From Hymenobacter profundi (lineage in GTDB: Bacteria > Bacteroidota > Bacteroidia > Cytophagales > Hymenobacteraceae), in NCBI RefSeq assembly GCF_019334315.1, contig NZ_JAHWGL010000013.1:1-64000 (forward strand): 64,000 bases of DNA, written 5' to 3'. Within the stretch, counting starts at the first letter, position 1. The number at the start of each line of letters is the position of its first letter. Shown piece after piece: positions 1-64,000 of the stretch. The notes under the pieces are model-generated. The model worked only from the letters and a program-made list of their open reading frames with translations, did not search any database and was not told where the DNA came from. The position numbers and the translations under genes were made by a program.

Positions 1-13
1 GTGGGAGATGGTG

Positions 14-187
14 AGTGGTAAGATGGTGAGTTTGTGGATAAAATACGTCTGTCATCCTGAACGCAGTGAAGGACCTTCTCACGTGAGGACGAGTCGTTGT
101 TATGCCTATTGTTCTTACGTGAAAAGGTCCTTCACTGCGTTCAGGATGACAGACGTATTTTATCCACAAACTCACCATCTTACCACT
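14..187. repeat. Large palindromic intergenic repeat (copy 1)
   Basis: Two near-perfect arms (about 14-90 and 111-187) flank a short loop. The inner part of each arm starts GTCATCCTGAACGCAGTGAA and runs on into GGACCTT. It is the longest of at least five related copies in the window (see 22635, 28734, 33275, 34527). The outer 35 bp of each arm is specific to this copy. The stop codon of the polyketide synthase gene (180-182) lies inside the right arm. RNA from either strand could fold into a very long hairpin. Confidence 0.9.
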
Positions 188-1292
188 TCACCTCCATTAA
201 CAGCGCTTCCAGCGTAAGACCGGGACCAAAAGCGAAGCTAAGCACAGGCGCGCCGTCCTGGGCAGGTGTGAGGTCCCGCATCAATTCAGCCAAAACAAAC
301 AGCACCGTGGCCGACGACATATTGCCGTAGTCGCGCAGTACTTGGTAGGCAAAGCGGTTGTCGTGATGCGTGAGCCCCAAGGCCTGCTCGATGGCCTCCA
401 GAATGCGCCGCCCACCCGGATGAATCGCAAATAGCTTGATGTCGCTCATGCGGACCGGCAAGCGAGCCAGCAGTCCATCAGCCAAATGCTGAATGCCCTG
501 CTTGATCAGGCCTGGCACGTAGGACGAAAGTGTCATCTCGAAGCCGAAATCGTTGATGTGCCACGCCATATCGGCGCGGCCGTCGGGCACCAGGTCGCAG
601 TGGAAGGCTTGTAGCGATAGGCTGGGTCCGTGGGCAGTCGGCTGGGCTTGCACTAAGGCTGCCGCTGCGCCATCACCAAACAAGGCATTGGATACCAAGT
701 CATCGTCGTCGCGGCGCTTCTGAAAGTGCAGGGTGCACAGCTCGGCGCACACCACCAACACGCGGGCGTGCGCATCGGCCCGGCAAAAAGCATCGGCCAG
801 CTTCAAGCCATTGAATGCGGCGTAGCATCCCATAAAATTGACGCATGTGCGCTGTACGTGGGGGCTCAGTCCTAGGGCTTCTACCAGTTCAATATCAAGC
901 CCCGGTGCATACATGCCCGTGCAGCTCACCGTTACTAGGTGCGTGATGCTGTGGGGTAGGGAGGCATCTTGCAGTTGCGTGAGGCAGGACTGCACGGCTG
1001 CCACGGCCAGCGGCAGCGCGTGGGCGCGGTACTGCTCCATGCGCGGCCCTACCCTAGGGAATGGCTCTAGCTGCGGGGTGTTGGGAAAGAACGTGAAGTT
1101 GCCGTTTTCCTCGGCATAGTCGGGTAGCACGGAATAGCGCTGCCCAATGCCAGAGGCCCGGTACAGGGCCCCTAGGCGGCGGGTTTCTGCTTCATTAAAC
1201 GATAAAGCATCGGCCATGAAACGGGCAATCTGAGATTGAGGAATGCGGTGGGGAGGATTGGCCGTGCCAATAGCACATAGGTAGCTGGTCAT
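180..1292 (-). CDS. Type III polyketide synthase (chalcone/stilbene synthase family)
   Basis: This 370-residue thiolase-fold protein should condense an acyl-CoA starter with malonyl-CoA units into a pyrone or resorcinol/phloroglucinol-type product. The catalytic triad is visible: Cys124 in TVSCTGMYAPG, His291 in FAIHPGGRR and Asn324 in YGNMSSATV. The start is placed at the ATG at 1292, giving MTSYLCAIGTANPPH, which matches the family N-terminus. The open frame runs upstream to 1415, but that extension is Arg-rich and overlaps the upstream gene. It lies 55 nt downstream of an FAD oxidoreductase on the same strand, an arrangement seen in bacterial alkylpyrone and alkylresorcinol clusters. Starter unit and product cannot be read from sequence. 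The stop codon sits inside a palindromic repeat, so any further cluster members would lie left of the window. Confidence 0.9.
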   Translation of the reverse strand: MTSYLCAIGTANPPHRIPQSQIARFMADALSFNEAETRRLGALYRASGIGQRYSVLPDYAEENGNFTFFPNTPQLEPFPRVGPRMEQYRAHALPLAVAAVQSCLTQLQDASLPHSITHLVTVSCTGMYAPGLDIELVEALGLSPHVQRTCVNFMGCYAAFNGLKLADAFCRADAHARVLVVCAELCTLHFQKRRDDDDLVSNALFGDGAAAALVQAQPTAHGPSLSLQAFHCDLVPDGRADMAWHINDFGFEMTLSSYVPGLIKQGIQHLADGLLARLPVRMSDIKLFAIHPGGRRILEAIEQALGLTHHDNRFAYQVLRDYGNMSSATVLFVLAELMRDLTPAQDGAPVLSFAFGPGLTLEALLMEVKW

Positions 1293-1347
1293 TGCTGACA
1301 GTATACGCAATTTATTGGGTGGCAGCGCGAGGGTAGCATAATCATGT

Positions 1348-2466
1348 TCAGAAGGGCTGCCCGTGCGTGCGCGCCACCAGCGCCTGCACGGCGCCGGGCC
1401 AATGGCGCAGCCCACCTATCACCCAGTTGCTGAGGCGGGGCTGCCCAAATAGCCGCTGCACCAGCCGCCCTACCCGCAGGCGGGCGCCAAATTGCTGTTG
1501 CCAACTGTGGGTGTATGCTGCTTCTAACGCGGCCCGATGTATATGGCCCTGCAAAAAGCGGTGAGCGTGTCCGGCCGCGAGGTAGGCGCCGTGTAGTGCC
1601 ATGGCCATGCCGTTGCCGCACAGCGGCGTAATCAGGCCAGCGGCGTCGCCGCACAGTAGCACGTGGTCTTCTACGCAGGACTTGGGGGAGAAGGAAATTT
1701 CGTTGATGATTTCGGGCTGCGGGTAAAGCTGCTCGGCGCTGGTGAGAATGGCGCGCAGGTGCGGGTTGCGCATAAGCACCTCCGCTTCTAATTGAGGAAT
1801 GGTGCCGTGGGCCTTCAGGTTGCGGCGGGTAGTCAGGTAGCAGAAGCACAGCTTGTCTTCCTCAATAGCCGAAAACCCCGCGTAGCCATCAGCGAAGTTG
1901 TGCAGGGAAATCAGGTCGCGGGGGTGGCCGGGGAGGCGCAGGTGGTACTTCACGCCCAGGTAGGGCGAGCGTTGCTGAAAGAAGGGACGTTGCAGTTGGC
2001 GGTCCAGGTTGGCGCGCTTGCCGTAGGCGCCCAGCACCAGGCGGGCCGTTAATACGCGGCCGTCAGCCAAGGTAGCGTGGTGTTGGTCGGCTGCGAGGTC
2101 GTAGGTCACGGTGGTGACGGTTGCCCCTTGCTCTACCACCACGCCGCGCGCCTGCGCCAACTCCGCTAGGTAGTGGTCGAGCCGGTAGCGACTTACCCCA
2201 AACCCGCCCAGCGCAAGCGGGGCCGAAAGAAGCGCTCCGCCCGGCGCGCTCACCTGTAAGCGGGTAATAGTGGCAGGCCCCAAAGGTTCGGGTGATGCTC
2301 CCAGCCGATGTAGGTAGGGCACCACTTCTTGGGAGACGTACTCGCCGCACACCTTATGAAAAGGGTAGCGTTTGCGCTCCACCAGCATCACGCTATAGCC
2401 GCGCTGCCGTAGGTCGAGAGACGCCGCCAGACCTGCTAAGCCACCGCCGATAATGAGAACGTCCAA
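1348..2466 (-). CDS. FAD-dependent oxidoreductase, geranylgeranyl reductase/UbiH-like
   Basis: A 372-residue flavoprotein. The N-terminus carries the dinucleotide-binding motif IIGGGLAGLAAS, followed by KVCGEYVS, a Cys-Gly-Glu motif typical of the geranylgeranyl-reductase-like branch. The second FAD motif is LLCGDAAGLITPLCGNGMA at about residue 270. It is first in a two-gene unit with the type III polyketide synthase 55 nt downstream. A reasonable inference is that it oxidises or hydroxylates the polyketide product, or a lipid precursor. The start ATG at 2466 is only a few residues before the FAD motif, as usual for the family. The true substrate is unknown; a lipid or menaquinone reductase role is an alternative. 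Confidence 0.85.
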   Translation of the reverse strand: MDVLIIGGGLAGLAASLDLRQRGYSVMLVERKRYPFHKVCGEYVSQEVVPYLHRLGASPEPLGPATITRLQVSAPGGALLSAPLALGGFGVSRYRLDHYLAELAQARGVVVEQGATVTTVTYDLAADQHHATLADGRVLTARLVLGAYGKRANLDRQLQRPFFQQRSPYLGVKYHLRLPGHPRDLISLHNFADGYAGFSAIEEDKLCFCYLTTRRNLKAHGTIPQLEAEVLMRNPHLRAILTSAEQLYPQPEIINEISFSPKSCVEDHVLLCGDAAGLITPLCGNGMAMALHGAYLAAGHAHRFLQGHIHRAALEAAYTHSWQQQFGARLRVGRLVQRLFGQPRLSNWVIGGLRHWPGAVQALVARTHGQPF

Positions 2467-2544
2467 ATTTTTTTGTGAGCTAACGTGTTGGAAGGGAAGT
2501 AGTAGTTAAAGTTAATTTCGTAGATAAATTATATTTTGCTACAA

Positions 2545-2570
2545 TTGCCAAAATTGTCTATATATCTTTG
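2545..2570 (+). promoter_or_regulatory. Candidate Bacteroidota promoter of the small T9SS protein
   Basis: TATCTTTG at 2563-2570 matches the Bacteroidota -7 consensus TAnnTTTG. A TTG at 2545 (15 nt spacing) or a TTTG at 2535 (24 nt spacing) could serve as the -33 box. Neither spacing is ideal. It lies in an AT-rich divergent spacer, about 70 nt before the start at 2642. Confidence 0.45.
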
Positions 2571-2641
2571 TAAACCTAATAAAATACCAGCCGTTAAGAA
2601 CCACAGACTGGCTGATAATACGTCCATTCTATTTCCCGTCT

Positions 2642-3031
2642 ATGATGAAACGATTACATTATTTGCTCTTTATACTACTAATGGGCAGCGCTAGCCTTAT
2701 TGGTAGTGCCCTACCTACTCGCGCAGCTGCTCAGTCAGCAAACACACGTGTGGGTTTTCCCAGGGCAACCCTTGCCGATGAAAAATCGGTGTTGGTTTAT
2801 CCCAATCCCAGCACAGGCATTGTGCACCTTACCATAAATGGTTTTGAAAACCGACGGGTAGAGTTGCGGGTACTGAACGTTATCGGGTCGGTGGTATACC
2901 GTGAACTGCTCACAGAGCTAAGCGACCGTGCCACCAAAACCTTGGATTTGAGCAAGATATCCAGCGGCCTCTACTATATTAAGTTGGAGGGCGACAACGT
3001 AAGCGAAATGCGCAAACTAGTAATTCGCTAA
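2642..3031 (+). CDS. Small secreted protein consisting mainly of a T9SS type A sorting domain
   Basis: 129 residues. A signal peptide occupies about residues 1-31 (hydrophobic LLFILLMGSASLIGSAL, cleavage near AAAQS). A spacer of only about 20 residues follows. The rest, from about residue 50, resembles a type IX secretion C-terminal sorting domain: VLVYPNPSTGIVHL, then LRVLNVIGSVVY, then LSSGLYYIKL-type spacing, ending in KLVIR. Such domains normally sit at the end of large cargo proteins and are removed at the cell surface. Here almost no passenger exists. It may be a free sorting-domain protein, a surface peptide, or the remnant of a larger cargo gene. A second ATG at 2645 is an equivalent start. 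A strong terminator follows at 3108. Confidence 0.8.
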   Translation: MMKRLHYLLFILLMGSASLIGSALPTRAAAQSANTRVGFPRATLADEKSVLVYPNPSTGIVHLTINGFENRRVELRVLNVIGSVVYRELLTELSDRATKTLDLSKISSGLYYIKLEGDNVSEMRKLVIR

Positions 3032-3107
3032 GCAATTATCAGTAGTTGCGCTGCGAATGCGTAATTCTTTTTCGCAGCGGCAGACGGCAGTAGATTATAA
3101 ATCCGAC

Positions 3108-3153
3108 AAAAAACAACGGGGGCTTCCTAGATAGGAAGCCCCCGTTGTTTTTT
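3108..3153 (+). terminator. Intrinsic terminator, probably bidirectional
   Basis: A perfect 20-bp stem (including the A/T flanks) around a 6-nt loop, with an A-tract before and a T-tract after the GC-rich core. It ends the 2642 gene on the plus strand and the 3167 small ORF on the minus strand. Confidence 0.9.
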
Positions 3154-3166
3154 CGGAGTCCGAAAA

Positions 3167-3280
3167 TTACTGACGGGCCGGTACAGTTTCCGGCTGCATC
3201 ATTTCTTTCAGATTATTTACGGTGCTAAGGGCAAGTACAGCAGTTGCGACAATCAGACCCAAGAGAATTAACCAAGACAT
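3167..3280 (-). CDS. Putative 37-residue single-pass membrane peptide
   Basis: A short ORF reads MSWLILLGLIVATAVLALS followed by a polar tail ending in VPARQ. The first 19 residues form one strongly hydrophobic segment; the remaining 18 are soluble and include two adjacent Met. It sits between a terminator (3108-3153) and the hybrid kinase gene, and shares its strand with the kinase upstream of it. No homologue is recognised. The clean membrane-plus-tail layout and a terminator just after the stop support a real gene, but the short length leaves chance possible. Confidence 0.45.
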   Translation of the reverse strand: MSWLILLGLIVATAVLALSTVNNLKEMMQPETVPARQ

Positions 3281-3429
3281 AAAAAGAGAATTAAAGGAAA
3301 AGAAAACCAACTGCTACCAGCAATTGGGTAGTGCTGTAAGATAAACAGCTTTCTAGTACTTCAACCCTAAAAAACGTTTTTGAGTTGTGGTATAATTATG
3401 TGCTTTTAAAAATAAAGCTCTTTCGCCCG

Positions 3430-6400
3430 CTACTCAGCGCCGAACTCTTGCTCTAGCTGGGCAATAACCAGTTCCGTTATCTGCCGCACCTGCTGCACCT
3501 GCTGCGTGGCAGTAGGCACGTCGGGAGGCGCTTGCTGGCAGGCTTCCAGCTGGCGAATGACGGTATGAAGCGGCCGGATGTGCATGCCATCGAGCGAGCT
3601 TTTGAGGTGATGCGCCGTAGAGCCCAACAATTTCCAATCGTTTGCCTCCAAGTGTTCCTCCATTTCGCGCACGCACGGCGGAGTAGTACGGATAAACAGA
3701 TGCACCAGTCGCTTCACGAAGCCCTCGTTGCCGTGGGCCAGCCGGCGAATACCGCTCAGGTCGTAGAGTGGGGCGCTGTCGGGTAGGGGTTCTGCTGCTT
3801 CTATCACCGGCACGGGCTGTTTTTGCAGCACCGCCGAAACCGTACGGAACAGATCCTCCTCGCGGAAGGGCTTCGAAAGGTAGGCATCGAGGCCGGCCGA
3901 GCGGTAACGTTCGGCTTCGTCGCGCAGGGCGTGGGCCGTGAGGGCCACAACGGGGGTAGCTGCCCGCTGCGCATCGGGGTGGCGCCGCAACTGCCGGGTA
4001 GCCTCCACGCCGTCCATGCCCGGCATCTGAATATCCATGAGCACCACGTCGTAGGTGTTTTGCCAGAATAGCGTGAGTGCCTCCGAACCAGAAGAGGCCG
4101 TATCGACGTGCATACCCCAAGTGCTCAGCAGCGTTTCCACCAAAAACTGGTTGACAGCGTTGTCTTCGGCCAGTAGCACACGGCGCTTGCCTAGGGTATG
4201 GTAGCGGGGCGCGGGTTCCGCAGCGGTAGTAGGAGTGGCCTCTTCAGCTGGCTGGAAAGGTAGGGTGAACAGGAAGGAACTACCTTCGCCTACTGTGCTT
4301 TCAGCTGAAAGCTGGCCGCCCAGCAGCTCCACCAGCCCGCGCGAAATACTCAGCCCCAGGCCCGAGCCGCCGTACTCGCGGGCCGTCGACGAAGAAGCCT
4401 GCGTAAAGGGCTCAAACATATGTTCTAGCTGCTCGGCCGGAATGCCGATACCCGTATCGAGCACCGAAAACTGAAAGCGGGGCTTCTCATGAGCGGCACT
4501 CAGACGGCGGCAGGCCAGCAGTACCCGCCCGTGCTCCGTGAATTTCACGGCGTTGCTAAGCAGATTGAGCAGTACTTGCCGCAGGCGGTAAGGGTCGCCC
4601 GTAACGAAGGTAGGCGTGGTTTCGGGGGGCAACTCCAACTCCAGCGACACGCCTTTTTCGGCGGCGCGGGGCTGCACCATTTGCTGGCTGGCGTACAGCA
4701 CATCGCGCAGGTCAAACGAAACCGACTCCAACTGTAGTTTGCCTGCGTCGAGTTGGGCCATGGCCAAAATGTCGTTGATAACTACCAGCAACGCTTCAGC
4801 CGAGTGCCGGATATGGCCCAGGTACTGGTTCTGCTGCTCGTCGAGCGGGGTTTTGGCCAGCAGGTTGGCAATACCCAGAATCCCGTTCATGGGCGTACGA
4901 ATTTCGTGGCTCATATTGGCCAGAAACTCTTGCTTGGTGCGCGCCGTCGCCTCGGCGGCTTCTTTGGCTTCGCGCAACTCCTGCTGCGCACGCTTTATAT
5001 CGGTGATATCGGTGCTCACACCCAATACCTGCAACATGCCATCAGCAAGCATAAAAGGCTGCTTCACAACGTGCAGCCACCGGATAGAGCCATCAGGATT
5101 CGTGAAGGTGTCCTCGTAGTCAACGGTTTGCTCCGTGCGCAGTACGGTTTGGTCGTACTCATGGTCCCGTTGCAAGTCGGCCGGATCGGCGCGGAGTAGC
5201 TGGTAGGGCGTGCGCACAATCTCCGTGGTGCTAGAGCCGTAGAGTTGCGCCGTTGCCTGGTTGGCCAGGGTGTAGTTGCCGGCCTCGTTTTTCAGGTAGA
5301 TGAGGGGCGTGATGGTGTCAATCACCTGCCGGAACAAGCGGTTCTGCTCGGCCAGCCGATAGTTAGCAAGGCGCCGCTGCTCGTCTGCAATTTTCCACTG
5401 GGTAATGTCCTCAGCCGTGCCTAGCATCAGGCGTAAGCGGCCTTCCTCGTCGCGCTCAAACGGCGTGTGGCTACACCGAAACCACCGGGTAGAACCATCC
5501 CGATGCAAAAAAGCCAGTTCAAGGGAATATACCTCGCCATCTTCCGCCTGTTGTACTTGTATGTTGTGTTGCTGGAGCTTGGCAAGCTCGCTGGGCACAA
5601 TCAGGTGTTGCGGAGAAGCAGTGCCGAAGGTCAATAGCTCATCCGGTGTATAGCCTAGCGCCGTAACGGAATAATGGTTGACGTAGACGAATGAGGTTTG
5701 CTGTACGTCAAACGTATAAATCAGGTTGGGTGCCAGGCTGGTGATACGGTCCATGAGCAGGCGACTCTGGCGCAACTCCTCCTGAATTTGCCGGGTAACG
5801 GTAACGTCCTGCGCGCTGCCAATAAGCTGAATGGGCTCACCATTAGGCTGCCGGGTAAACGCAGCCAACTGTAGTCGCAGCCAGCGCCACTCGCCGTCGC
5901 GGCGACGTATGGGGTACTCAAATACCAGTGGCTGCTGCGTTGGAAGCTGCCCCCCTTTGGGCCAGCGGCTAATGATTTCTTCTATGGTTTCGGGAGCCAT
6001 CAGGTGATGAACGATGGCTGGCCCCATCGCCTTCAGCTCTGTCTCTGTGTAGCCCAGCAGCAGCTCTGTTTGCCGGTTAGAGTACGTGAGGTTGTTCTGC
6101 GTGAGGTCGAAGAGAAACACCATGCTAGGCACTGTATCATTGATGCGCGATACAAACAGCTGGCTGTGCAGTAATTCTGCCTCGGCTCGTCGCCGGTCGG
6201 TGATGTCCGTTAGATAAATAATAGCCGACTGCTCCTCCGGAAAAGGCACTATCTGCCAGTGGTAGAAATGGCCACCCAGGCGCCGCTCCGTGGTTCGAAT
6301 CTGATGCTGTTGCAGGGCCTGCTCTATTTCGCTGCGGACAAAGTCGCGGGTTTCCGCTTCCATTGGCTTCTCCAACACTTGCAACAGCGGCTCAGCGGCT

Positions 6401-6984
6401 GGGTTGGCATACTGCGCCCTACCCACGCGGTCGAACCGGATGAAGGGATTGGGGCTATGCTCTGAAAGCAGCGAGTATTGCCGGATTTTTTCCTGCGCCT
6501 GCTCGCGCTCCGTCACGTCCTCCAGGCTCCACAGGTGCAGCATCGTTTTGCCATCCTGCAACACCGGCAGGTATTCCTGCTGCAAGATTCGGCCGTTGCG
6601 TAGCCGTAGCAGCTGCCCGCTTATGCGGTTCTGCTCGGCAATGGCCTGCTCAATGGTTTCTGATACCAAGGCGGGCTCCCGGAAGCAAAGGGCCAATACC
6701 CGACGCATTTGGGCGTGGGTATAGCCCAAATAAGTTTCGGGTGGCTGCGTAAGCCCTACCATATCGCAGAAACGCTGATTCACCAGCGCCACCTGCCTAC
6801 CCTGGTTTTCGGCCAGTATAGCCGTACTCATCGTTTGCAGGAGGGTGCTCATCTGGCTGGCGGCCGCAAGCCCTTGCTGGGCCAGTTGCGCACGCAGGTC
6901 CCGCAGCTCGGCGGTGGTAGCCATCTGAGCCCGCGTCATCTGCCGCAAACGTCGTTGCAGGTGGCGATACGCGATAGAACTCAT
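3430..6984 (-). CDS. Multi-PAS hybrid sensor histidine kinase with receiver and Hpt domains
   Basis: 1184 residues with no obvious membrane segments, so probably cytoplasmic. About five consecutive PAS/PAC modules fill residues 45-670; each PAC ends with a DITD/DVTE-type motif. HisKA follows with His693 in MSHEIRTPMNG. The HATPase has NLLSNAVKF, DTGIGIP and GGSGLGLSIS. A receiver domain follows with phospho-acceptor Asp984 in LMDIQMPGMDG. A C-terminal Hpt domain has His1125 in AHHLKSSLDG. This is a complete internal His-Asp-His phosphorelay. The gene lies 43 nt downstream of a sigma-54 response regulator on the same strand, its likely partner. With five PAS domains the signal could be redox, a ligand or light; no flavin or heme signature is evident by eye. 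Confidence 0.95.
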   Translation of the reverse strand: MSSIAYRHLQRRLRQMTRAQMATTAELRDLRAQLAQQGLAAASQMSTLLQTMSTAILAENQGRQVALVNQRFCDMVGLTQPPETYLGYTHAQMRRVLALCFREPALVSETIEQAIAEQNRISGQLLRLRNGRILQQEYLPVLQDGKTMLHLWSLEDVTEREQAQEKIRQYSLLSEHSPNPFIRFDRVGRAQYANPAAEPLLQVLEKPMEAETRDFVRSEIEQALQQHQIRTTERRLGGHFYHWQIVPFPEEQSAIIYLTDITDRRRAEAELLHSQLFVSRINDTVPSMVFLFDLTQNNLTYSNRQTELLLGYTETELKAMGPAIVHHLMAPETIEEIISRWPKGGQLPTQQPLVFEYPIRRRDGEWRWLRLQLAAFTRQPNGEPIQLIGSAQDVTVTRQIQEELRQSRLLMDRITSLAPNLIYTFDVQQTSFVYVNHYSVTALGYTPDELLTFGTASPQHLIVPSELAKLQQHNIQVQQAEDGEVYSLELAFLHRDGSTRWFRCSHTPFERDEEGRLRLMLGTAEDITQWKIADEQRRLANYRLAEQNRLFRQVIDTITPLIYLKNEAGNYTLANQATAQLYGSSTTEIVRTPYQLLRADPADLQRDHEYDQTVLRTEQTVDYEDTFTNPDGSIRWLHVVKQPFMLADGMLQVLGVSTDITDIKRAQQELREAKEAAEATARTKQEFLANMSHEIRTPMNGILGIANLLAKTPLDEQQNQYLGHIRHSAEALLVVINDILAMAQLDAGKLQLESVSFDLRDVLYASQQMVQPRAAEKGVSLELELPPETTPTFVTGDPYRLRQVLLNLLSNAVKFTEHGRVLLACRRLSAAHEKPRFQFSVLDTGIGIPAEQLEHMFEPFTQASSSTAREYGGSGLGLSISRGLVELLGGQLSAESTVGEGSSFLFTLPFQPAEEATPTTAAEPAPRYHTLGKRRVLLAEDNAVNQFLVETLLSTWGMHVDTASSGSEALTLFWQNTYDVVLMDIQMPGMDGVEATRQLRRHPDAQRAATPVVALTAHALRDEAERYRSAGLDAYLSKPFREEDLFRTVSAVLQKQPVPVIEAAEPLPDSAPLYDLSGIRRLAHGNEGFVKRLVHLFIRTTPPCVREMEEHLEANDWKLLGSTAHHLKSSLDGMHIRPLHTVIRQLEACQQAPPDVPTATQQVQQVRQITELVIAQLEQEFGAE

Positions 6985-7027
6985 AAAACAAGTTGTATAG
7001 AAATAAGTAAAACAAGAAAACCAGTCG

Positions 7028-8395
7028 TTAGCTGACCCGGATTTCGTTGTTCTGTATCATACGATAGATAGTGGACTTGCCAATTTGTAGTTTCGCCGCC
7101 ACCTGCAATATGTTTCCGTTGTGGTTGTCGAGGTAGCGCTGCACAATGGCTGCCGTCTGCGTTCGTAGCGACTCATCACCATCTGGCGTGTTGGTTTCCT
7201 GGGTGGTGCTGGCGTGCCGCAACGACAAATCTTGCGGCTGAATGGTGTCGCCGTCGGCCAATACGGCGGCTAGCTCTACCACTGCTTTCAGTTCGCGCAC
7301 GTTGCCGGGGAAGGGGTAGCGCAGCAGTTTCTGCTGGGCATCCGGCGACAGGCGACAATCGGCCATGTTGTTTTGGGAGCAGAAGGTTTGTAAGAACGAC
7401 TGAGCCAATAGCAGCACATCCTGGCCCCGGTCGCGCAGCGGGGGGAGCAGAATGGGTAGGCCCAGCAAGCGGTAGTACAGGTCTTCCCGAAAACGGCCCT
7501 GCTTCACCTCTTCTGTTAGGTCGCGGTGCGTGGCCACCATCAGGCGGGCATCAAAAGGGATTGGAGCGCTGCCGCCTACCCGCATCACCTCCCGCTCCTG
7601 TAGCACGCGCAGAAGCTTGGCTTGTAGGTTCAGGTCTAGCTCAGCAATTTCATCCAGAAAAAGCGTGCCCCGATGGGCTTCCTCGAATCGTCCAATGCGC
7701 CGGCTAACGGCCCCGGTGAAAGACCCTTTTTCATGGCCAAACAGCTCACTCTCAATAAGCTCACGCGGAATAGCAGCCACGTTTACGGCCACAAAGGCAT
7801 TGTTGCGGCGCTCAGACCGGAAGTGAATGGCCTTCGCAACCAGCTCTTTCCCCGTGCCGGTTTCCCCACTCAGAGAAACCGTGATGTTGGTGCGAGCTGC
7901 CTTCTCAACCAAGGAAAATAATTGCTGCATTTGGGGGCTCTTTCCCAAAATAGCACGTTGTGGGTCGTACTTCTGTCCAATTTGTTCCCGCAGCCGTTCG
8001 TTTTCCCGGCGTAGGGCCAGTTGCTGATTTACGTTGCCAATGGTGTTCCAAAGCCGGTCGGCTGTTTCTTCATCTTTTACAAGATAATCATAAGCACCCT
8101 GGCGCAGCAGGCCAACGGCTGTTCGCACATCCTCCTGTCCCGAAATGATAATAACGGCTACTTCTGGCAGGCGCTCTTTTATCTGGCGTAGTACTACGTC
8201 GCCGGTGCCATCGGGTAGAGTATAGTCTAGCGTAATAAGGTCAGGCTTCTCGTTAAGATTATCCAGGCAGGACTGCGCTGTGGTAAAGCGTCGTACAATA
8301 TATTCTGGATTCTGAGAGAGCTTATATTCAAGCAGTTCGCCATACCAAGCGTTGTCTTCAACAACGAATATGCGAAGAGTAGAGGATGCAATCAT
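7028..8395 (-). CDS. Sigma-54-dependent response regulator (NtrC family)
   Basis: 455 residues. A receiver domain (1-125) has phospho-acceptor Asp57 in ITLDYTLPDG. The AAA+ domain (about 145-375) has Walker A GETGTGKELVAKA, the sigma-54 contact loop as GSFTGA (Ser in place of the usual Ala) and Walker B GTLFLDEIAEL. A Fis-type helix-turn-helix ends the protein (ILQVAAKLQIGKSTIYRMI). It should activate RpoN-dependent promoters when phosphorylated. It is the first gene of a two-gene unit with the hybrid kinase, whose Hpt domain is the plausible phosphodonor. No convincing -24/-12 target promoter was found nearby, so its regulon is probably elsewhere. Confidence 0.95.
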   Translation of the reverse strand: MIASSTLRIFVVEDNAWYGELLEYKLSQNPEYIVRRFTTAQSCLDNLNEKPDLITLDYTLPDGTGDVVLRQIKERLPEVAVIIISGQEDVRTAVGLLRQGAYDYLVKDEETADRLWNTIGNVNQQLALRRENERLREQIGQKYDPQRAILGKSPQMQQLFSLVEKAARTNITVSLSGETGTGKELVAKAIHFRSERRNNAFVAVNVAAIPRELIESELFGHEKGSFTGAVSRRIGRFEEAHRGTLFLDEIAELDLNLQAKLLRVLQEREVMRVGGSAPIPFDARLMVATHRDLTEEVKQGRFREDLYYRLLGLPILLPPLRDRGQDVLLLAQSFLQTFCSQNNMADCRLSPDAQQKLLRYPFPGNVRELKAVVELAAVLADGDTIQPQDLSLRHASTTQETNTPDGDESLRTQTAAIVQRYLDNHNGNILQVAAKLQIGKSTIYRMIQNNEIRVS

Positions 8396-8725
8396 TGGGG
8401 AATGTAGCGGAGTAGCTGTGGTAAACCATGCGTCACATAGAAACTATACGTAATGTACGGCTTCTGTGTGGAGTATAGCCCATTCAGCTGGGTTTTCAGT
8501 AGCTCAGAAAGAGAAATGGGGTGGACAGTGCGAGTATAAGTAGGGAAAGCTACTCAATCAAATTTTCTCATAATAGGATTTTTATTCTCTTTATGGGATA
8601 TTTAGATAAAAACCATAAAATCGTATAATGCTTTAAATCAAATATTTACACAAAAATATAGTTTAAAGGCAGTGAAATTGTACTGTGATTTATGAACGTG
8701 TTTATGGACTTTTCTAATCTTACTT
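8396..8725. other. Divergent intergenic region, 330 bp
   Basis: An AT-rich spacer between the response regulator (minus) and the T9SS protein gene (plus) that must hold both promoters. No unambiguous TAnnTTTG box or sigma-54 -24/-12 site was identified. The stretch 8570-8665 is particularly AT-rich. Confidence 0.6.
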
Positions 8726-11245
8726 ATGAAACGCTTCTTCTACTTACCGACCTTTTTGCGTTGCCAAGCAGTAGTATTTCTACTAGCATGGTTGAGTTGT
8801 GCCACAGCACTTGCCCAAAGTCCCATTACGCGAGTTATCTACACTAAAGCGGGCACGGCAAAGGTAATGAAAGGCAGCGCTACTGTTACGGCGCAGGTTA
8901 AGGTGCTAGGGGCTAGTCTTAACACTCGAACAACTACCCTATCTTTTGGAAACGTTGTGAATGGCGAAGCTGCAGCTGATGAAGGCACAACGTCCTTCGA
9001 TAGCTACACTCTACTTACCAACAACTTAACTCAAACAACAATAGCCGCCGCTTTAAATATTAGTGTGTTGTCGCTAGCGGAAGCACAAATTACAGGGCAG
9101 TCGACGCCTACCTCGGTGCGCGTGGATATGGCTGCGACCGTTAAAAAAGGCAATCGGGCGGGCATCGTGATAAGTGGTGACAACTCACTGCTGAATGTGT
9201 CGCTGCTGAACGCTGTGTACGTGCAAACGTACCTGAACGAAACGCCCGTGCAGCGTATTCCGGTTGCAGAGCTGGTAGGGGTTGAGTCGAGCCTGACCAG
9301 CTCGCTGCGCAACAACTTACCCTTGTTTAACAACCGCCCTACCCGCGCCGGCTTTATTGCCAGCGGCGACTTCAACAAAATAGAGCTGGTAACAGCAGGG
9401 GTGCTGAATCTGAGCTACGGCATACGCTTCTACTACGCCTTTGGCTTCGACGACCAAAATTCAACGATACAATACAAAGGCGCGCTGTCGAACAATGTTA
9501 GCCCGGTGGAGGGCCAGGAGTACAGCACCCAATCCCGTGGAGCCAACGGGCTGGTATGTGTGAATGTGAATTCGAACATCGACAACTCGCAGAACGCCGC
9601 CAATGACGATCTGGCTGACTTTGCCACGTTCCGGAACCTGCTGAATATAAGCGTGCTGAACTGCCCGGCTACCCTGCGCGTGAAGCTGCGCAGCACAGGA
9701 GGCCCTACCGGGTATCGTGCCGGATTTGTGATCGGCAACGGTGGCCTGCTTGACCTAAACCTGTTGCAGAACGTGCGCCTGAGCACCTACCTAAATGATG
9801 CACTACAGGAAAGCGCTTCCGGAGCTAACTTGCTGCGGGTGAATGTGCTGCCCGACAACCGCTATTTCCTGAGCTTCCAGACGACGAAGCCATTCAACCA
9901 GGTACAGATCAGCCTGAATGGGGCAGTAAACGTGCTGGACAACCTGAACGTGTACTATGGCTTTGGCATTGAAGAAGCAGCCTTCAGTGACCCAGACCCA
10001 GTCTTTTCTGACTTTGAAGATCCTACCGATAAATTCCAAGTGGCTACCCTCACACCGAATGCCAGTGGTTTGCTGACAGTTAGTGCCTGTGCTTCTGTTA
10101 TCGGCAGTAGCTGCGCAGGGTTTCAGGACCCAAGCTTTGCTGCCAAGCGCAACCTAACTACCACTTATGCTCAGATCAAGGGCTCATTGGTGAATTTAAA
10201 TGTGAATCAGGGCCTGGCATTGGCCGTGAAGCTTAACGGTGCCAACAAAGTGGCAAGCGGGAAAGCAGGTAAAGCAGGCAACCGCACCGGATTTGTCTTC
10301 GACTACACCGACAACGGAGGACTAGTAGGGGGCCTGTTGAGCGCGGGTGTCTTATCCAATTTCACCATCACGACCTATCGCGAAGGCCAAACCACTGCTG
10401 GTAAAGGTAATAATACCAGCGCGGTGCCTTCGCTGATAGCAGTGGAGAGCGTGTCGGGAGCCAACCTTGCGCAGGCAACAATCCTAGGCGGCAGCACGGG
10501 TCGGCAAGCCCTGTCTTTCGTAGCCACGCAGGATTTTGATTGGGTAGAGCTAACTACTACCAACACGGTAGGCACTGTGCAGGATACGCGCATCTATTAC
10601 GCTTTTGCCGAGGAGCTGCGGGGCTTCTTCCCTGAAAACCTCGTGAATCCTACCAACCCGCTACCCGTCGAGATGACAGCCTTCACGGTGCGCGCCACAA
10701 ATCAGGGAGGCGAACTGCGCTGGAAAACGGCTTCGGAGCAAAATAATAGCCTGTTTGTCGTGGAACGAGCCGTGCAGCAAGGCGCCGATGCCGTTTTTCA
10801 AGCTATTGGTCAGGTAGCTGGCGCAGGCACCACAACCACCGCCCAACAGTACCGCTACCTAGATGCAACGGCTGCCGAGCAGAGCACCGGCACGGTATAC
10901 TACCGCTTGCGACAGGTAGACACCAATGGTAACGAGTCGTTTTCGCCGGTAGTAGCGGCCACATTTGAAGAGCAAACACTGGCTGTATCGCTTCAGCTGG
11001 CCCCCAACCCCGCCGGAGCAGCCGAGATGATGCGTGTGCTGGTAGGATCTGTAAAAGAAGGTACCGTGGGGCAGCAACTGGTAGTGTATGACGCGCAAGG
11101 CCGACAGGTGAATGCTATGGCCGTAACAGACCGTGCTACCCTGCTCCCAACTCAGAACCTGGGCCAGGGCCTCTACCACGTGGTGCTACTGAACGCCGCC
11201 GGCAAGCGCCTCACCAGCCAGCGTCTGATTATTGCAGGACGTTAA
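8726..11245 (+). CDS. Large secreted repeat protein with T9SS type A sorting domain
   Basis: 839 residues. A signal peptide covers about residues 1-31 (ending ATALAQS). Three diverged copies of a module of roughly 100 residues begin near residues 142, 330 and 518. Each opens with a [NY]R[AT]GxV signature and closes with a YY[AG]F[GA] signature near 235, 410 and 624. After NPLPVEMTAF at about residue 648 comes a fibronectin-like segment common in cell-surface proteins of this group. The end (about 755-839) is a T9SS type A sorting domain: LAPNP, VYDAQGRQV, LGQGLYHVVLL and a basic tail. It is probably exported across the outer membrane and anchored at or released from the surface. No enzymatic motif is seen, so adhesion or matrix roles are guesses. 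Confidence 0.88.
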   Translation: MKRFFYLPTFLRCQAVVFLLAWLSCATALAQSPITRVIYTKAGTAKVMKGSATVTAQVKVLGASLNTRTTTLSFGNVVNGEAAADEGTTSFDSYTLLTNNLTQTTIAAALNISVLSLAEAQITGQSTPTSVRVDMAATVKKGNRAGIVISGDNSLLNVSLLNAVYVQTYLNETPVQRIPVAELVGVESSLTSSLRNNLPLFNNRPTRAGFIASGDFNKIELVTAGVLNLSYGIRFYYAFGFDDQNSTIQYKGALSNNVSPVEGQEYSTQSRGANGLVCVNVNSNIDNSQNAANDDLADFATFRNLLNISVLNCPATLRVKLRSTGGPTGYRAGFVIGNGGLLDLNLLQNVRLSTYLNDALQESASGANLLRVNVLPDNRYFLSFQTTKPFNQVQISLNGAVNVLDNLNVYYGFGIEEAAFSDPDPVFSDFEDPTDKFQVATLTPNASGLLTVSACASVIGSSCAGFQDPSFAAKRNLTTTYAQIKGSLVNLNVNQGLALAVKLNGANKVASGKAGKAGNRTGFVFDYTDNGGLVGGLLSAGVLSNFTITTYREGQTTAGKGNNTSAVPSLIAVESVSGANLAQATILGGSTGRQALSFVATQDFDWVELTTTNTVGTVQDTRIYYAFAEELRGFFPENLVNPTNPLPVEMTAFTVRATNQGGELRWKTASEQNNSLFVVERAVQQGADAVFQAIGQVAGAGTTTTAQQYRYLDATAAEQSTGTVYYRLRQVDTNGNESFSPVVAATFEEQTLAVSLQLAPNPAGAAEMMRVLVGSVKEGTVGQQLVVYDAQGRQVNAMAVTDRATLLPTQNLGQGLYHVVLLNAAGKRLTSQRLIIAGR

Positions 11246-11296
11246 TCTGATACCATATAGACTTGTCCTTACGTTAAGATCCGTGTAAAAAAGAAC

Positions 11297-11334
11297 GTCA
11301 TGCTTCATCTGGCGTCCGCTTGTCGAAGCATGAC
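11297..11334. repeat. Short inverted repeat (GTCATGCTTC type)
   Basis: Perfect 10-bp arms GTCATGCTTC and GAAGCATGAC around an 18-nt loop that contains CTTGTCGAAGCATGAC-like sequence. It looks like a short copy of a second palindromic spacer family distinct from the GTCATCCTGA family. It lies just downstream of the large T9SS gene. Confidence 0.6.
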
Positions 11335-11385
11335 AGACATTTTTTCGATTCTTATTATTCAGGAACAGGTCTTATATATACAAGC

Positions 11386-11419
11386 ACAACGCCACTTCTT
11401 GCAAAAGGAGTGGCGTTGT
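11386..11419. terminator. Hairpin between convergent genes
   Basis: Arms ACAACGCCAC and GTGGCGTTGT with a 14-nt loop. It lies between the T9SS gene (plus, ends 11245) and the DUF4468 gene (minus, ends 11460). T residues follow only weakly, so termination strength is uncertain. Confidence 0.55.
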
Positions 11420-11459
11420 TATGAAGGGAGTTATCGGTGGCCTAAAGAGCAGCCTCAGG

Positions 11460-12014
11460 CTAGTTCAACCCTACTGTATCGTCGCTTTCGCCTTCGTGGC
11501 TATTCATGTAGGAACGGAAAGACAGCGCGACTTCGCTAGCCAGCGAAGAAGCCTGCGCCCGCACGCGCCGGTCGTTGTTGGTGCGGCTGTTGGTGCGGTC
11601 GGCAGCTAATTGGGCCACGTAGTCGTCCAGAGGTATAGTGGTAGCGGGCTGTTTTTCGTTTGGGACTACCTCGAAAGCACCCACGTTGTAGTCGTAGCCA
11701 TTATCAGTAGCGCGAAACACGAACTCAAAGCGGACCATTGTTTCAATGGGCTTGTTGTTGTCGAGCGTTTTCACCTTACCCGTACCCCGCAACCGGAGAG
11801 TGCCCGCGGCGGCATCAGCCTTCACATCCATCTTAGGGGTATATGCAAACCCTTTCTCGCTCCAGGCCAGCGCGTGCTGATACAGTGCTCGGCGACCAGC
11901 CCCCGACACCTGTACCTGCTCACCGTAGGCAACCGGGCTAGCAGACTGCGCCAGCGATGGTAAGGATAGCAACAGCAAACTGCCTAGCAGGAAACCAAGA
12001 AACGTGTTTTTCAT
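11460..12014 (-). CDS. DUF4468-like periplasmic protein
   Basis: 184 residues with a signal peptide (MKNTFLGFLLGSLLLLSLP, cleavage near SLAQSA). The mature part has the pattern of DUF4468 (TBP-like fold): a basic segment RRALYQHALAWSEK, an acidic strand pair, then MVRFEFVFRATDNGYDY. The start at 12014 is chosen because it gives a clean signal peptide; the frame continues upstream to 12080 without sense. A paralogous protein lies at 27115-27666. The function of the family is not established; export to the periplasm is the only firm inference. Confidence 0.75.
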   Translation of the reverse strand: MKNTFLGFLLGSLLLLSLPSLAQSASPVAYGEQVQVSGAGRRALYQHALAWSEKGFAYTPKMDVKADAAAGTLRLRGTGKVKTLDNNKPIETMVRFEFVFRATDNGYDYNVGAFEVVPNEKQPATTIPLDDYVAQLAADRTNSRTNNDRRVRAQASSLASEVALSFRSYMNSHEGESDDTVGLN

Positions 12015-12279
12015 AGAAAGGAAGTGAAACAGGTAAATAGTAACAGAAGCACAAACATACGCCACTGTTGGGCCACGCACGTAATAGGCTATGTTATGAA
12101 TATATCAAGAAGAGTGCCGGGTGCGCAGGTTTTTGCTTCGATACTTCTTTTGATTTTTCGGTAGTTCCTGCTTTCCTCTGTGTAAGTAGTCAAAGCGGTT
12201 TTTTCGTGCCCACACGAGGCAAATAGAATCCGTATTAGATCCAGCGCAACAACCGTATGCAAGGCGCTGCTACAAAATG

Positions 12280-12304
12280 CGCCCGGTGCAAGCTGGGCGT
12301 TTTT
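12280..12304 (+). terminator. Short hairpin with T-run upstream of pyrF
   Basis: CGCCC/GGGCG stem with a 10-nt loop followed by TTTTT. It lies upstream of the likely pyrF promoter, so it is read as a terminator insulating the operon rather than as an attenuator. Confidence 0.5.
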
Positions 12305-12335
12305 GCTTCTAGCAAACGATTAGCTGTTAGCTTTG
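12302..12335 (+). promoter_or_regulatory. Candidate promoter of the pyrF-purM cluster
   Basis: TTTG at 12302-12305 and TAGCTTTG at 12328-12335, separated by 22 nt, match the Bacteroidota -33/-7 consensus TTTG and TAnnTTTG. Transcription would begin near 12342, about 30 nt before the pyrF ATG. Confidence 0.65.
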
Positions 12336-12373
12336 CATCCGACATCACGTAGCTGCTAACAACTCAAAAGACC

Positions 12374-13156
12374 ATGAACAAGCTGCTTTCCCGCATCCAG
12401 CGCGTCGATTCGCTGCTGTGCGTGGGTCTTGATCCTATCGGGGAGGATGCGCAGGTAGCCGGCCGCCTGGCCGAAGTTATCGAGCAGACCGCCGCGTATG
12501 CTGCCGCCTTCAAGCCTAATCTGGCGTTCTTTCTGAGCCGAGAAAACGGTGTGGCCTTATTGCGCGACACTATCCAACGGATTCCGCAGGATATTCCAGT
12601 AATTCTGGACGGTAAGTTTGGGGACATCTCCAACACCGCCGACCACTACGCCCGCTTCGCCTACGACGTGGTAGGCGCCGATGCCGTAACGGTGAACCCC
12701 TACATGGGCGACGACGCCATCGTACCGTTTCTGCGCGAGGGCAAAATGGTCTTTGTGCTGGCCAAAACCAGCAATAAGCCTACTCACTCCCTGCAAGACA
12801 TGGCCCTCACGAGCGGTGGCGTCCTCAGCGACCAAGCCGCCCGCATCAGCGGCAAGTTGGATGAGGAGAATGGTGGAGTAGGGCTGGTGGTAGGCGCTAC
12901 CCAATCCGAAGCCATGGCACGTGTGCGCGAGCTGTGCCCTACCCAATGGTTTCTGGTGCCTGGCGTGGGTGCCCAGGGCGGCGACCTGGCCGCTACCCTC
13001 CGTGCCGGCCTACGCCCCGACGGTTTGGGCGTGCTCATCAACTCCTCGCGGGCCATCTGGCAAGCGGCCGATGCTGGCGCTGCTGCCCAAGAGCTGATGA
13101 TGCAGATCAATGAGCATCGGCAGGTAGCAAAAATTGATACGGTAGCCCAGGGTTGA
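12374..13156 (+). CDS. pyrF: Orotidine 5'-phosphate decarboxylase
   Basis: A 260-residue TIM-barrel enzyme of the longer (type 2) PyrF subfamily that converts OMP to UMP, the last step of de novo pyrimidine synthesis. The N-terminus has LLCVGLDP. The catalytic Asp-Lys-Asp array is in VILDGKFGDISNTA (Asp79, Lys81, Asp84). Phosphate-binding segments lie near the end (PGVGAQGGD and INSSRAI). It begins a long same-strand run of nucleotide biosynthesis genes and has a good promoter just upstream. A small hairpin overlaps its stop codon. Confidence 0.96.
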   Translation: MNKLLSRIQRVDSLLCVGLDPIGEDAQVAGRLAEVIEQTAAYAAAFKPNLAFFLSRENGVALLRDTIQRIPQDIPVILDGKFGDISNTADHYARFAYDVVGADAVTVNPYMGDDAIVPFLREGKMVFVLAKTSNKPTHSLQDMALTSGGVLSDQAARISGKLDEENGGVGLVVGATQSEAMARVRELCPTQWFLVPGVGAQGGDLAATLRAGLRPDGLGVLINSSRAIWQAADAGAAAQELMMQINEHRQVAKIDTVAQG

Positions 13157-13168
13157 ACCCTTGGGCTA
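13143..13168. repeat. Hairpin repeat at the pyrF stop codon
   Basis: TAGCCCAGGGTT and AACCCTTGGGCTA form a stem with one bulge around a 1-nt spacer, spanning the pyrF stop. A decayed copy of the same words (AGCCCAGAGTTTTAACCCTG) follows near 13217. It may be an intercistronic RNA structure or a short dispersed repeat. Confidence 0.55.
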
Positions 13169-13265
13169 TGCATCGCCTGAACTGCCTGCATAGCAGCACT
13201 ATTAATGCCGTTTCATAGCCCAGAGTTTTAACCCTGTGGCGTCTTATGTATAATAGTATACTCCC

Positions 13266-13877
13266 TTGACCACTCACACCTCTCTACCCGCCGAAACCCT
13301 GGAACAGCAACTGGTGCAGGAAAACGCACTGTTGCGTGGGCACTTCCGCCTGTCTTCTGGCTTGCATTCTGATACGTACGTGCAGTGCGCGCGCTTCCTG
13401 CGCCGGCCCGATCTGGCAGCACCCGCCGCGGCCGAGCTAGCTCGCCAAATCCGGGAAGCCGGCTTGCAGCCCGATACTGTGGTAGGCCCCGCTATGGGCG
13501 GCGTCGTGATTGGCTACGAGCTGGCTCGGCAGTTAGGCGTGCCCGGTATTTTCACAGAGCGCGATGCCGATGGGCAAATGACCCTGCGCCGCGGCTTCAC
13601 CATAGAGCCCGGCGAGCGGATTATTATTGCCGAAGACGTAGTGACTACGGGCAAGAGCACCAACGAAGTAGCCCGCCTGCTGACCGAAATGGGAGCAGAA
13701 ATTTTGGCCGTGGCCAGTTTAATTGACCGCACTAGTGGGAAAGCTGAGCTTTCTTTTCCGAACTTTGCATTGCTGCCGGTCACGGCAGCCACCTACGCAC
13801 CCGATGATTGCCCGCTGTGTCGGGCAGGTATTCCGGTAGTGAAGCCCGGCAGCCGGCCGGACAAAGCGTTTTCTTAA
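13266..13877 (+). CDS. pyrE: Orotate phosphoribosyltransferase
   Basis: A 203-residue PRTase that joins orotate and PRPP to give OMP, the step before PyrF. The PRPP-binding loop is IIIAEDVVTTGKS, and the flexible-loop region lies around FTERDADGQMTLRRGF. There is no in-frame ATG before the conserved core; the only sensible start is the TTG at 13266, giving MTTHTSLPAETLEQQL. The C-terminus carries DDCPLCRAG, an extension with two Cys found in many OPRTases. The gene sits 109 nt after pyrF and 37 nt before purL. Confidence 0.94.
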   Translation: MTTHTSLPAETLEQQLVQENALLRGHFRLSSGLHSDTYVQCARFLRRPDLAAPAAAELARQIREAGLQPDTVVGPAMGGVVIGYELARQLGVPGIFTERDADGQMTLRRGFTIEPGERIIIAEDVVTTGKSTNEVARLLTEMGAEILAVASLIDRTSGKAELSFPNFALLPVTAATYAPDDCPLCRAGIPVVKPGSRPDKAFS

Positions 13878-13914
13878 ACCTACCCTACGCTGGACGTAGG
13901 GCAAGGCATTTCCG

Positions 13915-16900
13915 GTGGCAGTTGGGTGCATCCTACTCTATAAAGGGGAGGAGAGCCGGCGGCAGCGGAAAATAGCAAACCTTATTTCCTTCCTTTTGGA
14001 ATCTATCCAACGAACCATTCAGCTGCGGCTCAAGCCTACCCGTCACGACGGAGAAGGTCAGCGCGTAGCCGAAGCAGCCCAGCGCCATCTGGGCCTGCGC
14101 ACTGGGCGCGTGCAAAGCACTGCTCTCTACACTGTGCGCTACCCCCTCACCGACGAGCAGCTGCACAGCTTTGCCACGCGCTGCTTGCAAGACCCGGTGC
14201 TGCACGATGTGGCCCTGGACGAGTTTCGCCCCACTGACTCCATCTATAAGAGTTATATTCTGGTAGCCAAGCTGCCCGGCGTAACCGATGACGAAGGCAT
14301 CTCGGCGCAAAATGCGCTGGGTGACTTCCTCAACCAGCCGCTCGACACGCACACCCAGCATATCTTCAGTAAACGGCTCTACTTCCTGGAGCACGAGCTG
14401 CCCGCGCAGGATCTGCGCCGCCTGGCCGAAGAACTGCTGGGCAACAAGATGATCAACCGCTTCGAAACCGGCCCCCTCTCCGAGCTGCGCGACTACACGC
14501 CGCGCCCCGGTGGCGGGGCCGAAGCCATTACGGAGCTAGTGCCGCTGGTGGGCCTCACCGACGAGGAGCTAGTGAAGCTGTCGAAAGACAACCTCTACGC
14601 CCTGAACCTGGAGGAAATGCGCGCCGTGCGCGACCACTACGCCACGATTGCGGCCGAGCGCGAAGACGCCGGCCTCCCCGCCGACCCCACCGACTGCGAG
14701 CTGGAAATCATTGCCCAAACGTGGTCGGAGCACTGCAAGCACAAGGAGTTTTCGGCCGTTATCAACTATAGGGATGCAACGACGGGCGAGACCAAGCAAA
14801 TTGACTCGCTGTTCAAGACCTACATCCGCAACGCCACCGCCGAGGTAGACCGCCAGCTGCGCGCCAACGGCAACGACTGGCTGATTAAGGTGTTCTCGGA
14901 CAACGCCGGTGCCGTGCGCATCAACCCCGAGTCGTTGTTTGTATGGAAGGTGGAAACGCACAACTCGCCCTCGGCCATCGACCCCTACGGCGGAGCTATT
15001 ACCGGCATCCTGGGCAACAACCGCGACCCGCTGGCGACCGGCATTGGTGGTGCGCGTTTGCTGTTCAATACCAACGTGTTGTGCTTCGGAAATCCTGAGT
15101 TCAACGGCACGTTGCTTTCCAACCAACTGCACCCACGCCGTATTTTTGAAGGCGTGCGTAAGGGCATCGAAGACGGCGGTAACAAGTCGGGTGTGCCTAC
15201 GGTGAATGGCAGCATTGTGTTTGATGACCGTTACGCCGGTAAGCCGCTGGTGTACTGCGGCACCGGTGCCGTGATGCCCATGCAACTGGCTGGTGAGGAT
15301 TCTTGGGAAAAGAAGATTGACCCGCAAGACCGCATCATCATGGCTGGGGGTAGGGTAGGCAAGGACGGCATCCACGGTGCTACCTTTTCCAGCATCGAGC
15401 TGGACGAAACCTCGCCCGCCACGGCCGTGCAAATCGGCTCGCCCATCACCCAAAAGTTGGCGATGGACTTCCTCATCATTGCCACGCGGCGCGGCCTCAT
15501 CAAGTGCAGCACCGACAACGGTGCGGGCGGCCTTTCGTCCAGCATCGGCGAACTGGCCACTATTTCGGGCGGCGCGGTGGTAGAGCTGGAGAAGGTGCCG
15601 CTGAAATATTCGGGCTTGCGGCCCTGGGAAATCTTTGTTTCCGAATCGCAAGAGCGTTTCTCGCTGGCCGTGGAGCCGGCTAAGCTCGATGAGCTGTTGG
15701 CGCTGGGTAGGGAAATGGAAGTGGAGCTGACCGACATCGGCTACTTCACCGCCGACGGCTACCTCGATGTGCGCTTTGCCGGTGAGGCCGTGGCGAAGCT
15801 GGATATGCACTTCCTGCACGAAGGCGTGCCGCGCAAAGTGCTGGAAGCCGAGTTGGCGCAGCCCAACGCACAGGAGCCCGCCCTACCCATTGAAACGGAT
15901 TACACCGACACGCTCCGCCGCCTGCTGGGCTCGCTCAACATCTGCTCGCGCGAATCCGTGATTCGGCAGTACGACCACGAGGTAAAAGGCCGCACCATTG
16001 TGAAGCCCCTGATGGGTGCTACCGGCCAGGCCCCGCAGGATGCCGCCGTAGTGCGCTTCAATTTTGAAAGCTGGGAAGGTGTGGCTGTGAGCAACGGCAT
16101 CCTACCTCGCTACGGCGATTTGGACGCCTACCAGATGTCGGCGGGCTCGTTTGACGAGGCGGTGCGGCAAATTATTGCCGTGGGCGGCAAGCTGCCCAAC
16201 CTCACGCCTGGCGACGGTACGTTCTGGTCCGTAAACGACAACTTCTGCGTGCCCGATTCGGTGTACGATGAGGTAGGCAACCCTGACGGCAAGCACAAGC
16301 TGGCCAAGCTGGTGCAGATGTGCGAGGCCCTGCGCGACGCCACGGCCGCCTACTGCATCCCGCTCACGAGCGGCAAGGACTCGATGAAGAACGACTTCAA
16401 GGCCGACGGCGTGAAGATTTCGGTGCCGCCTACGGTGCTGTATTCCATGACCGCCAAAATGGAAGACGTGCGCCGGGCCGTCACCTCAGACTTCAAGCAG
16501 GAAGACGACGTGGTGTACTTACTGGGCGAAACCTACGACGAACTGGGTGGCTCGGAGTTCTACGCGCTGCATGGTGAGCTGGGCGCCAACGTGCCCCAAG
16601 TGCGCTTCAACAAGGCCAAGGAACTCTATGTAACGATAGGGGAGGCCAACGACCAGAACCTCATCCAATCCTGCCACGACCTGAGCGACGGCGGGCTAGC
16701 CGTAGCACTGGCCGAGGCCACCTTCGGCTACGGTTTTGGGGTTGAGGTAGAGCTGACCGGCGAGTTGAGCCTGATGGCTCAACTATTCTCGGAGTCGCAC
16801 TCACGCTTTGTGGCTACAGTAGCACCCGAGGATGTGGTAGCTTTTGAAGCATTGCTGAAAGGCCGCACTACCCGTCTCGGTACCGTAACTAGCAATAGCC

Positions 16901-17055
16901 GCTTCACGGTGCGCCACGCGGGCCAAGTAGTGATTGACGCCGATGTGAACGACTTGCGCGAAACGTGGTCGAACGGGCCGGTGAACAAGATAATCGGGCT
17001 GGACCTGGATGCCGTGCGCAATGCCAACGAAGGCTCAACCAGTGGACTGGGATAA
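13915..17055 (+). CDS. purL: Phosphoribosylformylglycinamidine synthase, synthetase subunit (large-type PurL without glutaminase)
   Basis: Makes FGAM from FGAR, ATP and ammonia. About 1040 residues: a PurS-like N-terminal domain (to about 160), a linker domain, then two AIR-synthase-like halves. Visible motifs are TWSEHCKHKEFSA, VETHNSPSAIDPYGGA and GKDSMKND. The usual C-terminal glutaminase of the fused large PurL is absent; it is encoded by the next gene. So a fused enzyme appears split into two polypeptides. No in-frame ATG precedes the conserved N-terminal domain. The GTG at 13915 is used here; a TTG at 13996, just before ESIQRTIQLRL, is at least as likely. A 7-bp hairpin (13883-13901) lies in the pyrE-purL spacer. 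Confidence 0.95.
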   Translation: MAVGCILLYKGEESRRQRKIANLISFLLESIQRTIQLRLKPTRHDGEGQRVAEAAQRHLGLRTGRVQSTALYTVRYPLTDEQLHSFATRCLQDPVLHDVALDEFRPTDSIYKSYILVAKLPGVTDDEGISAQNALGDFLNQPLDTHTQHIFSKRLYFLEHELPAQDLRRLAEELLGNKMINRFETGPLSELRDYTPRPGGGAEAITELVPLVGLTDEELVKLSKDNLYALNLEEMRAVRDHYATIAAEREDAGLPADPTDCELEIIAQTWSEHCKHKEFSAVINYRDATTGETKQIDSLFKTYIRNATAEVDRQLRANGNDWLIKVFSDNAGAVRINPESLFVWKVETHNSPSAIDPYGGAITGILGNNRDPLATGIGGARLLFNTNVLCFGNPEFNGTLLSNQLHPRRIFEGVRKGIEDGGNKSGVPTVNGSIVFDDRYAGKPLVYCGTGAVMPMQLAGEDSWEKKIDPQDRIIMAGGRVGKDGIHGATFSSIELDETSPATAVQIGSPITQKLAMDFLIIATRRGLIKCSTDNGAGGLSSSIGELATISGGAVVELEKVPLKYSGLRPWEIFVSESQERFSLAVEPAKLDELLALGREMEVELTDIGYFTADGYLDVRFAGEAVAKLDMHFLHEGVPRKVLEAELAQPNAQEPALPIETDYTDTLRRLLGSLNICSRESVIRQYDHEVKGRTIVKPLMGATGQAPQDAAVVRFNFESWEGVAVSNGILPRYGDLDAYQMSAGSFDEAVRQIIAVGGKLPNLTPGDGTFWSVNDNFCVPDSVYDEVGNPDGKHKLAKLVQMCEALRDATAAYCIPLTSGKDSMKNDFKADGVKISVPPTVLYSMTAKMEDVRRAVTSDFKQEDDVVYLLGETYDELGGSEFYALHGELGANVPQVRFNKAKELYVTIGEANDQNLIQSCHDLSDGGLAVALAEATFGYGFGVEVELTGELSLMAQLFSESHSRFVATVAPEDVVAFEALLKGRTTRLGTVTSNSRFTVRHAGQVVIDADVNDLRETWSNGPVNKIIGLDLDAVRNANEGSTSGLG

Positions 17056-17242
17056 GCATATGGAAGACAAACCACTCATGCCCGACCTGAACGCGCCGCC
17101 CCACCAGCAGCGCGACGATACCCCGCCACCCCAAACAGCGGACGGCAACTTTCTGGTGCCCGGTTACAAAAGTGTAGACGCCGGCCACGAAACCACAGAA
17201 CCTTTGAAAAGCACACAGGAACAAGCTAACAGCCAACAGCTA

Positions 17243-18109
17243 ATGGCTAACAGCTCAAACGTAAAGGCTCTCATCCTAACGGGTTTTGGTATCAACTGCG
17301 AAGAAGAATTCGCGGCGGCCTACCGCCTGGCGGGCGCCGAGCCTACCATTGTGCACCTCAACCAGGTGCTACACGGTGAGATCAGTATTCACGATTTCGA
17401 TATTCTGAACTTCCCTGGCGGCTTCAGCTTCGGCGACGATTTGGGCTCGGGCGTGGTGCTGGCCAACAAGCTGCGCTACCGTAAAAACGCCGAGGGTCGC
17501 ACGCTGCTAGATGATATCCGGCAGTTTATTGCCGATGGCAAGTTTGTGCTGGGCATCTGCAACGGGTTTCAGGTGCTTGTAAAGTTGGGCTTGCTGCCCG
17601 ACCTCGCCGGAAACGTGACGCCCGAAGTGACCTTGACGCACAACGCCTCCGGCCGCTACGAGGACCGTTGGGTGCGTCTCAAGGTGAATCCAGCGGCCAA
17701 CACGCCTTTCCTCAAAGGCATCGATACGTTGGAAGTACCCGTGCGCCACGGCGAAGGCCGTCTCATCATTCCTGATGCTACCACGCGGGAGCAACTTGTG
17801 CAGCGCGGCCTTAACGTGCTGACCTACTGCGACAGCACAGGCTGCGAGGTGTCGGCCTACCCCTACAACCCCAACGGGGCCGACCTCAACTGCGCTGGCC
17901 TGACCGACACCACCGGCCAGGTATTTGGCTTGATGCCGCACCCCGAGGCCTTCCTGTCGCTCTACAACCACCCGGAATGGACGCGCCGCAAGCGGCAGGA
18001 CCCTACCCTTTCAGAAGAGGGCGATGGGTTACGCATCTTCCGCAACATTGTAGAGCACGTGCAACAGCACGTGGGCCTACCCCACGCGGAAGCCACTTCC
18101 GCGTCCTAA
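17243..18109 (+). CDS. purQ: Phosphoribosylformylglycinamidine synthase, glutaminase subunit (PurQ-like)
   Basis: A class I glutamine amidotransferase supplying ammonia to PurL. The nucleophile Cys is in LGICNGFQVLVKLG, and the His/Glu pair is in LMPHPEAFL near the end. It is 288 residues from the ATG at 17243, which gives MANSSNVKALILTGFG directly before the first strand. The frame stays open upstream to an ATG at 17060, only 4 nt after the purL stop, which would add a 61-residue Pro/Gln-rich low-complexity segment. That segment could be a relic of the PurL-glutaminase linker or a translated spacer. It ends in a small direct-repeat patch of GCTAACAGC-like words. Confidence 0.9.
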   Translation: MANSSNVKALILTGFGINCEEEFAAAYRLAGAEPTIVHLNQVLHGEISIHDFDILNFPGGFSFGDDLGSGVVLANKLRYRKNAEGRTLLDDIRQFIADGKFVLGICNGFQVLVKLGLLPDLAGNVTPEVTLTHNASGRYEDRWVRLKVNPAANTPFLKGIDTLEVPVRHGEGRLIIPDATTREQLVQRGLNVLTYCDSTGCEVSAYPYNPNGADLNCAGLTDTTGQVFGLMPHPEAFLSLYNHPEWTRRKRQDPTLSEEGDGLRIFRNIVEHVQQHVGLPHAEATSAS

Positions 18110-18155
18110 TCATCACTGCAACCCGCCAGCGATTCGCGTCGGCTTCCTACCCGGT

Positions 18156-19076
18156 ATGAACACCCTCAACCACTTCGAAACTCCCCAACTCGAACTCCTG
18201 CACCGTGGCAAAGTACGCGATTCGTTTCGCGCTCCGTCGGGCGACCGGCTCATCGTCGTGACCGACCGCCTTTCGGCGTTCGACTCGGTGTTGGAAACGC
18301 CCGTGGCCCACAAAGGCGCCGTGCTAAACGGTCTGGCCAATTTTTGGTTCGACAACACCCGCGACATCATTCCCAACCACGTGATGGAGCTGGTAGACCC
18401 CAACGCCATGCTGGTGAAGGAAGCCGAGCCGATTCGGGTGGAGATGGTGGTGCGGGCCTACCTCACCGGCTCGATGTGGCGCGGCTACCAGCAGGGCCAG
18501 CGCACCTTCTCGGGAGTAACGGTTCCCGATGGCCTGAGCAAGCATCAGCAGTTCCCCGAGCCCATCGTGACGCCAACGACGAAAGAAGAATCGGACCGTG
18601 AGATTACGCCTGAGAACCTCGTGAGCGAAGGCTGGGTGAGCCAGGAGCTGTACAACCAGATGAAGGAGAAAGCCCTGGCGTTGTTCAAGGTAGGCTCCGA
18701 TTTGTTGAAGGAAAAGGGTATCATCCTGGTAGATACCAAGTATGAATTTGGCCTGGTGAACGGCGAGCTGATCCTGATTGACGAAATCCACACACCGGAC
18801 TCGTCGCGCTTTTGGTCGGCCGAAGATTACGCCAAGAACCCGGAGTCGGCCGAGCAGATGGATAAGGAGTACGTGCGCCAGTGGCTGATTGCCAATAAGG
18901 TAGACGGTCAGTACCCCCGTGCCCTCACGCCCGAAGTATCGCAGGAAGCCACCCGCCGCTACCTCGATATCTACGAGCGCATCACCGGCCAGCCCCTACC
19001 CACCGCCAGCGAGGACGATGTATCGGCACGCTTGGTAAGCAACCTGGTGCGCGCCGGCGTGATGAAAGCGCTGTAA
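18156..19076 (+). CDS. purC: SAICAR synthetase
   Basis: 306 residues. Ligates aspartate to CAIR using ATP to form SAICAR. Family motifs are GKVRDSF near residue 18, VVTDRLSAFDSVL, a VRAYLTGSMW segment and LVDTKYEFG. The C-terminal LIDEIHTPDSSRFW is the classic aspartate/ATP-binding signature. The length fits the eukaryote/Bacteroidota-like form of about 300 residues. The start is 46 nt after purQ. purE, purK, purB and purH are not in this window, so the pathway is completed elsewhere. Confidence 0.96.
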   Translation: MNTLNHFETPQLELLHRGKVRDSFRAPSGDRLIVVTDRLSAFDSVLETPVAHKGAVLNGLANFWFDNTRDIIPNHVMELVDPNAMLVKEAEPIRVEMVVRAYLTGSMWRGYQQGQRTFSGVTVPDGLSKHQQFPEPIVTPTTKEESDREITPENLVSEGWVSQELYNQMKEKALALFKVGSDLLKEKGIILVDTKYEFGLVNGELILIDEIHTPDSSRFWSAEDYAKNPESAEQMDKEYVRQWLIANKVDGQYPRALTPEVSQEATRRYLDIYERITGQPLPTASEDDVSARLVSNLVRAGVMKAL

Positions 19077-19097
19077 TTCAATTGCTAATAGAAAAAT

Positions 19098-19170
19098 TTC
19101 GCACGGAGTTAAAGGGATAGTTTAGAAAAGAATCCACTTGGTGAAACTCCCTTTTTCAACTCCGTGCGAA
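19098..19170. repeat. Inverted repeat in the purC-purD spacer
   Basis: Arms TTCGCACGGAGTT (19098-19110) and AACTCCGTGCGAA (19158-19170) are perfectly complementary. A second internal complementarity (AAAGGGA/TCCCTTT) extends the stem. It is a separate palindromic family from the GTCATCCTGA elements and resembles a dispersed intercistronic repeat. Confidence 0.75.
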
Positions 19171-19201
19171 AACTCAACACCGCGCGAAACCCAGTTATTT
19201 C

Positions 19202-20476
19202 ATGAATGTAGTCATCCTCGGTTCTGGTGCCCGTGAGCACGCCCTCGCTTGGAAACTCGCCCAGGACGGCGCCACCGTGCACGTGCTGCCCGGCAACCCC
19301 GGCATTCCCGGCTCGGTGCCGTCTATCGACGCGCTGGATTTTCCGGCCGTACAGCAGTTTTGCCAGGAGCACGACGTGCAGCTGATCGTGCCCGGCTCCG
19401 AAGCGACTTTGGCGGCGGGCGTAACGGATTTCTTTGCCCAGACCGATATCCGCGTGTTCGGCCCTACCCGACAGGCAGCGGCGCTGGAGTCGTCGAAGGT
19501 ATGGTCGAAGAACTTTATGCAGCGCCACGGCGTGGCTACTGGCCAGGCCTGGACGTTCCGCTCCGACCAAGTAACCGAGGCCCTGGCCAAAGCGGCCGAG
19601 TTGGAGGGTAGGGTAGTAGTGAAGTACGACGGCCTGGCCGCTGGCAAGGGTGTGTACGTATGCTCGTCGCAGGACGAAGTGAAGGCGGCCCTTGATGAGC
19701 TGGTCGATCTGCACACCGATTGGTTTAGCTTCTTGCTCGAAGAAAAACTGGTGGGTCCAGAAATCAGTGTGATGGGCGCCACCGATGGTAACCGTATTCG
19801 GCTATTGGCTACTTCCCAGGACCACAAGCAGTTGCGTGCTGGAGACCAGGGTCCCAACACCGGTGGTATGGGCGCCTACTGCCCCGTGCCTTTCGCCGAC
19901 GACAACGTGATGGCCGAAGTGCGCCGCGACATCATTGAGCCTACCATGCGCGGGTTGAATGCGTCGCAGTTTGACTTCAAAGGCTTCATCTACTTCGGTA
20001 TCATGCTCACGCCCAACGGGCCGAAGCTACTGGAATACAACACCCGCCTGGGCGACCCTGAGGCTGAGGTGCTGCTGCCTGCTATGCAGAGCAGCCTGCT
20101 CGACCTCATCACGGCGGCCCTCGACGGCGACCTGGCGCGCCATGACGTGTGGCAGCGCCCTGGCCATTATGCCGGGGTGGTGCTAGCTTCAGGCGGCTAC
20201 CCGGCGCCCAAGTTCCCAACCGGCTTCCCCATCACCGGCCTCGACCAGCTGGCGCCCGAAACGCTGGTGTTCCTTGGTGGCGTGAAGGCCGGTGCCGAAG
20301 CCGGACAACTAGTGACCGGCGGCGGTCGGGTGCTAGTGGTAGTAACGCATGGCGATGAGCTGAACGATGCCGTGCAGCAAGCCTACGCCGAAATCAAGAA
20401 AATCAGCTTCCAGGATGCGTACTATCGCTCCGACATCGGGCAGCGGCCCAGCCCCATCCTTACCCGCGTATACTAA
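19202..20476 (+). CDS. purD: Phosphoribosylamine-glycine ligase (GAR synthetase)
   Basis: A 424-residue ATP-grasp enzyme joining phosphoribosylamine and glycine. The N-terminal nucleotide-binding-like start is VVILGSGAREHALAWKL. ATP-grasp signatures VVVKYDGLAAGKGVYV and DQGPNTGGMGAYCPVP are clear, followed by YNTRLGDPEAEVLLP. The stop codon overlaps the purN start by one base (TAATG), indicating translational coupling. Length and motifs are normal. Confidence 0.97.
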   Translation: MNVVILGSGAREHALAWKLAQDGATVHVLPGNPGIPGSVPSIDALDFPAVQQFCQEHDVQLIVPGSEATLAAGVTDFFAQTDIRVFGPTRQAAALESSKVWSKNFMQRHGVATGQAWTFRSDQVTEALAKAAELEGRVVVKYDGLAAGKGVYVCSSQDEVKAALDELVDLHTDWFSFLLEEKLVGPEISVMGATDGNRIRLLATSQDHKQLRAGDQGPNTGGMGAYCPVPFADDNVMAEVRRDIIEPTMRGLNASQFDFKGFIYFGIMLTPNGPKLLEYNTRLGDPEAEVLLPAMQSSLLDLITAALDGDLARHDVWQRPGHYAGVVLASGGYPAPKFPTGFPITGLDQLAPETLVFLGGVKAGAEAGQLVTGGGRVLVVVTHGDELNDAVQQAYAEIKKISFQDAYYRSDIGQRPSPILTRVY

Positions 20477-21102
20477 TGACAACGAACTTGCCACGTCTGG
20501 CGATTTTGCTTTCGGGAAGGGGCTCCAATATGGTGGCCCTGGTCGAGGCGGTGCAGCGTGGCGTATTGCAAGGCGTGGCCGAAGTGGCCGTGGTGTTCAG
20601 CAATAAGCCCGATGCGCCGGGCCTGACTACGGCTGCCGCACTGGGCTGCCCTACCGCCAGCCTAGCCCCGGAGGGTAGGAAACGCGCCGAGTACGACGCG
20701 GCCGTGGTGAACTTGCTGCAAAGCTACCAACCCGATTACGTGGTGCTGGCCGGCTACATGCGCATTCTGTCGCCGGTATTTGTGCGGGCGTTTGCGGGAT
20801 GCATTGTCAACATTCATCCCGCCGATACGCACCAGCACCAAGGACTACACGCCTACGAGTGGGCGTTCGAAAACCGCTTGCCCGAAACTAAAATAACGGT
20901 GCATTTGGTTGATGAGGGTCTCGATACGGGTCCGATTTTAGCGCAGGGCCCCGTGGACCTGCGCGGCGCCGATACGCTGGCTGAAGTAGAGCGCCGTGGC
21001 CTGGCCGTGGAACACCAATTGTACGCCAATACCTTAGCGCAACTCATTCGCCAGGAGTTGCCTACCCACTCCATTGCCGAGCAGTCGGCAACTCAACATT
21101 GA
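20476..21102 (+). CDS. purN: Phosphoribosylglycinamide formyltransferase
   Basis: 208 residues. Transfers a formyl group from 10-formyl-THF to GAR. The N-terminus LAILLSGRGSNM is the substrate-phosphate loop. The catalytic Asn and His lie in VNIHPADTHQHQG, and Asp in VDEGLDTGPILAQ. Compared with the commonest motif (NIHPSLLP..PG), the loop after NIHP is replaced by ADTHQHQ; catalytic residues are kept, so activity is expected. Its ATG overlaps the purD stop and its own stop is 10 nt before purF, so three genes are tightly coupled. Confidence 0.94.
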   Translation: MTTNLPRLAILLSGRGSNMVALVEAVQRGVLQGVAEVAVVFSNKPDAPGLTTAAALGCPTASLAPEGRKRAEYDAAVVNLLQSYQPDYVVLAGYMRILSPVFVRAFAGCIVNIHPADTHQHQGLHAYEWAFENRLPETKITVHLVDEGLDTGPILAQGPVDLRGADTLAEVERRGLAVEHQLYANTLAQLIRQELPTHSIAEQSATQH

Positions 21103-21112
21103 CACTTCGACT

Positions 21113-22618
21113 ATGTGCGGAATAGTAGGTTTTTACGGTCCTGATGACGTTGCGCACGATATCGTGTTCGGCCTCACCGCGTTGCAGCACCGCGGGCAGG
21201 ACGCCGCCGGCATTGCCACCTTCGACGGCAACTTTCACCTGCACAAGGGCAACGGATTGATTGCCGACGTGTTTCGGCCGAAGTTCCTGAAAAAGCTAAA
21301 AGGTAACATCGGCATTGGGCACGCGCGCTACACCACGCAGGGTTCCAACGACTCGGAGTTGGCGCAGCCGTTCACCACTAGCTACCCCTTTGGGCTGTCG
21401 ATGGTGCACAACGGCAACGTCATCAACTTCCGCGATGTAGCCAAGCGCCTACATGAGAAGTACCACGTGCTGCCCAAAACCAGCAACGACCTGGAGCTGA
21501 TTATGTACACCTTTGCCTCGGAGCTGCGCACCAAGGACCTCGACCACCTCTCCGTGGTCGACATCTTTGATGCTGTGGAGACGACGCAAGAGCTGGTGGA
21601 AGGTGCCTACGCTACCATCACCGTCATTGCCGGGTACGGACTGCTAGCCTTCAACGACCCCCGCGGCATCCGGCCTTTAGTATTTGGCCGCCGCGAAACA
21701 CCCAACGGGCCGGTGTATGCATTCTCTTCAGAATCAACGTGTTTTGATTACTTGGGCTTTGAGTTCATCAAGAACGTGGGGCCGGGCCAAGCGGTGTTCA
21801 TCGACCAGAATTTCAAGGTTCACTACAAGAACCCCTACCAGCAGCCCAAGAACTTCTGCGTATTCGAGCACATCTATTTCGCCCGCGAAGACTCCGTGAT
21901 TCACGGCCGCTTGGTGGCGCGGGAGCGGGTGCGTCTGGGTAAGCTACTAGCACGCCGGGTGAAAGAGGCTGGTTTGCAGCCCGATATGGTGATTGATGTA
22001 CCCTCCTCGGGCTACTTTGCGGCGTCGGGGCTGGCCGAGGCCATTGGCGTGCCCTACCGCCGTGGGTTGGTGAAGAACAACCACATGGGCCGTTCCTTTA
22101 TTGTGAGCAGCCAGGCGGGTAGGGAAGACGTGGTGAAGAAAAAGCTGAACCCAATTCGCGCCTTTGTGGAAGGCAAGAAGGTGGCCGTGGTCGACGACAG
22201 CATTGTGCGCGGCACTACTTCGCGGCGCATTGTGCGCATTCTGCGTGAGGCGGGTGCCAAGGAGGTGTACTTCATTTCGTCGGCGCCGCCCATTGTGTCG
22301 CCCTGCATCTACGGCATCGACATGGCCATGAGCACGGAGCTGATTGCAGCCAACCATACCGAACAGGAAATCTGCGACTACATTGAGGCCGACCGCGTGA
22401 TTTACCAGTCGGTGGAAGATTTGAAAGAGCTGTTCTCTGTGGAAAAAGGCCATGGCGGCAGCTGCTTTGCCTGCTTCACCGGCAACTACCCCACCGGCGA
22501 CGTGACGCGCTACCTGCGCCACATCCAAGAGGAACGTCAGAGCCACCGCAGCAAGAAGGATAAGGCGCTGGCCGCTACCTCTGTCAGTGCCAAAGCTCCT
22601 GAGCCCACGGAGCATTAA
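21113..22618 (+). CDS. purF: Amidophosphoribosyltransferase
   Basis: 501 residues. First committed step of purine synthesis: PRPP plus glutamine to phosphoribosylamine. The start at 21113 gives MCGIVGFYG, putting the glutaminase nucleophile Cys at position 2 with no propeptide. The frame upstream of this overlaps purN and is not used. The PRTase half has the PRPP motif VAVVDDSIVRGTTSRRI. CGIVGFYGPDD, GLTALQHRGQDAAG and IGHARYTTQG are typical of the N-terminal nucleophile domain. A short Lys/Ser-rich tail ends the protein. A palindromic repeat separates it from purM. Confidence 0.96.
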   Translation: MCGIVGFYGPDDVAHDIVFGLTALQHRGQDAAGIATFDGNFHLHKGNGLIADVFRPKFLKKLKGNIGIGHARYTTQGSNDSELAQPFTTSYPFGLSMVHNGNVINFRDVAKRLHEKYHVLPKTSNDLELIMYTFASELRTKDLDHLSVVDIFDAVETTQELVEGAYATITVIAGYGLLAFNDPRGIRPLVFGRRETPNGPVYAFSSESTCFDYLGFEFIKNVGPGQAVFIDQNFKVHYKNPYQQPKNFCVFEHIYFAREDSVIHGRLVARERVRLGKLLARRVKEAGLQPDMVIDVPSSGYFAASGLAEAIGVPYRRGLVKNNHMGRSFIVSSQAGREDVVKKKLNPIRAFVEGKKVAVVDDSIVRGTTSRRIVRILREAGAKEVYFISSAPPIVSPCIYGIDMAMSTELIAANHTEQEICDYIEADRVIYQSVEDLKELFSVEKGHGGSCFACFTGNYPTGDVTRYLRHIQEERQSHRSKKDKALAATSVSAKAPEPTEH

Positions 22619-22634
22619 TTCACCAAGAAACCTG

Positions 22635-22736
22635 TGTCATCCTGAGCGGAGCGAAGGACCTTATCACGCAAGAACGAGTCGTTGTTATGAAAATCGTTCT
22701 GCGGGCATAAGGTCCTTCGCTCCGCTCAGGATGACA
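22635..22736. repeat. Palindromic intergenic repeat (copy 2)
   Basis: Arms start TGTCATCCTGAGCGGAGCGA at 22635 and end in the reverse complement at 22736, giving a stem of about 30 bp. The loop region holds AGAACGAGTCGTTGTTATG, a core shared with copies 1 and 3. It sits between purF and purM inside the operon. Confidence 0.92.
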
Positions 22737-22756
22737 AGAAATAAATAGCCTACCCT

Positions 22757-23863
22757 ATGTCATCTTCCCAAAAACCTGCCGGCTACGACATCGACCTCGG
22801 CAACGAATGCTCCCGTAACGCCTATGCGTGGTCTAAGAAAACCTTTGCCAACCGTGCTGGCAAGCCCGGTGAGGCGGCCCAGGACCTGGACGGCGGCTTC
22901 GCCAACGAAATTCGTTTCGGTAACGCGCGGCTGGGTATTTCCTCCGATGGCATCGGTACCAAGATTGAGGTAGCCGAGCGGGTAGGCAAGTTTGATACGC
23001 TGGGCTACGACCTGGTGGCCATGACAGCCGACGACCTGATTGTGGGCGGTTTCGTGCCTACCAACCTCAGCAACATCATCGACGTGAACACGCTCGACTA
23101 TGACGTGATTGACGAGATGATGCGCGGCCTGCACGACGCCTGCAACTTTGCCGGCGTGGCCATCACGGGCGGCGAAATTGCCGAGCTGGGCAACCGTATC
23201 GGCGGTTGGGCCGGGGCGCGCATGAATTTTAACTGGTGCTCTACGGCTATCGGCAGCCTGCACCCCAGCCTGGAGCGCCCGCTCAGTGGTGCGGGTGTGC
23301 AAGCCGGGCAGGCGGTGGTGGCCATTCAGTCGCCTAGCTTCCGGTCCAATGGCTTTTCGCTAGCCCGTCGCACGTTGCAAAACCTATTTGGCGACAACTG
23401 GCACTCCGCCCCTTACGACGGCCCTGATGCTACCCCGCACGGCACGGCCGGGCACACCTGGGGTGAGGTGCTGCTGGCGCCGTCGCTCATCTACTCGCCC
23501 GGCGTGGCGAAAGTGCTGGACAAGGGCCTGCCGCTTTACGCCGCAGCACACATTACCGGCGGCGGCATTGCCGATAACTTCAAGCGGGTACTGAAAAATG
23601 GTGTAGGCGCCGAGTTGACCAACCTGTTCGAGCCGCTGCCCGCCATGCAGAAGCTCACGGAGTTGGCCGGCATCACCCCCGCCGACGCCTACCTCTACTG
23701 GAACATGGGCAACGGCATGCTCCTTGTGACCGACGAAGCCCAGGCCGAAGCCGTAGCCGAAAGCCTCCGCGCCGACGGCTACCAGGCCCAAGTAGCGGGC
23801 CGCATTACGGCCGAAGCGGGCATCCGCCTGCAAGTGGGTGCCGGTGAGTTGACGTACGCTTAA
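22757..23863 (+). CDS. purM: Phosphoribosylformylglycinamidine cyclo-ligase (AIR synthetase)
   Basis: 368 residues. Closes the imidazole ring, FGAM to AIR, with ATP. Motifs: GISSDGIGTKIEVAERVGK, ADDLIVGGFVPTN, AITGGEIAEL, SFRSNGFSLARR and HITGGGIADNFKR. The N-terminus reads YDIDLGNECSRNAYAW rather than the usual YxxAGVDI, as in a divergent PurM branch. It is the last gene of the cluster; a strong terminator starts 67 nt after its stop. Confidence in function rests on the conserved SDGIGTK and TGGGI motifs together with the context. Confidence 0.93.
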   Translation: MSSSQKPAGYDIDLGNECSRNAYAWSKKTFANRAGKPGEAAQDLDGGFANEIRFGNARLGISSDGIGTKIEVAERVGKFDTLGYDLVAMTADDLIVGGFVPTNLSNIIDVNTLDYDVIDEMMRGLHDACNFAGVAITGGEIAELGNRIGGWAGARMNFNWCSTAIGSLHPSLERPLSGAGVQAGQAVVAIQSPSFRSNGFSLARRTLQNLFGDNWHSAPYDGPDATPHGTAGHTWGEVLLAPSLIYSPGVAKVLDKGLPLYAAAHITGGGIADNFKRVLKNGVGAELTNLFEPLPAMQKLTELAGITPADAYLYWNMGNGMLLVTDEAQAEAVAESLRADGYQAQVAGRITAEAGIRLQVGAGELTYA

Positions 23864-23929
23864 TAGCCCTAATAAGGTAGGCGCTGCCATACTTTGTGGC
23901 GTGTCTACCTTTTATACACTTTCTGCACC

Positions 23930-23993
23930 AGGTCCCTGTTGGGAGCCCTTCCACCTATTCAAATGAGGTGGGGGCTACCGGCAGGGACCTTTT
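23930..23993 (+). terminator. Strong terminator after purM
   Basis: Outer arms AGGTCCCTG/CAGGGACCT plus an inner CCACCT/AGGTGG stem form a long hairpin followed by TTTT. It closes the pyr-pur cluster. Confidence 0.85.
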
Positions 23994-24438
23994 GCATACA
24001 GTATGTAGTAGGAATATGGAGCATAGCAGTTACTTAAAACCACATAAATCAAAAATGCTATTTTCAAGAAATGACCCTATTTTGTAAGGGGTATTATTGT
24101 GTAAAAGCTAAATTTTTAAAATAACTACTTAAAAAATAGGGGTGTATTTGCAATAATTTAAAAGTGCATGTATATATTGGCTTCATAATTACACCCTACC
24201 CCTGTTGAGTTTGCTAGTTGCAATGCAACACTCAGCAGCCTTGCATTACCTATCCTACTTACAATACTATTAAGTGCTTCTGCCCGATTAGGCAGGCGCA
24301 TTTTCAAGAAGCATAGTACCCTGCTGAGTGCTGCTGTGCAAAAGCAGTAGCCGGCCTCCGCTTGCCCGAAAAGCATGGCATAGCCCACGCTTTTTTCAAT
24401 ACGCGTACGCTCACTGCTTTCACCTATATCCCTCCTCT
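23994..24438. other. AT-rich intergenic region before the porin-amt pair
   Basis: About 445 bp without a supported gene. 24010-24180 is very AT-rich. An imperfect inverted repeat (CTGTTGAGT near 24203, ACTCAGCAG near 24230) has a further complementary word CTGCTGAGTG near 24322, allowing alternative pairings upstream of the porin gene. TGTATTTG and TGAGTTTG are one-mismatch -7 boxes but lack well-spaced -33 partners. The frame of the porin gene is open back to 24328 without a signal-like start. Confidence 0.5.
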
Positions 24439-25485
24439 ATGTTGATGTTGACTACTGCCCTCCTGGCGGCAGCCCTGGCAAGCGAACCTGGCGATTCCGT
24501 GCAGAAAAAGCCGTTTGTGTTCTCTGGTTCAGCCGATGGCTATTATCGCTACAACTTCAGTAATCCGCAGGAAGGCCCATACAATAACCTCACAAGCTTC
24601 ACCAACAGTCATAACTCATTTGAGCTGGGTATGATTTCGCTGAAGGCGGCGCACACGATAGGCAAGGTAGGGCTGGTGGCCGATGTCGGTTTTGGACGGC
24701 GAGCCGAGGAATTTTCCTACAACGATGACCGTACCCGGTTTGCTATCAAGCAGTTGTATGTGACGTATGCGCCCACAGAGAAAATCAAATTTACGGCGGG
24801 CAGTTGGGCCACGCATATTGGGTACGAGTCGGTAGATCCGTACCTGAACCGTAATTACAGCATGAGCTACATGTTCTCGTACGGGCCATTTTTCCATACG
24901 GGACTGAAAGCGGAGGTAAGCGTAGGCGACAAAACAACCCTCATGGTGGGCATCGCCAATCCTACTGATTTCAAGAGCGCCAGCAGCATGCCGAAAATGG
25001 CCATTGCGCAGCTGGCCACCAGCAGCAGAGACGATAAGTTGAAGGTCTACCTCAACTACCAGGGCGGCCGTGCACTGAATAGCTTACGGTTGCACCAAGA
25101 AGATCTGGTGCTTAGCTATTTGATTAATAGCAAGTTGTCGTTTTCCTACAACGGCACTATGCAGCAACGCAGAATCGTGGGCGAGGGCAGTGATGAATAC
25201 CACACGTGGTGGGGCTCGGCCCTCTACGCCAACCTCGACCCCCAGCCCTGGCTCGGGTTTACGCTCCGCGCAGAGTACACCGGCGACAAGAACTACCTGC
25301 TAGGACTCAGCAAGAATGTCATCGAAACGACGCTGTCTTCCAACATTAGAATCGATAATCTGACCATCATCCCGGAAATCCGCCTGGATAGGAGTAGTGC
25401 CGATGACAACCTCTTCGTGAACAAAGCCGGAAACAGCAAAAACGCCACCGTGAGCGGGCTGATAGCAGCAGTATATGCCTTCTAG
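24439..25485 (+). CDS. Outer-membrane beta-barrel porin
   Basis: 348 residues. The start at 24439 gives a short signal peptide MLMLTTALLAAALA. The mature protein is rich in alternating hydrophobic/aromatic strands (for example FVFSGSADGYYRYNF, KIKFTAGSWATHIGYES) and ends in VYAF, an aromatic terminus typical of outer-membrane barrels. It fits the OmpL-like/BBP2 porin group of Bacteroidota. The next gene, 70 nt downstream, is an ammonium transporter, so this barrel may serve nitrogen-source passage across the outer membrane. That link is inferred from context only. An alternative Met at 24445 is possible. Confidence 0.85.
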   Translation: MLMLTTALLAAALASEPGDSVQKKPFVFSGSADGYYRYNFSNPQEGPYNNLTSFTNSHNSFELGMISLKAAHTIGKVGLVADVGFGRRAEEFSYNDDRTRFAIKQLYVTYAPTEKIKFTAGSWATHIGYESVDPYLNRNYSMSYMFSYGPFFHTGLKAEVSVGDKTTLMVGIANPTDFKSASSMPKMAIAQLATSSRDDKLKVYLNYQGGRALNSLRLHQEDLVLSYLINSKLSFSYNGTMQQRRIVGEGSDEYHTWWGSALYANLDPQPWLGFTLRAEYTGDKNYLLGLSKNVIETTLSSNIRIDNLTIIPEIRLDRSSADDNLFVNKAGNSKNATVSGLIAAVYAF

Positions 25486-25555
25486 CGCAGCTACCTGGAA
25501 AGCAGCTACCTCATTGACCTGATAAAACACCCTCCACTTACCTAACATCTTTCGC

Positions 25556-26926
25556 ATGGAAACTTCTCTACCTTCCAAATCTGGTCGAAGCCCGTTGGGG
25601 CTGATTTTGCTGGTCGTGCTGGGCCTGATAGCGGCCTTCGTGCGCGTGCCGCATCCGTCGGCCGAAGCTAACAGCGCCCTCAATACCGGCGACATTGCCT
25701 GGATGCTGACCGCCTCGGCCTTTGTACTGCTCATGACGCCGGGTTTGTCGTTTTTCTACGGCGGCATGGTGCGCCCTAAGAACCTGATTTCTACCATGCT
25801 GCAAAGCTTTGTGGCGCTGGGCGTTATCTCTATTGTGTGGTATTTTGTGGGCTTCTCACTGGCCTACGGCGACTCCTGGAATGGCCTCATCGGCAACCCC
25901 ATGACGTTTCTGTTGCTTCGCGATGTGGGCACGGCGCCCAACCCTACCTTGTCGCCTACCATCCCCTTCATTCTGTTCTTCGCCTTTCAGCTGAAGTTTG
26001 CTATCATCACGCCGGCCCTCATTACTGGCTCGTTTGCCGAGCGCGTGCGCTTCAAGAGCTACCTAGTGTTCATGGTACTGTTCTGCCTGTTCATCTACTG
26101 CCCGCTGGCCCACTGGACCTGGCACCCCGAGGGCTTCCTGCGCAAGTGGGGCGTGCTTGACTTCGCGGGCGGTACGGTAGTGCACATCTCGGCGGGCGTG
26201 GCTGCGCTGGTAGCCGCTATGGTGCTGGGGCCGCGCCGGGCGCACCGGCAAACGTCGTTCGTGACGCCTAATGTGCCGTATGTGCTCTTGGGTACTGGCT
26301 TGCTGTGGTTTGGGTGGTTTGGCTTCAATGCCGGTTCGGCATTGGGCTCCAACGAGTTGGCTTCGCTATCGTTTGTGAACACCAACTTAGCCTCGGCGGC
26401 AGCGCTGGTGGCGTGGCTGCTGGTAGAGGTAGCGCGCGGCGGTAAGCCCACAGCTATGGGCGCCTGCATTGGTGCGGTGGTGGGTCTGGTAGGCATCACG
26501 CCCGCCGCTGGCTACGTCGATTACGGGCAGAGCATTCTCATCGGTATCGTGGCCTCGGTGGTCAGCTTTGCGGCCGTGCACTGGAAAAACAGCCGCACTA
26601 CCATCGACGATACCCTGGATGTATTCCCGTGCCATGGCCTGGGCGGTATTGTCGGGATGCTGCTCACGGGCGTGTTTGCTGCCAATGTAGGCTTAGTGAA
26701 TGGCACCGCTACCGTATTCGGCTACCACGTGCTGGGCCTAGTTATCGTTATTGCCTACGTGGCCATTCTGTCGTGGGTGCTGTTGAAAGTGACGGATGCG
26801 CTGGTAGGGCTGCGGGTGAAGCAGGAGGAAGAAGAACTGGGCCTCGACCTGAGCCAACACGAGGAATCGACCTATCACGTGGACGAAGAATACGAGAAGC
26901 TGTACCGCAAGGAGCTGGTGTCGTAA
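25556..26926 (+). CDS. amt: Ammonium transporter (Amt/MEP/Rh family)
   Basis: A 456-residue inner-membrane channel with about 11-12 hydrophobic segments. Signatures: FVLLMTPGLSFFYGGMVRPKN, AFQLKFAIITPALITGSFAER, FAGGTVVHISAGVAALVAA (with a pore His) and the late HGLGGIVGMLLTG with the second pore His. The hydrophobic segment at residues 12-30 may be a cleaved signal or first helix. The C-terminal tail is acidic (VKQEEEELGLDLSQHEEST). No glnK/PII gene is adjacent, unlike many bacterial amt loci. It is probably co-transcribed with the upstream porin. Confidence 0.96.
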   Translation: METSLPSKSGRSPLGLILLVVLGLIAAFVRVPHPSAEANSALNTGDIAWMLTASAFVLLMTPGLSFFYGGMVRPKNLISTMLQSFVALGVISIVWYFVGFSLAYGDSWNGLIGNPMTFLLLRDVGTAPNPTLSPTIPFILFFAFQLKFAIITPALITGSFAERVRFKSYLVFMVLFCLFIYCPLAHWTWHPEGFLRKWGVLDFAGGTVVHISAGVAALVAAMVLGPRRAHRQTSFVTPNVPYVLLGTGLLWFGWFGFNAGSALGSNELASLSFVNTNLASAAALVAWLLVEVARGGKPTAMGACIGAVVGLVGITPAAGYVDYGQSILIGIVASVVSFAAVHWKNSRTTIDDTLDVFPCHGLGGIVGMLLTGVFAANVGLVNGTATVFGYHVLGLVIVIAYVAILSWVLLKVTDALVGLRVKQEEEELGLDLSQHEESTYHVDEEYEKLYRKELVS

Positions 26927-26987
26927 TAACCTCTAGTTGCGGCTCACCATACCCAACCGGGTAGGCCGCTTGGATACACCTGAAAAC

Positions 26988-27046
26988 AAGTAGCTCCCGC
27001 GTGGCAACAGCACCATTGGTGGCGCTGCTACCTGCGGGAGCTACTT
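26988..27046. terminator. Bidirectional terminator between convergent genes
   Basis: Perfect 13-bp outer arms AAGTAGCTCCCGC and GCGGGAGCTACTT with a further inner stem (GCAACAGCACCA/TGGTGGCGCTGC). It separates amt (plus) from the DUF4468-like gene (minus). Confidence 0.85.
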
Positions 27047-27114
27047 ATTTTGGATGCCCTTTTGGTGTGTAAGGGGCTAATACAGCACTATCTAGTGCGT
27101 AAAAACAGCAAACA

Positions 27115-27666
27115 CTAACGTACGGCTAAGCCTTCGGGCTTACGCTGCATAGTCGTATTCAACTCCTGTAAAAAGGCTTGTAGCTTCGAGTCGATTTTGG
27201 CCAGTTGCTTGCGCTGACTGGCCGTAGGCTGTCCTCGCAGCAGGGTTTCGGCCGGAATATGGATTGGTCCGGCGCTGTGCTTGCCGGCGCGGGCAAAGTG
27301 CGGCTGACTATACACTACGTCCTCTAACTTGTAGCGGTACCCATCGTTTTGGGTTTGCAGGGAAAGCTGGAACGAATACATTTCCTGGCCGTCGCGGAGC
27401 ATTACGTGGGTTCTGATGAAACCCGCTTCTGCGCTGTTGGTGCGTGTTGTCAGATTATAGGAGCGGTTGGCTTGTAGTAGCCAATCCTGCGCCCGCGAGT
27501 ACAAATGCTCTTGGGGCGTATTGGCTACCGGTACCGTGCCTTTGTATAGCACTTGCTGCGTAGCTGGGTCTACGTGTAGTGCGGGTGTGCTCGTGTAAGC
27601 GTCTTGTTGCTGGGCCATTGCTGTACTACCTAGTAGCATTAGCAAGGCAAAAGATATGCGTTTCAT
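27115..27666 (-). CDS. DUF4468-like periplasmic protein
   Basis: 183 residues with an N-terminal signal peptide (MKRISFALLMLLGSTAMAQ). The central part resembles the protein at 11460-12014: a helix with YSRAQDWLLQ, a polar strand region, then SFQLSLQTQNDGYRYKLE, matching FEFVFRATDNGYDYNVG. This supports the same DUF4468-type fold. The C-terminus is helical and basic. The function is unknown. It is transcribed alone, convergent with amt. Confidence 0.7.
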   Translation of the reverse strand: MKRISFALLMLLGSTAMAQQQDAYTSTPALHVDPATQQVLYKGTVPVANTPQEHLYSRAQDWLLQANRSYNLTTRTNSAEAGFIRTHVMLRDGQEMYSFQLSLQTQNDGYRYKLEDVVYSQPHFARAGKHSAGPIHIPAETLLRGQPTASQRKQLAKIDSKLQAFLQELNTTMQRKPEGLAVR

Positions 27667-27770
27667 GGGCGGGGGCGGGGTGGAATAAAGCGTGAAGTAA
27701 ATACCTTTATACGAAATACTTACCCCGAAAGGTGTGGAAATTACCAGAAGGTAAGGTGCTGCTACGCGAA

Positions 27771-27809
27771 AGCCAGTTGGCCTTCTTCGGGAAAGAAAAC
27801 CAACTGGCT
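27771..27809 (-). terminator. Hairpin downstream of the PorT-like gene
   Basis: Perfect 10-bp arms AGCCAGTTGG and CCAACTGGCT with a 19-nt loop, about 50 nt after the stop of the 27858 gene on the minus strand, followed by TTT in that direction. A modest terminator candidate. Confidence 0.5.
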
Positions 27810-27857
27810 CACAGATAATACGCTACACATGTGTCAGCTGGAAGCCGCTACACGCTA

Positions 27858-28619
27858 CTAAAAGGAGTAGTTCAAAGACGCTTTGATGACTCGGTTCTGC
27901 GCCTGGAAACTGTTGTTTTTGTCCAGCGATGAGAGGCCGTAATCGTAGCCGGCGCTCAGGCCAAAACCGCTGTCGAACTGGTAGCCAAGGCCACCCACCG
28001 CGGCAAAATCAACCGACCGAAACTGGTTTTTGGTATCGAAATCCTGTCGGAAGGCCGTGAAACCCAGCGCTCCGGCAGCTACGCGCACCTTACTGCTGAC
28101 CAGGAACGACGCTTGCGGACCAGCGTAGAGGTAGAGGCCCCGTGTGAGGTAGGCTTTGGCCAGCACCGGCACATCCACATAAGCAGTGCGGGCGGTAGCC
28201 GTCACGTTGGCGCTCAACACCTCAAAGCCGGGTACCGAGGCCGTGCCGCGCAGTTGGGTGCCCTTCTCAGAGTATAACACGCCAGGCTCGATGGCGAACC
28301 GCTCACCCAAGGGTAGGGTGGCATACAGGCCAGCGTGAAAACCCGTGCGGGTTTCGCGGGTCACGGCGCCGTTGGTGTAGTCTGCCAGCGACATCACGCT
28401 TTGCACGGCGTCGCCGTGCCAGTCGGCCACGTTCACCCCGGCCCGAATGCCGAGTTGGACGCCGTTGCTGGCAGCAGTTTGAGGAGCCGTATACACCGGG
28501 CGCCTACCCTGGGTAGAGTAGGTAGTAGGGCGGCGCACTTGCGCCTGAGCAGCAGAAAAAGAAACCGTTAGGAAAAGGCAAGCCGCGGCCAGGCGGCCGA
28601 AAAGACGCTTCGTTTGCAT
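27858..28619 (-). CDS. PorT-family outer-membrane beta-barrel protein
   Basis: 253 residues. The start at 28619 (MQTKRLFGRLAAACLFL) gives a signal peptide ending AAQAQ. The mature protein has the layout of the OMP_b-brl_2 barrel group: LGIRAGVNVADWHG, GFHAGLYATLPLGERFAIEPGVLYSEKG, YVDVPVLAKAY, LYLYAGPQASFLV, GYQFDSGFGLSAGYDYGLS and a terminal ASLNYSF. These are eight-stranded-type barrels of generally unknown function. The upstream extension to 28667 is rejected because it lacks a signal sequence. It sits next to a palindromic repeat. Confidence 0.85.
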   Translation of the reverse strand: MQTKRLFGRLAAACLFLTVSFSAAQAQVRRPTTYSTQGRRPVYTAPQTAASNGVQLGIRAGVNVADWHGDAVQSVMSLADYTNGAVTRETRTGFHAGLYATLPLGERFAIEPGVLYSEKGTQLRGTASVPGFEVLSANVTATARTAYVDVPVLAKAYLTRGLYLYAGPQASFLVSSKVRVAAGALGFTAFRQDFDTKNQFRSVDFAAVGGLGYQFDSGFGLSAGYDYGLSSLDKNNSFQAQNRVIKASLNYSF

Positions 28620-28733
28620 GATTGTAGGGAACGGGAGTAGAACCAAAAGCCGGGCCGCATGGTGCACACTAGCGACGGGCTGTTGCGGTACTATTCAAAA
28701 AAACCGTGCCAAAGTGCAATGCTGGCTTTGTTG

Positions 28734-28848
28734 CCTGAACACAGCAAAGGGCCCTCTTACAGGAGAACGAGTCGTTGATATGATAGTCGCTCTCTCGTAA
28801 AAGGGCCCTTCGGCACTGGCTTAATGTGCCACATGCTCAGGATAACAG
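28734..28848. repeat. Palindromic intergenic repeat (copy 3, diverged)
   Basis: Arms AAGGGCCCTCTTAC and GTAAAAGGGCCCTT form the core stem. The outer parts CCTGAACACAGCAAAGG and GCTCAGGATAACAG are decayed versions of the family arm. The loop contains AGAACGAGTCGTTGATATG, the shared core. Confidence 0.8.
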
Positions 28849-28853
28849 AAAAG

Positions 28854-29717
28854 TCAGATAACCCGCTTTCTTACGGCCTTCTTCGTCTTCTGGGGAGTAG
28901 CGGCGGGCTTAGCAGGAGTAGCAGTCTCTTTGCCCTGAAGGCGCTGCTCAATGGTTTGAAGCAGGAAGTTGGCGTCGGACTTGTGCTGCTCATCGGGGAA
29001 GAACTCCACGGCCAGTTGAGCCTGCTCTTTGGCTTTCTCGAACTGCTTCAGCTCCAGATACACAAAGGCCAGGTTGAGATGGGCTTCGGGGTAGTTTTTG
29101 CGCAGTTCAATGGAGCGCAGAAACGGCGCCACGCTTTCCTGAAACATGCCCAGGCGCTGGTAGGAGTAGCCTTGCGCGTAGTAGGAACTGTAGTCGCCAT
29201 AGCCGTGCTCGTGGGCTACGTCGTAGTACTTAATAATCAGCGGAAACAGGTCGTCTTCCTCCTTGTTGGTTTCGGCGCAGTTGCACTGCTGTACGGCAAA
29301 ATAGTAGTCGCCCAGGCCGCGGTCCAGCTTGTAGTCGTTGGGGTAGCGGGTCTTTAAAACCCGCAGCGCCCGGCCCAGCGGAAACGTGGTCATGGTATAG
29401 GTGCTATCCGGACTGCGGAAGTTCTCCAGGTTGTCCGTCAGCTGCACATCCTTGAAGGCAAACCGCCGGTACTGCGAGTGACCCACGTTGTAGCGCAAGG
29501 CAATATCCTCTTTTTGCAGTACCACAGCCGGGCGCTCGTTGCGCGGGTCGTACTTCTGTAGCACCTGGAAGGCCGAGGCGTACTTCCGTTCGCCTACCAG
29601 CGCATCGGCTTTTTGGAGGATGGCAATGTTGGTTTGGCCCTGCGCCGTAGCCGCCAGGAAGAAGCCGCCAGCTAGTAAAAAGGCAGCGGTGATGCGTGAA
29701 GAGCCCAAAAAAATCAT
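28854..29717 (-). CDS. TPR-repeat secreted protein
   Basis: 287 residues. The start at 29717 gives MIFLGSSRITAAFLLAGGFF with a signal peptide ending ATAQGQ. Tetratricopeptide-like helical pairs fill the protein; the clearest are YYAQGYSYQRLGMFQESVAP and AHLNLAFVYLELKQFEKAKE. The tail is Lys/Ala/Pro-rich and basic (TPQKTKKAVRKRVI). It is probably a periplasmic scaffold; no enzymatic motif is present. The frame continues to 29819 but without a plausible start. It is divergent from the aromatic amino acid operon, and its promoter lies in the same spacer as the leader region. Confidence 0.8.
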   Translation of the reverse strand: MIFLGSSRITAAFLLAGGFFLAATAQGQTNIAILQKADALVGERKYASAFQVLQKYDPRNERPAVVLQKEDIALRYNVGHSQYRRFAFKDVQLTDNLENFRSPDSTYTMTTFPLGRALRVLKTRYPNDYKLDRGLGDYYFAVQQCNCAETNKEEDDLFPLIIKYYDVAHEHGYGDYSSYYAQGYSYQRLGMFQESVAPFLRSIELRKNYPEAHLNLAFVYLELKQFEKAKEQAQLAVEFFPDEQHKSDANFLLQTIEQRLQGKETATPAKPAATPQKTKKAVRKRVI

Positions 29718-29825
29718 GATGTTTCCTGCGGAGTAAGAAAGTGCAAACAAGCGGTTTGTCGGCAAAATACGACGGTTTTGGCAGTAGGTGCAAGCACACC
29801 AACGTAACGGCCCGGCCAACGGATG

Positions 29826-29857
29826 TTTGGTTTTTAAAAAATGATTGCGCAGCTTTG
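29826..29857 (+). promoter_or_regulatory. Candidate promoter of the pheA leader/operon
   Basis: TTTG at 29826-29829 and CAGCTTTG at 29850-29857 with 20 nt between them match the Bacteroidota TTTG/TAnnTTTG promoter with one mismatch (C for T). Transcription would start near 29864, about 33 nt before the first leader peptide. Confidence 0.55.
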
Positions 29858-29896
29858 GCCGTTGCCTTCACCCAAATCAGTCAACGCAACGCCCAC

Positions 29897-29959
29897 ATGC
29901 TTCTTACTTCGGCCTCGGCTTTTTTTAGCTTTTACTTTACCTACTACGAGCAATCGTAG
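29897..29959 (+). CDS. Leader peptide 1, Phe/Tyr-rich
   Basis: A 20-codon ORF reading MLLTSASAFFSFYFTYYEQS. Seven of residues 9-17 are aromatic (four Phe, three Tyr). It ends 41 nt before an intrinsic terminator and lies upstream of the phenylalanine/tyrosine biosynthesis operon. This is the layout of a ribosome-stalling attenuation leader in which scarcity of charged tRNA-Phe or tRNA-Tyr would pause translation. The same frame is open further upstream, but those codons precede the likely transcription start. Confidence 0.75.
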   Translation: MLLTSASAFFSFYFTYYEQS

Positions 29960-30030
29960 CAGCGAGGCCGCTTTGTAGGAACACTACTCCTGAATCACGC
30001 AAAAGCCTCCCACTCCGGAAGGCTTTTTTT
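29944..30030 (+). promoter_or_regulatory. Attenuator 1: pause hairpin, antiterminator and terminator
   Basis: The pause hairpin CTACGA-GCAA-TCGTAG (29944-29959) covers the last Tyr codons and stop, with a GNRA-type loop. The candidate antiterminator pairs GAGGC (29964-29968) with GCCTC (30005-30009), extended by TTTG (29972-29975) with CAAA (30000-30003). The terminator is AAAAGCCT (30001-30008) with AGGCTTTT (30020-30027) plus a T-run to 30030. The antiterminator uses the left arm of the terminator, so the two are mutually exclusive. Confidence 0.7.
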
Positions 30031-30041
30031 GTTTGTAACCC

Positions 30042-30125
30042 ATGCCCGTTAACGTGCCCGCTTTCGCCTATTACTTTTTTTACTTCTTCTACCCGAAGAA
30101 GCGGGCCCGCGTTTGCACTTGCTAA
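30042..30125 (+). CDS. Leader peptide 2, Phe/Tyr-rich
   Basis: A 27-codon ORF beginning MPVNVPAFAYYFFYFFYP and ending RVCTC. Nine of the ten residues 8-17 are aromatic (five Phe, four Tyr). It starts 12 nt after terminator 1 and ends 18 nt before the stem of terminator 2. The composition is far outside what chance gives in a GC-rich genome and matches the products of the downstream operon. It is inferred to be the second sensor in a tandem attenuation system. Confidence 0.82.
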   Translation: MPVNVPAFAYYFFYFFYPKKRARVCTC

Positions 30126-30171
30126 CCAGCGAAAGCATAACGAAGGGCCCTGCCAAGGAGGCCCTTTTTTT
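30060..30171 (+). promoter_or_regulatory. Attenuator 2: alternative hairpins ending in a terminator
   Basis: The pause hairpin CTTCTTC/GAAGAAG (30083-30089, 30095-30101) covers the last aromatic codons. The candidate antiterminator pairs GGGCCC (30103-30108) with GGGCCC (30145-30150). An 8-bp long-range helix GCTTTCGC (30060-30067) with GCGAAAGC (30129-30136) brackets the leader. The terminator is AAGGGCC (30143-30149) with GGCCCTT (30160-30166) and T-run to 30171, ending 20 nt before the pheA start. Confidence 0.75.
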
Positions 30172-30191
30172 ACACCATTTCTCCTCGTCGT

Positions 30192-31070
30192 ATGCACCCA
30201 ACTATTGCCATTCAGGGATTTGAAGGAAGCTTCCACCAAGTAGCAGCCCGGCGGCATTTTGGCCCCGACCACGCCATTGCCCCCTGCGCTACCTTTGGGC
30301 AGGTAGTGCGCCACGTGGCCGGCGGCACCACCCACTTCGGGCTGATGGCAATTGAAAACTCCTTGGCAGGCAGTATTTTACCCAACTACTCCTTGTTGCA
30401 ACGCCACCCAGTGCACGTGATTGGTGAAGTATACCTACACATCCGGCAGCACCTGATGGCCCTACCCGGCCAGCGCCTCGACGACCTGCACGAGGTACAC
30501 TCGCACCCCATGGCCCTGCTCCAGTGCGCCGACTACCTGGGTAGCCACGGCCACTGGCGCCTGGTAGAAACCGAGGATACGGCCCTAAGCGCCCAGCGCA
30601 TTCGGGAGCACCAGCGGCCGGGCATTGCTGCCGTGGCGGGAAGCCTGGCCGCCGAGCTGTTTGATCTGGAAATCGTGGCCGCTGATATCCACGCCGAGCC
30701 AGCTAATTACACCCGCTTTCTGGTATTAGAGCACGGTGCTCCGGTGCTCGAAGAGGTGGCGCCCGACGTCAACAAAGCGTCCTTGTATTTCCATACCAGC
30801 CACGCCCAAGGTAGCCTAGTGCAGGTGCTGCTGCCCATTGCCAGGCTGGGCATCAACCTATCCAAGTTGCAGTCCTACCCCCGTACGGGGCGCACCTGGC
30901 AATACGGCTTCCATGTAGATGTGGAGTTTGACACGCCGGCGCAACTGCTGGCCCTGCTGCACGAGCTGCGCCCCGTAACGGAGCACCTGGAGGTGCTGGG
31001 CGCCTACCGCCGCGACGTGCTGGAGGCCGTGCCAGCCCACGTGGTGAGCCCGGGAAACGTGCTTCAATAA
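30192..31070 (+). CDS. pheA: Prephenate dehydratase
   Basis: 292 residues. Converts prephenate to phenylpyruvate. The catalytic domain opens with IAIQGFEGSFHQVAARRHFG and contains MAIENSLAGSILPNY and the TRF motif in NYTRFLVLEHG. A C-terminal ACT domain (about 200-275; SLVQVLLPIARLGINLSKLQ then SYPRTGRTWQYGF) should bind Phe for feedback inhibition. There is no chorismate mutase domain; that activity is fused to the DAHP synthase three genes downstream. It is the first structural gene after the tandem leader region and lies 9 nt before the aminotransferase gene. Confidence 0.95.
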   Translation: MHPTIAIQGFEGSFHQVAARRHFGPDHAIAPCATFGQVVRHVAGGTTHFGLMAIENSLAGSILPNYSLLQRHPVHVIGEVYLHIRQHLMALPGQRLDDLHEVHSHPMALLQCADYLGSHGHWRLVETEDTALSAQRIREHQRPGIAAVAGSLAAELFDLEIVAADIHAEPANYTRFLVLEHGAPVLEEVAPDVNKASLYFHTSHAQGSLVQVLLPIARLGINLSKLQSYPRTGRTWQYGFHVDVEFDTPAQLLALLHELRPVTEHLEVLGAYRRDVLEAVPAHVVSPGNVLQ

Positions 31071-31079
31071 TCCTTTGTC

Positions 31080-32258
31080 ATGAACGATCAGCAGATACAG
31101 ATTACCACCGCCTCGCGCCTGGCTCATACGCAGGAGTACTACTTCTCCCGCAAGTTGCAGGAGATTGATGCCCTCAACAAAGCCGGCAAGCAGATCATCA
31201 ACCTGGGCATCGGCAGCCCCGACATGCCGCCGCCACCCAGTGTGGTAGATGCCCTAACTGCCGATGCGGCCCTACCCAATGCCCACGGTTACCAGTCGTA
31301 CAAAGGCCTGCCAGCACTACGCGAGGCCATGAGTGCGTGGTATGCCCGCGCCTATGGCGTAACGCTGGACCCGAACAGCGAAATTCTACCCCTACTGGGC
31401 TCGAAGGAAGGCATCATGCACATCAGCATGGCGTTTCTGGAAGCCGGCGACGAAGTGCTGCTGCCCAACCCCGGCTACCCTACCTACCGCGCCGCCGCCG
31501 AGCTAACCGGCGCTACCCTGCGCGAGTACGACCTGACCGCCGACACCGGCTGGCTGCCCAACCTGGCGGCCCTGGCCGCCACTGACCTTAGTCGCGTGAA
31601 GCTGATGTGGGTGAACTACCCGCACATGCCTACCGGCACCCGCGCCAGCGCCGCCGAGCTGCAAGCACTGGTTGATTTTGCGCTGGCCTACAACATTTTG
31701 CTGGTGCACGACAACCCGTACAGCTTCATTCTTAATGACAACCCAACCAGCTTGCTATCTGTGCCCGGCGCCCGTGGGTGCGTGCTGGAATTGAACTCCC
31801 TGAGCAAATCGCACAACATGGCGGGCTGGCGGGTAGGCATGCTGGCCGGCCGCGCCGATTTGCTACAGGACGTGCTGCGCTTCAAAAGCAACATGGACTC
31901 GGGCATGTTTCGGCCGGTGCAGCAGGCCGCCGTGGTAGCGCTGGGCTTGGGCGAAGAATGGTTTGCCGAACTGAACGCCCACTACCGCGCCCGGCGCGAA
32001 CGGGTGTTTGCCTTGCTCGACCTGCTGGGCTGCACCTACAGCCACGACCAGGTAGGCCTGTTTGTGTGGGCTGCCGTGCCCGCCGCCTACCCCGATGGCT
32101 TTGCCGTGAGCGACCGGGTGCTCTACGACGCCAACGTGTTCATCACTCCCGGCGGCATCTTCGGCAGCAACGGCAACGGCTACATCCGCATTAGCCTGTG
32201 CCAGAAGGTAGAGGTGTTGGATGAGGCGATTCGGCGGGTAGAGGCAGCTCTGCGCTGA
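31080..32258 (+). CDS. Class I/II PLP aminotransferase, probably aromatic amino acid
   Basis: 392 residues, fold type I. The PLP Schiff-base lysine is Lys243 in LNSLSKSHNMAGWRVG. Other family marks are INLGIGSPDMPPP, YQSYKGLPALREAM, WVNYPHMPTGTRA and VHDNPYSFIL. The C-terminal substrate Arg lies in NGYIRISLC. Its place between pheA and tyrA suggests transamination of phenylpyruvate and hydroxyphenylpyruvate. Sequence alone also allows LL-diaminopimelate- or aspartate-type activity, so no symbol is given. Confidence 0.9.
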   Translation: MNDQQIQITTASRLAHTQEYYFSRKLQEIDALNKAGKQIINLGIGSPDMPPPPSVVDALTADAALPNAHGYQSYKGLPALREAMSAWYARAYGVTLDPNSEILPLLGSKEGIMHISMAFLEAGDEVLLPNPGYPTYRAAAELTGATLREYDLTADTGWLPNLAALAATDLSRVKLMWVNYPHMPTGTRASAAELQALVDFALAYNILLVHDNPYSFILNDNPTSLLSVPGARGCVLELNSLSKSHNMAGWRVGMLAGRADLLQDVLRFKSNMDSGMFRPVQQAAVVALGLGEEWFAELNAHYRARRERVFALLDLLGCTYSHDQVGLFVWAAVPAAYPDGFAVSDRVLYDANVFITPGGIFGSNGNGYIRISLCQKVEVLDEAIRRVEAALR

Positions 32259-32272
32259 CCCCACCCCCCAAC

Positions 32273-32401
32273 CCCCTCCCCTCCGGGAGAGGGGGAGCCA
32301 CAGCGTCAGTAAACAATGAGCGGTGGATGGCAAGCAATTGCTCATTGTTAATTACACACTACCCATTGCCTCTTGGCTTCCCCTCTCCCGGAGGGGAGGG
32401 G
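32273..32401. repeat. Palindromic element, CCCCTCCCC family
   Basis: 28-nt arms (32273-32300 and 32374-32401) match with one mismatch. A second inner pairing AACAATGAG/CTCATTGTT lies at 32312 and 32341. It sits between the aminotransferase gene and tyrA. It is distinct from the GTCATCCTGA family. Confidence 0.85.
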
Positions 32402-32423
32402 TGAAAACAACCAAAAATCAATT

Positions 32424-33266
32424 ATGATAGTCACGGTAGTAGGGGTAGGGCTAATTGGTGGGTCGCTGGTGCTGAGCATGAAGCAGCACGGCGTAGCCAC
32501 GCACGTCATTGGGGTAGACCACAACCCTACCCACCTGCGCGAAGCCGCCGCCCGTCACCTCATCGATGAGGGCAGCACCGACCTGCCCGCGGCCGTGCGC
32601 CGCGCCGACCTGATTATCCTGGCCGTGCCTATGGACGCGCTGCTTTCCGTGCTGCCTGCGGTGCTCGATCTGGCAGAAGATCAAGTGGTTATCGACGTGG
32701 GCTCTACCAAGAAAGCGCTGCTTGATGTGGTGCGCACGCACCCCAAACGTAGCCGTTTCGTGGCGGTACACCCCATGGCGGGCACCGAGTTTTCGGGGCC
32801 GGAGGCGGCGGTGCCGGAGCTGTTTCGCGACAAAACCCTGGTGCTCTGCGACGCCGAAGACAGCGCCGCCGACGCCGTGGCGCGGGTAGAGCAGGTAGCC
32901 GACGCCCTGGGTATGCGGCGCGTGTACCTGGGCGGCGCCGAGCACGACATGCACGTGGCCTACGTGTCGCACATCTCGCACATTACGTCGTTTGCGTTGG
33001 CTCTCACCGTGTTAGAGAAAGAACGCGACGAGCAGCGTATCTTTGAGCTGGCCAGTACGGGTTTTTCCTCCACGGTGCGTCTGGCCAAAAGCTCCTCGGC
33101 CATGTGGGTGCCCATCTTCCGCCAAAATCGTGAAAACGTGCTCGACGTGCTCGACGAACATTTGCGCCAGCTTCAACACATGCGCGACGTGCTGGCGCGG
33201 GAAGACTACCCGGCCTTCACCGACCTCATTCACCAAGCCAACCACATCAAACGCATTCTGAAATAA
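32424..33266 (+). CDS. tyrA: Prephenate dehydrogenase
   Basis: 280 residues. NAD(P)-dependent oxidative decarboxylation of prephenate to 4-hydroxyphenylpyruvate. The start at 32424 gives MIVTVVGVGLIGGSLVL, with the GxGxxG motif at the N-terminus as usual. Other signatures are IILAVPMDA, VVIDVGSTKKALLDV, VAVHPMAGTEFSGPEAA (conserved catalytic-region His) and YVSHISHITSFALAL. No ACT domain follows, so feedback control is not evident in the protein; the operon-level leader may supply Tyr control. Confidence 0.94.
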   Translation: MIVTVVGVGLIGGSLVLSMKQHGVATHVIGVDHNPTHLREAAARHLIDEGSTDLPAAVRRADLIILAVPMDALLSVLPAVLDLAEDQVVIDVGSTKKALLDVVRTHPKRSRFVAVHPMAGTEFSGPEAAVPELFRDKTLVLCDAEDSAADAVARVEQVADALGMRRVYLGGAEHDMHVAYVSHISHITSFALALTVLEKERDEQRIFELASTGFSSTVRLAKSSSAMWVPIFRQNRENVLDVLDEHLRQLQHMRDVLAREDYPAFTDLIHQANHIKRILK

Positions 33267-33274
33267 CACTTTCC

Positions 33275-33388
33275 TGTCATCCTGAGCCTGCGAAGGACCT
33301 TATCACGACAGAACAATACGGTTGATAGGAACTATCTGACGCATGATCGTTCAGCCGTAATAAGGTCCTTCGCTCCGCTCAGGATAAC
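33275..33388. repeat. Palindromic intergenic repeat (copy 4)
   Basis: Begins TGTCATCCTGAGCCTGCGAA and ends GCTCAGGATAACA. The arms are slightly decayed, and the loop (AGAACAATACGGTTGATAGG onward) has diverged from the shared core. Lies between tyrA and the DAHP synthase gene. Confidence 0.85.
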
Positions 33389-33409
33389 ACAATTTCTCCT
33401 ACCATACCT

Positions 33410-34504
33410 ATGAACACCTCTCTCGAAACCCAGACGCTGGGCGCGGCCGTAGCCGCCAAGAAACCACTGATTATCTCCGGGCCGTGCTCGGCTGAAACGG
33501 AGGAGCAACTGATTGCTACTTGCACGCAACTGGCCGCCACCGGCCAGGTAGACATGCTGCGCGCCGGCATCTGGAAGCCCCGCACCAAGCCCGGTTTGTT
33601 CGAAGGAATTGGTACCAAAGGTCTGCCTTGGCTGAAAAAAGCCCGCGAGTTGACCGGCCTACCTACTACCATTGAGGTAGCCACGGCTCGTCACGTAGAA
33701 GATGCTCTCACCTTCGATGTGGATGCCCTGTGGATTGGCGCTCGCACCACCGTAAACCCCTTCTCGGTGCAGGAAGTGGCCGACGCCCTGCGCGGCGTAG
33801 ACGTGCCCGTGTTCATCAAAAACCCCATCAACCCCGACCTGGAACTGTGGACGGGGGCCGTGGAGCGCATCGCAAAAGCCGGCGTGAAGCAGATTGGCCT
33901 GATTCACCGGGGCTTCGCGTCGTACGGTAACACGCAGTACCGCAACGCGCCCATGTGGCACTTGGCCATTGAGATGAAGCGCCGGATGCCGCACATGCAC
34001 ATGATCTGCGACCCGAGCCACATCTGCGGCAACCGCCACATGCTGGCCGAAGTGGCCCAAAAGTCCCTCGATCTGGACTACGACGGCCTGATTATCGAGT
34101 CGCACATCGACCCGGACAATGCCTGGAGTGATGCCAAGCAACAAGTGACGCCCGAACGCCTGGGCGAGCTGTTGGCAGGTCTGCACTGGCGCCGCGAAAC
34201 CACCGATAAGCAGGAGTTCCTGAGCGCTCTGGCCAAGCTGCGCGAGCAAATCAACCACATCGACGACGAGGTGTTGCAGCTGCTGGGCCAACGCATGCAG
34301 ATTGCCGAGCGCATTGGCGAGTACAAGCGCGACAACAACATCACCATCCTGCAAACGGCCCGCTGGAACGATATCCTGGACCGCGGCGTGCAGAAAGGTG
34401 CCAAGCTGGGCCTCACCGAAGATTTCATCCTGAAATACCTCGATGCCATTCACCTGGAGTCCATCAACCGCCAGAACAAGGTGATGAGCAAGAAGGCGGA
34501 GTAG
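33410..34504 (+). CDS. Bifunctional DAHP synthase / chorismate mutase
   Basis: 364 residues. The N-terminal domain (1-265) is a type I-beta DAHP synthase/KDPG-aldolase barrel: IISGPCSAETEEQL, RAGIWKPRTKPG, LWIGARTTVNPFSVQ, FIKNPINPDLELW, GLIHRGFASYG and ICDPSHICGNRH. The C-terminal 90 residues form an AroQ chorismate mutase: LAKLREQINHIDDEVLQLLG, RMQIAERIGEYKRDNNI, then ILDRG. It therefore covers the entry step of the shikimate pathway and the branch to prephenate, feeding both pheA and tyrA upstream. The mutase may act as the regulatory domain, as in similar fusions. Confidence 0.96.
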   Translation: MNTSLETQTLGAAVAAKKPLIISGPCSAETEEQLIATCTQLAATGQVDMLRAGIWKPRTKPGLFEGIGTKGLPWLKKARELTGLPTTIEVATARHVEDALTFDVDALWIGARTTVNPFSVQEVADALRGVDVPVFIKNPINPDLELWTGAVERIAKAGVKQIGLIHRGFASYGNTQYRNAPMWHLAIEMKRRMPHMHMICDPSHICGNRHMLAEVAQKSLDLDYDGLIIESHIDPDNAWSDAKQQVTPERLGELLAGLHWRRETTDKQEFLSALAKLREQINHIDDEVLQLLGQRMQIAERIGEYKRDNNITILQTARWNDILDRGVQKGAKLGLTEDFILKYLDAIHLESINRQNKVMSKKAE

Positions 34505-34526
34505 GGTAGGGGCTATTTAAGTTTGG

Positions 34527-34630
34527 CTGTCATCCTGAACGCAGTGAAGGACCTTATCACGTGAGAACGACGAGCGTAACAACGACTCGTTCTCACGTGA
34601 TAAGGTCCTTCACTGCGTTCAGGATGACAG
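34527..34630. repeat. Palindromic intergenic repeat (copy 5, near perfect)
   Basis: Arms starting CTGTCATCCTGAACGCAGTG match for over 40 bp without mismatch (34527-34570 against the right arm ending 34630). The loop contains CGAGCGTAACAACGACTCG. It closes the aromatic operon and lies 68 nt before the acyltransferase gene. Confidence 0.93.
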
Positions 34631-34698
34631 GAGAAAGCAGAATGACATCAGTATAAAAGAAACTTGCCCGTACGCGAAAATCCCCCGTATTTAGGCCC

Positions 34699-36081
34699 AT
34701 GCTCTTTTACACCGTCATGAAGCCCGTGGTGCAGGTGGCGCTGCGCGTATTTTTCCGCAAGCTTGAAATCCGGCGGCACAACCGGTTGCAAACCAAAGGA
34801 CCGCTGCTAATCGCCAGCAACCACCCCAACACCCTGATGGACCCGCTGGTGGTGGCTGCCAACCGTCGGGAGCCGGTGTTCTTCCTGGCGAAAAGCACGT
34901 TTTTCAAAAATCCGATTCTGCGGGCCGTAATGGAATCGGGCAACTGTATTCCGGTATATCGGCGGCAGGATACGGAGAGCGGCGCCGAAAAGCTGACGCC
35001 GGAGGAAATAACGGCCCGCAACGAGGCCGCTTTCAGCCGCAGCTACGACCACTTTGACCGGGGCGGCACGCTGATGATTTTCCCGGAAGGCACCAGCGTG
35101 AGCGAGCGGCGCCTGCGTCCGCTTAAAACCGGTGCCGCCCGCATTGCGCTGGGTGCCGAGGCCCGGCGCGACTTTCAGTTGGGCCTGCACATCCTACCCA
35201 TCGGCATCAACTACTTCGACCCTACTCACTTTCGCTCCGACGTGCTGGTGAACCCGGCCCGCCTGATTCGGGTGGCCGACTACGCCGCCGCCTACCGCCA
35301 GGACCCCGAAGCCGCCGCCGACGCGCTGACCGAGGAAATCCGGCAGCGTATGGAAAAGCACTTGGTCATCACCCGCGATGCGTCGGAAGATGAACTGGTA
35401 CTAAACATCGAGCGCACCTTTGGCGACCACCTCAATCCTGACGACGACCCCAACACGCTTTACGACAACTTCCAGCTGAGCCGCACGCTGCTACAAGCCG
35501 TAACGTATTTCGAGCACCACGACCCGAATAGGCTGAATGAAGTGCGCGAAAAGCTGACCGCCTACCTTGGTGACCTGCACCGCCTGCGCCTCACCGACGA
35601 AGCCTTAGAGCCGCAAGAGCCCCGGTCGTCGCACCTCACGCGGGCCGTGAAGACGACGGCCAAGCTGGTGCTAGGCCTACCGGTATATTTGTATGGCGTG
35701 CTGAATAACTACGTGCCTTATATCCTACCCTCTGTGGTGGCCAAGCGTGCCACAAAGGATGTGGAGTTTGTGGCGCCGCTGCTGCTGTCGGTGGGCATTA
35801 TCACGTTTAGCGCCAGCTACGCGGCTCAAACGGCGCTGGTGCACCACTACACCAAAGACTGGCGTTGGACGGCGTTGTACTTCCTCAGCCTACCCATCAC
35901 GGGCTTCTACGCCCTGAGCTATTGGAACAACCTAGAAGCCCGCCGGCACCGACTGCGGGCGTCAAAACTATTCAGGCAGCAGCCAGCCGAGGGGGAAAGC
36001 CTACTCCAACAGCGGGCCGATATTTTGCGCCTGCTCAGCGAAGCCAGCCAGGAGTATTTGGCGGGTAGGCAAGCGAAATAG
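34699..36081 (+). CDS. PlsC-family acyltransferase (lysophosphatidate acyltransferase-like)
   Basis: 460 residues. The N-terminal half is an acyltransferase domain with HX4D as NHPNTLMD (His42, Asp48) and the FPEGTSVSERRLRPLKTG motif near 130-150, which binds the glycerol phosphate. The C-terminal third has hydrophobic segments (LVLGLPVYLYGVLNNYVPYI and LYFLSLPITGFYALSYW) that should anchor it to the inner membrane. It is larger than typical PlsC (about 250 residues), resembling the GPAT/DHAPAT-like long form. It probably acylates a lysophospholipid or related acceptor; the exact substrate is undetermined. Confidence 0.9.
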   Translation: MLFYTVMKPVVQVALRVFFRKLEIRRHNRLQTKGPLLIASNHPNTLMDPLVVAANRREPVFFLAKSTFFKNPILRAVMESGNCIPVYRRQDTESGAEKLTPEEITARNEAAFSRSYDHFDRGGTLMIFPEGTSVSERRLRPLKTGAARIALGAEARRDFQLGLHILPIGINYFDPTHFRSDVLVNPARLIRVADYAAAYRQDPEAAADALTEEIRQRMEKHLVITRDASEDELVLNIERTFGDHLNPDDDPNTLYDNFQLSRTLLQAVTYFEHHDPNRLNEVREKLTAYLGDLHRLRLTDEALEPQEPRSSHLTRAVKTTAKLVLGLPVYLYGVLNNYVPYILPSVVAKRATKDVEFVAPLLLSVGIITFSASYAAQTALVHHYTKDWRWTALYFLSLPITGFYALSYWNNLEARRHRLRASKLFRQQPAEGESLLQQRADILRLLSEASQEYLAGRQAK

Positions 36082-36105
36082 AGCCCCGGAGTGGTCTGTT
36101 GCCTA

Positions 36106-36720
36106 TTACAAATCCACCTTCACGCCCACGCCCAAAGTCAGTATCTGATCCAGACTTAGGCCTTTATGGTTGGGTAGATAACTCACTAGGTATAAATCAT
36201 TGGTGCCCAGTTCATAATAAAGCGAAACGTCGCGCTTGCCGCCGGTAGCGCGGGGTAGTGCCAGGGCTACCCGGCTACCCAAAAAGGCCCCGGCGCGCAG
36301 GGTAGGCGTCCACCAATAGTAGCCACGGTAGCCGTATTTGTCGGCGCTGTTGCGGTTGATCTGGGCAGCAGGCGTATAGTTCACCAGCCCGCCCACCGAC
36401 AAGGGCAGTAGGCGCCACCGCTCCGCCAGCCGCACCGAAAACGGCGAGTACGTGGCTTTGGCTGTGAAAATGGAGAAAGCCCGGTGTCCAGTGTAGCGCG
36501 CCGGCACGTAGCCCACCAGCACATCGGCATCGAAGCGGTGCGGATGCGAGCCGGGTGAGTAGCCCGCGCCAGCCGTTATCATCCCAATGCCGCCACCAGT
36601 TTGGAGCACGGCGTGGTCGGGCACATACCAGGGGCGCGGGGTAGGGCCCTCTGTGGATTGCGCCGTGGCTGACCAGCCGCTCAGTAGCAGCCCCGCGAAA
36701 AGAGTAGCTGTGTGCCGCAT
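36106..36720 (-). CDS. Putative outer-membrane beta-barrel protein
   Basis: 204 residues with a signal peptide (MRHTATLFAGLLLSG, cleavage near SATAQS). The mature part is Gly/Tyr/Trp-rich with alternating strands (GGGIGMITAGAGYSPG, FDADVLVGYVPARYTG, GYRGYYWWTPTLRAGAFLG, SLYYELGTNDLYLVSYL) and ends LGVGVKVDL. This fits a small barrel. The start at 36720 lies one base after the stop of the phosphoesterase gene, so the two are translationally coupled. No family name is recognised with confidence. Convergent with the acyltransferase gene, 24 nt away. Confidence 0.7.
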   Translation of the reverse strand: MRHTATLFAGLLLSGWSATAQSTEGPTPRPWYVPDHAVLQTGGGIGMITAGAGYSPGSHPHRFDADVLVGYVPARYTGHRAFSIFTAKATYSPFSVRLAERWRLLPLSVGGLVNYTPAAQINRNSADKYGYRGYYWWTPTLRAGAFLGSRVALALPRATGGKRDVSLYYELGTNDLYLVSYLPNHKGLSLDQILTLGVGVKVDL

Positions 36721-36721
36721 A

Positions 36722-37555
36722 CTAATACGATATGGTTTCAAGCTTGTACTGATGCCGCCCCCAAAGCGTGAGCACCAAATAGTTGCGCTGCGCCACGCTG
36801 TAGCCGCTGACGTAGGTGACGCGCCCTGGAACGGGCTGGCGTACGTAGAATTTATCGTTGTGGCCGGTGAGGTGCAGCACCAGGCGCGGCGCCTGCTCCA
36901 GCGCACTGGTGTAAGCGGGTGTTACGGCCGTGTCGAAGTCGCCGTCGTCGGGCGGTACATGAGCCATCACCACTTGGCGGCGCACGCCTACCGTATCGGC
37001 TAGCTGCTGTTGCAGCCAGGGCACATCGGGCACATGGCCATTGAACTCGTACTCGCGGCCGTTGGTGTTTACTAGGATAAAGCGCGTGCCGGCGTAGGTG
37101 AACGAGTAGTTCAGCGGACCAAATATTTTCTGGTAGGCCTCGCGCCCGTTCTGCGTCAAATCATGGTTACCCACCACCGTGAGGTAGGGCACGTTCAGCT
37201 TCTTGAATTCATCATTCACCCAGCGCATTTCCCGAGCCAGACCGAAATCAGAAATATCGCCGCCTACCAGCACCATCGCCAAGCCGCGCTGTTGGTTGAT
37301 GCTGGCTACCAGGGGCGGAACATCGTCGTAATAACGTTGCGAGTCGGAGGTGAACACAAAACGGAGCGTGTCGCCGCTGGTGGGCACGGGCTGCTGGGCC
37401 AGGACCGCCAGGTTTTTGCGCGTCAGGTCGCGCTCCGAAGCGGGGGCGCGGGTGTCATTCGGGCTAAATTCGAGCAGGTCGCAACTTGTGGTGGCCGCTG
37501 CCAGGGCGCCCAGCAGTAGCCCGACGGCCAGCCGGGAAATTGTAAAATCAGCCAT
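36722..37555 (-). CDS. Metallophosphoesterase lipoprotein
   Basis: 277 residues. The start at 37555 gives MADFTISRLAVGLLLGALAA with a lipobox at ATTSC, so it is probably lipid-anchored. Calcineurin-like motifs in order: TSDSQ (Gln in place of the usual His of DxH), GGDISD, GNHD, then a late AHVPP and GHND. The last motif differs from the canonical GHTH. The four-block order supports a two-metal phosphoesterase fold, with altered first and last ligands that could change activity or metal. The downstream barrel gene starts one base after its stop. Confidence 0.88.
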   Translation of the reverse strand: MADFTISRLAVGLLLGALAAATTSCDLLEFSPNDTRAPASERDLTRKNLAVLAQQPVPTSGDTLRFVFTSDSQRYYDDVPPLVASINQQRGLAMVLVGGDISDFGLAREMRWVNDEFKKLNVPYLTVVGNHDLTQNGREAYQKIFGPLNYSFTYAGTRFILVNTNGREYEFNGHVPDVPWLQQQLADTVGVRRQVVMAHVPPDDGDFDTAVTPAYTSALEQAPRLVLHLTGHNDKFYVRQPVPGRVTYVSGYSVAQRNYLVLTLWGRHQYKLETISY

Positions 37556-37807
37556 GCAAGAAGCCGTCGGCGTTATGGCGACGGTGCCATCTATACCGGG
37601 CAGCATAGTGTTGTGTTTCGGAAGAATAAGCAGAAAGAGTGAGCCGCCGCCAGCCGTTTCCACAAAACCGTGTGTAGCGCACCGCCACCGGGCAATCTGA
37701 CACCCATGCTATTTTCGCGTTTCCTTGCACTTTCGTCAGCCTATCAAGCTCGGAATGACGTTCCGAATTCCGTTTAGTATGACGGGCAAATTCCCGCGTT
37801 TTCTACC

Positions 37808-39472
37808 CTACTCATCCAGATACTGGTGCACGAACTTAATGGCCATTGAGCCCTCGCCCACCGCCGAGGCCACGCGGGCCATGGCGCCGGTGCGGGCGTC
37901 GCCGGCCGCGAATACGCCGGGCACGCAGGTTTCGAGCAGGTAGGGCTCCCGGTTGTGCTTCCAGGCCTGGGGGTAGCGCGGGTCGGCCACCAGGTCGCGG
38001 CCGGTAAGCAGGAATCCTTTGGGGTCGCAAATCACGCTATCCTGTATCCACTCGGTGCTAGGCTTGGTGCCGATGAAGATAAACAGCGCCTGCGCCTCGC
38101 GCGCTTCTACTTGGCCATTGTTGTTGATAACGACTTCTTCCAAATGTCCCTCTCCGCGCACCTCCTGTACCTGCGTGTAGGGCATAATGGTGATGTTGGC
38201 CGTGTCGCCGATCTGCTCAATCAAGTAGGCCGACATGCTGGCCGCCAACGACTCACCCCGAATCAGGATGTAGACGTGGCGGGCGTAGGTGGCCAGGTAC
38301 ATAGCAGCTTGCCCTGCCGAGTTGCCGCCGCCCACAATGTACACGTCGCGGGCCTCGCAGGAGCGCGCCTCGGTACGGGCGGCGCCGTAGTAGATGCCCG
38401 CGCCGTTGAGGCGGTCCATACCGGGCACTTGCAGCTGGCGGTAGCTCACGCCGGTGGTCAGCACCACGGCGCGGGTGCGGATTTCGCTGCCGTCGGTCAG
38501 GGTCAGTACTTTATAGTAGCCATCCTGCACGCACATTTCCTGTACTTCCTGCGGGGCCAGCAGCTCGGCACCCAGGCGGGTGGCCTGCATCCAGGCGCGG
38601 TGGGTCAGCTCGGCACCGCTCAGGCCTGTCGGAAAGCCCAGGTAGTTTTCGATGCGGGAGCTGGTACCGGCTTGACCACCAGGACTCTGTCGCTCAATTA
38701 CCAGCGTTTTAAGGCCCTCCGAAGCACCGTATACGGCGGCGGCTAGGCCGGCCGGACCGGCGCCTACCACTACCACATCGTATAGCTCCTGCGCGGCCTT
38801 GGATGCCAAGCCTATTTTGGTGGCAATAGCTGCCCGCTCGGGCCGGGCCAGGGCGGTGCCATCTTCAAAAATAACCACTGGCAAATCGGCAGCGGCGTAC
38901 TCGGTGCCGGCCAGCAGGCCTTCCGCATCGGGGTTGTTCTCGTAGTCGAGCCACTGGTAGGGCACCATGTAGCCGGCCAGAAAGTCTTTCAGCTCATGCG
39001 AAAGCGGCGACCATTGAAACCCAATCAACCGCAGCCCCTCGAAACGGGGGCGGTAGGTAGCCTGCCAAGCGGCCAGTAAGTCGCGCAGGCTGGGGTAAAG
39101 CAATTCCTCCGGTGGGTCCCAGGGCTTGAGCAGGTAGTAGTCGAGGTGGGCGTTGTTGATGGCCCGGATGGCGGCCGTGGTATCGGCATACGCCGTGAGC
39201 AGCACGCGCTTGGTATCGGGAAAGAGTGCCCGCGCCTGTTCCAGTAGCTCCACCCCTTCCAGGCCAGGCATACGCTGGTCGGCCAGAATGAGGGCCAGCG
39301 GCTCCTGGCGTTGGTGCAGCTCGCGGATAATTTCCAGCGCTTCATCGCCGGACGAGGCGCGTAGAATGCGGTAGTCGCGCCGAAACTCGCGGCGCAGGTC
39401 GCGGTCCACGGCGCTCAACACCTGCGGGTCGTCATCAACGGCAAGAATAATCGGTTTTTTATCGGTAGCCAT
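37808..39472 (-). CDS. Fused response regulator / thioredoxin-reductase-like flavoprotein
   Basis: 554 residues. Residues 1-125 are a receiver domain with Asp65 in LADQRMPGLEG. Residues about 140-225 look like a glutaredoxin/thioredoxin-type fold without cysteines (GFQWSPLSHELKDFL, then PVVIFEDGT). The rest is a TrxR-like FAD/NAD(P)H enzyme: VVVGAGPAGLAAAVY, SPGGQAGTSSRIENYLGFP, YIVGGGNSAGQAAMYLA and GVFAAGDARTG. The redox-active CxxC is missing: the usual YCATCDG is YYGAARTE (Gly363 and Arg366 replace the cysteines). Electron transfer must therefore use another acceptor. It lies downstream of a sensor kinase on the same strand, its likely phosphodonor. The architecture is known in databases; its role is not. 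Confidence 0.93.
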   Translation of the reverse strand: MATDKKPIILAVDDDPQVLSAVDRDLRREFRRDYRILRASSGDEALEIIRELHQRQEPLALILADQRMPGLEGVELLEQARALFPDTKRVLLTAYADTTAAIRAINNAHLDYYLLKPWDPPEELLYPSLRDLLAAWQATYRPRFEGLRLIGFQWSPLSHELKDFLAGYMVPYQWLDYENNPDAEGLLAGTEYAAADLPVVIFEDGTALARPERAAIATKIGLASKAAQELYDVVVVGAGPAGLAAAVYGASEGLKTLVIERQSPGGQAGTSSRIENYLGFPTGLSGAELTHRAWMQATRLGAELLAPQEVQEMCVQDGYYKVLTLTDGSEIRTRAVVLTTGVSYRQLQVPGMDRLNGAGIYYGAARTEARSCEARDVYIVGGGNSAGQAAMYLATYARHVYILIRGESLAASMSAYLIEQIGDTANITIMPYTQVQEVRGEGHLEEVVINNNGQVEAREAQALFIFIGTKPSTEWIQDSVICDPKGFLLTGRDLVADPRYPQAWKHNREPYLLETCVPGVFAAGDARTGAMARVASAVGEGSMAIKFVHQYLDE

Positions 39473-39612
39473 TAGGGTTGTGGGGTAGGGGCACGTTGCA
39501 CGCGCCCAGCGGGGTAGGGCAGTTTAGAGTAGGAAGTGCGTAACACGCGCCCGGCAGAGGGTAAGCCAGAATTTCTCGGAGGAAACTACCGAATGAACCT
39601 GAATAAACAACG

Positions 39613-39635
39613 AGGGGCGCGTACAACGCGCCCCT
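39613..39635. repeat. Short GC-rich hairpin at the kinase stop codon
   Basis: Perfect 10-bp arms AGGGGCGCGT and ACGCGCCCCT with a 3-nt loop overlap the stop codon of the sensor kinase (39634). Related words (GGGGCACGTTGCACGCGCCC) occur about 120 bp away, suggesting a small dispersed repeat. Confidence 0.65.
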
Positions 39636-41019
39636 ACGCCGGCAACCAGGCGCAAAACTCCGTGCGGCCGGGCACGGAACTGACCTCCAGCTTGCCGCCG
39701 TGGTTGGCAATGATGCGCTGGGCAATATCGAGGCCTAGGCCCGAACCAGCGCCGGCCTGCTTGGTAGAGAAGAATGGCTCGAAGATACGCGGCAGCACGT
39801 CGGCCGGAATACCGGGACCGTTGTCGATGATGCATACCTGCACGAACCCGTTTTCCAGCCGGGTGCGCAACGTGATTTCGCCACCTTGGTCGGGTAGGGC
39901 GTCGATGGCGTTGTCGAGCAGGTTGGTCCAGACTTGGTTGAGGCTGCTGGCTTGCCCCCGCACGCGGGGCAAGTCGGGCGCAAACTCGCGCACTACCGTA
40001 ATGTGCTTGTGCCGCAGGGGGTAGCTCAGAATATTAAGCGTGCTGCGCAGGCCAGCCGTCACATCGAGCGGGGCGTAATCGGTGCCGCGGTCCATGTGGG
40101 AGTAGGTTTTCACGTCCGTCACCAGTTGCGTAATGCGGCTGCCGGCCTCCTGGATGTCGCGCATCAGGCGCTGGGTGGTGAGGTGGCTGGCCAGCCAGGC
40201 AAAGGCCGCCGGGCGAGCCGCTTGGGGTAGCTGGTCAGCCATAATGGTCAACTCGGGCACGGCCAGCTCCGCTTCCAATAGGCTGGCTGCTAGCGTATAG
40301 CCATCGGGTACGCCTTGGTCTTCCAGCCAGTCTACCAACTCATCCTCCCGGTCGGCGCAGGCCAGCGCCGACATGGGCGTGGCGTTGCCGATGGGGGTGG
40401 CCGTGGCCAAGGCTGTCAGCTGAATAAGAGCGGCCGGGTCGAGGCAATGCTCGCCCAGGGCGCGCAGCAGGGTAGGTGCGGCGGCCGTCTGCTCACTCAG
40501 GTTGGCGGCGGCGCGGGCAATGGCGGCGGCGGGGTTGTTCAGCTCGTGCGCCAGCCCGGCCGACAGCTTACCCAGGGCGCGCAGCTTATCGTCGCGCTCC
40601 TGCGAGCGGGCCTCCTCTCGTACCCGGTCGCTCATCATGCCCACCAGGCGCTGTACCAGCTCGGGGCTTACGCTTTCTAGCGCGGCAAATTGGTCGCGGT
40701 GCAGGCGGTAGATGGTGGTGTCGCCCAGGGTCACGCCGTAGCCTTTGCCAGCTTGTAAACGCGAGTAGGGGAGCAGCCCGGTTATCTGCCCCGCCGTAGC
40801 CCGAAACTTAGGCTCGCGCTGCCCATTTTGCACCGAAAAATACTGAATGCCACCGCGCAGTACGGCCAGCAGGTAATCAATGGGCGCGCCGGGCGTCATC
40901 GTTTCGGCGCCACTTGGGTAGTCCCGGATTTCGCCGTGGGCGTGCAGCCAGTCGAGCACGTCGGCAGGCAAATCGGCGAAGGCCGTAATAACCGTGAGGT
41001 TGGCGGTGGAGGTTACCAT
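39634..41019 (-). CDS. Sensor histidine kinase with N-terminal cyclic-nucleotide-binding-like domain
   Basis: 461 residues with no membrane segments, so cytoplasmic. Residues 1-125 have the CRP/cNMP-binding beta-roll pattern (YLLAVLRGGIQYFSVQNGQ, ITGLLPYSRLQAGKGYGVTLGD). The DHp helix carries His158 in LSAGLAHELNNPAAA. The ATPase domain has NLLDNAIDALPD, DNGPGIPADVLPRIFEPFFS and AGSGLGLDIAQRI. A segment of about 100 residues is inserted between His158 and the second DHp helix. The next gene downstream (161 nt) is the receiver-TrxR fusion, so the kinase probably phosphorylates that flavoprotein. Whether it binds a cyclic nucleotide is unclear, since the phosphate-binding cassette is not obvious. 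Confidence 0.92.
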   Translation of the reverse strand: MVTSTANLTVITAFADLPADVLDWLHAHGEIRDYPSGAETMTPGAPIDYLLAVLRGGIQYFSVQNGQREPKFRATAGQITGLLPYSRLQAGKGYGVTLGDTTIYRLHRDQFAALESVSPELVQRLVGMMSDRVREEARSQERDDKLRALGKLSAGLAHELNNPAAAIARAAANLSEQTAAAPTLLRALGEHCLDPAALIQLTALATATPIGNATPMSALACADREDELVDWLEDQGVPDGYTLAASLLEAELAVPELTIMADQLPQAARPAAFAWLASHLTTQRLMRDIQEAGSRITQLVTDVKTYSHMDRGTDYAPLDVTAGLRSTLNILSYPLRHKHITVVREFAPDLPRVRGQASSLNQVWTNLLDNAIDALPDQGGEITLRTRLENGFVQVCIIDNGPGIPADVLPRIFEPFFSTKQAGAGSGLGLDIAQRIIANHGGKLEVSSVPGRTEFCAWLPA

Positions 41020-41116
41020 GGCTTACTTATTCTGAATATGCGGTTGACTGCTAGCGTGTCTGTAAGAACGTCTACAGCGAGTATTCAGAGCAAGAACAAT
41101 CTTTTGGGCAATATGT

Positions 41117-41187
41117 CTAGCTTACAGTACGCCCAACGGCCCGGCTACCAATGTGGTAGCCGGGCCGTTGGGCGTACTGTAAGCTAG
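41117..41187. repeat. Perfect 34-bp inverted repeat with 3-nt loop
   Basis: Left arm 41117-41150 and right arm 41154-41187 are exact reverse complements, beginning CTAGCTTACAGTACGCCC. The loop is ATG. No T-run follows on either strand, so it is not a classic terminator. It lies in the spacer between the surface-protein gene and the sensor kinase gene. Confidence 0.95.
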
Positions 41188-41211
41188 TCGATTTTCTAGT
41201 TAGCCTACTGC

Positions 41212-42639
41212 CTACTGCTTCACTACCCGCACCATGCGACGGGCAGCAGCTTGCTGAATAGCCAGAAAATAAATGCCAGTCGGAAAGCTAGCTACTTCTG
41301 GTAATGATATGTCGGAAGTGCCACTGGGTAGGGCCAGTTGCTGGGTGCACAGCGTGCGGCCCGTAGCATCGGTTAGCGTTAGGGTAGTAATGCCCGCCTG
41401 CGGTGCCACAATGCGCGCTACCAACGACTGGCCGAATGGGTTAGGAAACGGCTGTACGGCCAAAGTTTGCGCCGCTGTGCTCACCGTCAAGATTTGCACC
41501 GTCGAGTAGGAGGTTGTGCCATCTGTATCTACTTGGCGCAGACGGTAGTATAGCAGCGGTGCGTCGTAGCGGGCCACACGACTATCCGTGTAGGTATAGT
41601 TGGTGCGCTGGCCGGTAGTACCCTGGCCGGCTACCTCAGCCACCTTCTGAAATTTTTGTCCATCCACACTCACTTCCACGTCGAAGTGGGCGCTGTTTTT
41701 TTCTGATGCCGTCGCCCAACTCAGCCAGGCATCGTCGGCGCGGCGCTCGGCCGAGAACCGAGTCAGTTCCACGGGCAGAGGATTGCTTTGATTGCTGATC
41801 GTCAGACGGTCAAAGCTGGTGGTAGTGGTGCTGATGCTGCGGGTAGTGGAGGCGTCCGCGGCGGCTCCCGCCCCGTTCCAAGGAGCGGTGGCCGTAGGCT
41901 GCCGCCAAATCAGAACGCGAGAAAAATCGGTGAGGCCGTTGTCATTGTCGGGCAGCCAGGCCAGCGTGATGGGCACGGCACCGGTAGGCGCCATACTCGT
42001 CGTCACGGTCCAGATTCGGTCAATGCTTTTGTTGTTACCGAAGGTGCCATAGCTGGTACCGGCCGTAGCCAGGCCAGCTGTGCGCGTCACCGTCACCTGG
42101 CCCAGGTTCTGCCCGTTACCACCAATGGTAGCGCTGTTGGTGAAGTTAGTGGCGCTAGTCACGTTAGTACGCGTCACGCGCAGGTTGCCTTGCACGTAGC
42201 GGCCAGTAGCCTCACCACTTACACTGGCCTCGTTGGTTAGGCTGATGATGGCGTTGGCCGCGGTTCGTACCATGCCAGCAGTTAGCTTCAGCTGTTGAGT
42301 GATGCCCAAATCGGTGGGCACGCTCACGCCTTGGGCGCTGGTGTTGTTCACTTCCAGTTGGGCTACGCTAGCGCCGCCTGGCGTCAGCGTTTGGGCCGTG
42401 GTTCCGCTCAGCAGTACCAGCCCCGACGAAGCTACCGTGCCCGCGTTGGTGAGGTTACCCGCTACCCAAAGTGTGCCCGCATTGGTGAGTGTGCTACTCG
42501 CTTTGTTATCGAGCGCACCCGGAATATATAACGTCGCGCCCTGCTGCACTGTCAAGATGCCGCCGTTGTTGGTGAGCGTTTGGGCAGCCAACGGACCGGC
42601 CAGCAAGGCCAGTAGTAGCGTAGGATAGAGCTGTTTCAT
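41212..42639 (-). CDS. Secreted protein with T9SS type A sorting domain
   Basis: 475 residues. The start at 42639 (MKQLYPTLLLALLAGPLAAQ) gives a clean signal peptide; two further Met lie 3 and 7 codons upstream. The N-terminal half is a Thr/Asn/Gly-rich repetitive beta region (ATLYIPGALDNKAS, LTNAGTLWVAGNLTNAGTV) that suggests a beta-helix. A segment NPLPVELTRFSAERRADDAW then starts a fibronectin-like domain. The end is a T9SS sorting domain (PFPNPFGQSLV, LTLTDATGRTLC, FPTGIYFLAI, VRVVKQ). Likely a surface protein. It follows the 42673 gene by 33 nt and is probably in its operon. Confidence 0.85.
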   Translation of the reverse strand: MKQLYPTLLLALLAGPLAAQTLTNNGGILTVQQGATLYIPGALDNKASSTLTNAGTLWVAGNLTNAGTVASSGLVLLSGTTAQTLTPGGASVAQLEVNNTSAQGVSVPTDLGITQQLKLTAGMVRTAANAIISLTNEASVSGEATGRYVQGNLRVTRTNVTSATNFTNSATIGGNGQNLGQVTVTRTAGLATAGTSYGTFGNNKSIDRIWTVTTSMAPTGAVPITLAWLPDNDNGLTDFSRVLIWRQPTATAPWNGAGAAADASTTRSISTTTTSFDRLTISNQSNPLPVELTRFSAERRADDAWLSWATASEKNSAHFDVEVSVDGQKFQKVAEVAGQGTTGQRTNYTYTDSRVARYDAPLLYYRLRQVDTDGTTSYSTVQILTVSTAAQTLAVQPFPNPFGQSLVARIVAPQAGITTLTLTDATGRTLCTQQLALPSGTSDISLPEVASFPTGIYFLAIQQAAARRMVRVVKQ

Positions 42640-42672
42640 AGGAGCCATGGGGAGTAGCAAAGCATCCTGTGA

Positions 42673-43974
42673 TTAGCGTCCGATTACAATCCAGTTCATG
42701 CCATCACTCTGGATGGAAATACGGCTGCCCGGAGACAGCGAAGACAAATTGCTGCCCTCCACGTCGTCGTAAATATTTCCGGACACTACGCTGAGCGTCA
42801 CCTCGGAGCCCGTGCCGCGGGCATTAATAATAGTATACAGGCGTCCGGGACAGGTGCTGGCCTGTGGCACGGTGATGATAGTGCAGTTTGCCAAGCGCCG
42901 CACCGTCTGATGCGTATTATCCAAGATTAAGCTGGTAGCAGTACCGGTAGTTACATACGGAATGGCTACAGCGCCGCCCACGCTCAGCGTGCTGGTAGGA
43001 GCGGTGGTACCATTTAGGCCAATTCCTACATTACCGCCGTTGGGGTTCAGCTTAAGAGCATAGTTGGTGCTCAGATCGGTAGGGTTGGTGCTCTGTAGCC
43101 AGTTGCCGTTGGTGCCGCTGCTACCCAAATCCAGGCTCACACTGCCATTATCGCGAAAGCGGGCAATATGGCCGCCGCTCTGAGTAGTGCCGGTTGCATT
43201 GGGGTTTGCAGCTCCCGTTCCTACAATGCTAAGACGAATGGCGGGGGCATCAGTTCCCAAACCCAAATTACCGGTCTGAGTTAGGGTCATCAGGTTTTTA
43301 CTGATAGTGGAATTTGCTGACCACGTCACCCAGCTAAACGTTTTACCTCCTTCATCCGGAATGCCCGAGGATAGCGAGCTAGCACGCATAAATATTCCCC
43401 AACGGCCTAAGCCAGCATAAGCGCCGCTTGTGAATTTGTCCCAACCACGGGTAATCAGGGGCGCATCACTGGCATTTAGGATCAGGCCGTAGGTAGAGCG
43501 GCTGTACAGGCTACCGTCGGTAGTGATGCGCAAGCGTTCAGTATTACCAGTTCGGAATACCAAATCTTTGTTATCAGTAGAACCTATGAAGTCGGTGCCG
43601 GGACTAGTAGTTCCTTCCACTCCCGGGTTGGTACCCGGATCAGTACCCGTATTACCGCTGCGCTGCCAGGCTGAACTGGTAGCCTGGCCTGAAGGTAGTG
43701 CTACCCAAGCACCGCTAGAAAAATACCAGAAACCCGGTTGAGTACCATTGGTCTGATACACTAGCATTCCTTCCGAAGTGGTAGTGACAGCCGTACGCTG
43801 GGCCTGCGTCATGCGCGGGATCAATAAACCTTTATTGCTATTAGCACCCGCAGAAATGTCCAGCGCCGCGTTGGCGTCGGGGGTAGTAGTGCCAACGCCT
43901 ACCGCCTGAGCGTGAGCGTTAAAAGCAAACGCGCTGAGAGATAATCCCAGCCAAAAGCAGTAAGCGTGATTCAT
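42673..43974 (-). CDS. Secreted tail-fibre-like surface protein
   Basis: 433 residues with a signal peptide (FWLGLSLSAFAFNAHAQ). The pattern is typical of long fibrous exported proteins of this phylum: VGVGTTTPDANAALDIS, GLLIPRMTQAQRTAVT, GMLVYQTNGTQPGFWYFS, then DFIGSTDNKDLVFRTGNTER and Gly/Asn-rich repeats such as GNLGLGTDAPAIRLSI and GGNVGIGL. These match phage-fibre-like trimeric repeats. No T9SS domain is present; the end reads SDGMNWIVIGR. It is first in a two-gene unit and has a well-formed promoter upstream. Confidence 0.8.
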   Translation of the reverse strand: MNHAYCFWLGLSLSAFAFNAHAQAVGVGTTTPDANAALDISAGANSNKGLLIPRMTQAQRTAVTTTSEGMLVYQTNGTQPGFWYFSSGAWVALPSGQATSSAWQRSGNTGTDPGTNPGVEGTTSPGTDFIGSTDNKDLVFRTGNTERLRITTDGSLYSRSTYGLILNASDAPLITRGWDKFTSGAYAGLGRWGIFMRASSLSSGIPDEGGKTFSWVTWSANSTISKNLMTLTQTGNLGLGTDAPAIRLSIVGTGAANPNATGTTQSGGHIARFRDNGSVSLDLGSSGTNGNWLQSTNPTDLSTNYALKLNPNGGNVGIGLNGTTAPTSTLSVGGAVAIPYVTTGTATSLILDNTHQTVRRLANCTIITVPQASTCPGRLYTIINARGTGSEVTLSVVSGNIYDDVEGSNLSSLSPGSRISIQSDGMNWIVIGR

Positions 43975-44033
43975 AAGATAAGGTAGAAGGAATTTATAAA
44001 TTCCCCATTTGGGAAGGTTTATTTATTTCTGTA

Positions 44034-44066
44034 CAAAAATAGGATAAAACGATACTACTGACCAAA
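44034..44066 (-). promoter_or_regulatory. Candidate promoter of the surface-protein pair
   Basis: On the minus strand, TTTG (44066-44063) and TATTTTTG (44041-44034) are separated by 21 nt, an exact match to the Bacteroidota consensus. The leader to the ATG at 43974 would be about 50 nt. Confidence 0.7.
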
Positions 44067-44525
44067 AAAGAAGTTTTATGAAAATAGGGTATTGTGCTAT
44101 ATAACATACCTCTAGCTGCTAACTGGATAAGTTATTGTTATTTGATTAATAAACTAAAAATCAGAAGTTTATATGTTTTATGATGTTGCTAATAATGTAA
44201 CTATTTATATTTTAATTTATATTTATATGAGTCATATTTTTTATGAAAAAATATAAATAAAATAGCTTATCACGGTCATGAAGCTAATGGGCTTGTGTAT
44301 CAATATGGGAAAGATGGGTAATAGAAACATATAAATATTCATATGGTGTGCATAAACCATTATAAGCTGACTGTAAGCAACAATCCTGACTTACAGCGAA
44401 GTAGGGTATAATCCTAATAGGCTATACGGATAGGAACGGTACCAAAAGGTGTCTGCTAAAAAGCCGTTTCTTGCCAAACTTTTTAGCGGCTCCTACCAGT
44501 TATAGTAGTTCACATTCAGTAGTCA
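44067..44525. other. AT-rich divergent spacer before radA
   Basis: About 460 bp with no supported gene. 44140-44270 is almost pure A/T. A 9-bp inverted repeat GCTAAAAAG (44455-44463) / CTTTTTAGC (44479-44487) lies about 40 bp before the radA start. No consensus promoter was recognised for radA. Confidence 0.55.
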
Positions 44526-45914
44526 ATGGCCAAGATCAAAACCCTTTATTTCTGCCAGAATTGCGGGGCGCAATCCGTGAAGTGGATTGGCCGCTGCCCC
44601 AGCTGCGGCGAGTGGAATACCTACGTGGAGGAAGTGGTGCAGAAAGAAGACACCAAAGTGGCGGGCTCCTGGAAGCCGCCTACCGCGGCGCCTACCCTCA
44701 GCAAAGTGGCCAAGCCCCGGCCCGTAAGCGAGATTCACTACGAGGAGGAAGCCCGCATTGCCACTCAGGACGGCGAGCTGAACCGGGTGCTGGGCGGCGG
44801 CATTGTGCCCGGCTCGCTGGTGCTCATCGGTGGGGAGCCGGGCATCGGCAAAAGCACGCTGATGTTGCAGATTGCCATGTCGCTCAGGCGGCTGAAGGTG
44901 CTCTACGTGTCGGGCGAGGAAAGCGAGCAGCAGATCAAGATGCGCGCCGAACGCCTGGGCGACCAGCACCCCGGCTGCTACATCCTCACCGAAACCAACA
45001 CCCAGAACATCTTCAAGCAGATTGACCAGCTTCAGCCCAACATCCTCATCATCGACTCCATCCAGACGCTGCACTCGGGGCTAGTGGAGTCGGGGGCGGG
45101 CTCGGTGAGCCAGGTGCGCGAGTGTACCGCCGAGTTGCTGAAGTACGCCAAGGAAACCGGCGTGCCGGTGATGCTCATCGGCCATATCACTAAAGACGGC
45201 AGTATTGCCGGCCCCAAAATCCTAGAGCACATGGTGGATACTGTGTTGCAGTTTGAGGGCGACCGGCACCTGAGTTACCGCATCCTACGCACCACCAAAA
45301 ACCGCTTTGGCTCTACCTCTGAGTTAGGTATTTACGAGATGCAGGGCGCCGGGCTGCGGCAGGTGAGCAACCCCTCGGAAATTCTGCTTTCCCAGCGCCA
45401 CGGCGAGGAGTTGAGCGGCATGGCCATTGGGGCTACCCTGGAAGGCAACCGCCCGCTGCTGGTAGAGGTGCAAGCCCTCGTGACGCCCGCCACCTACGGC
45501 ACGCCCCAGCGCTCGGCCACGGGCTTCGACAGCAAGCGCCTGCAAATGCTGCTGGCCGTGCTGGAAAAGCGCTCGGGCCTGCGCCTGGGTCAGCACGATG
45601 TGTTTCTAAACATTGCCGGCGGTCTGCGCCTCGACGACCCCGCCCTAGACCTGGCCGTGTGCGCCGCCGTGGTCAGTTCCCTCAACGACATTCCGATTCG
45701 AGGGGAGGTATGCTTGGCCGCCGAGGTAGGACTAAGCGGTGAAATCCGGGCCGTGAGCCGGCTCGATCAGCGCTTGGGTGAAGCCGAAAAGCTGGGCTTT
45801 GCTGAAATGTACATTTCCCAGTTCAACGCTCGCGGCCTGGATCTGGCCCGTTACGGCATTCGGGTGCAGCCTGCTGGCCGCCTCGATGAGGTGCTGAGTG
45901 GTCTGTTTGGGTAA
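44526..45914 (+). CDS. radA: DNA repair protein RadA
   Basis: 462 residues. A RecA-like, Lon-related ATPase that promotes branch migration in recombination. The N-terminal zinc finger is CQNCGAQSVKWIGRCPSC. Walker A is GGEPGIGKSTLMLQIA at about residue 100. The RadA-specific KNRFG motif occurs in TTKNRFGSTSELG. The C-terminal Lon-protease-like domain includes DVFLNIAGGLRLDDPALDLA and a GEVGLSGEIRAV-type segment. Length and all motifs are standard. It is transcribed alone with a hairpin 24 nt past the stop. Confidence 0.97.
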   Translation: MAKIKTLYFCQNCGAQSVKWIGRCPSCGEWNTYVEEVVQKEDTKVAGSWKPPTAAPTLSKVAKPRPVSEIHYEEEARIATQDGELNRVLGGGIVPGSLVLIGGEPGIGKSTLMLQIAMSLRRLKVLYVSGEESEQQIKMRAERLGDQHPGCYILTETNTQNIFKQIDQLQPNILIIDSIQTLHSGLVESGAGSVSQVRECTAELLKYAKETGVPVMLIGHITKDGSIAGPKILEHMVDTVLQFEGDRHLSYRILRTTKNRFGSTSELGIYEMQGAGLRQVSNPSEILLSQRHGEELSGMAIGATLEGNRPLLVEVQALVTPATYGTPQRSATGFDSKRLQMLLAVLEKRSGLRLGQHDVFLNIAGGLRLDDPALDLAVCAAVVSSLNDIPIRGEVCLAAEVGLSGEIRAVSRLDQRLGEAEKLGFAEMYISQFNARGLDLARYGIRVQPAGRLDEVLSGLFG

Positions 45915-45937
45915 ATAAAATTGCGTGCTAGCTATAA

Positions 45938-45971
45938 AGTAATGCCACGGTGTAGCAGCCGTGGCATTACT
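45938..45971 (+). terminator. Hairpin after radA
   Basis: Perfect 13-bp arms AGTAATGCCACGG and CCGTGGCATTACT with an 8-nt loop. No long T-run follows, so termination is plausible rather than certain. Confidence 0.65.
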
Positions 45972-46196
45972 ATTGTTGACAAGCAACAACTGCGGCGCTA
46001 GCGAAACGTATCGATGGTGCCGGGGTTACGAAAAAAGACTTCGTTCGGATTGAATATCCTATATGGAAGTCTAGTATCTTCGATTAAATAATTGTCTTTT
46101 ACCGCGAATGCCATTGCCTATATGGTCTATTTCATGATACGGTAGGACAAAATCATGATGTTGGTTTTTTAGTCTTCCGCCAGACTTCTCCGCCCG

Positions 46197-47663
46197 ATGC
46201 TCTCCTTCCGCGTTTCTTCCTTTCTAGCCCTACTTGTAGGGTGCTTGGCCTCCTTCTCCAGTCAGGGACAGGGTACCGTAGTTATCACAGGTAAAATCAG
46301 TGGGCGCACGGCCGACTCGGTGGCCGTATCGCTACGCGAAAACCCGCTCGACCCTAAAGAGCAGATCACCTACGCGCCCGTTAGCGACAAAGGGGAGTTC
46401 CGACTTGCGCTGAAAGTGAACGGCCCTACCCGCGCCGACCTGGTATATAACGATGACGTGACCGACCTCTTCTTGGAGCCTGGCTACGCGCTCGATGTGC
46501 GTTTTAAAGGCAACGATCTGGCCTCTTCCGTTAAGTACAAAGGCAAGGGCGCCGAGGCGAACAGCTACTTATCGGAAGTGGATGCGTCGTTTGTGGAAAA
46601 CGACGGTTTCCAGGTGCTGCCCGATAATATTATGCTTTACGAAGCGCCTTTCCTGTCATTTCTGGACTATCGCCGCAAGCAGGAAGAGAAGTTTATGGAG
46701 CGGGGCACCGAGGGGGTAGATATGTCGAAAGCTTTTCGCGACTATGCCAAGGCCACCATCACCTATAGCTACGCCAACGACCGGCTCACGTTCCCGGATT
46801 TGCGCGAGCAGGTAGTAAATACAGAGGGCCGCCTGAAAATGTCGCCCACGTACTATGATTTCCTGAATGATAAAGCGTTGATCGAAAACCCCTCGGCCAC
46901 GCAAAACGAGCTATACCAGGAATTCCTGCTCAACTACGTGCACTACCTGGCTACCGCCGACAAGCACCAGCGCACCGACCCCGATTTCTACCTGGTATGC
47001 TATGACTTGGCCAAGCAGAAGCTGAGCGGCCCCGTAAAGCCCATTATCCTAGGGCGGGTATTGCAGGAGTCATTCCGGTTTGGGCATGTGAAGCAGTCGG
47101 CGGCCATGCTGGAAGACTTCCGGAAAATCGACAAGGATAATCAGTATTACCCCATTCTGGTACAGGATTTCAACCTGCACAAAACCTTCGCTATCGGCTC
47201 GCCGGCCCCCGAGTTTCACCTGCGCACTGCCCAAGGCGACTCCGTTTCGCTGCGGGATTTTGCGGGCAAGTTGGTATACGTCAACTTCTGGCGCACCACC
47301 AGCGGCCTCAGCCTGCGCGACCTACCCTACGCCGTGGAGCTAGCCAAAAAGTTTGAGGGCAAGGATATTGTGTTCCTGAATGTGGCGCTGGATGAAAACG
47401 AAGGTGCTTGGAAGCAGCTGGTTATCAGCCGCAAGCTGCCGGGTGTGCACGTGCGCGCCAATGGCGGCATGAAGGCGGCTATAGCCCGCGCCTACGGCGT
47501 GCAGGACGTGCCCACGTATATTCTGCTGGCTGAGGATGGGACCTTCCTTAATACCAAGCCGAAGCGCCTGAGCAGCCGCGCCGCCGTCGACGAGATTAAG
47601 GAGTCGTTCGGGAAGGCTGGTACGTATTCCGGCATTATGCCGGCAAGTTCGGCAGGTAAGTAG
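46197..47663 (+). CDS. Thioredoxin-fold (TlpA-like) envelope protein lacking the CxxC
   Basis: 488 residues. The N-terminus has a signal sequence with a lipobox-like LVGC (Cys16), so it may be a lipoprotein. An N-terminal DUF4369-like beta domain (about 25-120) precedes a helical middle. The last 150 residues are a thioredoxin/AhpC-type fold: GSPAPEFHLRTAQGDSVSLR, LVYVNFWRTTSGLSLRDLP, DIVFLNVALDE, YGVQDVPTYILLAEDG. The cis-Pro is kept (VPTY), but the WCxxC site reads W365-R-T-T-S, so both active cysteines are gone. It cannot act as a classic disulfide reductase; a binding or scaffold role is inferred. Confidence 0.88.
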   Translation: MLSFRVSSFLALLVGCLASFSSQGQGTVVITGKISGRTADSVAVSLRENPLDPKEQITYAPVSDKGEFRLALKVNGPTRADLVYNDDVTDLFLEPGYALDVRFKGNDLASSVKYKGKGAEANSYLSEVDASFVENDGFQVLPDNIMLYEAPFLSFLDYRRKQEEKFMERGTEGVDMSKAFRDYAKATITYSYANDRLTFPDLREQVVNTEGRLKMSPTYYDFLNDKALIENPSATQNELYQEFLLNYVHYLATADKHQRTDPDFYLVCYDLAKQKLSGPVKPIILGRVLQESFRFGHVKQSAAMLEDFRKIDKDNQYYPILVQDFNLHKTFAIGSPAPEFHLRTAQGDSVSLRDFAGKLVYVNFWRTTSGLSLRDLPYAVELAKKFEGKDIVFLNVALDENEGAWKQLVISRKLPGVHVRANGGMKAAIARAYGVQDVPTYILLAEDGTFLNTKPKRLSSRAAVDEIKESFGKAGTYSGIMPASSAGK

Positions 47664-47713
47664 CCCTTTGAAACCGAGCTGCCTTACGCAGTTCGCACAG
47701 CGTTATTAAAACT

Positions 47714-47750
47714 AACAGTGCCTTCTCGGGTTGAGAAGGCACTGTTCATT
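47714..47750 (+). terminator. Terminator after the TlpA-like gene
   Basis: Perfect 14-bp arms AACAGTGCCTTCTC and GAGAAGGCACTGTT with a 5-nt loop, followed by a short T-rich stretch. Confidence 0.8.
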
Positions 47751-47822
47751 TCTGCCCCTACCCACTGGTGATAGGGCGGGGCAGGCTGCTTTCAGTTGCT
47801 TTCCCGACTTTTGCTTTCCTGT

Positions 47823-48845
47823 ATGACTTCACTGGTGCGCGACGCGCTTACGCTGCTTTCCAAAACCACGCCCCGCCGTGTGCTAAACACCGGGCAAGTG
47901 GTAGGGGGCTATGTGCTCAGCAAGCTCACCGGCAAAGCCCGGCACTGGGGCCTACCCATGGCCCTATCATTCGAGCCGACCACCAGCTGCAACCTGCGCT
48001 GCCCCGAGTGCCCCAGCGGCCTGCGCTCCTTCACGCGGCCTACCGGCATGTTGCCAGCCGAGCTGTTCCGACGCACCATTGATGAGGTGGCCTCGCGGCT
48101 GTGGTACCTGATCTTCTACTTTCAGGGTGAGCCCTACCTGCACCCCGAGTTTCTGGACTTAGTGCAGTACGCCGCGGCCAAAGGTATTTACACGGCTACC
48201 AGCACCAACGCCCACTACCTCAACGACAAAAACGCCCGCCGCACCGTAGAGTCGGGCCTCGACCGCCTTATCATCTCCCTCGACGGCACCACCCAGGAGG
48301 TGTATCAGCAGTACCGGGTAGGTGGCAAGCTCGACAAGGTATTGGAAGGCACTCGCAACGTGGTGCGGTGGCGCAAGGAGCTGAGATCGAGCACGCCGCG
48401 CATCGTGTTTCAGTTTTTGGTGGTGCGCCCCAACGAGCACCAGATCGAAGATGCCCGGCACATGGCCCGCGAACTGGGCGTAGACGACGTGTGGTTTAAA
48501 ACTGCCCAGATCTACGACTACCACAACGGCTCGCCCCTTATCCCTACCATCGATTATTACTCGCGCTACCAGAACAACGGCAACGGCACTTTCAGCCTGA
48601 AAAACCGCCTGCTGAATCACTGCTGGAAAATGTGGCACTCCTGTGTGATTACCTGGGACGGCCTGGTAGTACCTTGCTGCTTCGACAAGGATGCCGAATA
48701 CCGCCTCGGCGACCTAAAAACGCAGACCTTTCGCCAGCTCTGGCAGGGCGAGAAGTACCGCCGGTTCCGTGCGGCCCTACTCAAAGGCCGCGACCAGATT
48801 GAGATGTGCCGCAACTGCACCGAGGGCACCAAGGTGTGGGGGTAG
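47823..48845 (+). CDS. Radical SAM / SPASM domain protein
   Basis: 340 residues. The [4Fe-4S]-SAM cluster motif is CNLRCPEC (Cys56, Cys60, Cys63; CX3CX2C). A GEP segment is seen in YFQGEPYLHPEF. A C-terminal SPASM-type cysteine set follows (CWKMWHSC, VVPCCFDKD, CRNC), which normally holds auxiliary clusters. Such proteins often modify peptides, but no precursor peptide ORF is evident next to it. The start at 47823 is preferred over 47796 because the shorter form begins at a usual distance from the cluster motif. Convergent with the DUF2490 gene, 9 nt apart. Confidence 0.92.
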   Translation: MTSLVRDALTLLSKTTPRRVLNTGQVVGGYVLSKLTGKARHWGLPMALSFEPTTSCNLRCPECPSGLRSFTRPTGMLPAELFRRTIDEVASRLWYLIFYFQGEPYLHPEFLDLVQYAAAKGIYTATSTNAHYLNDKNARRTVESGLDRLIISLDGTTQEVYQQYRVGGKLDKVLEGTRNVVRWRKELRSSTPRIVFQFLVVRPNEHQIEDARHMARELGVDDVWFKTAQIYDYHNGSPLIPTIDYYSRYQNNGNGTFSLKNRLLNHCWKMWHSCVITWDGLVVPCCFDKDAEYRLGDLKTQTFRQLWQGEKYRRFRAALLKGRDQIEMCRNCTEGTKVWG

Positions 48846-48854
48846 GGCAGGGGC

Positions 48855-49667
48855 TTACTTGGTGAAATCTAGATCGTAGGCCAGCACCGTGCGGATGCCG
48901 TGGTTGTACTCAAACACGGGCGTGTTGGTGCCGGGGGCGTCTTCCTCGTGCTGCGTAATTTGATAAAGGTACTGCACATCCAGCCGGAAATGGTCGCTGA
49001 AACGGTAGCCTACCCCGCCCGCTAGGCGGTTTTGGTTGAACACGTTGTTCTGCACGTTGCGCCCGAAGCTGATAAAGATTTCGTCGAAGGCCGTGAGGTA
49101 GGGCTCGTGGTTGTCGAGGGTAGGGCCGATGAGGGGAAGCTGCAAGCTGAGTTGGTAGCGAATTCGGTTTTGAAACCACCAGCTTTCTATCGATTTCTCC
49201 ACAAATTGAGCCTGCCAGCGCTGCTCCAGCCGCAGGCGGTGCGTGAGCTCTAACCGCCCTAACGCATCCTTCAGCGACACGTCTTCATATAGCCGGTGCT
49301 CCGGCTCGCTCCGGCCGCTGGCGGCGGTAGGGTAGTCGCCGTAGGGGTAGGTGATGAGCAGCGTGTAGCCACCCGACACCTTCACCCGATCGGAAAGCTG
49401 GTAGATGCCACCCAAACGGGCCAGCAGTTGCTGTGGATCCGCACCGAGGTGCACGCGCCGTAGCTGCAACTCGCTGTGCAGCTGCCATTTCTTGCTGATC
49501 TGGTTGTCGCCGTTATACACCAGCCAGCCAAGGGTGTTATGGTCTGCAATACGGTTTCGCTGGGTTTGAGCCCGGCTGTGAGTAGCGATAAAACACAGCA
49601 GAAGCAGGAGCAGACAGGAAGGAGGGCGCACAGAGGAAAAAGCGAAAAAACGAAAAAAGGAAATCAA
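48855..49667 (-). CDS. DUF2490 family outer-membrane protein
   Basis: 270 residues. A long hydrophobic signal peptide (LLLLLLCFIATHSRAQ) precedes a barrel-like mature protein. DUF2490 hallmarks: LGWLVYNGDNQISKKWQLHS, LQLRRVHLGADPQQLLARLG, LTHRLRLEQRW, FQNRIRYQL and YLTAFDEIFISFG followed by an FNQNRLAGGVGY segment. The C-terminus is short. Family function is unknown; the fold is a small beta barrel. The last codons converge on the radical SAM gene. Confidence 0.87.
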   Translation of the reverse strand: MISFFRFFAFSSVRPPSCLLLLLLCFIATHSRAQTQRNRIADHNTLGWLVYNGDNQISKKWQLHSELQLRRVHLGADPQQLLARLGGIYQLSDRVKVSGGYTLLITYPYGDYPTAASGRSEPEHRLYEDVSLKDALGRLELTHRLRLEQRWQAQFVEKSIESWWFQNRIRYQLSLQLPLIGPTLDNHEPYLTAFDEIFISFGRNVQNNVFNQNRLAGGVGYRFSDHFRLDVQYLYQITQHEEDAPGTNTPVFEYNHGIRTVLAYDLDFTK

Positions 49668-49747
49668 CCAAACGACTCATCAGGATCAGCTCCGACAGGG
49701 TTTACAGCCCTGCCGGGGTAGGGTGGCTATCAGTAATGTTCTGCATG

Positions 49748-50602
49748 CTAGTGCTGCCAAGTACCAAAGCGCCCGGCGCGGTAATCCTGGTAGGCCTGCT
49801 GAATTTCCTGCTCCGTGTTCATCACAAACGGCCCATAGGCCACAATGGGCTCCTCGAAGGGTAGGGCGTGGCCCAGCAGCAGCACGGCATCGGTCAGCGC
49901 CTCGATGTGCAGGTCGTCTCCATCGTGGTGGAACTCGGTGAGGGTGCGGGCCTCTGTTTCCTGCCCGTTCACGCGCAGCTTGCCGCGAATGGTGTAGAAA
50001 AAGATGCTGCGGGCAGCCGGAATGGTGAAGTCCAGCATGGCACCGGCTTCTAAGTTGATAGTAGCCAGTTGAATATCGGCCAGCGGCTGTACCGCCCCGG
50101 CCTGCCCGGCCCAAGTGCCCGATACGGCATGCAGGCGGGCTCGGCCGTCGGCCAGCGTCACTTCCGGAATATCGGCTTTCTGCAAGCCCTGGTAGTGTGG
50201 CGGCACCATTTTGTGCCAGGCCGGCAAGTTCACCCAGAGCTGTAATATTTCCAGGTCGCCACCCGTTTGTTTGAAGTGGTCCGAAGATATTTCACTATGA
50301 ATCAAACCGCTGCCGGCCGTCATCCACTGCACGCCCCCGGCCTCAATCACGCTTTGGTGGCCGCTGCTGTCTTGGTGCATAATGTCGCCGGCCAAGATAA
50401 AGGTTACCGTTTCGAAGCCCCGGTGCGGGTGCGGCCCGAAAGGCAGGCCCCGGTTGCCGGGTCGGTACACCTGCGGACCGTGGTGATTCAGAAACAAAAA
50501 AGGGTCGATGTGCTCCACGGCCGGCGTGGGCAGCGCTCTGTAGGTAGTAAGATCGGCAATGGGGGCGCTAATGGCGCGGTGCTGGGCTTTAATCGTGCGC
50601 AT
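49748..50602 (-). CDS. Pirin family protein
   Basis: A 284-residue bicupin. The N-terminal cupin carries the pirin metal motif FGPHPHRGFETVTFIL and the later GLIHSE, giving the His/His/His/Glu set. Other marks are PFLFLNHHGPQ and QWMTAGSG. The C-terminal cupin contains IPAARSIFFYTIRGKLRVNG. Bacterial pirins have quercetinase-like or regulatory roles; which applies here cannot be told. Length is normal. The gene stands alone on the minus strand. Confidence 0.93.
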   Translation of the reverse strand: MRTIKAQHRAISAPIADLTTYRALPTPAVEHIDPFLFLNHHGPQVYRPGNRGLPFGPHPHRGFETVTFILAGDIMHQDSSGHQSVIEAGGVQWMTAGSGLIHSEISSDHFKQTGGDLEILQLWVNLPAWHKMVPPHYQGLQKADIPEVTLADGRARLHAVSGTWAGQAGAVQPLADIQLATINLEAGAMLDFTIPAARSIFFYTIRGKLRVNGQETEARTLTEFHHDGDDLHIEALTDAVLLLGHALPFEEPIVAYGPFVMNTEQEIQQAYQDYRAGRFGTWQH

Positions 50603-50773
50603 ACGGAAGTATTTGCTGTACTACCCATAGCCGTGGCAATATGTTTGTGAAGGGGCCTCGGTCGTGCATAGCGCATCAGCCTCAATTTCAAGGGCAAATC
50701 TTGTCTGGAAAGAGTAAGGACTTCCTTTTTTCCTTGCTTATATTGTACCCGTTTTGTTTATAACATCCCATCC

Positions 50774-51175
50774 ATGCCTGCTTCCCTCGACACAGTCAAA
50801 CAATTCTTACAGCTAGCGGAGTCCTGCGTAATCGACCATGCTGCCTACACGCCGGTATTGCATCCAGAAGTAGAAGAGATTGAGTTTCCGAATCTGCATA
50901 ACAAGCAGGGCCTGCGCCGCGACTTTGAAGGCATTATAGACGGTATCCGCCACGGTCGGGAGCTACTATCCCGGCAGGAGCTGGCCGGTTGGAACTTCGT
51001 GACTAGCAACGACAACACGGTGGTAGCGGAGATTCGCTGGCGCGGTGAGATGAGCATCCGCAACCAGCGTGTGGTGCCTGGGCAAATCCTGACCGGTCAC
51101 TTTTGCCGGGTGTTTGAATTGAAAGACGGCTTGATCTTCCGTCTCCGCGACTACTATTGCTACGAGATGTTCTAA
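50774..51175 (+). CDS. NTF2-like (SnoaL-type) protein
   Basis: 133 residues. The pattern is an NTF2-like cone fold: an N-terminal helix pair (LDTVKQFLQLAE, DHAAYTPVLHPEVEEIEFPN), a middle region with GIIDGIRHGRELL, then beta strands (VVAEIRWRGEM, GHFCRVFELKDGLIFRLRDY) and a terminal CYEMF. A close paralogue lies at 58734-59138 with the same AAY.xVLHPEVE.. and GKIYR/GLIFR positions. Such proteins may be isomerases, hydrolases or simply ligand binders. No catalytic assignment is possible by eye. Confidence 0.8.
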   Translation: MPASLDTVKQFLQLAESCVIDHAAYTPVLHPEVEEIEFPNLHNKQGLRRDFEGIIDGIRHGRELLSRQELAGWNFVTSNDNTVVAEIRWRGEMSIRNQRVVPGQILTGHFCRVFELKDGLIFRLRDYYCYEMF

Positions 51176-51205
51176 ACTTTTACTTCGTCAAACTTTTACT
51201 TCGTC
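51174..51205. repeat. Tandem 16-bp duplication
   Basis: AAACTTTTACTTCGTC occurs twice head to tail, starting inside the stop codon of the NTF2-like gene. It looks like a recent slippage duplication in the 3' spacer. Confidence 0.9.
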
Positions 51206-51313
51206 ACCATTGCAGTCAGGTAGGGCAAGCGTGGGCTGATTGCCGATTCTCGAGACGTAGCGCAGCCTGCGCCGCTCAAAAGAGTCATTGGAACAGTTTC
51301 GTATCTTGTTCTG

Positions 51314-53407
51314 ATGATGAATAAACCTTTACTGTCTTACCTGACAGCGGCGGCCGTGCTGGCAGGCTGCGCTGGTAGCTACCGCACGGCAACCAACGCT
51401 ACCGCTACCACCGCCGCGTCCAAAGCCGCAGGCCCCATACTTCCTGGCGTGGGCCTCGATGTGGCCGATCTGGACACCACCGTATCGCCCTGCGACGATT
51501 TCTTTCACTACTCCGGTGGCAACTGGTTACGCAACAACCCCATTCCGGCCTATGCCTCTAGCTGGGGGCCGCGCAACCTGCTCGGCGACCGGACGCAGGC
51601 GCTGCTGAAGCAGATTCTGGAAGATGCCGCCAACACCCGCGCTTCTAAGGGCTCCAACCTGCAAAAGGTAGGCGACTACTACGCCTCTGGTATGGATTCG
51701 GTGGGGCTGGACCGCGCCGGGTTAAAGTACTTGCAGCCCGAGCTGCGCCGCATCGACGCCATCATCAGCCGCGACGCATTGCGCCGGGAGCTGGCCCACC
51801 AGCAAACACTGGGCACGGGCGCCTACTTCCGCGCCGGTGTCAGCCCCGACCGCAAAAACAGCTCGGTCTATGCCGTGAACCTGAACCAGGGCGGCTTGAG
51901 CATGCCCGACCGCGACTACTACCTCAAAGACGACGTCCGCTCTACCACCGTGCGCAACGCCTACGTAGAGTATATGACGACGGTGTTTGAACTGCTGGGC
52001 AATGCACCCGCTACGGCCCAGCAGAGAGCGGCCAACGTGCTGGCCCTGGAAACGCGCCTGGCCCGCGCCAGCAAAAGCCGCGTGGAGCTGCGCGACCCCT
52101 ACGCCAACTACAATAAGATGCCGCTGGCGGAGTTCGACCGCGCTTACCCCGCCGTGGGCCTCGGCGACATGCTGAAACAAAACGGCCTGGGCGCCGTGCA
52201 AGAGGTGATTGTGGGGCAGCCGGCCTTCTTTCAGGAGCTGAACACGGTGCTGCAAAGCACGCCGCTGCTAGAGCAGAAAACCTACCTCACATGGCAGTTG
52301 GTATCGTCCATTACGTCGGCACTACCCCAGGCCTACTCCGATGCCGCGTTCCGGTTTCAGCAGGTACAGAGCGGCACCAAGCAGCAGCCTACCCGCTGGA
52401 AACGCATGCTGGCCGCTACCGATGGTACCTTAGGCGAAGCCTTTGGGCAGCTGTATGTAGATAAAGCCTTTTCGCCGGAGGCCAAGCAGAAGGCCTTGGA
52501 TATGCTTGCCAACATCAAGGAATCGATGGCCGAGCACATCCGCTCCAACACCTGGATGAGCAGCGCCACCAAAACCGAAGCCCTGAAAAAGCTGAACGCC
52601 CTGCGTGTGAAAATCGGCTACCCCGATAAGTGGAAGGATTATTCTACGCTGAATATCTCGCGCGAATCCTACTTGCAAAACGTGCTGGCTGCCCGGCAGT
52701 GGAACTACGCCCGCAACGTGGAAAAGTACGGCCAGCCCATCGACCGCACCGAGTGGGGCATGACGCCGCCTACCATCAATGCGTACTACAGCCCGGCCAT
52801 GAACGAAATCGTGTTTCCGGCGGGCTACCTCCAACCGCCGTTCTTCGACCCAAAGGCCGACGACGCGGTGAACTACGGTGCCATTGGCGGCGTAATGGGC
52901 CACGAAATGACCCACGCCTTCGACGACCAGGGCCGGCAGTACGACTCGGAGGGCAACCTGCGCGACTGGTGGACCAAAGCCGATGGAGAGGAGTTTACCA
53001 AGCGCGCCGCCGTGGTGGGCACGCAGTACTCGGCCTTCTCGCCCCTCGATTCGGTGTACGTGAACGGCAAGCTGACTATGGGCGAGAACCTAGCCGATTT
53101 CTCGGGCCTTACTATTGTCTACGATGCTTTGCAAAAGCAACTTCAGCAGAAGTACGGCAGCAAGCCCCGCCCGCGCTACGATGGCTTCACGCCCGAGCAG
53201 CGCTTTTTCCTGAGCTGGGCGCAGCTGCGGCGCACCAACATCCGGCCCGAAGCCCTGCGCCAGCAAATCCTCACTGACCCCCACTCCCCCGGTCAGTACC
53301 GCACCATTGGGCCCCTCATGAACATGCCACAGTTCTACGAAGCCTTCGGCTGCCAGCCCGGCCAGAAGATGGTGCGTAATACGGAGGACCGGGCGAAGAT
53401 TTGGTAA
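51314..53407 (+). CDS. M13 family zinc metallopeptidase (neprilysin-like), lipoprotein
   Basis: 697 residues. Signal with lipobox (AVLAGCAGSY), so anchored to a membrane facing the periplasm or surface. The catalytic zinc motif is GHEMTHAFDDQG (His530, Glu531, His534), with the third ligand Glu591 in GENLADFSG. The substrate-side NAYYSPAMNEIVFPAGYLQP is the typical M13 segment. The large helical N-terminal domain (PCDDFFHYSGGNWL onward) and the ending around AFGCQPGQKMVR are standard. It should cleave small peptides in the envelope. A signal and full length suggest it is active. Confidence 0.96.
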   Translation: MMNKPLLSYLTAAAVLAGCAGSYRTATNATATTAASKAAGPILPGVGLDVADLDTTVSPCDDFFHYSGGNWLRNNPIPAYASSWGPRNLLGDRTQALLKQILEDAANTRASKGSNLQKVGDYYASGMDSVGLDRAGLKYLQPELRRIDAIISRDALRRELAHQQTLGTGAYFRAGVSPDRKNSSVYAVNLNQGGLSMPDRDYYLKDDVRSTTVRNAYVEYMTTVFELLGNAPATAQQRAANVLALETRLARASKSRVELRDPYANYNKMPLAEFDRAYPAVGLGDMLKQNGLGAVQEVIVGQPAFFQELNTVLQSTPLLEQKTYLTWQLVSSITSALPQAYSDAAFRFQQVQSGTKQQPTRWKRMLAATDGTLGEAFGQLYVDKAFSPEAKQKALDMLANIKESMAEHIRSNTWMSSATKTEALKKLNALRVKIGYPDKWKDYSTLNISRESYLQNVLAARQWNYARNVEKYGQPIDRTEWGMTPPTINAYYSPAMNEIVFPAGYLQPPFFDPKADDAVNYGAIGGVMGHEMTHAFDDQGRQYDSEGNLRDWWTKADGEEFTKRAAVVGTQYSAFSPLDSVYVNGKLTMGENLADFSGLTIVYDALQKQLQQKYGSKPRPRYDGFTPEQRFFLSWAQLRRTNIRPEALRQQILTDPHSPGQYRTIGPLMNMPQFYEAFGCQPGQKMVRNTEDRAKIW

Positions 53408-53436
53408 GAACGGCGGCAAAAGCCAGTGCTGTGTGC

Positions 53437-53496
53437 AAGCCCCTTGTGGAGGCAGAAAGTACCCTGTGTACCTACTGCCTCCGCAAGGGGCTTTTG
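53437..53496 (+). terminator. Terminator after the M13 peptidase gene
   Basis: Arms AAGCCCCTTG.GGAGGCAG and the reverse complement CTGCCTCC.CAAGGGGCTT make a long stem with one mismatch, followed by TTTTG. The remaining spacer to 53786 (about 290 bp) holds nothing recognisable. Confidence 0.85.
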
Positions 53497-53786
53497 TATA
53501 AAGTGTAAAGACCGAAATGGTACTATTTTACTTTTAGGTAGAAAGGATTTAATAAGAGACAGTCGACAATGGAGAAGCTAATGGTTTCTTAACAAGCAAC
53601 TGAATCAACGGGCTAGGTAATTGCGGCCTCATTTGTGATACCCCAACCCACGATGAGTTCAGCCTACTCTTTGAAGGGTAGGATAGAAGCTAACCAAGAA
53701 TCGATACGACGATGACTCGCGGCGTAACGAGTTGGTCATAGAATACTTCCATTCTGCTTTTTCGCCTTCCAACATTCTTTCCTGCT

Positions 53787-54674
53787 ATGAAAAAAGACTA
53801 CCTATTTTTTTTGCTGGCGGCAGCTGGTCTGGGTGCAGCACCCGCTGCACAGGCACAGTCCTTCATTAAAGCCAATCAGTACCTTTCGGTTGGAGCTAGC
53901 CTGAGCGCCTTCAACTACTTTGGCGACCTGACGCCCCGCGTTAGCTTTGCCAGCGTACGTATGGCAGCCGTGAGACCAGGGTTTGGCTTCCACGTTACGC
54001 AACGCCTAACGCCTTACGTATCGGTGCGTGGCGCTTTGTCGTTTGGGCGCATCACCGGCTCCGATCAACAGGCTGCTGGCAAGGAAGCTGCGTACCGCTA
54101 CTACCGCAACCTAAACTTCACAAGTAATATACAGGAGCTATCGGTAGTAGGTATCTTCGATCTGGTGCCTAATCACAGCCAGGCGGTGAACCGTATGCCC
54201 ATCGTGCCCTACGTGTTTGGGGGTATAGCCGGCTTTCATTTCAATCCGAAAGGTACCGTGGATGGTGGTACCGTACCGGCTGGCCTCAAACCGGACGCCC
54301 AAGTGGAGTTGCAGCCGTTGCGCACAGAGGGTCGCTACTACCACCGCGCGCAGATAGCTATTCCTTTCGGCGCTGGCGTGCGTATGAAAGTGGCCAAGAA
54401 CATGGATGTAGGCGTGGAACTGGGTTGGCGCAAAACTTTCACCGACTACCTGGATGACGTGAGCACCACCTACGTGAGCATGGCTAAGCTATCGACGCCT
54501 GCGGCTCGCTATTTTGGGCATAGCATTACACGGACTGACCAAGATACGCCTGCGCAAATGGATGTGCCGGGGGCCTTGCGTGGCAGCAGTGCACAAAAGG
54601 ATTGGTACATCACAACAGGTATTTCTGTAAGTTATATTCTGAAAAAACAGATGAAAACCAATAAATTTAGATAG
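53787..54674 (+). CDS. PorG-like (DUF6089) outer-membrane beta-barrel protein
   Basis: 295 residues with a signal peptide (LFFLLAAAGLGAAPAAQAQ). The signature SAFNYFGDLTPRVSF near the N-terminus, then VPYVFGGIAGFHFNPKG, VELQPLRTEGRYY and IAIPFGAGVRMKV, matches the DUF6089/PorG group. PorG is a component of the T9SS outer-membrane machinery in some Bacteroidota, and this window encodes T9SS cargo. The link to T9SS is by family resemblance only; many paralogues have no assigned role. The C-terminus carries a polar Lys-rich tail after the last strand. Confidence 0.75.
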   Translation: MKKDYLFFLLAAAGLGAAPAAQAQSFIKANQYLSVGASLSAFNYFGDLTPRVSFASVRMAAVRPGFGFHVTQRLTPYVSVRGALSFGRITGSDQQAAGKEAAYRYYRNLNFTSNIQELSVVGIFDLVPNHSQAVNRMPIVPYVFGGIAGFHFNPKGTVDGGTVPAGLKPDAQVELQPLRTEGRYYHRAQIAIPFGAGVRMKVAKNMDVGVELGWRKTFTDYLDDVSTTYVSMAKLSTPAARYFGHSITRTDQDTPAQMDVPGALRGSSAQKDWYITTGISVSYILKKQMKTNKFR

Positions 54675-54729
54675 GTATATACTTGATGTATATATACTTA
54701 CAAAAAAATTATTAGTATTTGTCTTATAT

Positions 54730-54769
54730 GATGTCGCTACCTTATTAGGTAGCGACATTACTTTTTTTG
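54730..54769 (+). terminator. Terminator after the PorG-like gene
   Basis: Perfect 12-bp arms ATGTCGCTACCT and AGGTAGCGACAT with a 4-nt loop, then TACTTTTTTT. Confidence 0.9.
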
Positions 54770-54789
54770 AGGCTCATCATATCCTTTAT

Positions 54790-54823
54790 TACGAAATAAT
54801 CGTAGTATTACGAAATAATCGTA
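54790..54823 (+). promoter_or_regulatory. Tandem operator dyads, probably BlaI-type repressor sites
   Basis: TACGAAATAATCGTA occurs twice exactly, at 54790-54804 and 54809-54823, a 19-bp period. Each copy is itself an inverted repeat (TACGA-N5-TCGTA). The second copy ends 9 nt before the ATG of the BlaI-like repressor gene. Position, symmetry and tandem copy number fit autoregulatory repressor binding. Confidence 0.75.
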
Positions 54824-54832
54824 TTAATTGAT

Positions 54833-55198
54833 ATGGAACGACTTACCCAACCCGAAGAAGAAGCCATGCAGGTGCTGTGGCAGCTGGATGGTGGCTTTGT
54901 GAAAGAGGTGCTAGAGCGCCTGCCCGAGCCCCAGCCGCCTTACACCACCCTGGCCTCTACCATCCGCAACCTGGAGCGCAAGGGCTACGTGCGCGCCGAA
55001 AAGCTGGGCAACTCTTACCGCTACGCCCCGCTGGTGCGCAACGAGGAGTACCGACGCCGCTTCATGAGCAATTTTGTGAGCGACTATTTCCGCAACTCTT
55101 ATAAAGAGGTAGTATCGTTTTTTGCGAAAGAGCAGAAAATCAGCGCCGACGAGTTGCAGGAGATTATCCGCATGATTGAGGACGGTAAACGCGATTAG
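54833..55198 (+). CDS. BlaI/MecI/CopY family transcriptional repressor
   Basis: A 121-residue winged-helix repressor. The N-terminal wHTH starts LTQPEEEAMQVLWQLDGGFV, with the recognition helix in YTTLASTIRNLERKGYV and the wing in KLGNSYRYAPLV. The C-terminal helices (residues 70-121) would dimerise and carry the usual protease-sensitive region. It is paired with a BlaR1-like M56 peptidase gene 2 nt downstream. Two perfect dyads lie in front of the gene, so it probably represses its own operon. In Bacteroidota such pairs usually do not control a beta-lactamase, and none is seen here. Confidence 0.93.
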   Translation: MERLTQPEEEAMQVLWQLDGGFVKEVLERLPEPQPPYTTLASTIRNLERKGYVRAEKLGNSYRYAPLVRNEEYRRRFMSNFVSDYFRNSYKEVVSFFAKEQKISADELQEIIRMIEDGKRD

Positions 55199-55200
55199 CT

Positions 55201-56613
55201 ATGCCTGCGCTACTCCTCTATCTGCTGCAAGTGAATGGGGCATTGCTGCTGTTCTACGCCGGTTATTGGCTGGTGCTGCGCCGCCTCACGTTCTACACGC
55301 TCAACCGCTGGTATCTACTGTTCTCGGTAGGCTTTTCGGCTGCTTACCCGGTAGTAGATGTCAGCGCGTGGCTGGCCCGGCCGGTGGCTGCCACTACGCA
55401 GGTGCTAGGCGAAACCTGGACCTACCTGCCCACTGCCGCCGCGCCTGCTTTCACCTATTGGACCAGCCTCGAATGGGCGTATTGGGTAGGGGTAGGCGTG
55501 TTGTTGCTGCGCTTGCTTGCGCAACTAACGGGCTTGTACCGCATCCGGCGAGCCTCACGGCCGGCGCAGTGGCACGGGCAGCAGTACCGGAGGGTAGGGG
55601 CCGCCATGAATCCGTTTTCGTTTGGGCGTACCGTCTATCTCAACCCCGATCAGCATGCCCCCTCCGAGCTGCCGGCCATTCTGCGCCATGAGCAGGTGCA
55701 CGTGCAACAGTGGCACACCCTAGATGTATTGGTGGCTCAACTCGCGCAGGTCTTTTGCTGGTTCAATCCGGGGGTGTGGCTACTGCGCCAGGCGGTGCAG
55801 GAAAACCTAGAGTTCATTACCGACCGCGCCGTGCTACGCGCCGGCCTGCTCGATGCCAAAGCCTACCAGTATAGCCTGCTAAAGCTCAGTACGCTGGCGC
55901 CCAGTGCGGCCCTAGCGAATCATTTCACCTTTCTCACTCTTAAAAACCGCATTGCCATGATGAACAAGAAGCGTTCCGCTACTGCCTATCTGGGGTTGTA
56001 TGCGCTGCTGATACCAGGATTAGCATTGCTGGCATTCGCCTGTGCCCCGCAAGGTGAGCCTGCGGGTGATGAGATGGAAGTACGAAAAACTTCATCAGCA
56101 AGGTTTGACGCCATGAGCGACAGTACGCTGTTCTTTTTAGATGGTAAACCGAGTAGTAAAGCTGCTGTTGAAGCTATTCCTGAAATAGGCATAGTGCAAA
56201 TACATGGAGCAGGGGGGCGCTTTAGAGGAGAATTTGGACCAGGTGTTAAGCGCATTTTTTTAGTGATTACAAAAACAGGTGAAAACTCGCCGGCAACGAA
56301 AGCATTTCGGCAGAAATATGGTTTTCAAACGCGTGCTGAGTTTGAAAAAGAAGAAGCAGAGAGACCTGCCAAAGAGGCCCGCGAAAGAGAAGAAATACGT
56401 CAGCGGGATGAAAGATTTAAGCAATTGCCCGACGCGCTGTATATCCTGAACGGCGAACCGGTAGATAAAGAAGAAATCAGCGAGATAAATGCTGAAGCCA
56501 TTGAAAGCGTAAACGTGCTAAAAGGCAAGCAAGCAATTGAACAGTATGGCGAAAAAGGGCGTAACGACGTAGTCATAGTCATTACCAAAAAACATTCACA
56601 ATCAACTAACTAG
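55201..56613 (+). CDS. BlaR1-type M56 sensor peptidase with unusual C-terminal modules
   Basis: 470 residues. Membrane helices lie near 5-25, 35-52, 92-112 and 263-280. The M56 zinc site is LRHEQVHVQQW (His163, Glu164, His167), with a later ligand region QENLEFITDRAVL (Glu204). The receptor part after the last helix is not a penicillin-binding domain. Instead it contains two plug/carboxypeptidase-D-like modules: FFLDGKPSSK... and YILNGEPVDKEEISEINAEA, the latter ending QYGEKGRNDVVIVITKK. Between them is a Glu/Lys/Arg-rich coiled segment. Base composition becomes clearly more AT-rich from about 56050. It should cleave the BlaI repressor when a signal arrives, but the ligand is unknown. Confidence 0.9.
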   Translation: MPALLLYLLQVNGALLLFYAGYWLVLRRLTFYTLNRWYLLFSVGFSAAYPVVDVSAWLARPVAATTQVLGETWTYLPTAAAPAFTYWTSLEWAYWVGVGVLLLRLLAQLTGLYRIRRASRPAQWHGQQYRRVGAAMNPFSFGRTVYLNPDQHAPSELPAILRHEQVHVQQWHTLDVLVAQLAQVFCWFNPGVWLLRQAVQENLEFITDRAVLRAGLLDAKAYQYSLLKLSTLAPSAALANHFTFLTLKNRIAMMNKKRSATAYLGLYALLIPGLALLAFACAPQGEPAGDEMEVRKTSSARFDAMSDSTLFFLDGKPSSKAAVEAIPEIGIVQIHGAGGRFRGEFGPGVKRIFLVITKTGENSPATKAFRQKYGFQTRAEFEKEEAERPAKEAREREEIRQRDERFKQLPDALYILNGEPVDKEEISEINAEAIESVNVLKGKQAIEQYGEKGRNDVVIVITKKHSQSTN

Positions 56614-56634
56614 CTGCACAGGCAGTCCATTATC

Positions 56635-57204
56635 ATGAAAACTACCAAAACCATTACCGCAGGAATTGTAACGCTGTTGTTAGTCGCTGGCGGCCTAGGC
56701 AGCCAATCGGCGCAAGCGCAGGCTCCTAAACTAAGCGCGGCGAAACAAGGTCCGCTCGCCTACTATGTAGATGGCGTGCTGACTTCGAACGAAGCACTGA
56801 ACGATACTAAGCCAGAGGAAATTGAGGTCATGAACGTCGTGAAAGACAAAGCCGTGTTGGCTACGCTCGATCCCGCAGCAGCCAATGGTGCTATTATCGT
56901 CACCACCAAGAAGAATAAAGACTCGGAGGCGGTGAAGGCGTTCAACAAAAAGCACAATATCACCTACACGCCTCCTAGCCCAGAGGTGAAAAAAATAAAC
57001 GATGCTGTAATGAGCGGCACCGGCCTGTCGGCCGGCGAACTGGGCGGCCGGCTGCTACTGGTGAACGACAAAGAAGCCACGTTGGAGCAATCGAAAATAG
57101 CGCACGGCCAACTATCGTCGATCTACGTGCTAGACGCGGCAAAAGCCACCAAGCGCTATGGTGAAAAAGGCAAAAACGGCGCGGTGGTTATCACCACGAA
57201 GTAG
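56635..57204 (+). CDS. Secreted protein with two plug-like modules
   Basis: 189 residues with a signal peptide (TAGIVTLLLVAGGLGSQSAQA). Two copies of the same motif found in the preceding BlaR1 ectodomain are visible: YYVDGVLTSNEALN...EIEVMNVVKD...NGAIIVTTKK and, at the end, LLLVNDKEATLEQ...SIYVLDAAKATKRYGEKGKN followed by GAVVITTK. The module resembles the first strands of TonB receptor plug domains. It lies 21 nt after the BlaR1 gene and is closed by a terminator, so it belongs to the same operon. It may be a soluble partner or decoy ligand for the sensor. Confidence 0.78.
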   Translation: MKTTKTITAGIVTLLLVAGGLGSQSAQAQAPKLSAAKQGPLAYYVDGVLTSNEALNDTKPEEIEVMNVVKDKAVLATLDPAAANGAIIVTTKKNKDSEAVKAFNKKHNITYTPPSPEVKKINDAVMSGTGLSAGELGGRLLLVNDKEATLEQSKIAHGQLSSIYVLDAAKATKRYGEKGKNGAVVITTK

Positions 57205-57226
57205 ATATCTTATACCAGTAGAAAGC

Positions 57227-57260
57227 AAAAAAGCGCAGGGTAATTGCCCCGCGCTTTTTT
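57227..57260. terminator. Bidirectional terminator
   Basis: AAAAAAGCGC and GCGCTTTTTT arms with a GGG/CCC inner pairing, ending the BlaI operon and the small lipoprotein gene from the other side. Confidence 0.9.
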
Positions 57261-57283
57261 GTTGGTAGGCGAAATAGTACGCG

Positions 57284-57511
57284 CTACTTCACTTTCACTT
57301 CGCCGTCGTCGGCGTCTTTCTTTACTTTATTGCCTTCAGCGTCTTTGATCTTGATGTCGCCGTCGTCCTGCTTCTTGATTTTGCTGCCGTCTGCACCCTT
57401 GATAGTCGTGCCGGCGGGCATGTCCTCGGCGCGCTCCATGGCTGTTTGGTCCTGTGAGCAGGAAGCCAGCGAGAGGGTAGCGCCAGCCAGGAGTAGGAAA
57501 AGCATTTTCAT
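57284..57511 (-). CDS. Small lipoprotein with acidic/basic repeats
   Basis: 75 residues. Lipoprotein signal MKMLFLLLAGATLSLASC with Cys18. The mature 57 residues are highly charged, with repeated Gly-x-Lys units (GADGSKIKKQDDGDIKIKD, AEGNKVKKDADDGEVKVK) suggesting short parallel strands. No family was recognised. The length is complete and the signal clear, so it is considered real. Convergent with the BlaI operon. Confidence 0.7.
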   Translation of the reverse strand: MKMLFLLLAGATLSLASCSQDQTAMERAEDMPAGTTIKGADGSKIKKQDDGDIKIKDAEGNKVKKDADDGEVKVK

Positions 57512-57670
57512 ACAGAAGAGAGAAAAGGGTGGGTATAAGGTAGGTATGCTAGGCTAACGGCCTTCCCTGGCTGTACGCTGCTGCGTGCGGAGGGTTATAG
57601 GCTCGGCAGGAGCCAGCGGCAACTACTGCCTATTTGGTAATTCCGCGTCGGTGTCAGACCTTCGCCGTTG

Positions 57671-58096
57671 ATGCGTATGGCTGCCTCTTCTACTGTGTAC
57701 TTCGAGAATGCTGCTGGTCGTTTACTGACCGATTCGGCAGGTTTTCTGCGGGTGGTATGGAGCAATCAGCCGCGTGGCCCCAAGGATGTGGAAGCACTTT
57801 TTACGCACATGACGCGTGCCTTGCAGCAGTACGGTTGGGGTCGGATTCTGATTAACCAAGTAAACATGCGCCGTTTCACGCCTCAGGAGCAAGAGTGGGT
57901 AGCCAACGAATGGCTGCCGCACGCTGTGCGGGAAGGAGGCTACCGCTTTGGGGCTGTACTGGTGTCGCCGGATGTGATGACGCGCCTCGCCACGGCCTAC
58001 ATTACCACCAAAATACAGGGCCTACCCTTGGTATATCACTCCTTTGATGAGGAGGCCACAGCCGTGAGCTGGCTGCTGCGGCAGGTAGGGTGGTAG
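57671..58096 (+). CDS. Hypothetical protein, STAS/SpoIIAA-like pattern
   Basis: 141 residues from the ATG at 57671 (a TTG lies one codon earlier and another ATG at 57677). It begins VYFENAAGRLLTDSAGFLRV and has an alternating strand/helix layout with GPKDVEALFTHMTRALQQYG, GRILINQVNMRRFTP, then a Trp-rich VANEWLPHAVREGGYRFGAV and a final SFDEEATAVSWLLRQ. This resembles small STAS/SEC14-like proteins common in this group. No catalytic residues. Convergent and almost touching the DUF4269 gene (2 nt). Confidence 0.65.
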   Translation: MRMAASSTVYFENAAGRLLTDSAGFLRVVWSNQPRGPKDVEALFTHMTRALQQYGWGRILINQVNMRRFTPQEQEWVANEWLPHAVREGGYRFGAVLVSPDVMTRLATAYITTKIQGLPLVYHSFDEEATAVSWLLRQVGW

Positions 58097-58098
58097 TG

Positions 58099-58671
58099 CT
58101 AGGGTAGGGGCGGCAGCCGGGCTTGCAACTCCGCTACGGTGTAGTGCTCCAGCGCTAGGAGGGCGTCGTAGGGGTTGCCTGGCAGTTGGAGTAGCGTAGC
58201 AAAGGCCGGCTCAGTTTTGATGCCTTGTTGCTTGAGTTGTTGCACGGCAGCCCGCCACGGTTCGCCCCCGACTTCTAATACCCGTTGTTCTACCAGCATG
58301 TGCCGCACGGCGTACTGTTGCCGGGAGGGGCATGCTTGCCCAAACACTTCCACGGCAAACGCCTGATACTGAAAGTTACAGACGATGGCCGGCTGGCCCT
58401 GGCCCACGGTTTCGCGTAGGACAAAGCCGGGTAAATCTGCGTAGTGCGTGTGCAGCAGCGCCCGAAATGCTTGCTCTTGCTTCGGGAATACTGCGCAAAT
58501 TACATCCAGGTCGCTGGCTGGCGTGGCAATGCTCAGCGGAATGGTGCCGGCCAGCACCGGGTCGAAAGCCTGCAACGTGGCCATAATGCCCAGTGCTTGC
58601 AGCGTATGATAGGCTTGTTGCTGGCGCGCGTCGCCGGTTAGTAGTGTGGCAAGGTCGGTGCAGTCGCGCAT
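58099..58671 (-). CDS. DUF4269 protein (nucleotidyltransferase-like)
   Basis: 190 residues. From the ATG at 58671 the N-terminus reads MRDCTDLATLLTGDARQQQA, matching the family start; a GTG start at 58707 is possible. The central motif LAGTIPLSIATPASDLDVIC has the Gly...Ser-Asp-Leu-Asp pattern of nucleotidyltransferase-fold proteins, with two acidic residues that could bind metal. The second half has FAVEVFGQACPSRQQYAVRH, where another acidic residue expected in such folds occurs. Substrate unknown. Function is not established for the family. Confidence 0.8.
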   Translation of the reverse strand: MRDCTDLATLLTGDARQQQAYHTLQALGIMATLQAFDPVLAGTIPLSIATPASDLDVICAVFPKQEQAFRALLHTHYADLPGFVLRETVGQGQPAIVCNFQYQAFAVEVFGQACPSRQQYAVRHMLVEQRVLEVGGEPWRAAVQQLKQQGIKTEPAFATLLQLPGNPYDALLALEHYTVAELQARLPPLP

Positions 58672-58733
58672 GTGGTATCGTTGGGCGGCTTCGGCTATCT
58701 TGCGCACTGTTTCATCACCTCCTCACTAGCGCT

Positions 58734-59138
58734 ATGCCCACCGAGCCACTTGCCGTTCTCCAAGAATACTTCGATTTAGTACAGGCATTCAGTGTGGATA
58801 CTGCTGCCTACGCGGCGGTACTGCACCCCGAAGTAGAACAGCTGGAATACGCCAATGACCTCAACAAGCAGCCCGTGAGCCGCTCGTTCGACGAGATTCT
58901 GACCAACCTGCGGGCGGGACGGGAACTGCTCCTCGACCCCAGCTTTATTGTACATCACACCCACGTGGGCTCTACGGGCACAATAGTGGTTGAAGGCCGA
59001 TGGGAGGCCACTGTCCTCCACGACGCGGGGCCCGCAGTGCGCGGGCAACGCGTCGCGTCGGAGTTGTGCTTGGTGTTTGAATTTAAAGACGGCAAGATAT
59101 ACCGGCAGCGGCGCTACCCCTGCTACGAGCCGCTGTAG
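58734..59138 (+). CDS. NTF2-like (SnoaL-type) protein, paralogue of 50774
   Basis: 134 residues starting MPTEPLAVLQEYFDLV at 58734; the frame upstream to 58593 is antisense to the DUF4269 gene and is dropped. It shares with the 50774 protein the segments TAAYAAVLHPEVEQLEYAND, RSFDEILTNLRAGRELL and LVFEFKDGKIYRQRRYPCYE. The same NTF2-like fold is inferred. The two copies are 8 kb apart and diverged, so the duplication is not recent. Convergent with the DUF1080 gene (4 nt apart). Confidence 0.8.
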   Translation: MPTEPLAVLQEYFDLVQAFSVDTAAYAAVLHPEVEQLEYANDLNKQPVSRSFDEILTNLRAGRELLLDPSFIVHHTHVGSTGTIVVEGRWEATVLHDAGPAVRGQRVASELCLVFEFKDGKIYRQRRYPCYEPL

Positions 59139-59142
59139 CGGC

Positions 59143-59928
59143 TTACTTGCCTAGCTCACGTATCCAGATGTTGCGGAAGCTCAGCGGCTCGCTCTTGTCG
59201 CCGTGCGATTGGAGCTTGATGGGCGATGCGCCGTGCGCCTTGCCCTCGTAGCTGGCCTTGCCAATATACTGGGTAGGGCCATCCAACTCCACATTGTCCT
59301 GCACCACCACACCGTTGAACAGCACCGTTACGCGGGCAGGTGTTTGCAGTGTGCCGTCCGATTTGAAGGTAGGGGCAGTCCAGGCTACGTCATAGGTTTG
59401 CCACTCGCCGGCCTTGCGGGCGGGGTTAGCCAGCGGAATCTTTTGCTTATAAATGCTGCCCGCCATACCGTTCACGTAGGTTTTGTTGTCGTACGAGTCC
59501 AGGATTTGCAGCTCGTAGCCCGCATCACCCTTGCCGATAGAGGCCAGAAATAAACCGCTGTTGCCGCGCGCCTGCCCGGTGCCGCTGATGTTGGCCGGCA
59601 CACGCCACTCCAGGTGCAGCTGGTAGTTGGTGAAGGTGCGCTTGGTTTCGATGTTACCTTTGGTCTTATCAACGGTCATGATACCATTGGCTACCTTCCA
59701 GTCGGCTGGTTTGGAGCGGTCGTCTACCTTCACCCACTCTTGCAGGTTCTTACCATCAAACAGCACAATGGCGTCCGAAGGGGGCGCTACCATGGTAGTA
59801 GCGGCGCCGGGCGTTACCTTTTTAGGCACCGGCTCATACACTTCCGTGTCTTCGGGCTTGGCGTTTTGCTGGGCATACGCTGACATAGAAAGACCAAGAA
59901 GGGCCGTGGCAAGCAAAGGAAATTTCAT
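59143..59928 (-). CDS. DUF1080 family secreted protein (3-keto-disaccharide hydrolase-like)
   Basis: 261 residues with a signal peptide ending SAYAQ. The lectin-like fold of DUF1080 is evident: IVLFDGKNLQEWVKVD, WKVANGIMTVDKTKGNIETK, YQLHLEWRVPA, RGNSGLFLA, YELQILDSYDNKTYVNG, EWQTYDVAWTAP and a final PLSFRNIWIREL. This family includes periplasmic 3-keto-glucoside hydrolases. It is the last of five same-strand genes with isomerases, a permease and a cytochrome c, consistent with an oxidative sugar pathway. The Pro/Thr-rich stretch after the signal is a linker. Confidence 0.9.
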   Translation of the reverse strand: MKFPLLATALLGLSMSAYAQQNAKPEDTEVYEPVPKKVTPGAATTMVAPPSDAIVLFDGKNLQEWVKVDDRSKPADWKVANGIMTVDKTKGNIETKRTFTNYQLHLEWRVPANISGTGQARGNSGLFLASIGKGDAGYELQILDSYDNKTYVNGMAGSIYKQKIPLANPARKAGEWQTYDVAWTAPTFKSDGTLQTPARVTVLFNGVVVQDNVELDGPTQYIGKASYEGKAHGASPIKLQSHGDKSEPLSFRNIWIRELGK

Positions 59929-60125
59929 GGGAAGAGGAATAGAAAGTAAGAGTGAAAAGGTGCAGTACAGGCTGTTCTGTTGAGCGCAACCGAACTATTG
60001 CTGACGCTCTGTTGCCAGGTAGTGCAAGTACAGAATGTACCGTGAAGATGCTTTGACAAGAGCAGCCGCAAAACGTTTAATGCGCACGCACGAATTGTTT
60101 AACTACCCAGAAGGCGCTTTACAAA

Positions 60126-61016
60126 TTACACGTCGCAAAGCTGCACCGCTTGGCGCAACGAGGCCAACTTATCCGCCTTTTGCGGCATAAACTCTTGCGC
60201 CACGTACCCCTTGAAACCAGTCTTGAGGATGGCGCGCATGATGGCCGGGTAGTACAGCTCTTGCTGCTCGTCCAGTTCGTGGCGGCCGGGCACGCCGGCC
60301 GTGTGGTAGTGAGCAATATAGGGGTGGAACTCGTTGATGGTCCGAATCACGTCGCCCTCATTGATTTGCATATGATAGATATCATAGAGTAGCTTGAAGT
60401 GCTCAGAGCCCAGTCGTTTGGCAAGGGCCGCGCCCCAGGCGGTGTGGTCGCACTGGTAGTCTTTGTGGTCAATTTTGCTGTTGAGCAACTCCATCACCAG
60501 TACCACTTTGTGCTTCTCGGCCAGGGCCACCAGCGGCTGCAAGCCCTTCACGCAGTTGGCCAGCCCCGCCTCGTCTGACTGCCCCCGACGGCTCCCGCTA
60601 AAGCAGATGAGGTTGGTGTAGCCAGCGGCGGCTACTTTAGGTATCATCTCGCCATACTGTTTTTGCAGGCGCGCATGGTATTGTGGGTCGTTGAATCCTT
60701 CTGTCAAGCTAATTTCGGCGCCGTTGCACATGGGCGAGTCTAGGCCGTACTTTTTCAGGGTAGGCCAGTCGGCAGGCCCTACCAGGTCAATGCCCTGGAT
60801 ACCCATCGCCTTGGCCTCTTTGCAAAGCTGCTCCACCGATAAGTCGTTGAAGCACCAGCGGCACACCGATTGGCGAATGTTGTTTTTGAGCGGCATGGTA
60901 GCAGAAGTGTTTTTTTCGTCCGAAGCACACGCGCTGGCTACTCCGGCGGTACTCATGGCGGCAGTACTGGCTAACAGGCCCTTCAACGCAGCGCGACGAT
61001 TCCAGAGGGTAGGCAT
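60126..61016 (-). CDS. TIM-barrel isomerase (hydroxypyruvate isomerase-like) with Tat-like signal
   Basis: 296 residues. The N-terminus NRRAALKGLLASTAAMSTAG has a twin-arginine and hydrophobic run, suggesting Tat export. The AP-endonuclease-2-type barrel follows: GIQGIDLVGPADW, GYTNLICFSGSRRG, VLVMELLNSKIDHKDYQCDH (metal-site Glu), LLYDIYHMQINEGD, YIAHYHTAGVPGRHELD and a terminal GYVAQEFMPQ with the last Glu. These match the hydroxypyruvate isomerase family. In the cluster it probably acts on a keto-sugar in the periplasm. The true substrate is unknown. Confidence 0.88.
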   Translation of the reverse strand: MPTLWNRRAALKGLLASTAAMSTAGVASACASDEKNTSATMPLKNNIRQSVCRWCFNDLSVEQLCKEAKAMGIQGIDLVGPADWPTLKKYGLDSPMCNGAEISLTEGFNDPQYHARLQKQYGEMIPKVAAAGYTNLICFSGSRRGQSDEAGLANCVKGLQPLVALAEKHKVVLVMELLNSKIDHKDYQCDHTAWGAALAKRLGSEHFKLLYDIYHMQINEGDVIRTINEFHPYIAHYHTAGVPGRHELDEQQELYYPAIMRAILKTGFKGYVAQEFMPQKADKLASLRQAVQLCDV

Positions 61017-61069
61017 GGGAGACGTAGAATAATTTGCTAGAAGTTGGTAAAATCAGTTGGTGCCCTTCG

Positions 61070-61108
61070 CTCCTGTCATCCTGAGCGGAGCGTTAGAGAT
61101 GACAGGAG
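61070..61108. repeat. Truncated copy of the GTCATCCTGA palindrome
   Basis: Perfect 10-bp arms CTCCTGTCAT and ATGACAGGAG enclose CCTGAGCGGAGCG, the start of the family arm. The loop core is missing, as if deleted. It lies between the MFS permease and isomerase genes. Confidence 0.75.
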
Positions 61109-61131
61109 CAAAAGATGACGGATGAAGCAGA

Positions 61132-62388
61132 TTACTTCGCCTGCGCCATCGACGGTGCGGAACCCAACGCCACATCAGGCTCGGAAGTAGCGGCCTGGCG
61201 CCGCTCACGGAACATAAGCAGGAACAGCAGCAGCACTACACCCGCAATACCGGCTGGAATCAGCCAGATCATGCGCCAGTTGTGCGCCTCGGGGGAGAGT
61301 TGGTAGGCGTCGAAAATGCGGCCCGAAAGCAGGGTGCCAATCAGCATCCCTACCCCGTAGGTAGCCAGGGTAATAAAGCCCTGGGCCGAGCTTTTGAACT
61401 GCTCGCCCGCCAGGTTGTCGGTATAGATTTGACCCGTTACGAAGAAGAAGTCGTAGCACACGCCGTGCAGCACAATGCCGGCAATCAGCATCCAGTAATT
61501 AGCGTCGGCATTGCCGTAGGCGAAAAATACGTAGCGTAACACCCACGCACCCATGCCAATGGCCAGCATTTTCTTCACGCCCAGCTTGCTGAAAAACAGC
61601 GGAATAGCCAGCATAAACAGTAGCTCTGACACTTGCCCCAGGCTCTGCACACCGGCCGCCGATTTCATCCCTACCTCGTTCAAAAACGGATTGGTGAAGC
61701 CATAATAGAAGGACAGCGGAATGCAGATGGCAATGGAAGCCAGAAAGAAAATCAGGTAAGAACGATTTTTCAGCATGCCAATGGCATCCAGGCCCAGCAG
61801 GTCGCCCAGAGAGCTACTCTGGCCTTTTTTCACGGGCGGGGTAGCGGGCAGCGTAAAGCTGAACACGCCCAGGATGGCCGAAGCCACAGCGGCCATCGTG
61901 AAGGTGGCTTGCAGGCTGCCGTTCTGCTCCCAGTTTAGCCAGCCAATGGTAAGGCCCGCCACAATCCAACCCAGCGTACCCAGTACCCGGATAGGCGCAA
62001 ACTCCTTCTGCGGGTCCTGCATCTGCCGGAAGCTGATGGAGTTTACCAACGCCAGGGTAGGCATGTACAGAATCATGTAGGTGAGGATGCTGGGGTAGAA
62101 GCTACCAAAATCGGGCGCCAGCGACGCCCGCCATAGCAGCACCGCACCCGCTAGGTGCAGCACGCCCAGAATTTTCTGCGCCGAGAAAAACCGGTCGGCA
62201 ATCAACCCAATAATAAACGGCGCTACAATAGCCCCTACGGACTGCGTCAGAAAAGCTGTACCCACCTGCAAACCCGTGGCGTTTAGGTTTTTAAGTAGGT
62301 AGGTGCCCAGCGTCACAAACCACGCGCCCCAGATGAAAAACTCCAGGAACATCATGATGGACAGCTTCACTCGGATGGTAGCAGTCAT
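61132..62388 (-). CDS. MFS permease, nucleoside:H+ symporter-like
   Basis: 418 residues with about 12 transmembrane helices. The start VKLSIMMFLEFFIWGAWFVT is characteristic of the NupG-like nucleoside/sugar permease family, as are VGAIVAPFIIGLIADRFFS and FAPIRVLGTLGWIVAGL (the conserved R..GT.GWI). The C-terminal tail is soluble and Pro/Ser/Ala-rich. In Bacteroidota such permeases occur in gene sets for oxidised sugar use together with TIM-barrel isomerases and DUF1080 proteins, so transport of a sugar derivative is more likely here than of nucleosides. That is inferred from context. Confidence 0.9.
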   Translation of the reverse strand: MTATIRVKLSIMMFLEFFIWGAWFVTLGTYLLKNLNATGLQVGTAFLTQSVGAIVAPFIIGLIADRFFSAQKILGVLHLAGAVLLWRASLAPDFGSFYPSILTYMILYMPTLALVNSISFRQMQDPQKEFAPIRVLGTLGWIVAGLTIGWLNWEQNGSLQATFTMAAVASAILGVFSFTLPATPPVKKGQSSSLGDLLGLDAIGMLKNRSYLIFFLASIAICIPLSFYYGFTNPFLNEVGMKSAAGVQSLGQVSELLFMLAIPLFFSKLGVKKMLAIGMGAWVLRYVFFAYGNADANYWMLIAGIVLHGVCYDFFFVTGQIYTDNLAGEQFKSSAQGFITLATYGVGMLIGTLLSGRIFDAYQLSPEAHNWRMIWLIPAGIAGVVLLLFLLMFRERRQAATSEPDVALGSAPSMAQAK

Positions 62389-62437
62389 AAGGGGTAGGCG
62401 GTTTAGGTAGGGAAGTGGTGAGATAGAACAGGATGCT

Positions 62438-62491
62438 AAAACGTCATTTCGACCTCTCTGCTTGATGCGCAGAATGGTCGAAATGACGTTT
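62438..62491 (-). terminator. Inverted repeat acting as likely terminator of the cytochrome c gene
   Basis: Perfect 16-nt arms AAACGTCATTTCGACC and GGTCGAAATGACGTTT enclose a 21-nt loop. On the minus strand the stem is followed by TTTTAG and starts 12 nt after the cytochrome stop. The words resemble another dispersed repeat (GTCATTTCGACC). Confidence 0.7.
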
Positions 62492-62503
62492 AGGACTTTC
62501 GTC

Positions 62504-62977
62504 TTATTTCAGGGTCAGGATGTAGCGCACCATAGCTTCGGAGTCTTTCTCCGACAGGTTGGGGTGAGGCGTCATCGGGATATCGCCCCAGTTGCCTTTG
62601 CCACCGCTGATAACCTTCTTGGCCAGCATGCTCACATTGGCGTCGGTGGCCTCGTATTTCTGGGCTACGGCTGCATAGGCCGGGCCTACGAGCTTCACGT
62701 CCTGGCGATGGCAGCTGGTGCAGTCAGAACCCTCAATGAGCTTGGCACCGGCCGCTACGGCGCCACCTGTAGGCGTGGTGCCAATCTTGTTGACATCGGT
62801 ATCCACCTGGGGCTGACGGGCCTGGGCACTTACGTCGGCACCTTCTGTGCTATCAGTATCAAGAGCAGGCGTGTCGTCGGCCAGTGTGTACTCGGGTTTG
62901 TCTTTCGCGGTATCGGAGCCGGAGTTGCAGGCCAGCAGCGTCGAGCCGCAGAGCAGCAGCAAAAAAACGTTTTTCAT
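62504..62977 (-). CDS. Lipoprotein cytochrome c
   Basis: 157 residues. The lipobox LLAC (Cys17) indicates a membrane-anchored periplasmic protein. An acidic/Thr-rich linker of about 55 residues follows. The class I cytochrome c domain has the heme motif CTSCH (Cys86, Cys89, His90) and the distal Met135 in GDIPMTPHP, ending in MVRYILTLK. It could accept electrons from a sugar dehydrogenase. No such dehydrogenase lies in the window; it may be beyond the right edge. Followed by a terminator-like inverted repeat, so partly insulated from the permease gene. Confidence 0.93.
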   Translation of the reverse strand: MKNVFLLLLCGSTLLACNSGSDTAKDKPEYTLADDTPALDTDSTEGADVSAQARQPQVDTDVNKIGTTPTGGAVAAGAKLIEGSDCTSCHRQDVKLVGPAYAAVAQKYEATDANVSMLAKKVISGGKGNWGDIPMTPHPNLSEKDSEAMVRYILTLK

Positions 62978-63015
62978 CAGGTGAGGAGGTAGAGGAAGTA
63001 GGAAGTTGTGTGGTT

Positions 63016-64000
63016 TTATAATCCTAGTATTTCTTTGTTAAGACTCTGGTCGATGCCAGAAGCTGCAAAATCATCGAAGGCCTTGTCCGTCACCCGGATG
63101 ATGTGGTCTTGGATGAACGGGGCCCCTTCGCGGGCACCGTCTTCGGGGTGTTTCAGGGCGCATTCCCACTCCAGCACGGCCCAGCCGGGGAAGTTATACT
63201 GCGCCAATTTGCTGAAAATTGATGTGAAATCCACCTGGCCGTCGCCTAGTGAACGGAAACGTCCGGCCCGGTCTACCCAGCCCTGGTAGCCCCCATACAC
63301 GCCCTGGCGGCCGGTAGGGTTAAATTCGGCATCCTTCACGTGGAACATCTTGATGCGCTCGTGGTAGATGTCGATGAACTCCAGGTAGTCCAAGCATTGC
63401 AGAATAAAGTGCGAGGGGTCGTAGAGCAGGCAGGCGCGCGGGTGGTTGTCTACCTGTTCCAGGAACCGCTCGAAGCTGATGCCATCGTGGATGTCTTCGC
63501 CCGCGTGGGTTTCGTAGCACAAGTCTACCCCCTGCTCATCGAATACATCCAGAATAGGACGCCAACGACGGCCCAACTCCTCAAACCCCGTCTCTACCAG
63601 CCCGGCCGGCCGCTGGGGCCACGGGTACACGTAGGGCCACAGCAAGGCCCCGCTAAAAGTAGCATGAGCCGTGAGGCCTAAGTTGCGTGAAGCCTGCGCA
63701 GCATATTTCAGCTGCTGCACGGCCCATTGCTGACGGGCAGCGGGGTTGCCACGCACTTCGGCCGGCGCAAAGCCGTCGAATAGCTGGTCGTATGCCGGAT
63801 GTACTGCTACCAGCTGGCCCTGCAAGTGCGTGGATAGCTCCGTGATTTCTAGGCCGGCATCGGCTACCTTGCCCTTCAGCTCATCGGCGTAGGTCTGACT
63901 TTCGGCCGCCAGCTTCAGGTCGATGAAGCGCGGATCGAGGGTAGGAACTTGAATGCCTTTATAGCCTAACTCGCTGGCCCATTTGCAGATGCTTTCCAAG
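63016..64000 (-). CDS. Sugar phosphate isomerase/epimerase (TIM barrel), 5'-truncated by window edge
   Basis: At least 328 residues are visible; the beginning lies beyond base 64000. The first visible codons (LESICKWASELGYKGIQVP) are already inside the first barrel unit; the TTG at 63999 is not considered a start. Metal-site and fold motifs: GLEITELSTHLQGQ, LGLTAHATFSGALLWPY, GVDLCYETHAGEDIHDG (Glu and His), ACLLYDPSHFILQ (Asp), IKMFHVKDAEF (His) and WAVLEWECALKH (Glu). This is the xylose-isomerase-like AP-endonuclease-2 fold. It is the upstream member of the carbohydrate cluster, 38 nt before the cytochrome c gene. Confidence 0.93.
   Translation of the reverse strand, partial: LESICKWASELGYKGIQVPTLDPRFIDLKLAAESQTYADELKGKVADAGLEITELSTHLQGQLVAVHPAYDQLFDGFAPAEVRGNPAARQQWAVQQLKYAAQASRNLGLTAHATFSGALLWPYVYPWPQRPAGLVETGFEELGRRWRPILDVFDEQGVDLCYETHAGEDIHDGISFERFLEQVDNHPRACLLYDPSHFILQCLDYLEFIDIYHERIKMFHVKDAEFNPTGRQGVYGGYQGWVDRAGRFRSLGDGQVDFTSIFSKLAQYNFPGWAVLEWECALKHPEDGAREGAPFIQDHIIRVTDKAFDDFAASGIDQSLNKEILGL

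Follow-up and report, generated by a model that had tools for sequence, protein, structure and literature searches.

Leader attenuation of pheA is a classical mode of control, and in the E. coli pheL-pheA attenuator an antiterminator and an intrinsic terminator are combined with regulatory codons for Phe only. The window analysed here, a 64,000-nucleotide stretch of Hymenobacter profundi DNA, carries two short Phe/Tyr-rich open reading frames (ORFs) in tandem within 300 bases 5' of pheA, and raises the question of why one operon should be preceded by two such leaders and how they would act on it. From the comparative sequence analysis described below, we consider it highly likely that the window operon is controlled by two ribosome-mediated transcription attenuators in series, each of mixed Phe/Tyr specificity.

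Results

Two leader units precede the pheA operon in the window

The initial annotation had claimed two Phe/Tyr-rich leader peptides, each with its own terminator, and the ORFs, hairpins and both terminators were indeed found in the window (Table 1). Aromatic residues account for seven of the nine at positions 9-17 of leader 1 and for nine of the ten at positions 8-17 of leader 2. Among the 1161 short ORFs of the window (10-45 codons, both strands), only three contain at least 7 F/Y/W per ten codons; two of them are the leaders, and the third is a minus-strand frame with a TTG start (10368-10481). Folding of the leader 1 region gave z = -3.9, which none of 200 shuffles equalled, and that of the leader 2 region z = -2.8, equalled by four of 200. 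The pause-type hairpin in which each leader had been said to end was confirmed for leader 1, where it overlaps the stop codon, but not for leader 2, the hairpin of which is internal (about codons 15-20). A mechanical terminator scan (loop limit 8) returned no plus-strand site at the leaders, only minus-strand mirror images, since the loops of terminators 1 and 2 exceed its limit. Scanning the window with the Rfam 15 models gave no match at gathering score, and no Rfam-described leader or T-box was matched.

The genes 3' of the leaders follow the order pheA-aminotransferase-tyrA-DAHPS/chorismate mutase, all in one direction, and the earlier claim that they make Phe and Tyr is borne out by their Pfam matches. 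Among the named loci searched, the aminotransferase has its closest named relatives in species of Hymenobacter. Upstream of leader 1 lies a promoter-like sequence, which we take to resemble the Bacteroidota-type consensus and which could, as a weak candidate, be the start signal for the leader RNA. The motif A[CT]CTTGC occurs at most 80 nt 5' of leader 1 in 51 of the 80 tandem operons of the family (see below), the differently spelled site of the window not being among these.

Table 1. Genes and predicted RNA elements of the leader region and operon in the window.
Feature	Coordinates	Strand	Basis
Promoter-like site before leader 1: TTG 29827-29829, CAGCTTTG 29850-29857	29827..29857	+	read from sequence
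Leader peptide 1, MLLTSASAFFSFYFTYYEQS, 20 codons	29897..29959	+	ORF read from sequence; unit-1 model R1 matches 29897-30030
Protector stem 1, strand 1 CGGCCTCG, partner 29963-29970 (CGAGGCCG)	29910..29917	+	MFE fold
Pause-type hairpin CTACGA-GCAA-TCGTAG overlapping leader 1 stop codon	29944..29959	+	fold; pairing in 71 relatives
Antiterminator 1, strand 1 GAGGC, partner 30005-30009 (GCCTC)	29964..29968	+	duplex test
Intrinsic terminator 1, AAAAGCCT...AGGCTTTT and T-run	about 30001..30030	+	-10.1 kcal/mol; covariation in relatives
Leader peptide 2, MPVNVPAFAYYFFYFFYPKKRARVCTC, 27 codons	30042..30125	+	ORF read from sequence
Protector 2, strand GCCCGC, partner 30101-30106 (GCGGGC)	30056..30061	+	MFE fold
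Leader 2 internal hairpin CTTCTTC-TACCC-GAAGAAG	30083..30101	+	pairing in 71 relatives
Antiterminator 2, strand GGGCCC, partner 30145-30150	30103..30108	+	duplex -15.1 kcal/mol
Intrinsic terminator 2, AAGGGCC...GGCCCTT and T-run	30143..30171	+	-13.9 kcal/mol; covariation in relatives
pheA, prephenate dehydratase	30192..31070	+	Pfam PF00800
Class I/II aminotransferase	31080..32258	+	Pfam PF00155
tyrA, prephenate dehydrogenase (ATG start assumed)	32424..33266	+	Pfam PF02153/PF20463; NCBIfam NF006307 above cut-off
DAHP synthase fused to chorismate mutase	33410..34504	+	Pfam PF00793 and PF01817

The leaders are conserved in the genus and family

Conservation in relatives, on which the proposal depended, was observed: Phe/Tyr-rich leaders precede pheA in all 138 family operons whose upstream DNA was read, as a tandem in 80 and singly in 58, with covarying stems, and a terminator (stem plus T-run) follows 216 of the 218 leader units. 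Of the 138 operons, 89 come from the genus, nine are additional loci (six in the genus, three in group g5) and 40 belong to other members of the family. In the first genus set, a PheA match was obtained in 91 of 101 genomes and the upstream DNA was read for 89, leaving out G004 (a pheA remnant) and G058 (split over contigs). Each of these 89 operons has at least one leader; 67 of them have two (a strict count gives 65, to which inspection added L005 and L020) and 22 have one. For the whole genus, the numbers are 95 operons, 73 tandem and 22 single. Elsewhere in the family, tandems were found in group g5 (L098, L100, L108, L140) and group g3 (L132, L133, L153), 43 of the 48 other-genus genomes with a match having been read (G118, G145, G147, G154 and G167 were left out).

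The threshold for accepting a leader was six aromatic residues per ten; L005 and L093, each of which has a leader that reaches just five, were added by hand, the third ORF of L020 (TTG start) was dropped, and L119 has a GTG start. The units for which no terminator was found are L088 unit 2, where the ORF is read through, and L145. The ribosome-position and duplex tests described below also leave out L129 and L077 unit 2, the terminators of which are doubtful, and L088 is left out of the Phe/Tyr counts.

In tandem leaders, 80% of the single-base codon differences at aromatic codons (5238/6540, pooled over sequence pairs that are not independent) either are synonymous or exchange Phe and Tyr, whereas only two of the nine possible changes are of this kind. 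A coding constraint on both leaders is supported, consistent with their putative translation. With a sequence model built for unit 1, matches were obtained to each of the eight in-genus singles tested (47-84 bits) but to none of 20 singles from other genera of the family; the unit-2 model gave weak matches to four of these 20 (17-19 bits) and also to three of the eight in-genus ones (14 bits). It might weakly be inferred that unit 2 is the older unit and was lost afterwards in some Hymenobacter.

When 102 genus genomes were searched with the unit-1 model, one strong match (E below 1e-11) was obtained in 96, that of the window lying at 29897-30030; the six genomes without a strong match are also without PheA and the aminotransferase. 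In six single-leader operons of the Hymenobacter group (L023, L024, L025, L040, L041, L043), the usual stop is lost and the ORF extends to a GTAG, which elsewhere stands after the leader stop and pairs with the leader.

Occurrence of the leaders in Bacteroidota

In other families of the order the leaders are patchy (about 10 of 40 operons). Across the phylum-wide sample, the aminotransferase was matched in 127 of 395 genomes; among the best 30 of these 127 loci, pheA stands directly 5' of the aminotransferase in 28, with a Phe/Tyr leader in 27 of the 28, and outside the window's family the best 30 include such a leader at 23 of 24 loci. Among the best 80 named loci, pheA precedes the aminotransferase in 57, of which 54 have at least one leader and one of the remaining is without upstream sequence. 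Tandem-looking arrangements were seen in 14 of these 57, namely six Hymenobacter, five Chitinophaga, Phaeodactylibacter xiamenensis, the Saprospiraceae genome L257 and the unplaced Bacteroidetes L280. The terminator test behind this count was crude, and by it the second unit of L249 has no terminator. Judged from these loci, single leaders are widespread in Bacteroidota, and putative tandems recur in Hymenobacter, Chitinophaga, Saprospiraceae-like genomes and a few others. Single leaders from Bacteroidota may already appear in the older comparative attenuation surveys of Vitreschak et al. 2004 and Lopatovskaya et al. 2010.

Trp codons were noticed within or beside the Phe/Tyr run in the pheA leaders of L249-L252, L254, L258, L261, L301, L303 and other named loci, mostly Chitinophagaceae, and the family tandems hold four Trp in 79 unit-2 leaders and none in 79 unit-1 leaders. 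Such Trp-containing leaders are possibly three-amino-acid sensors. No clear association was found between Trp codons and a DAHP synthase in cis (18 of 20 Trp-containing vs 30 of 34 other named leaders).

Covariation of the stems and fit of antiterminators to their terminators

Alignments were made of 71 of the 76 unit-1 and 71 of the 73 unit-2 sequences. The stem of terminator 1 is paired in 87.5% of cells and that of terminator 2 in 95.7%, each with 23 two-sided cells, and both stems beat every shuffle and slid version on two-sided cells and on covariation score. Pairing reaches 97.9% of cells in the leader 1 stop hairpin, the apical pair of which is CG in 57 relatives, AU in three, GC in three, UA in two and unpaired in six; the internal hairpin of leader 2 is 92.9% paired and has 23 two-sided cells, a number reached by none of 500 shuffles. 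Its two-sided changes fall on three distinct pairs, a count that 307 of 500 shuffles reach, the corresponding figures being 38 for terminator 1, 6 for terminator 2 and 249 for the leader 1 hairpin; counts of distinct pairs are less telling than counts of two-sided cells. The unit-1 protector stem is conserved with no covariation in the relatives, and the columns of the unit-2 antiterminator helix perform no better than slid versions.

For the unit-1 antiterminator, cognate and non-cognate duplexes were compared in place of column covariation, because subgroups shift by one base: the strand that follows the aromatic run varies between subgroups, and the terminator varies along with it. Cognate duplexes of unit 1 have -16.0 kcal/mol vs -10.7 kcal/mol with the terminators of other species; the values are -14.7 vs -13.1 kcal/mol for unit 2 and -14.5 vs -9.5 kcal/mol for single leaders. 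At most 10% of foreign terminators match the cognate duplex in 43 of 73 unit-1, 18 of 74 unit-2 and 32 of 54 single sequences, and within the same genome the antiterminator pairing is better with the own unit than with the other one in 75 of 78 cases for unit 1 and 66 of 78 for unit 2, all these counts coming from related species that are not independent. Antiterminators fit their own terminator better than those of other species. The antiterminator 1 duplex of the window itself has -9.2 kcal/mol vs the mean of -16.0 over 73 unit-1 sequences.

Predicted effect of ribosome position

In the co-transcriptional measure, a ribosome at the best stall position leaves the terminator 5' arm sequestered upstream (P above 0.5) in all 214 units, and a ribosome at the stop codon in only nine of 214. 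This threshold is weak by itself, since shuffled middle segments reach 0.53-0.55, vs a mean sequestration of 0.75-0.82 for the real ones; four of the 214 units score below their shuffles, and another test, with 20 shuffles per unit, shows 40 units to be equalled by at least 20% of them. Equilibrium folding, with the complete terminator present, predicts a mean terminator probability of 0.57-0.65 with the ribosome stalled vs 0.95-0.97 with it at the stop, a smaller contrast in which the terminator prevails on average even under stalling.

Unit 2 of the window switches clearly in the equilibrium prediction, P(terminator) being about 0 at most aromatic codons and 0.91 at the stop, and in the co-transcriptional measure 15% of shuffles do as well. 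Unit 1 of the window shows no switch at equilibrium (0.79 both stalled and at the stop); its co-transcriptional values are 0.67 vs 0.38, with 20% of shuffles doing as well, and predicted folding lends this particular unit weak support.

Leader codons follow the presence of pheA

Fourteen of 120 genus genomes have no PheA match at E 1e-20. Four of these (G031, G038, G049, G076) and one other genome of the family (G159) keep aminotransferase-tyrA-DAHP synthase without detectable pheA; PF00800 was searched in these five assemblies and not found, and it was matched in 14 of 14 control genomes. Their leaders still stand before the aminotransferase, as exemplified by MLQSRALLSYYYLYATA and MFSTPQVASYYAYYYFFPKKPARCCLS in G049. 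Also among the 14 is G004, which keeps the operon with pheA remnants (see below); the remaining nine have no aminotransferase match, two of them being only 81% complete. Six near-complete genus genomes (G007, G016, G027, G070, G074, G089) have neither PF00800 nor a strong unit-1 match, give no match to the aminotransferase at 1e-60 and are probably unable to make Phe.

Over both leaders, Phe/(Phe+Tyr) is 0.25-0.29 in the five pheA-less genomes vs 0.353-0.75 in 137 pheA-containing family operons. For the units taken one by one the separation is partial: the minimum among pheA-containing operons is 0.20 for unit 1, with only G049 and G076 below it, and 0.33 for unit 2, with only G038, G031 and G159 below it. 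Compared with the nearest pheA-containing sister, G049 and G076 each kept one of eight Phe codons (0/4 in leader 1) and G038 three of eight (2/4 in leader 1), leader 2 having kept 1/4 in each; of the Tyr codons, seven of nine were kept in every one of the three genomes (4/5 in leader 1, 3/4 in leader 2). In 11 ungapped relatives with pheA, the mean share of codons kept is 0.90 for Phe and 0.83 for Tyr.

Leaders with Tyr and zero Phe, e.g. MNNSANTYRTYYYYYAQ, precede eight named operons that lack pheA in cis, from Siphonobacter, Flectobacillus (two), Arcicella (two), Pseudarcicella, Aquirufa and a Cytophagales genome (L268, L269, L270, L275, L281, L289, L294, L318). L268 and L270, like L263, L315, L316 and L251, were counted from a downstream ATG, the longer L268 and L270 ORFs holding Phe before the run. 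In other named operons without nearby pheA no aromatic leader was seen, the upstream sequence being missing for some.

A rank test of the Phe fraction in 13 vs 191 operons gave p = 9e-10, uncorrected for relatedness. The aminotransferase tree requires pheA state to have changed five separate times, G004 being one of the cases, and G159 sits there on a long branch next to other long branches. One exception is L303, with pheA present and a Phe fraction of 0.22. In G004 (L230, about 600-900), pheA is left only as remnants while the leader and the rest of the operon are kept, and its sister G030 has pheA; since the G004 leader is still Phe-rich, we read this as a recent loss of pheA. Leader codon content is, across these genomes, coupled to the presence of pheA in the operon, and the claim of the initial annotation that both Phe and Tyr are sensed gains support from the lower Phe share of leaders where pheA was lost.

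Discussion

The comparisons above document, at the level of sequence, the anatomy of the two units, their conservation, the coding constraint, the pairing and the coupling of codons to pheA. In the mechanism that we propose, RNA polymerase would start just 5' of leader 1. With charged tRNA-Phe and tRNA-Tyr plentiful, the ribosome would reach the leader 1 stop and cover the antiterminator strand, and terminator 1 would form near 30030; with Phe or Tyr short, it would stall in the aromatic run, the antiterminator would capture the 5' arm of terminator 1 and the polymerase would read through. The same test would be repeated at leader 2, which has a hairpin, an antiterminator and, near 30171, a terminator of its own. 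As the two terminators stand in series, transcription would have to escape both, and only polymerases past both would reach pheA. Since Phe and Tyr codons replace one another freely in either leader, each leader should respond to a shortage of either, as 'Phe low OR Tyr low'. No promoter of the pattern TTG-N16-24-YANNTT(T)G was found between the leader 1 stop and the leader 2 start in any of the 80 tandem operons, and the median distance from the end of terminator 1 to the start of leader 2 is 24 bases. Given this, leader 2 is probably reached by readthrough only, and the two readthrough probabilities would then be expected to multiply.

Could the two leaders do something else? Two leaders before genes for two products might suggest a division of labour, one sensing Phe and the other Tyr in a two-input logic gate, and genomes do vary, unit 1 of L132 holding five Phe and two Tyr. 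However, Phe and Tyr are both present in 79 of 79 unit-1 and 79 of 79 unit-2 leaders counted, and both leaders lost Phe codons after the loss of pheA in the G038/G049/G076 clade, which makes such a gate quite improbable in our judgement. A strict split into one Phe leader and one Tyr leader was rejected on the mean Phe fractions of 0.49 (unit 1) and 0.55 (unit 2). Somewhat less improbable, yet still unlikely, is that only one unit regulates while the other has persisted by chance as the remnant of a duplication: 22 of the 95 genus operons are single and the eight of these tested all match the unit-1 model, terminator 1 of the window is weaker than terminator 2, and unit 1 is without an equilibrium switch. 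Across the genus, however, both units keep their frame, aromatic codons and covarying hairpins and terminators, and in one pheA-less clade the loss of Phe codons affected the two alike. We leave this reading the weight that it has because the leaders taken singly separate only partly and the window's unit 1 is weak.

The leaders might also act through pheA translation or Rho, as the mgtCBR leaders are described to work without intrinsic terminators in the account cited (PMC3641672). A stem and T-run after 216 of 218 units, and a distance of about 160 nt between terminator 1 and pheA, render this very improbable here. Finally, the coding constraint would also fit short ORFs that encode functional small aromatic peptides rather than sensors, but Phe and Tyr swap freely in them and their composition tracks the gene content of the operon, so that this possibility appears hardly credible. 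We retain two mixed Phe/Tyr attenuators in series as the preferred reading.

More tentatively, the tandem might check the same tRNA pools in two steps: two ribosomes, on leader 1 and then on leader 2, would both have to signal shortage, so that the response would be roughly squared and brief or mild dips would be filtered out; serial duplication might be a repeated route to steeper attenuation in Bacteroidota, and leader codons might be rewritten when a product is lost. Serial leader attenuators that share one specificity would offer a natural way to steepen a response with RNA and ribosomes only, and the gain from the second unit is directly measurable, since among related species some have a single unit, such as Hymenobacter polaris (L265), and others a tandem, such as H. 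siberiensis (L263). The lineages that lost pheA are a natural experiment, comprising several separate events, that ties leader codons to the products of the operon.

In the open-licence literature we found no description of tandem Phe/Tyr leaders or of leaders in series that share a single mixed specificity. Leader peptides in Hymenobacter were not found described there either, nor, on a topic not searched by name, was codon rewriting after pheA loss. The tandem, mixed Phe/Tyr leaders of the window differ from the E. coli pheL-pheA attenuator, with its one leader and Phe-only codons without Tyr. Common to both is a leader peptide 5' of pheA, which in E. coli is described to respond to charged tRNA-Phe (PMC11802643), a response that is predicted here. 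As summarised in the same source, citing Neshat et al. 2014, the aroR-aroF operon of Corynebacterium glutamicum likewise has a leader peptide with Phe-Tyr-Phe before an operon containing DAHP synthase; that leader is single, belongs to a different phylum and a different operon, and Tyr availability is reported there to be without effect (PMC11802643). For Flavobacterium psychrophilum, also a member of Bacteroidota, leader-peptide attenuation was proposed for amino acid operons, together with a conserved structured element 5' of pheA that has no Rfam match, the cited part of that work describing neither a tandem nor codon content (PMC9723704); the single leaders of our phylum-wide sample are probably of the same kind.

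Serial arrangements are on record for other signals. In Salmonella mgtCBR, the short ORFs mgtM and mgtP stand in series on one leader in an attenuation-like arrangement, and 80 of 138 family operons resemble it in this respect by sequence; according to the cited account, mgtCBR responds to ATP and proline, one signal per ORF, through structures unlike intrinsic terminators and with additive effects, and its authors call it a singular example (PMC3641672), whereas both leaders of the window type are mixed Phe/Tyr, judging from their codons, and are followed by intrinsic terminators. Two terminators in series on one leader are also known from the rimP leader of some Gammaproteobacteria (PMC2965389) and from the tandem of Bacillus clausii metE, which binds metabolites directly (PMC3641672), both described in these sources without amino-acid leader peptides. 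Two leader peptides before one gene are reported for ermB, where erythromycin is described to act by translational attenuation (PMC8274638) in place of the amino acid sensing predicted here. Set beside these systems, serial mixed Phe/Tyr leaders appear to extend classical attenuation with a new arrangement.
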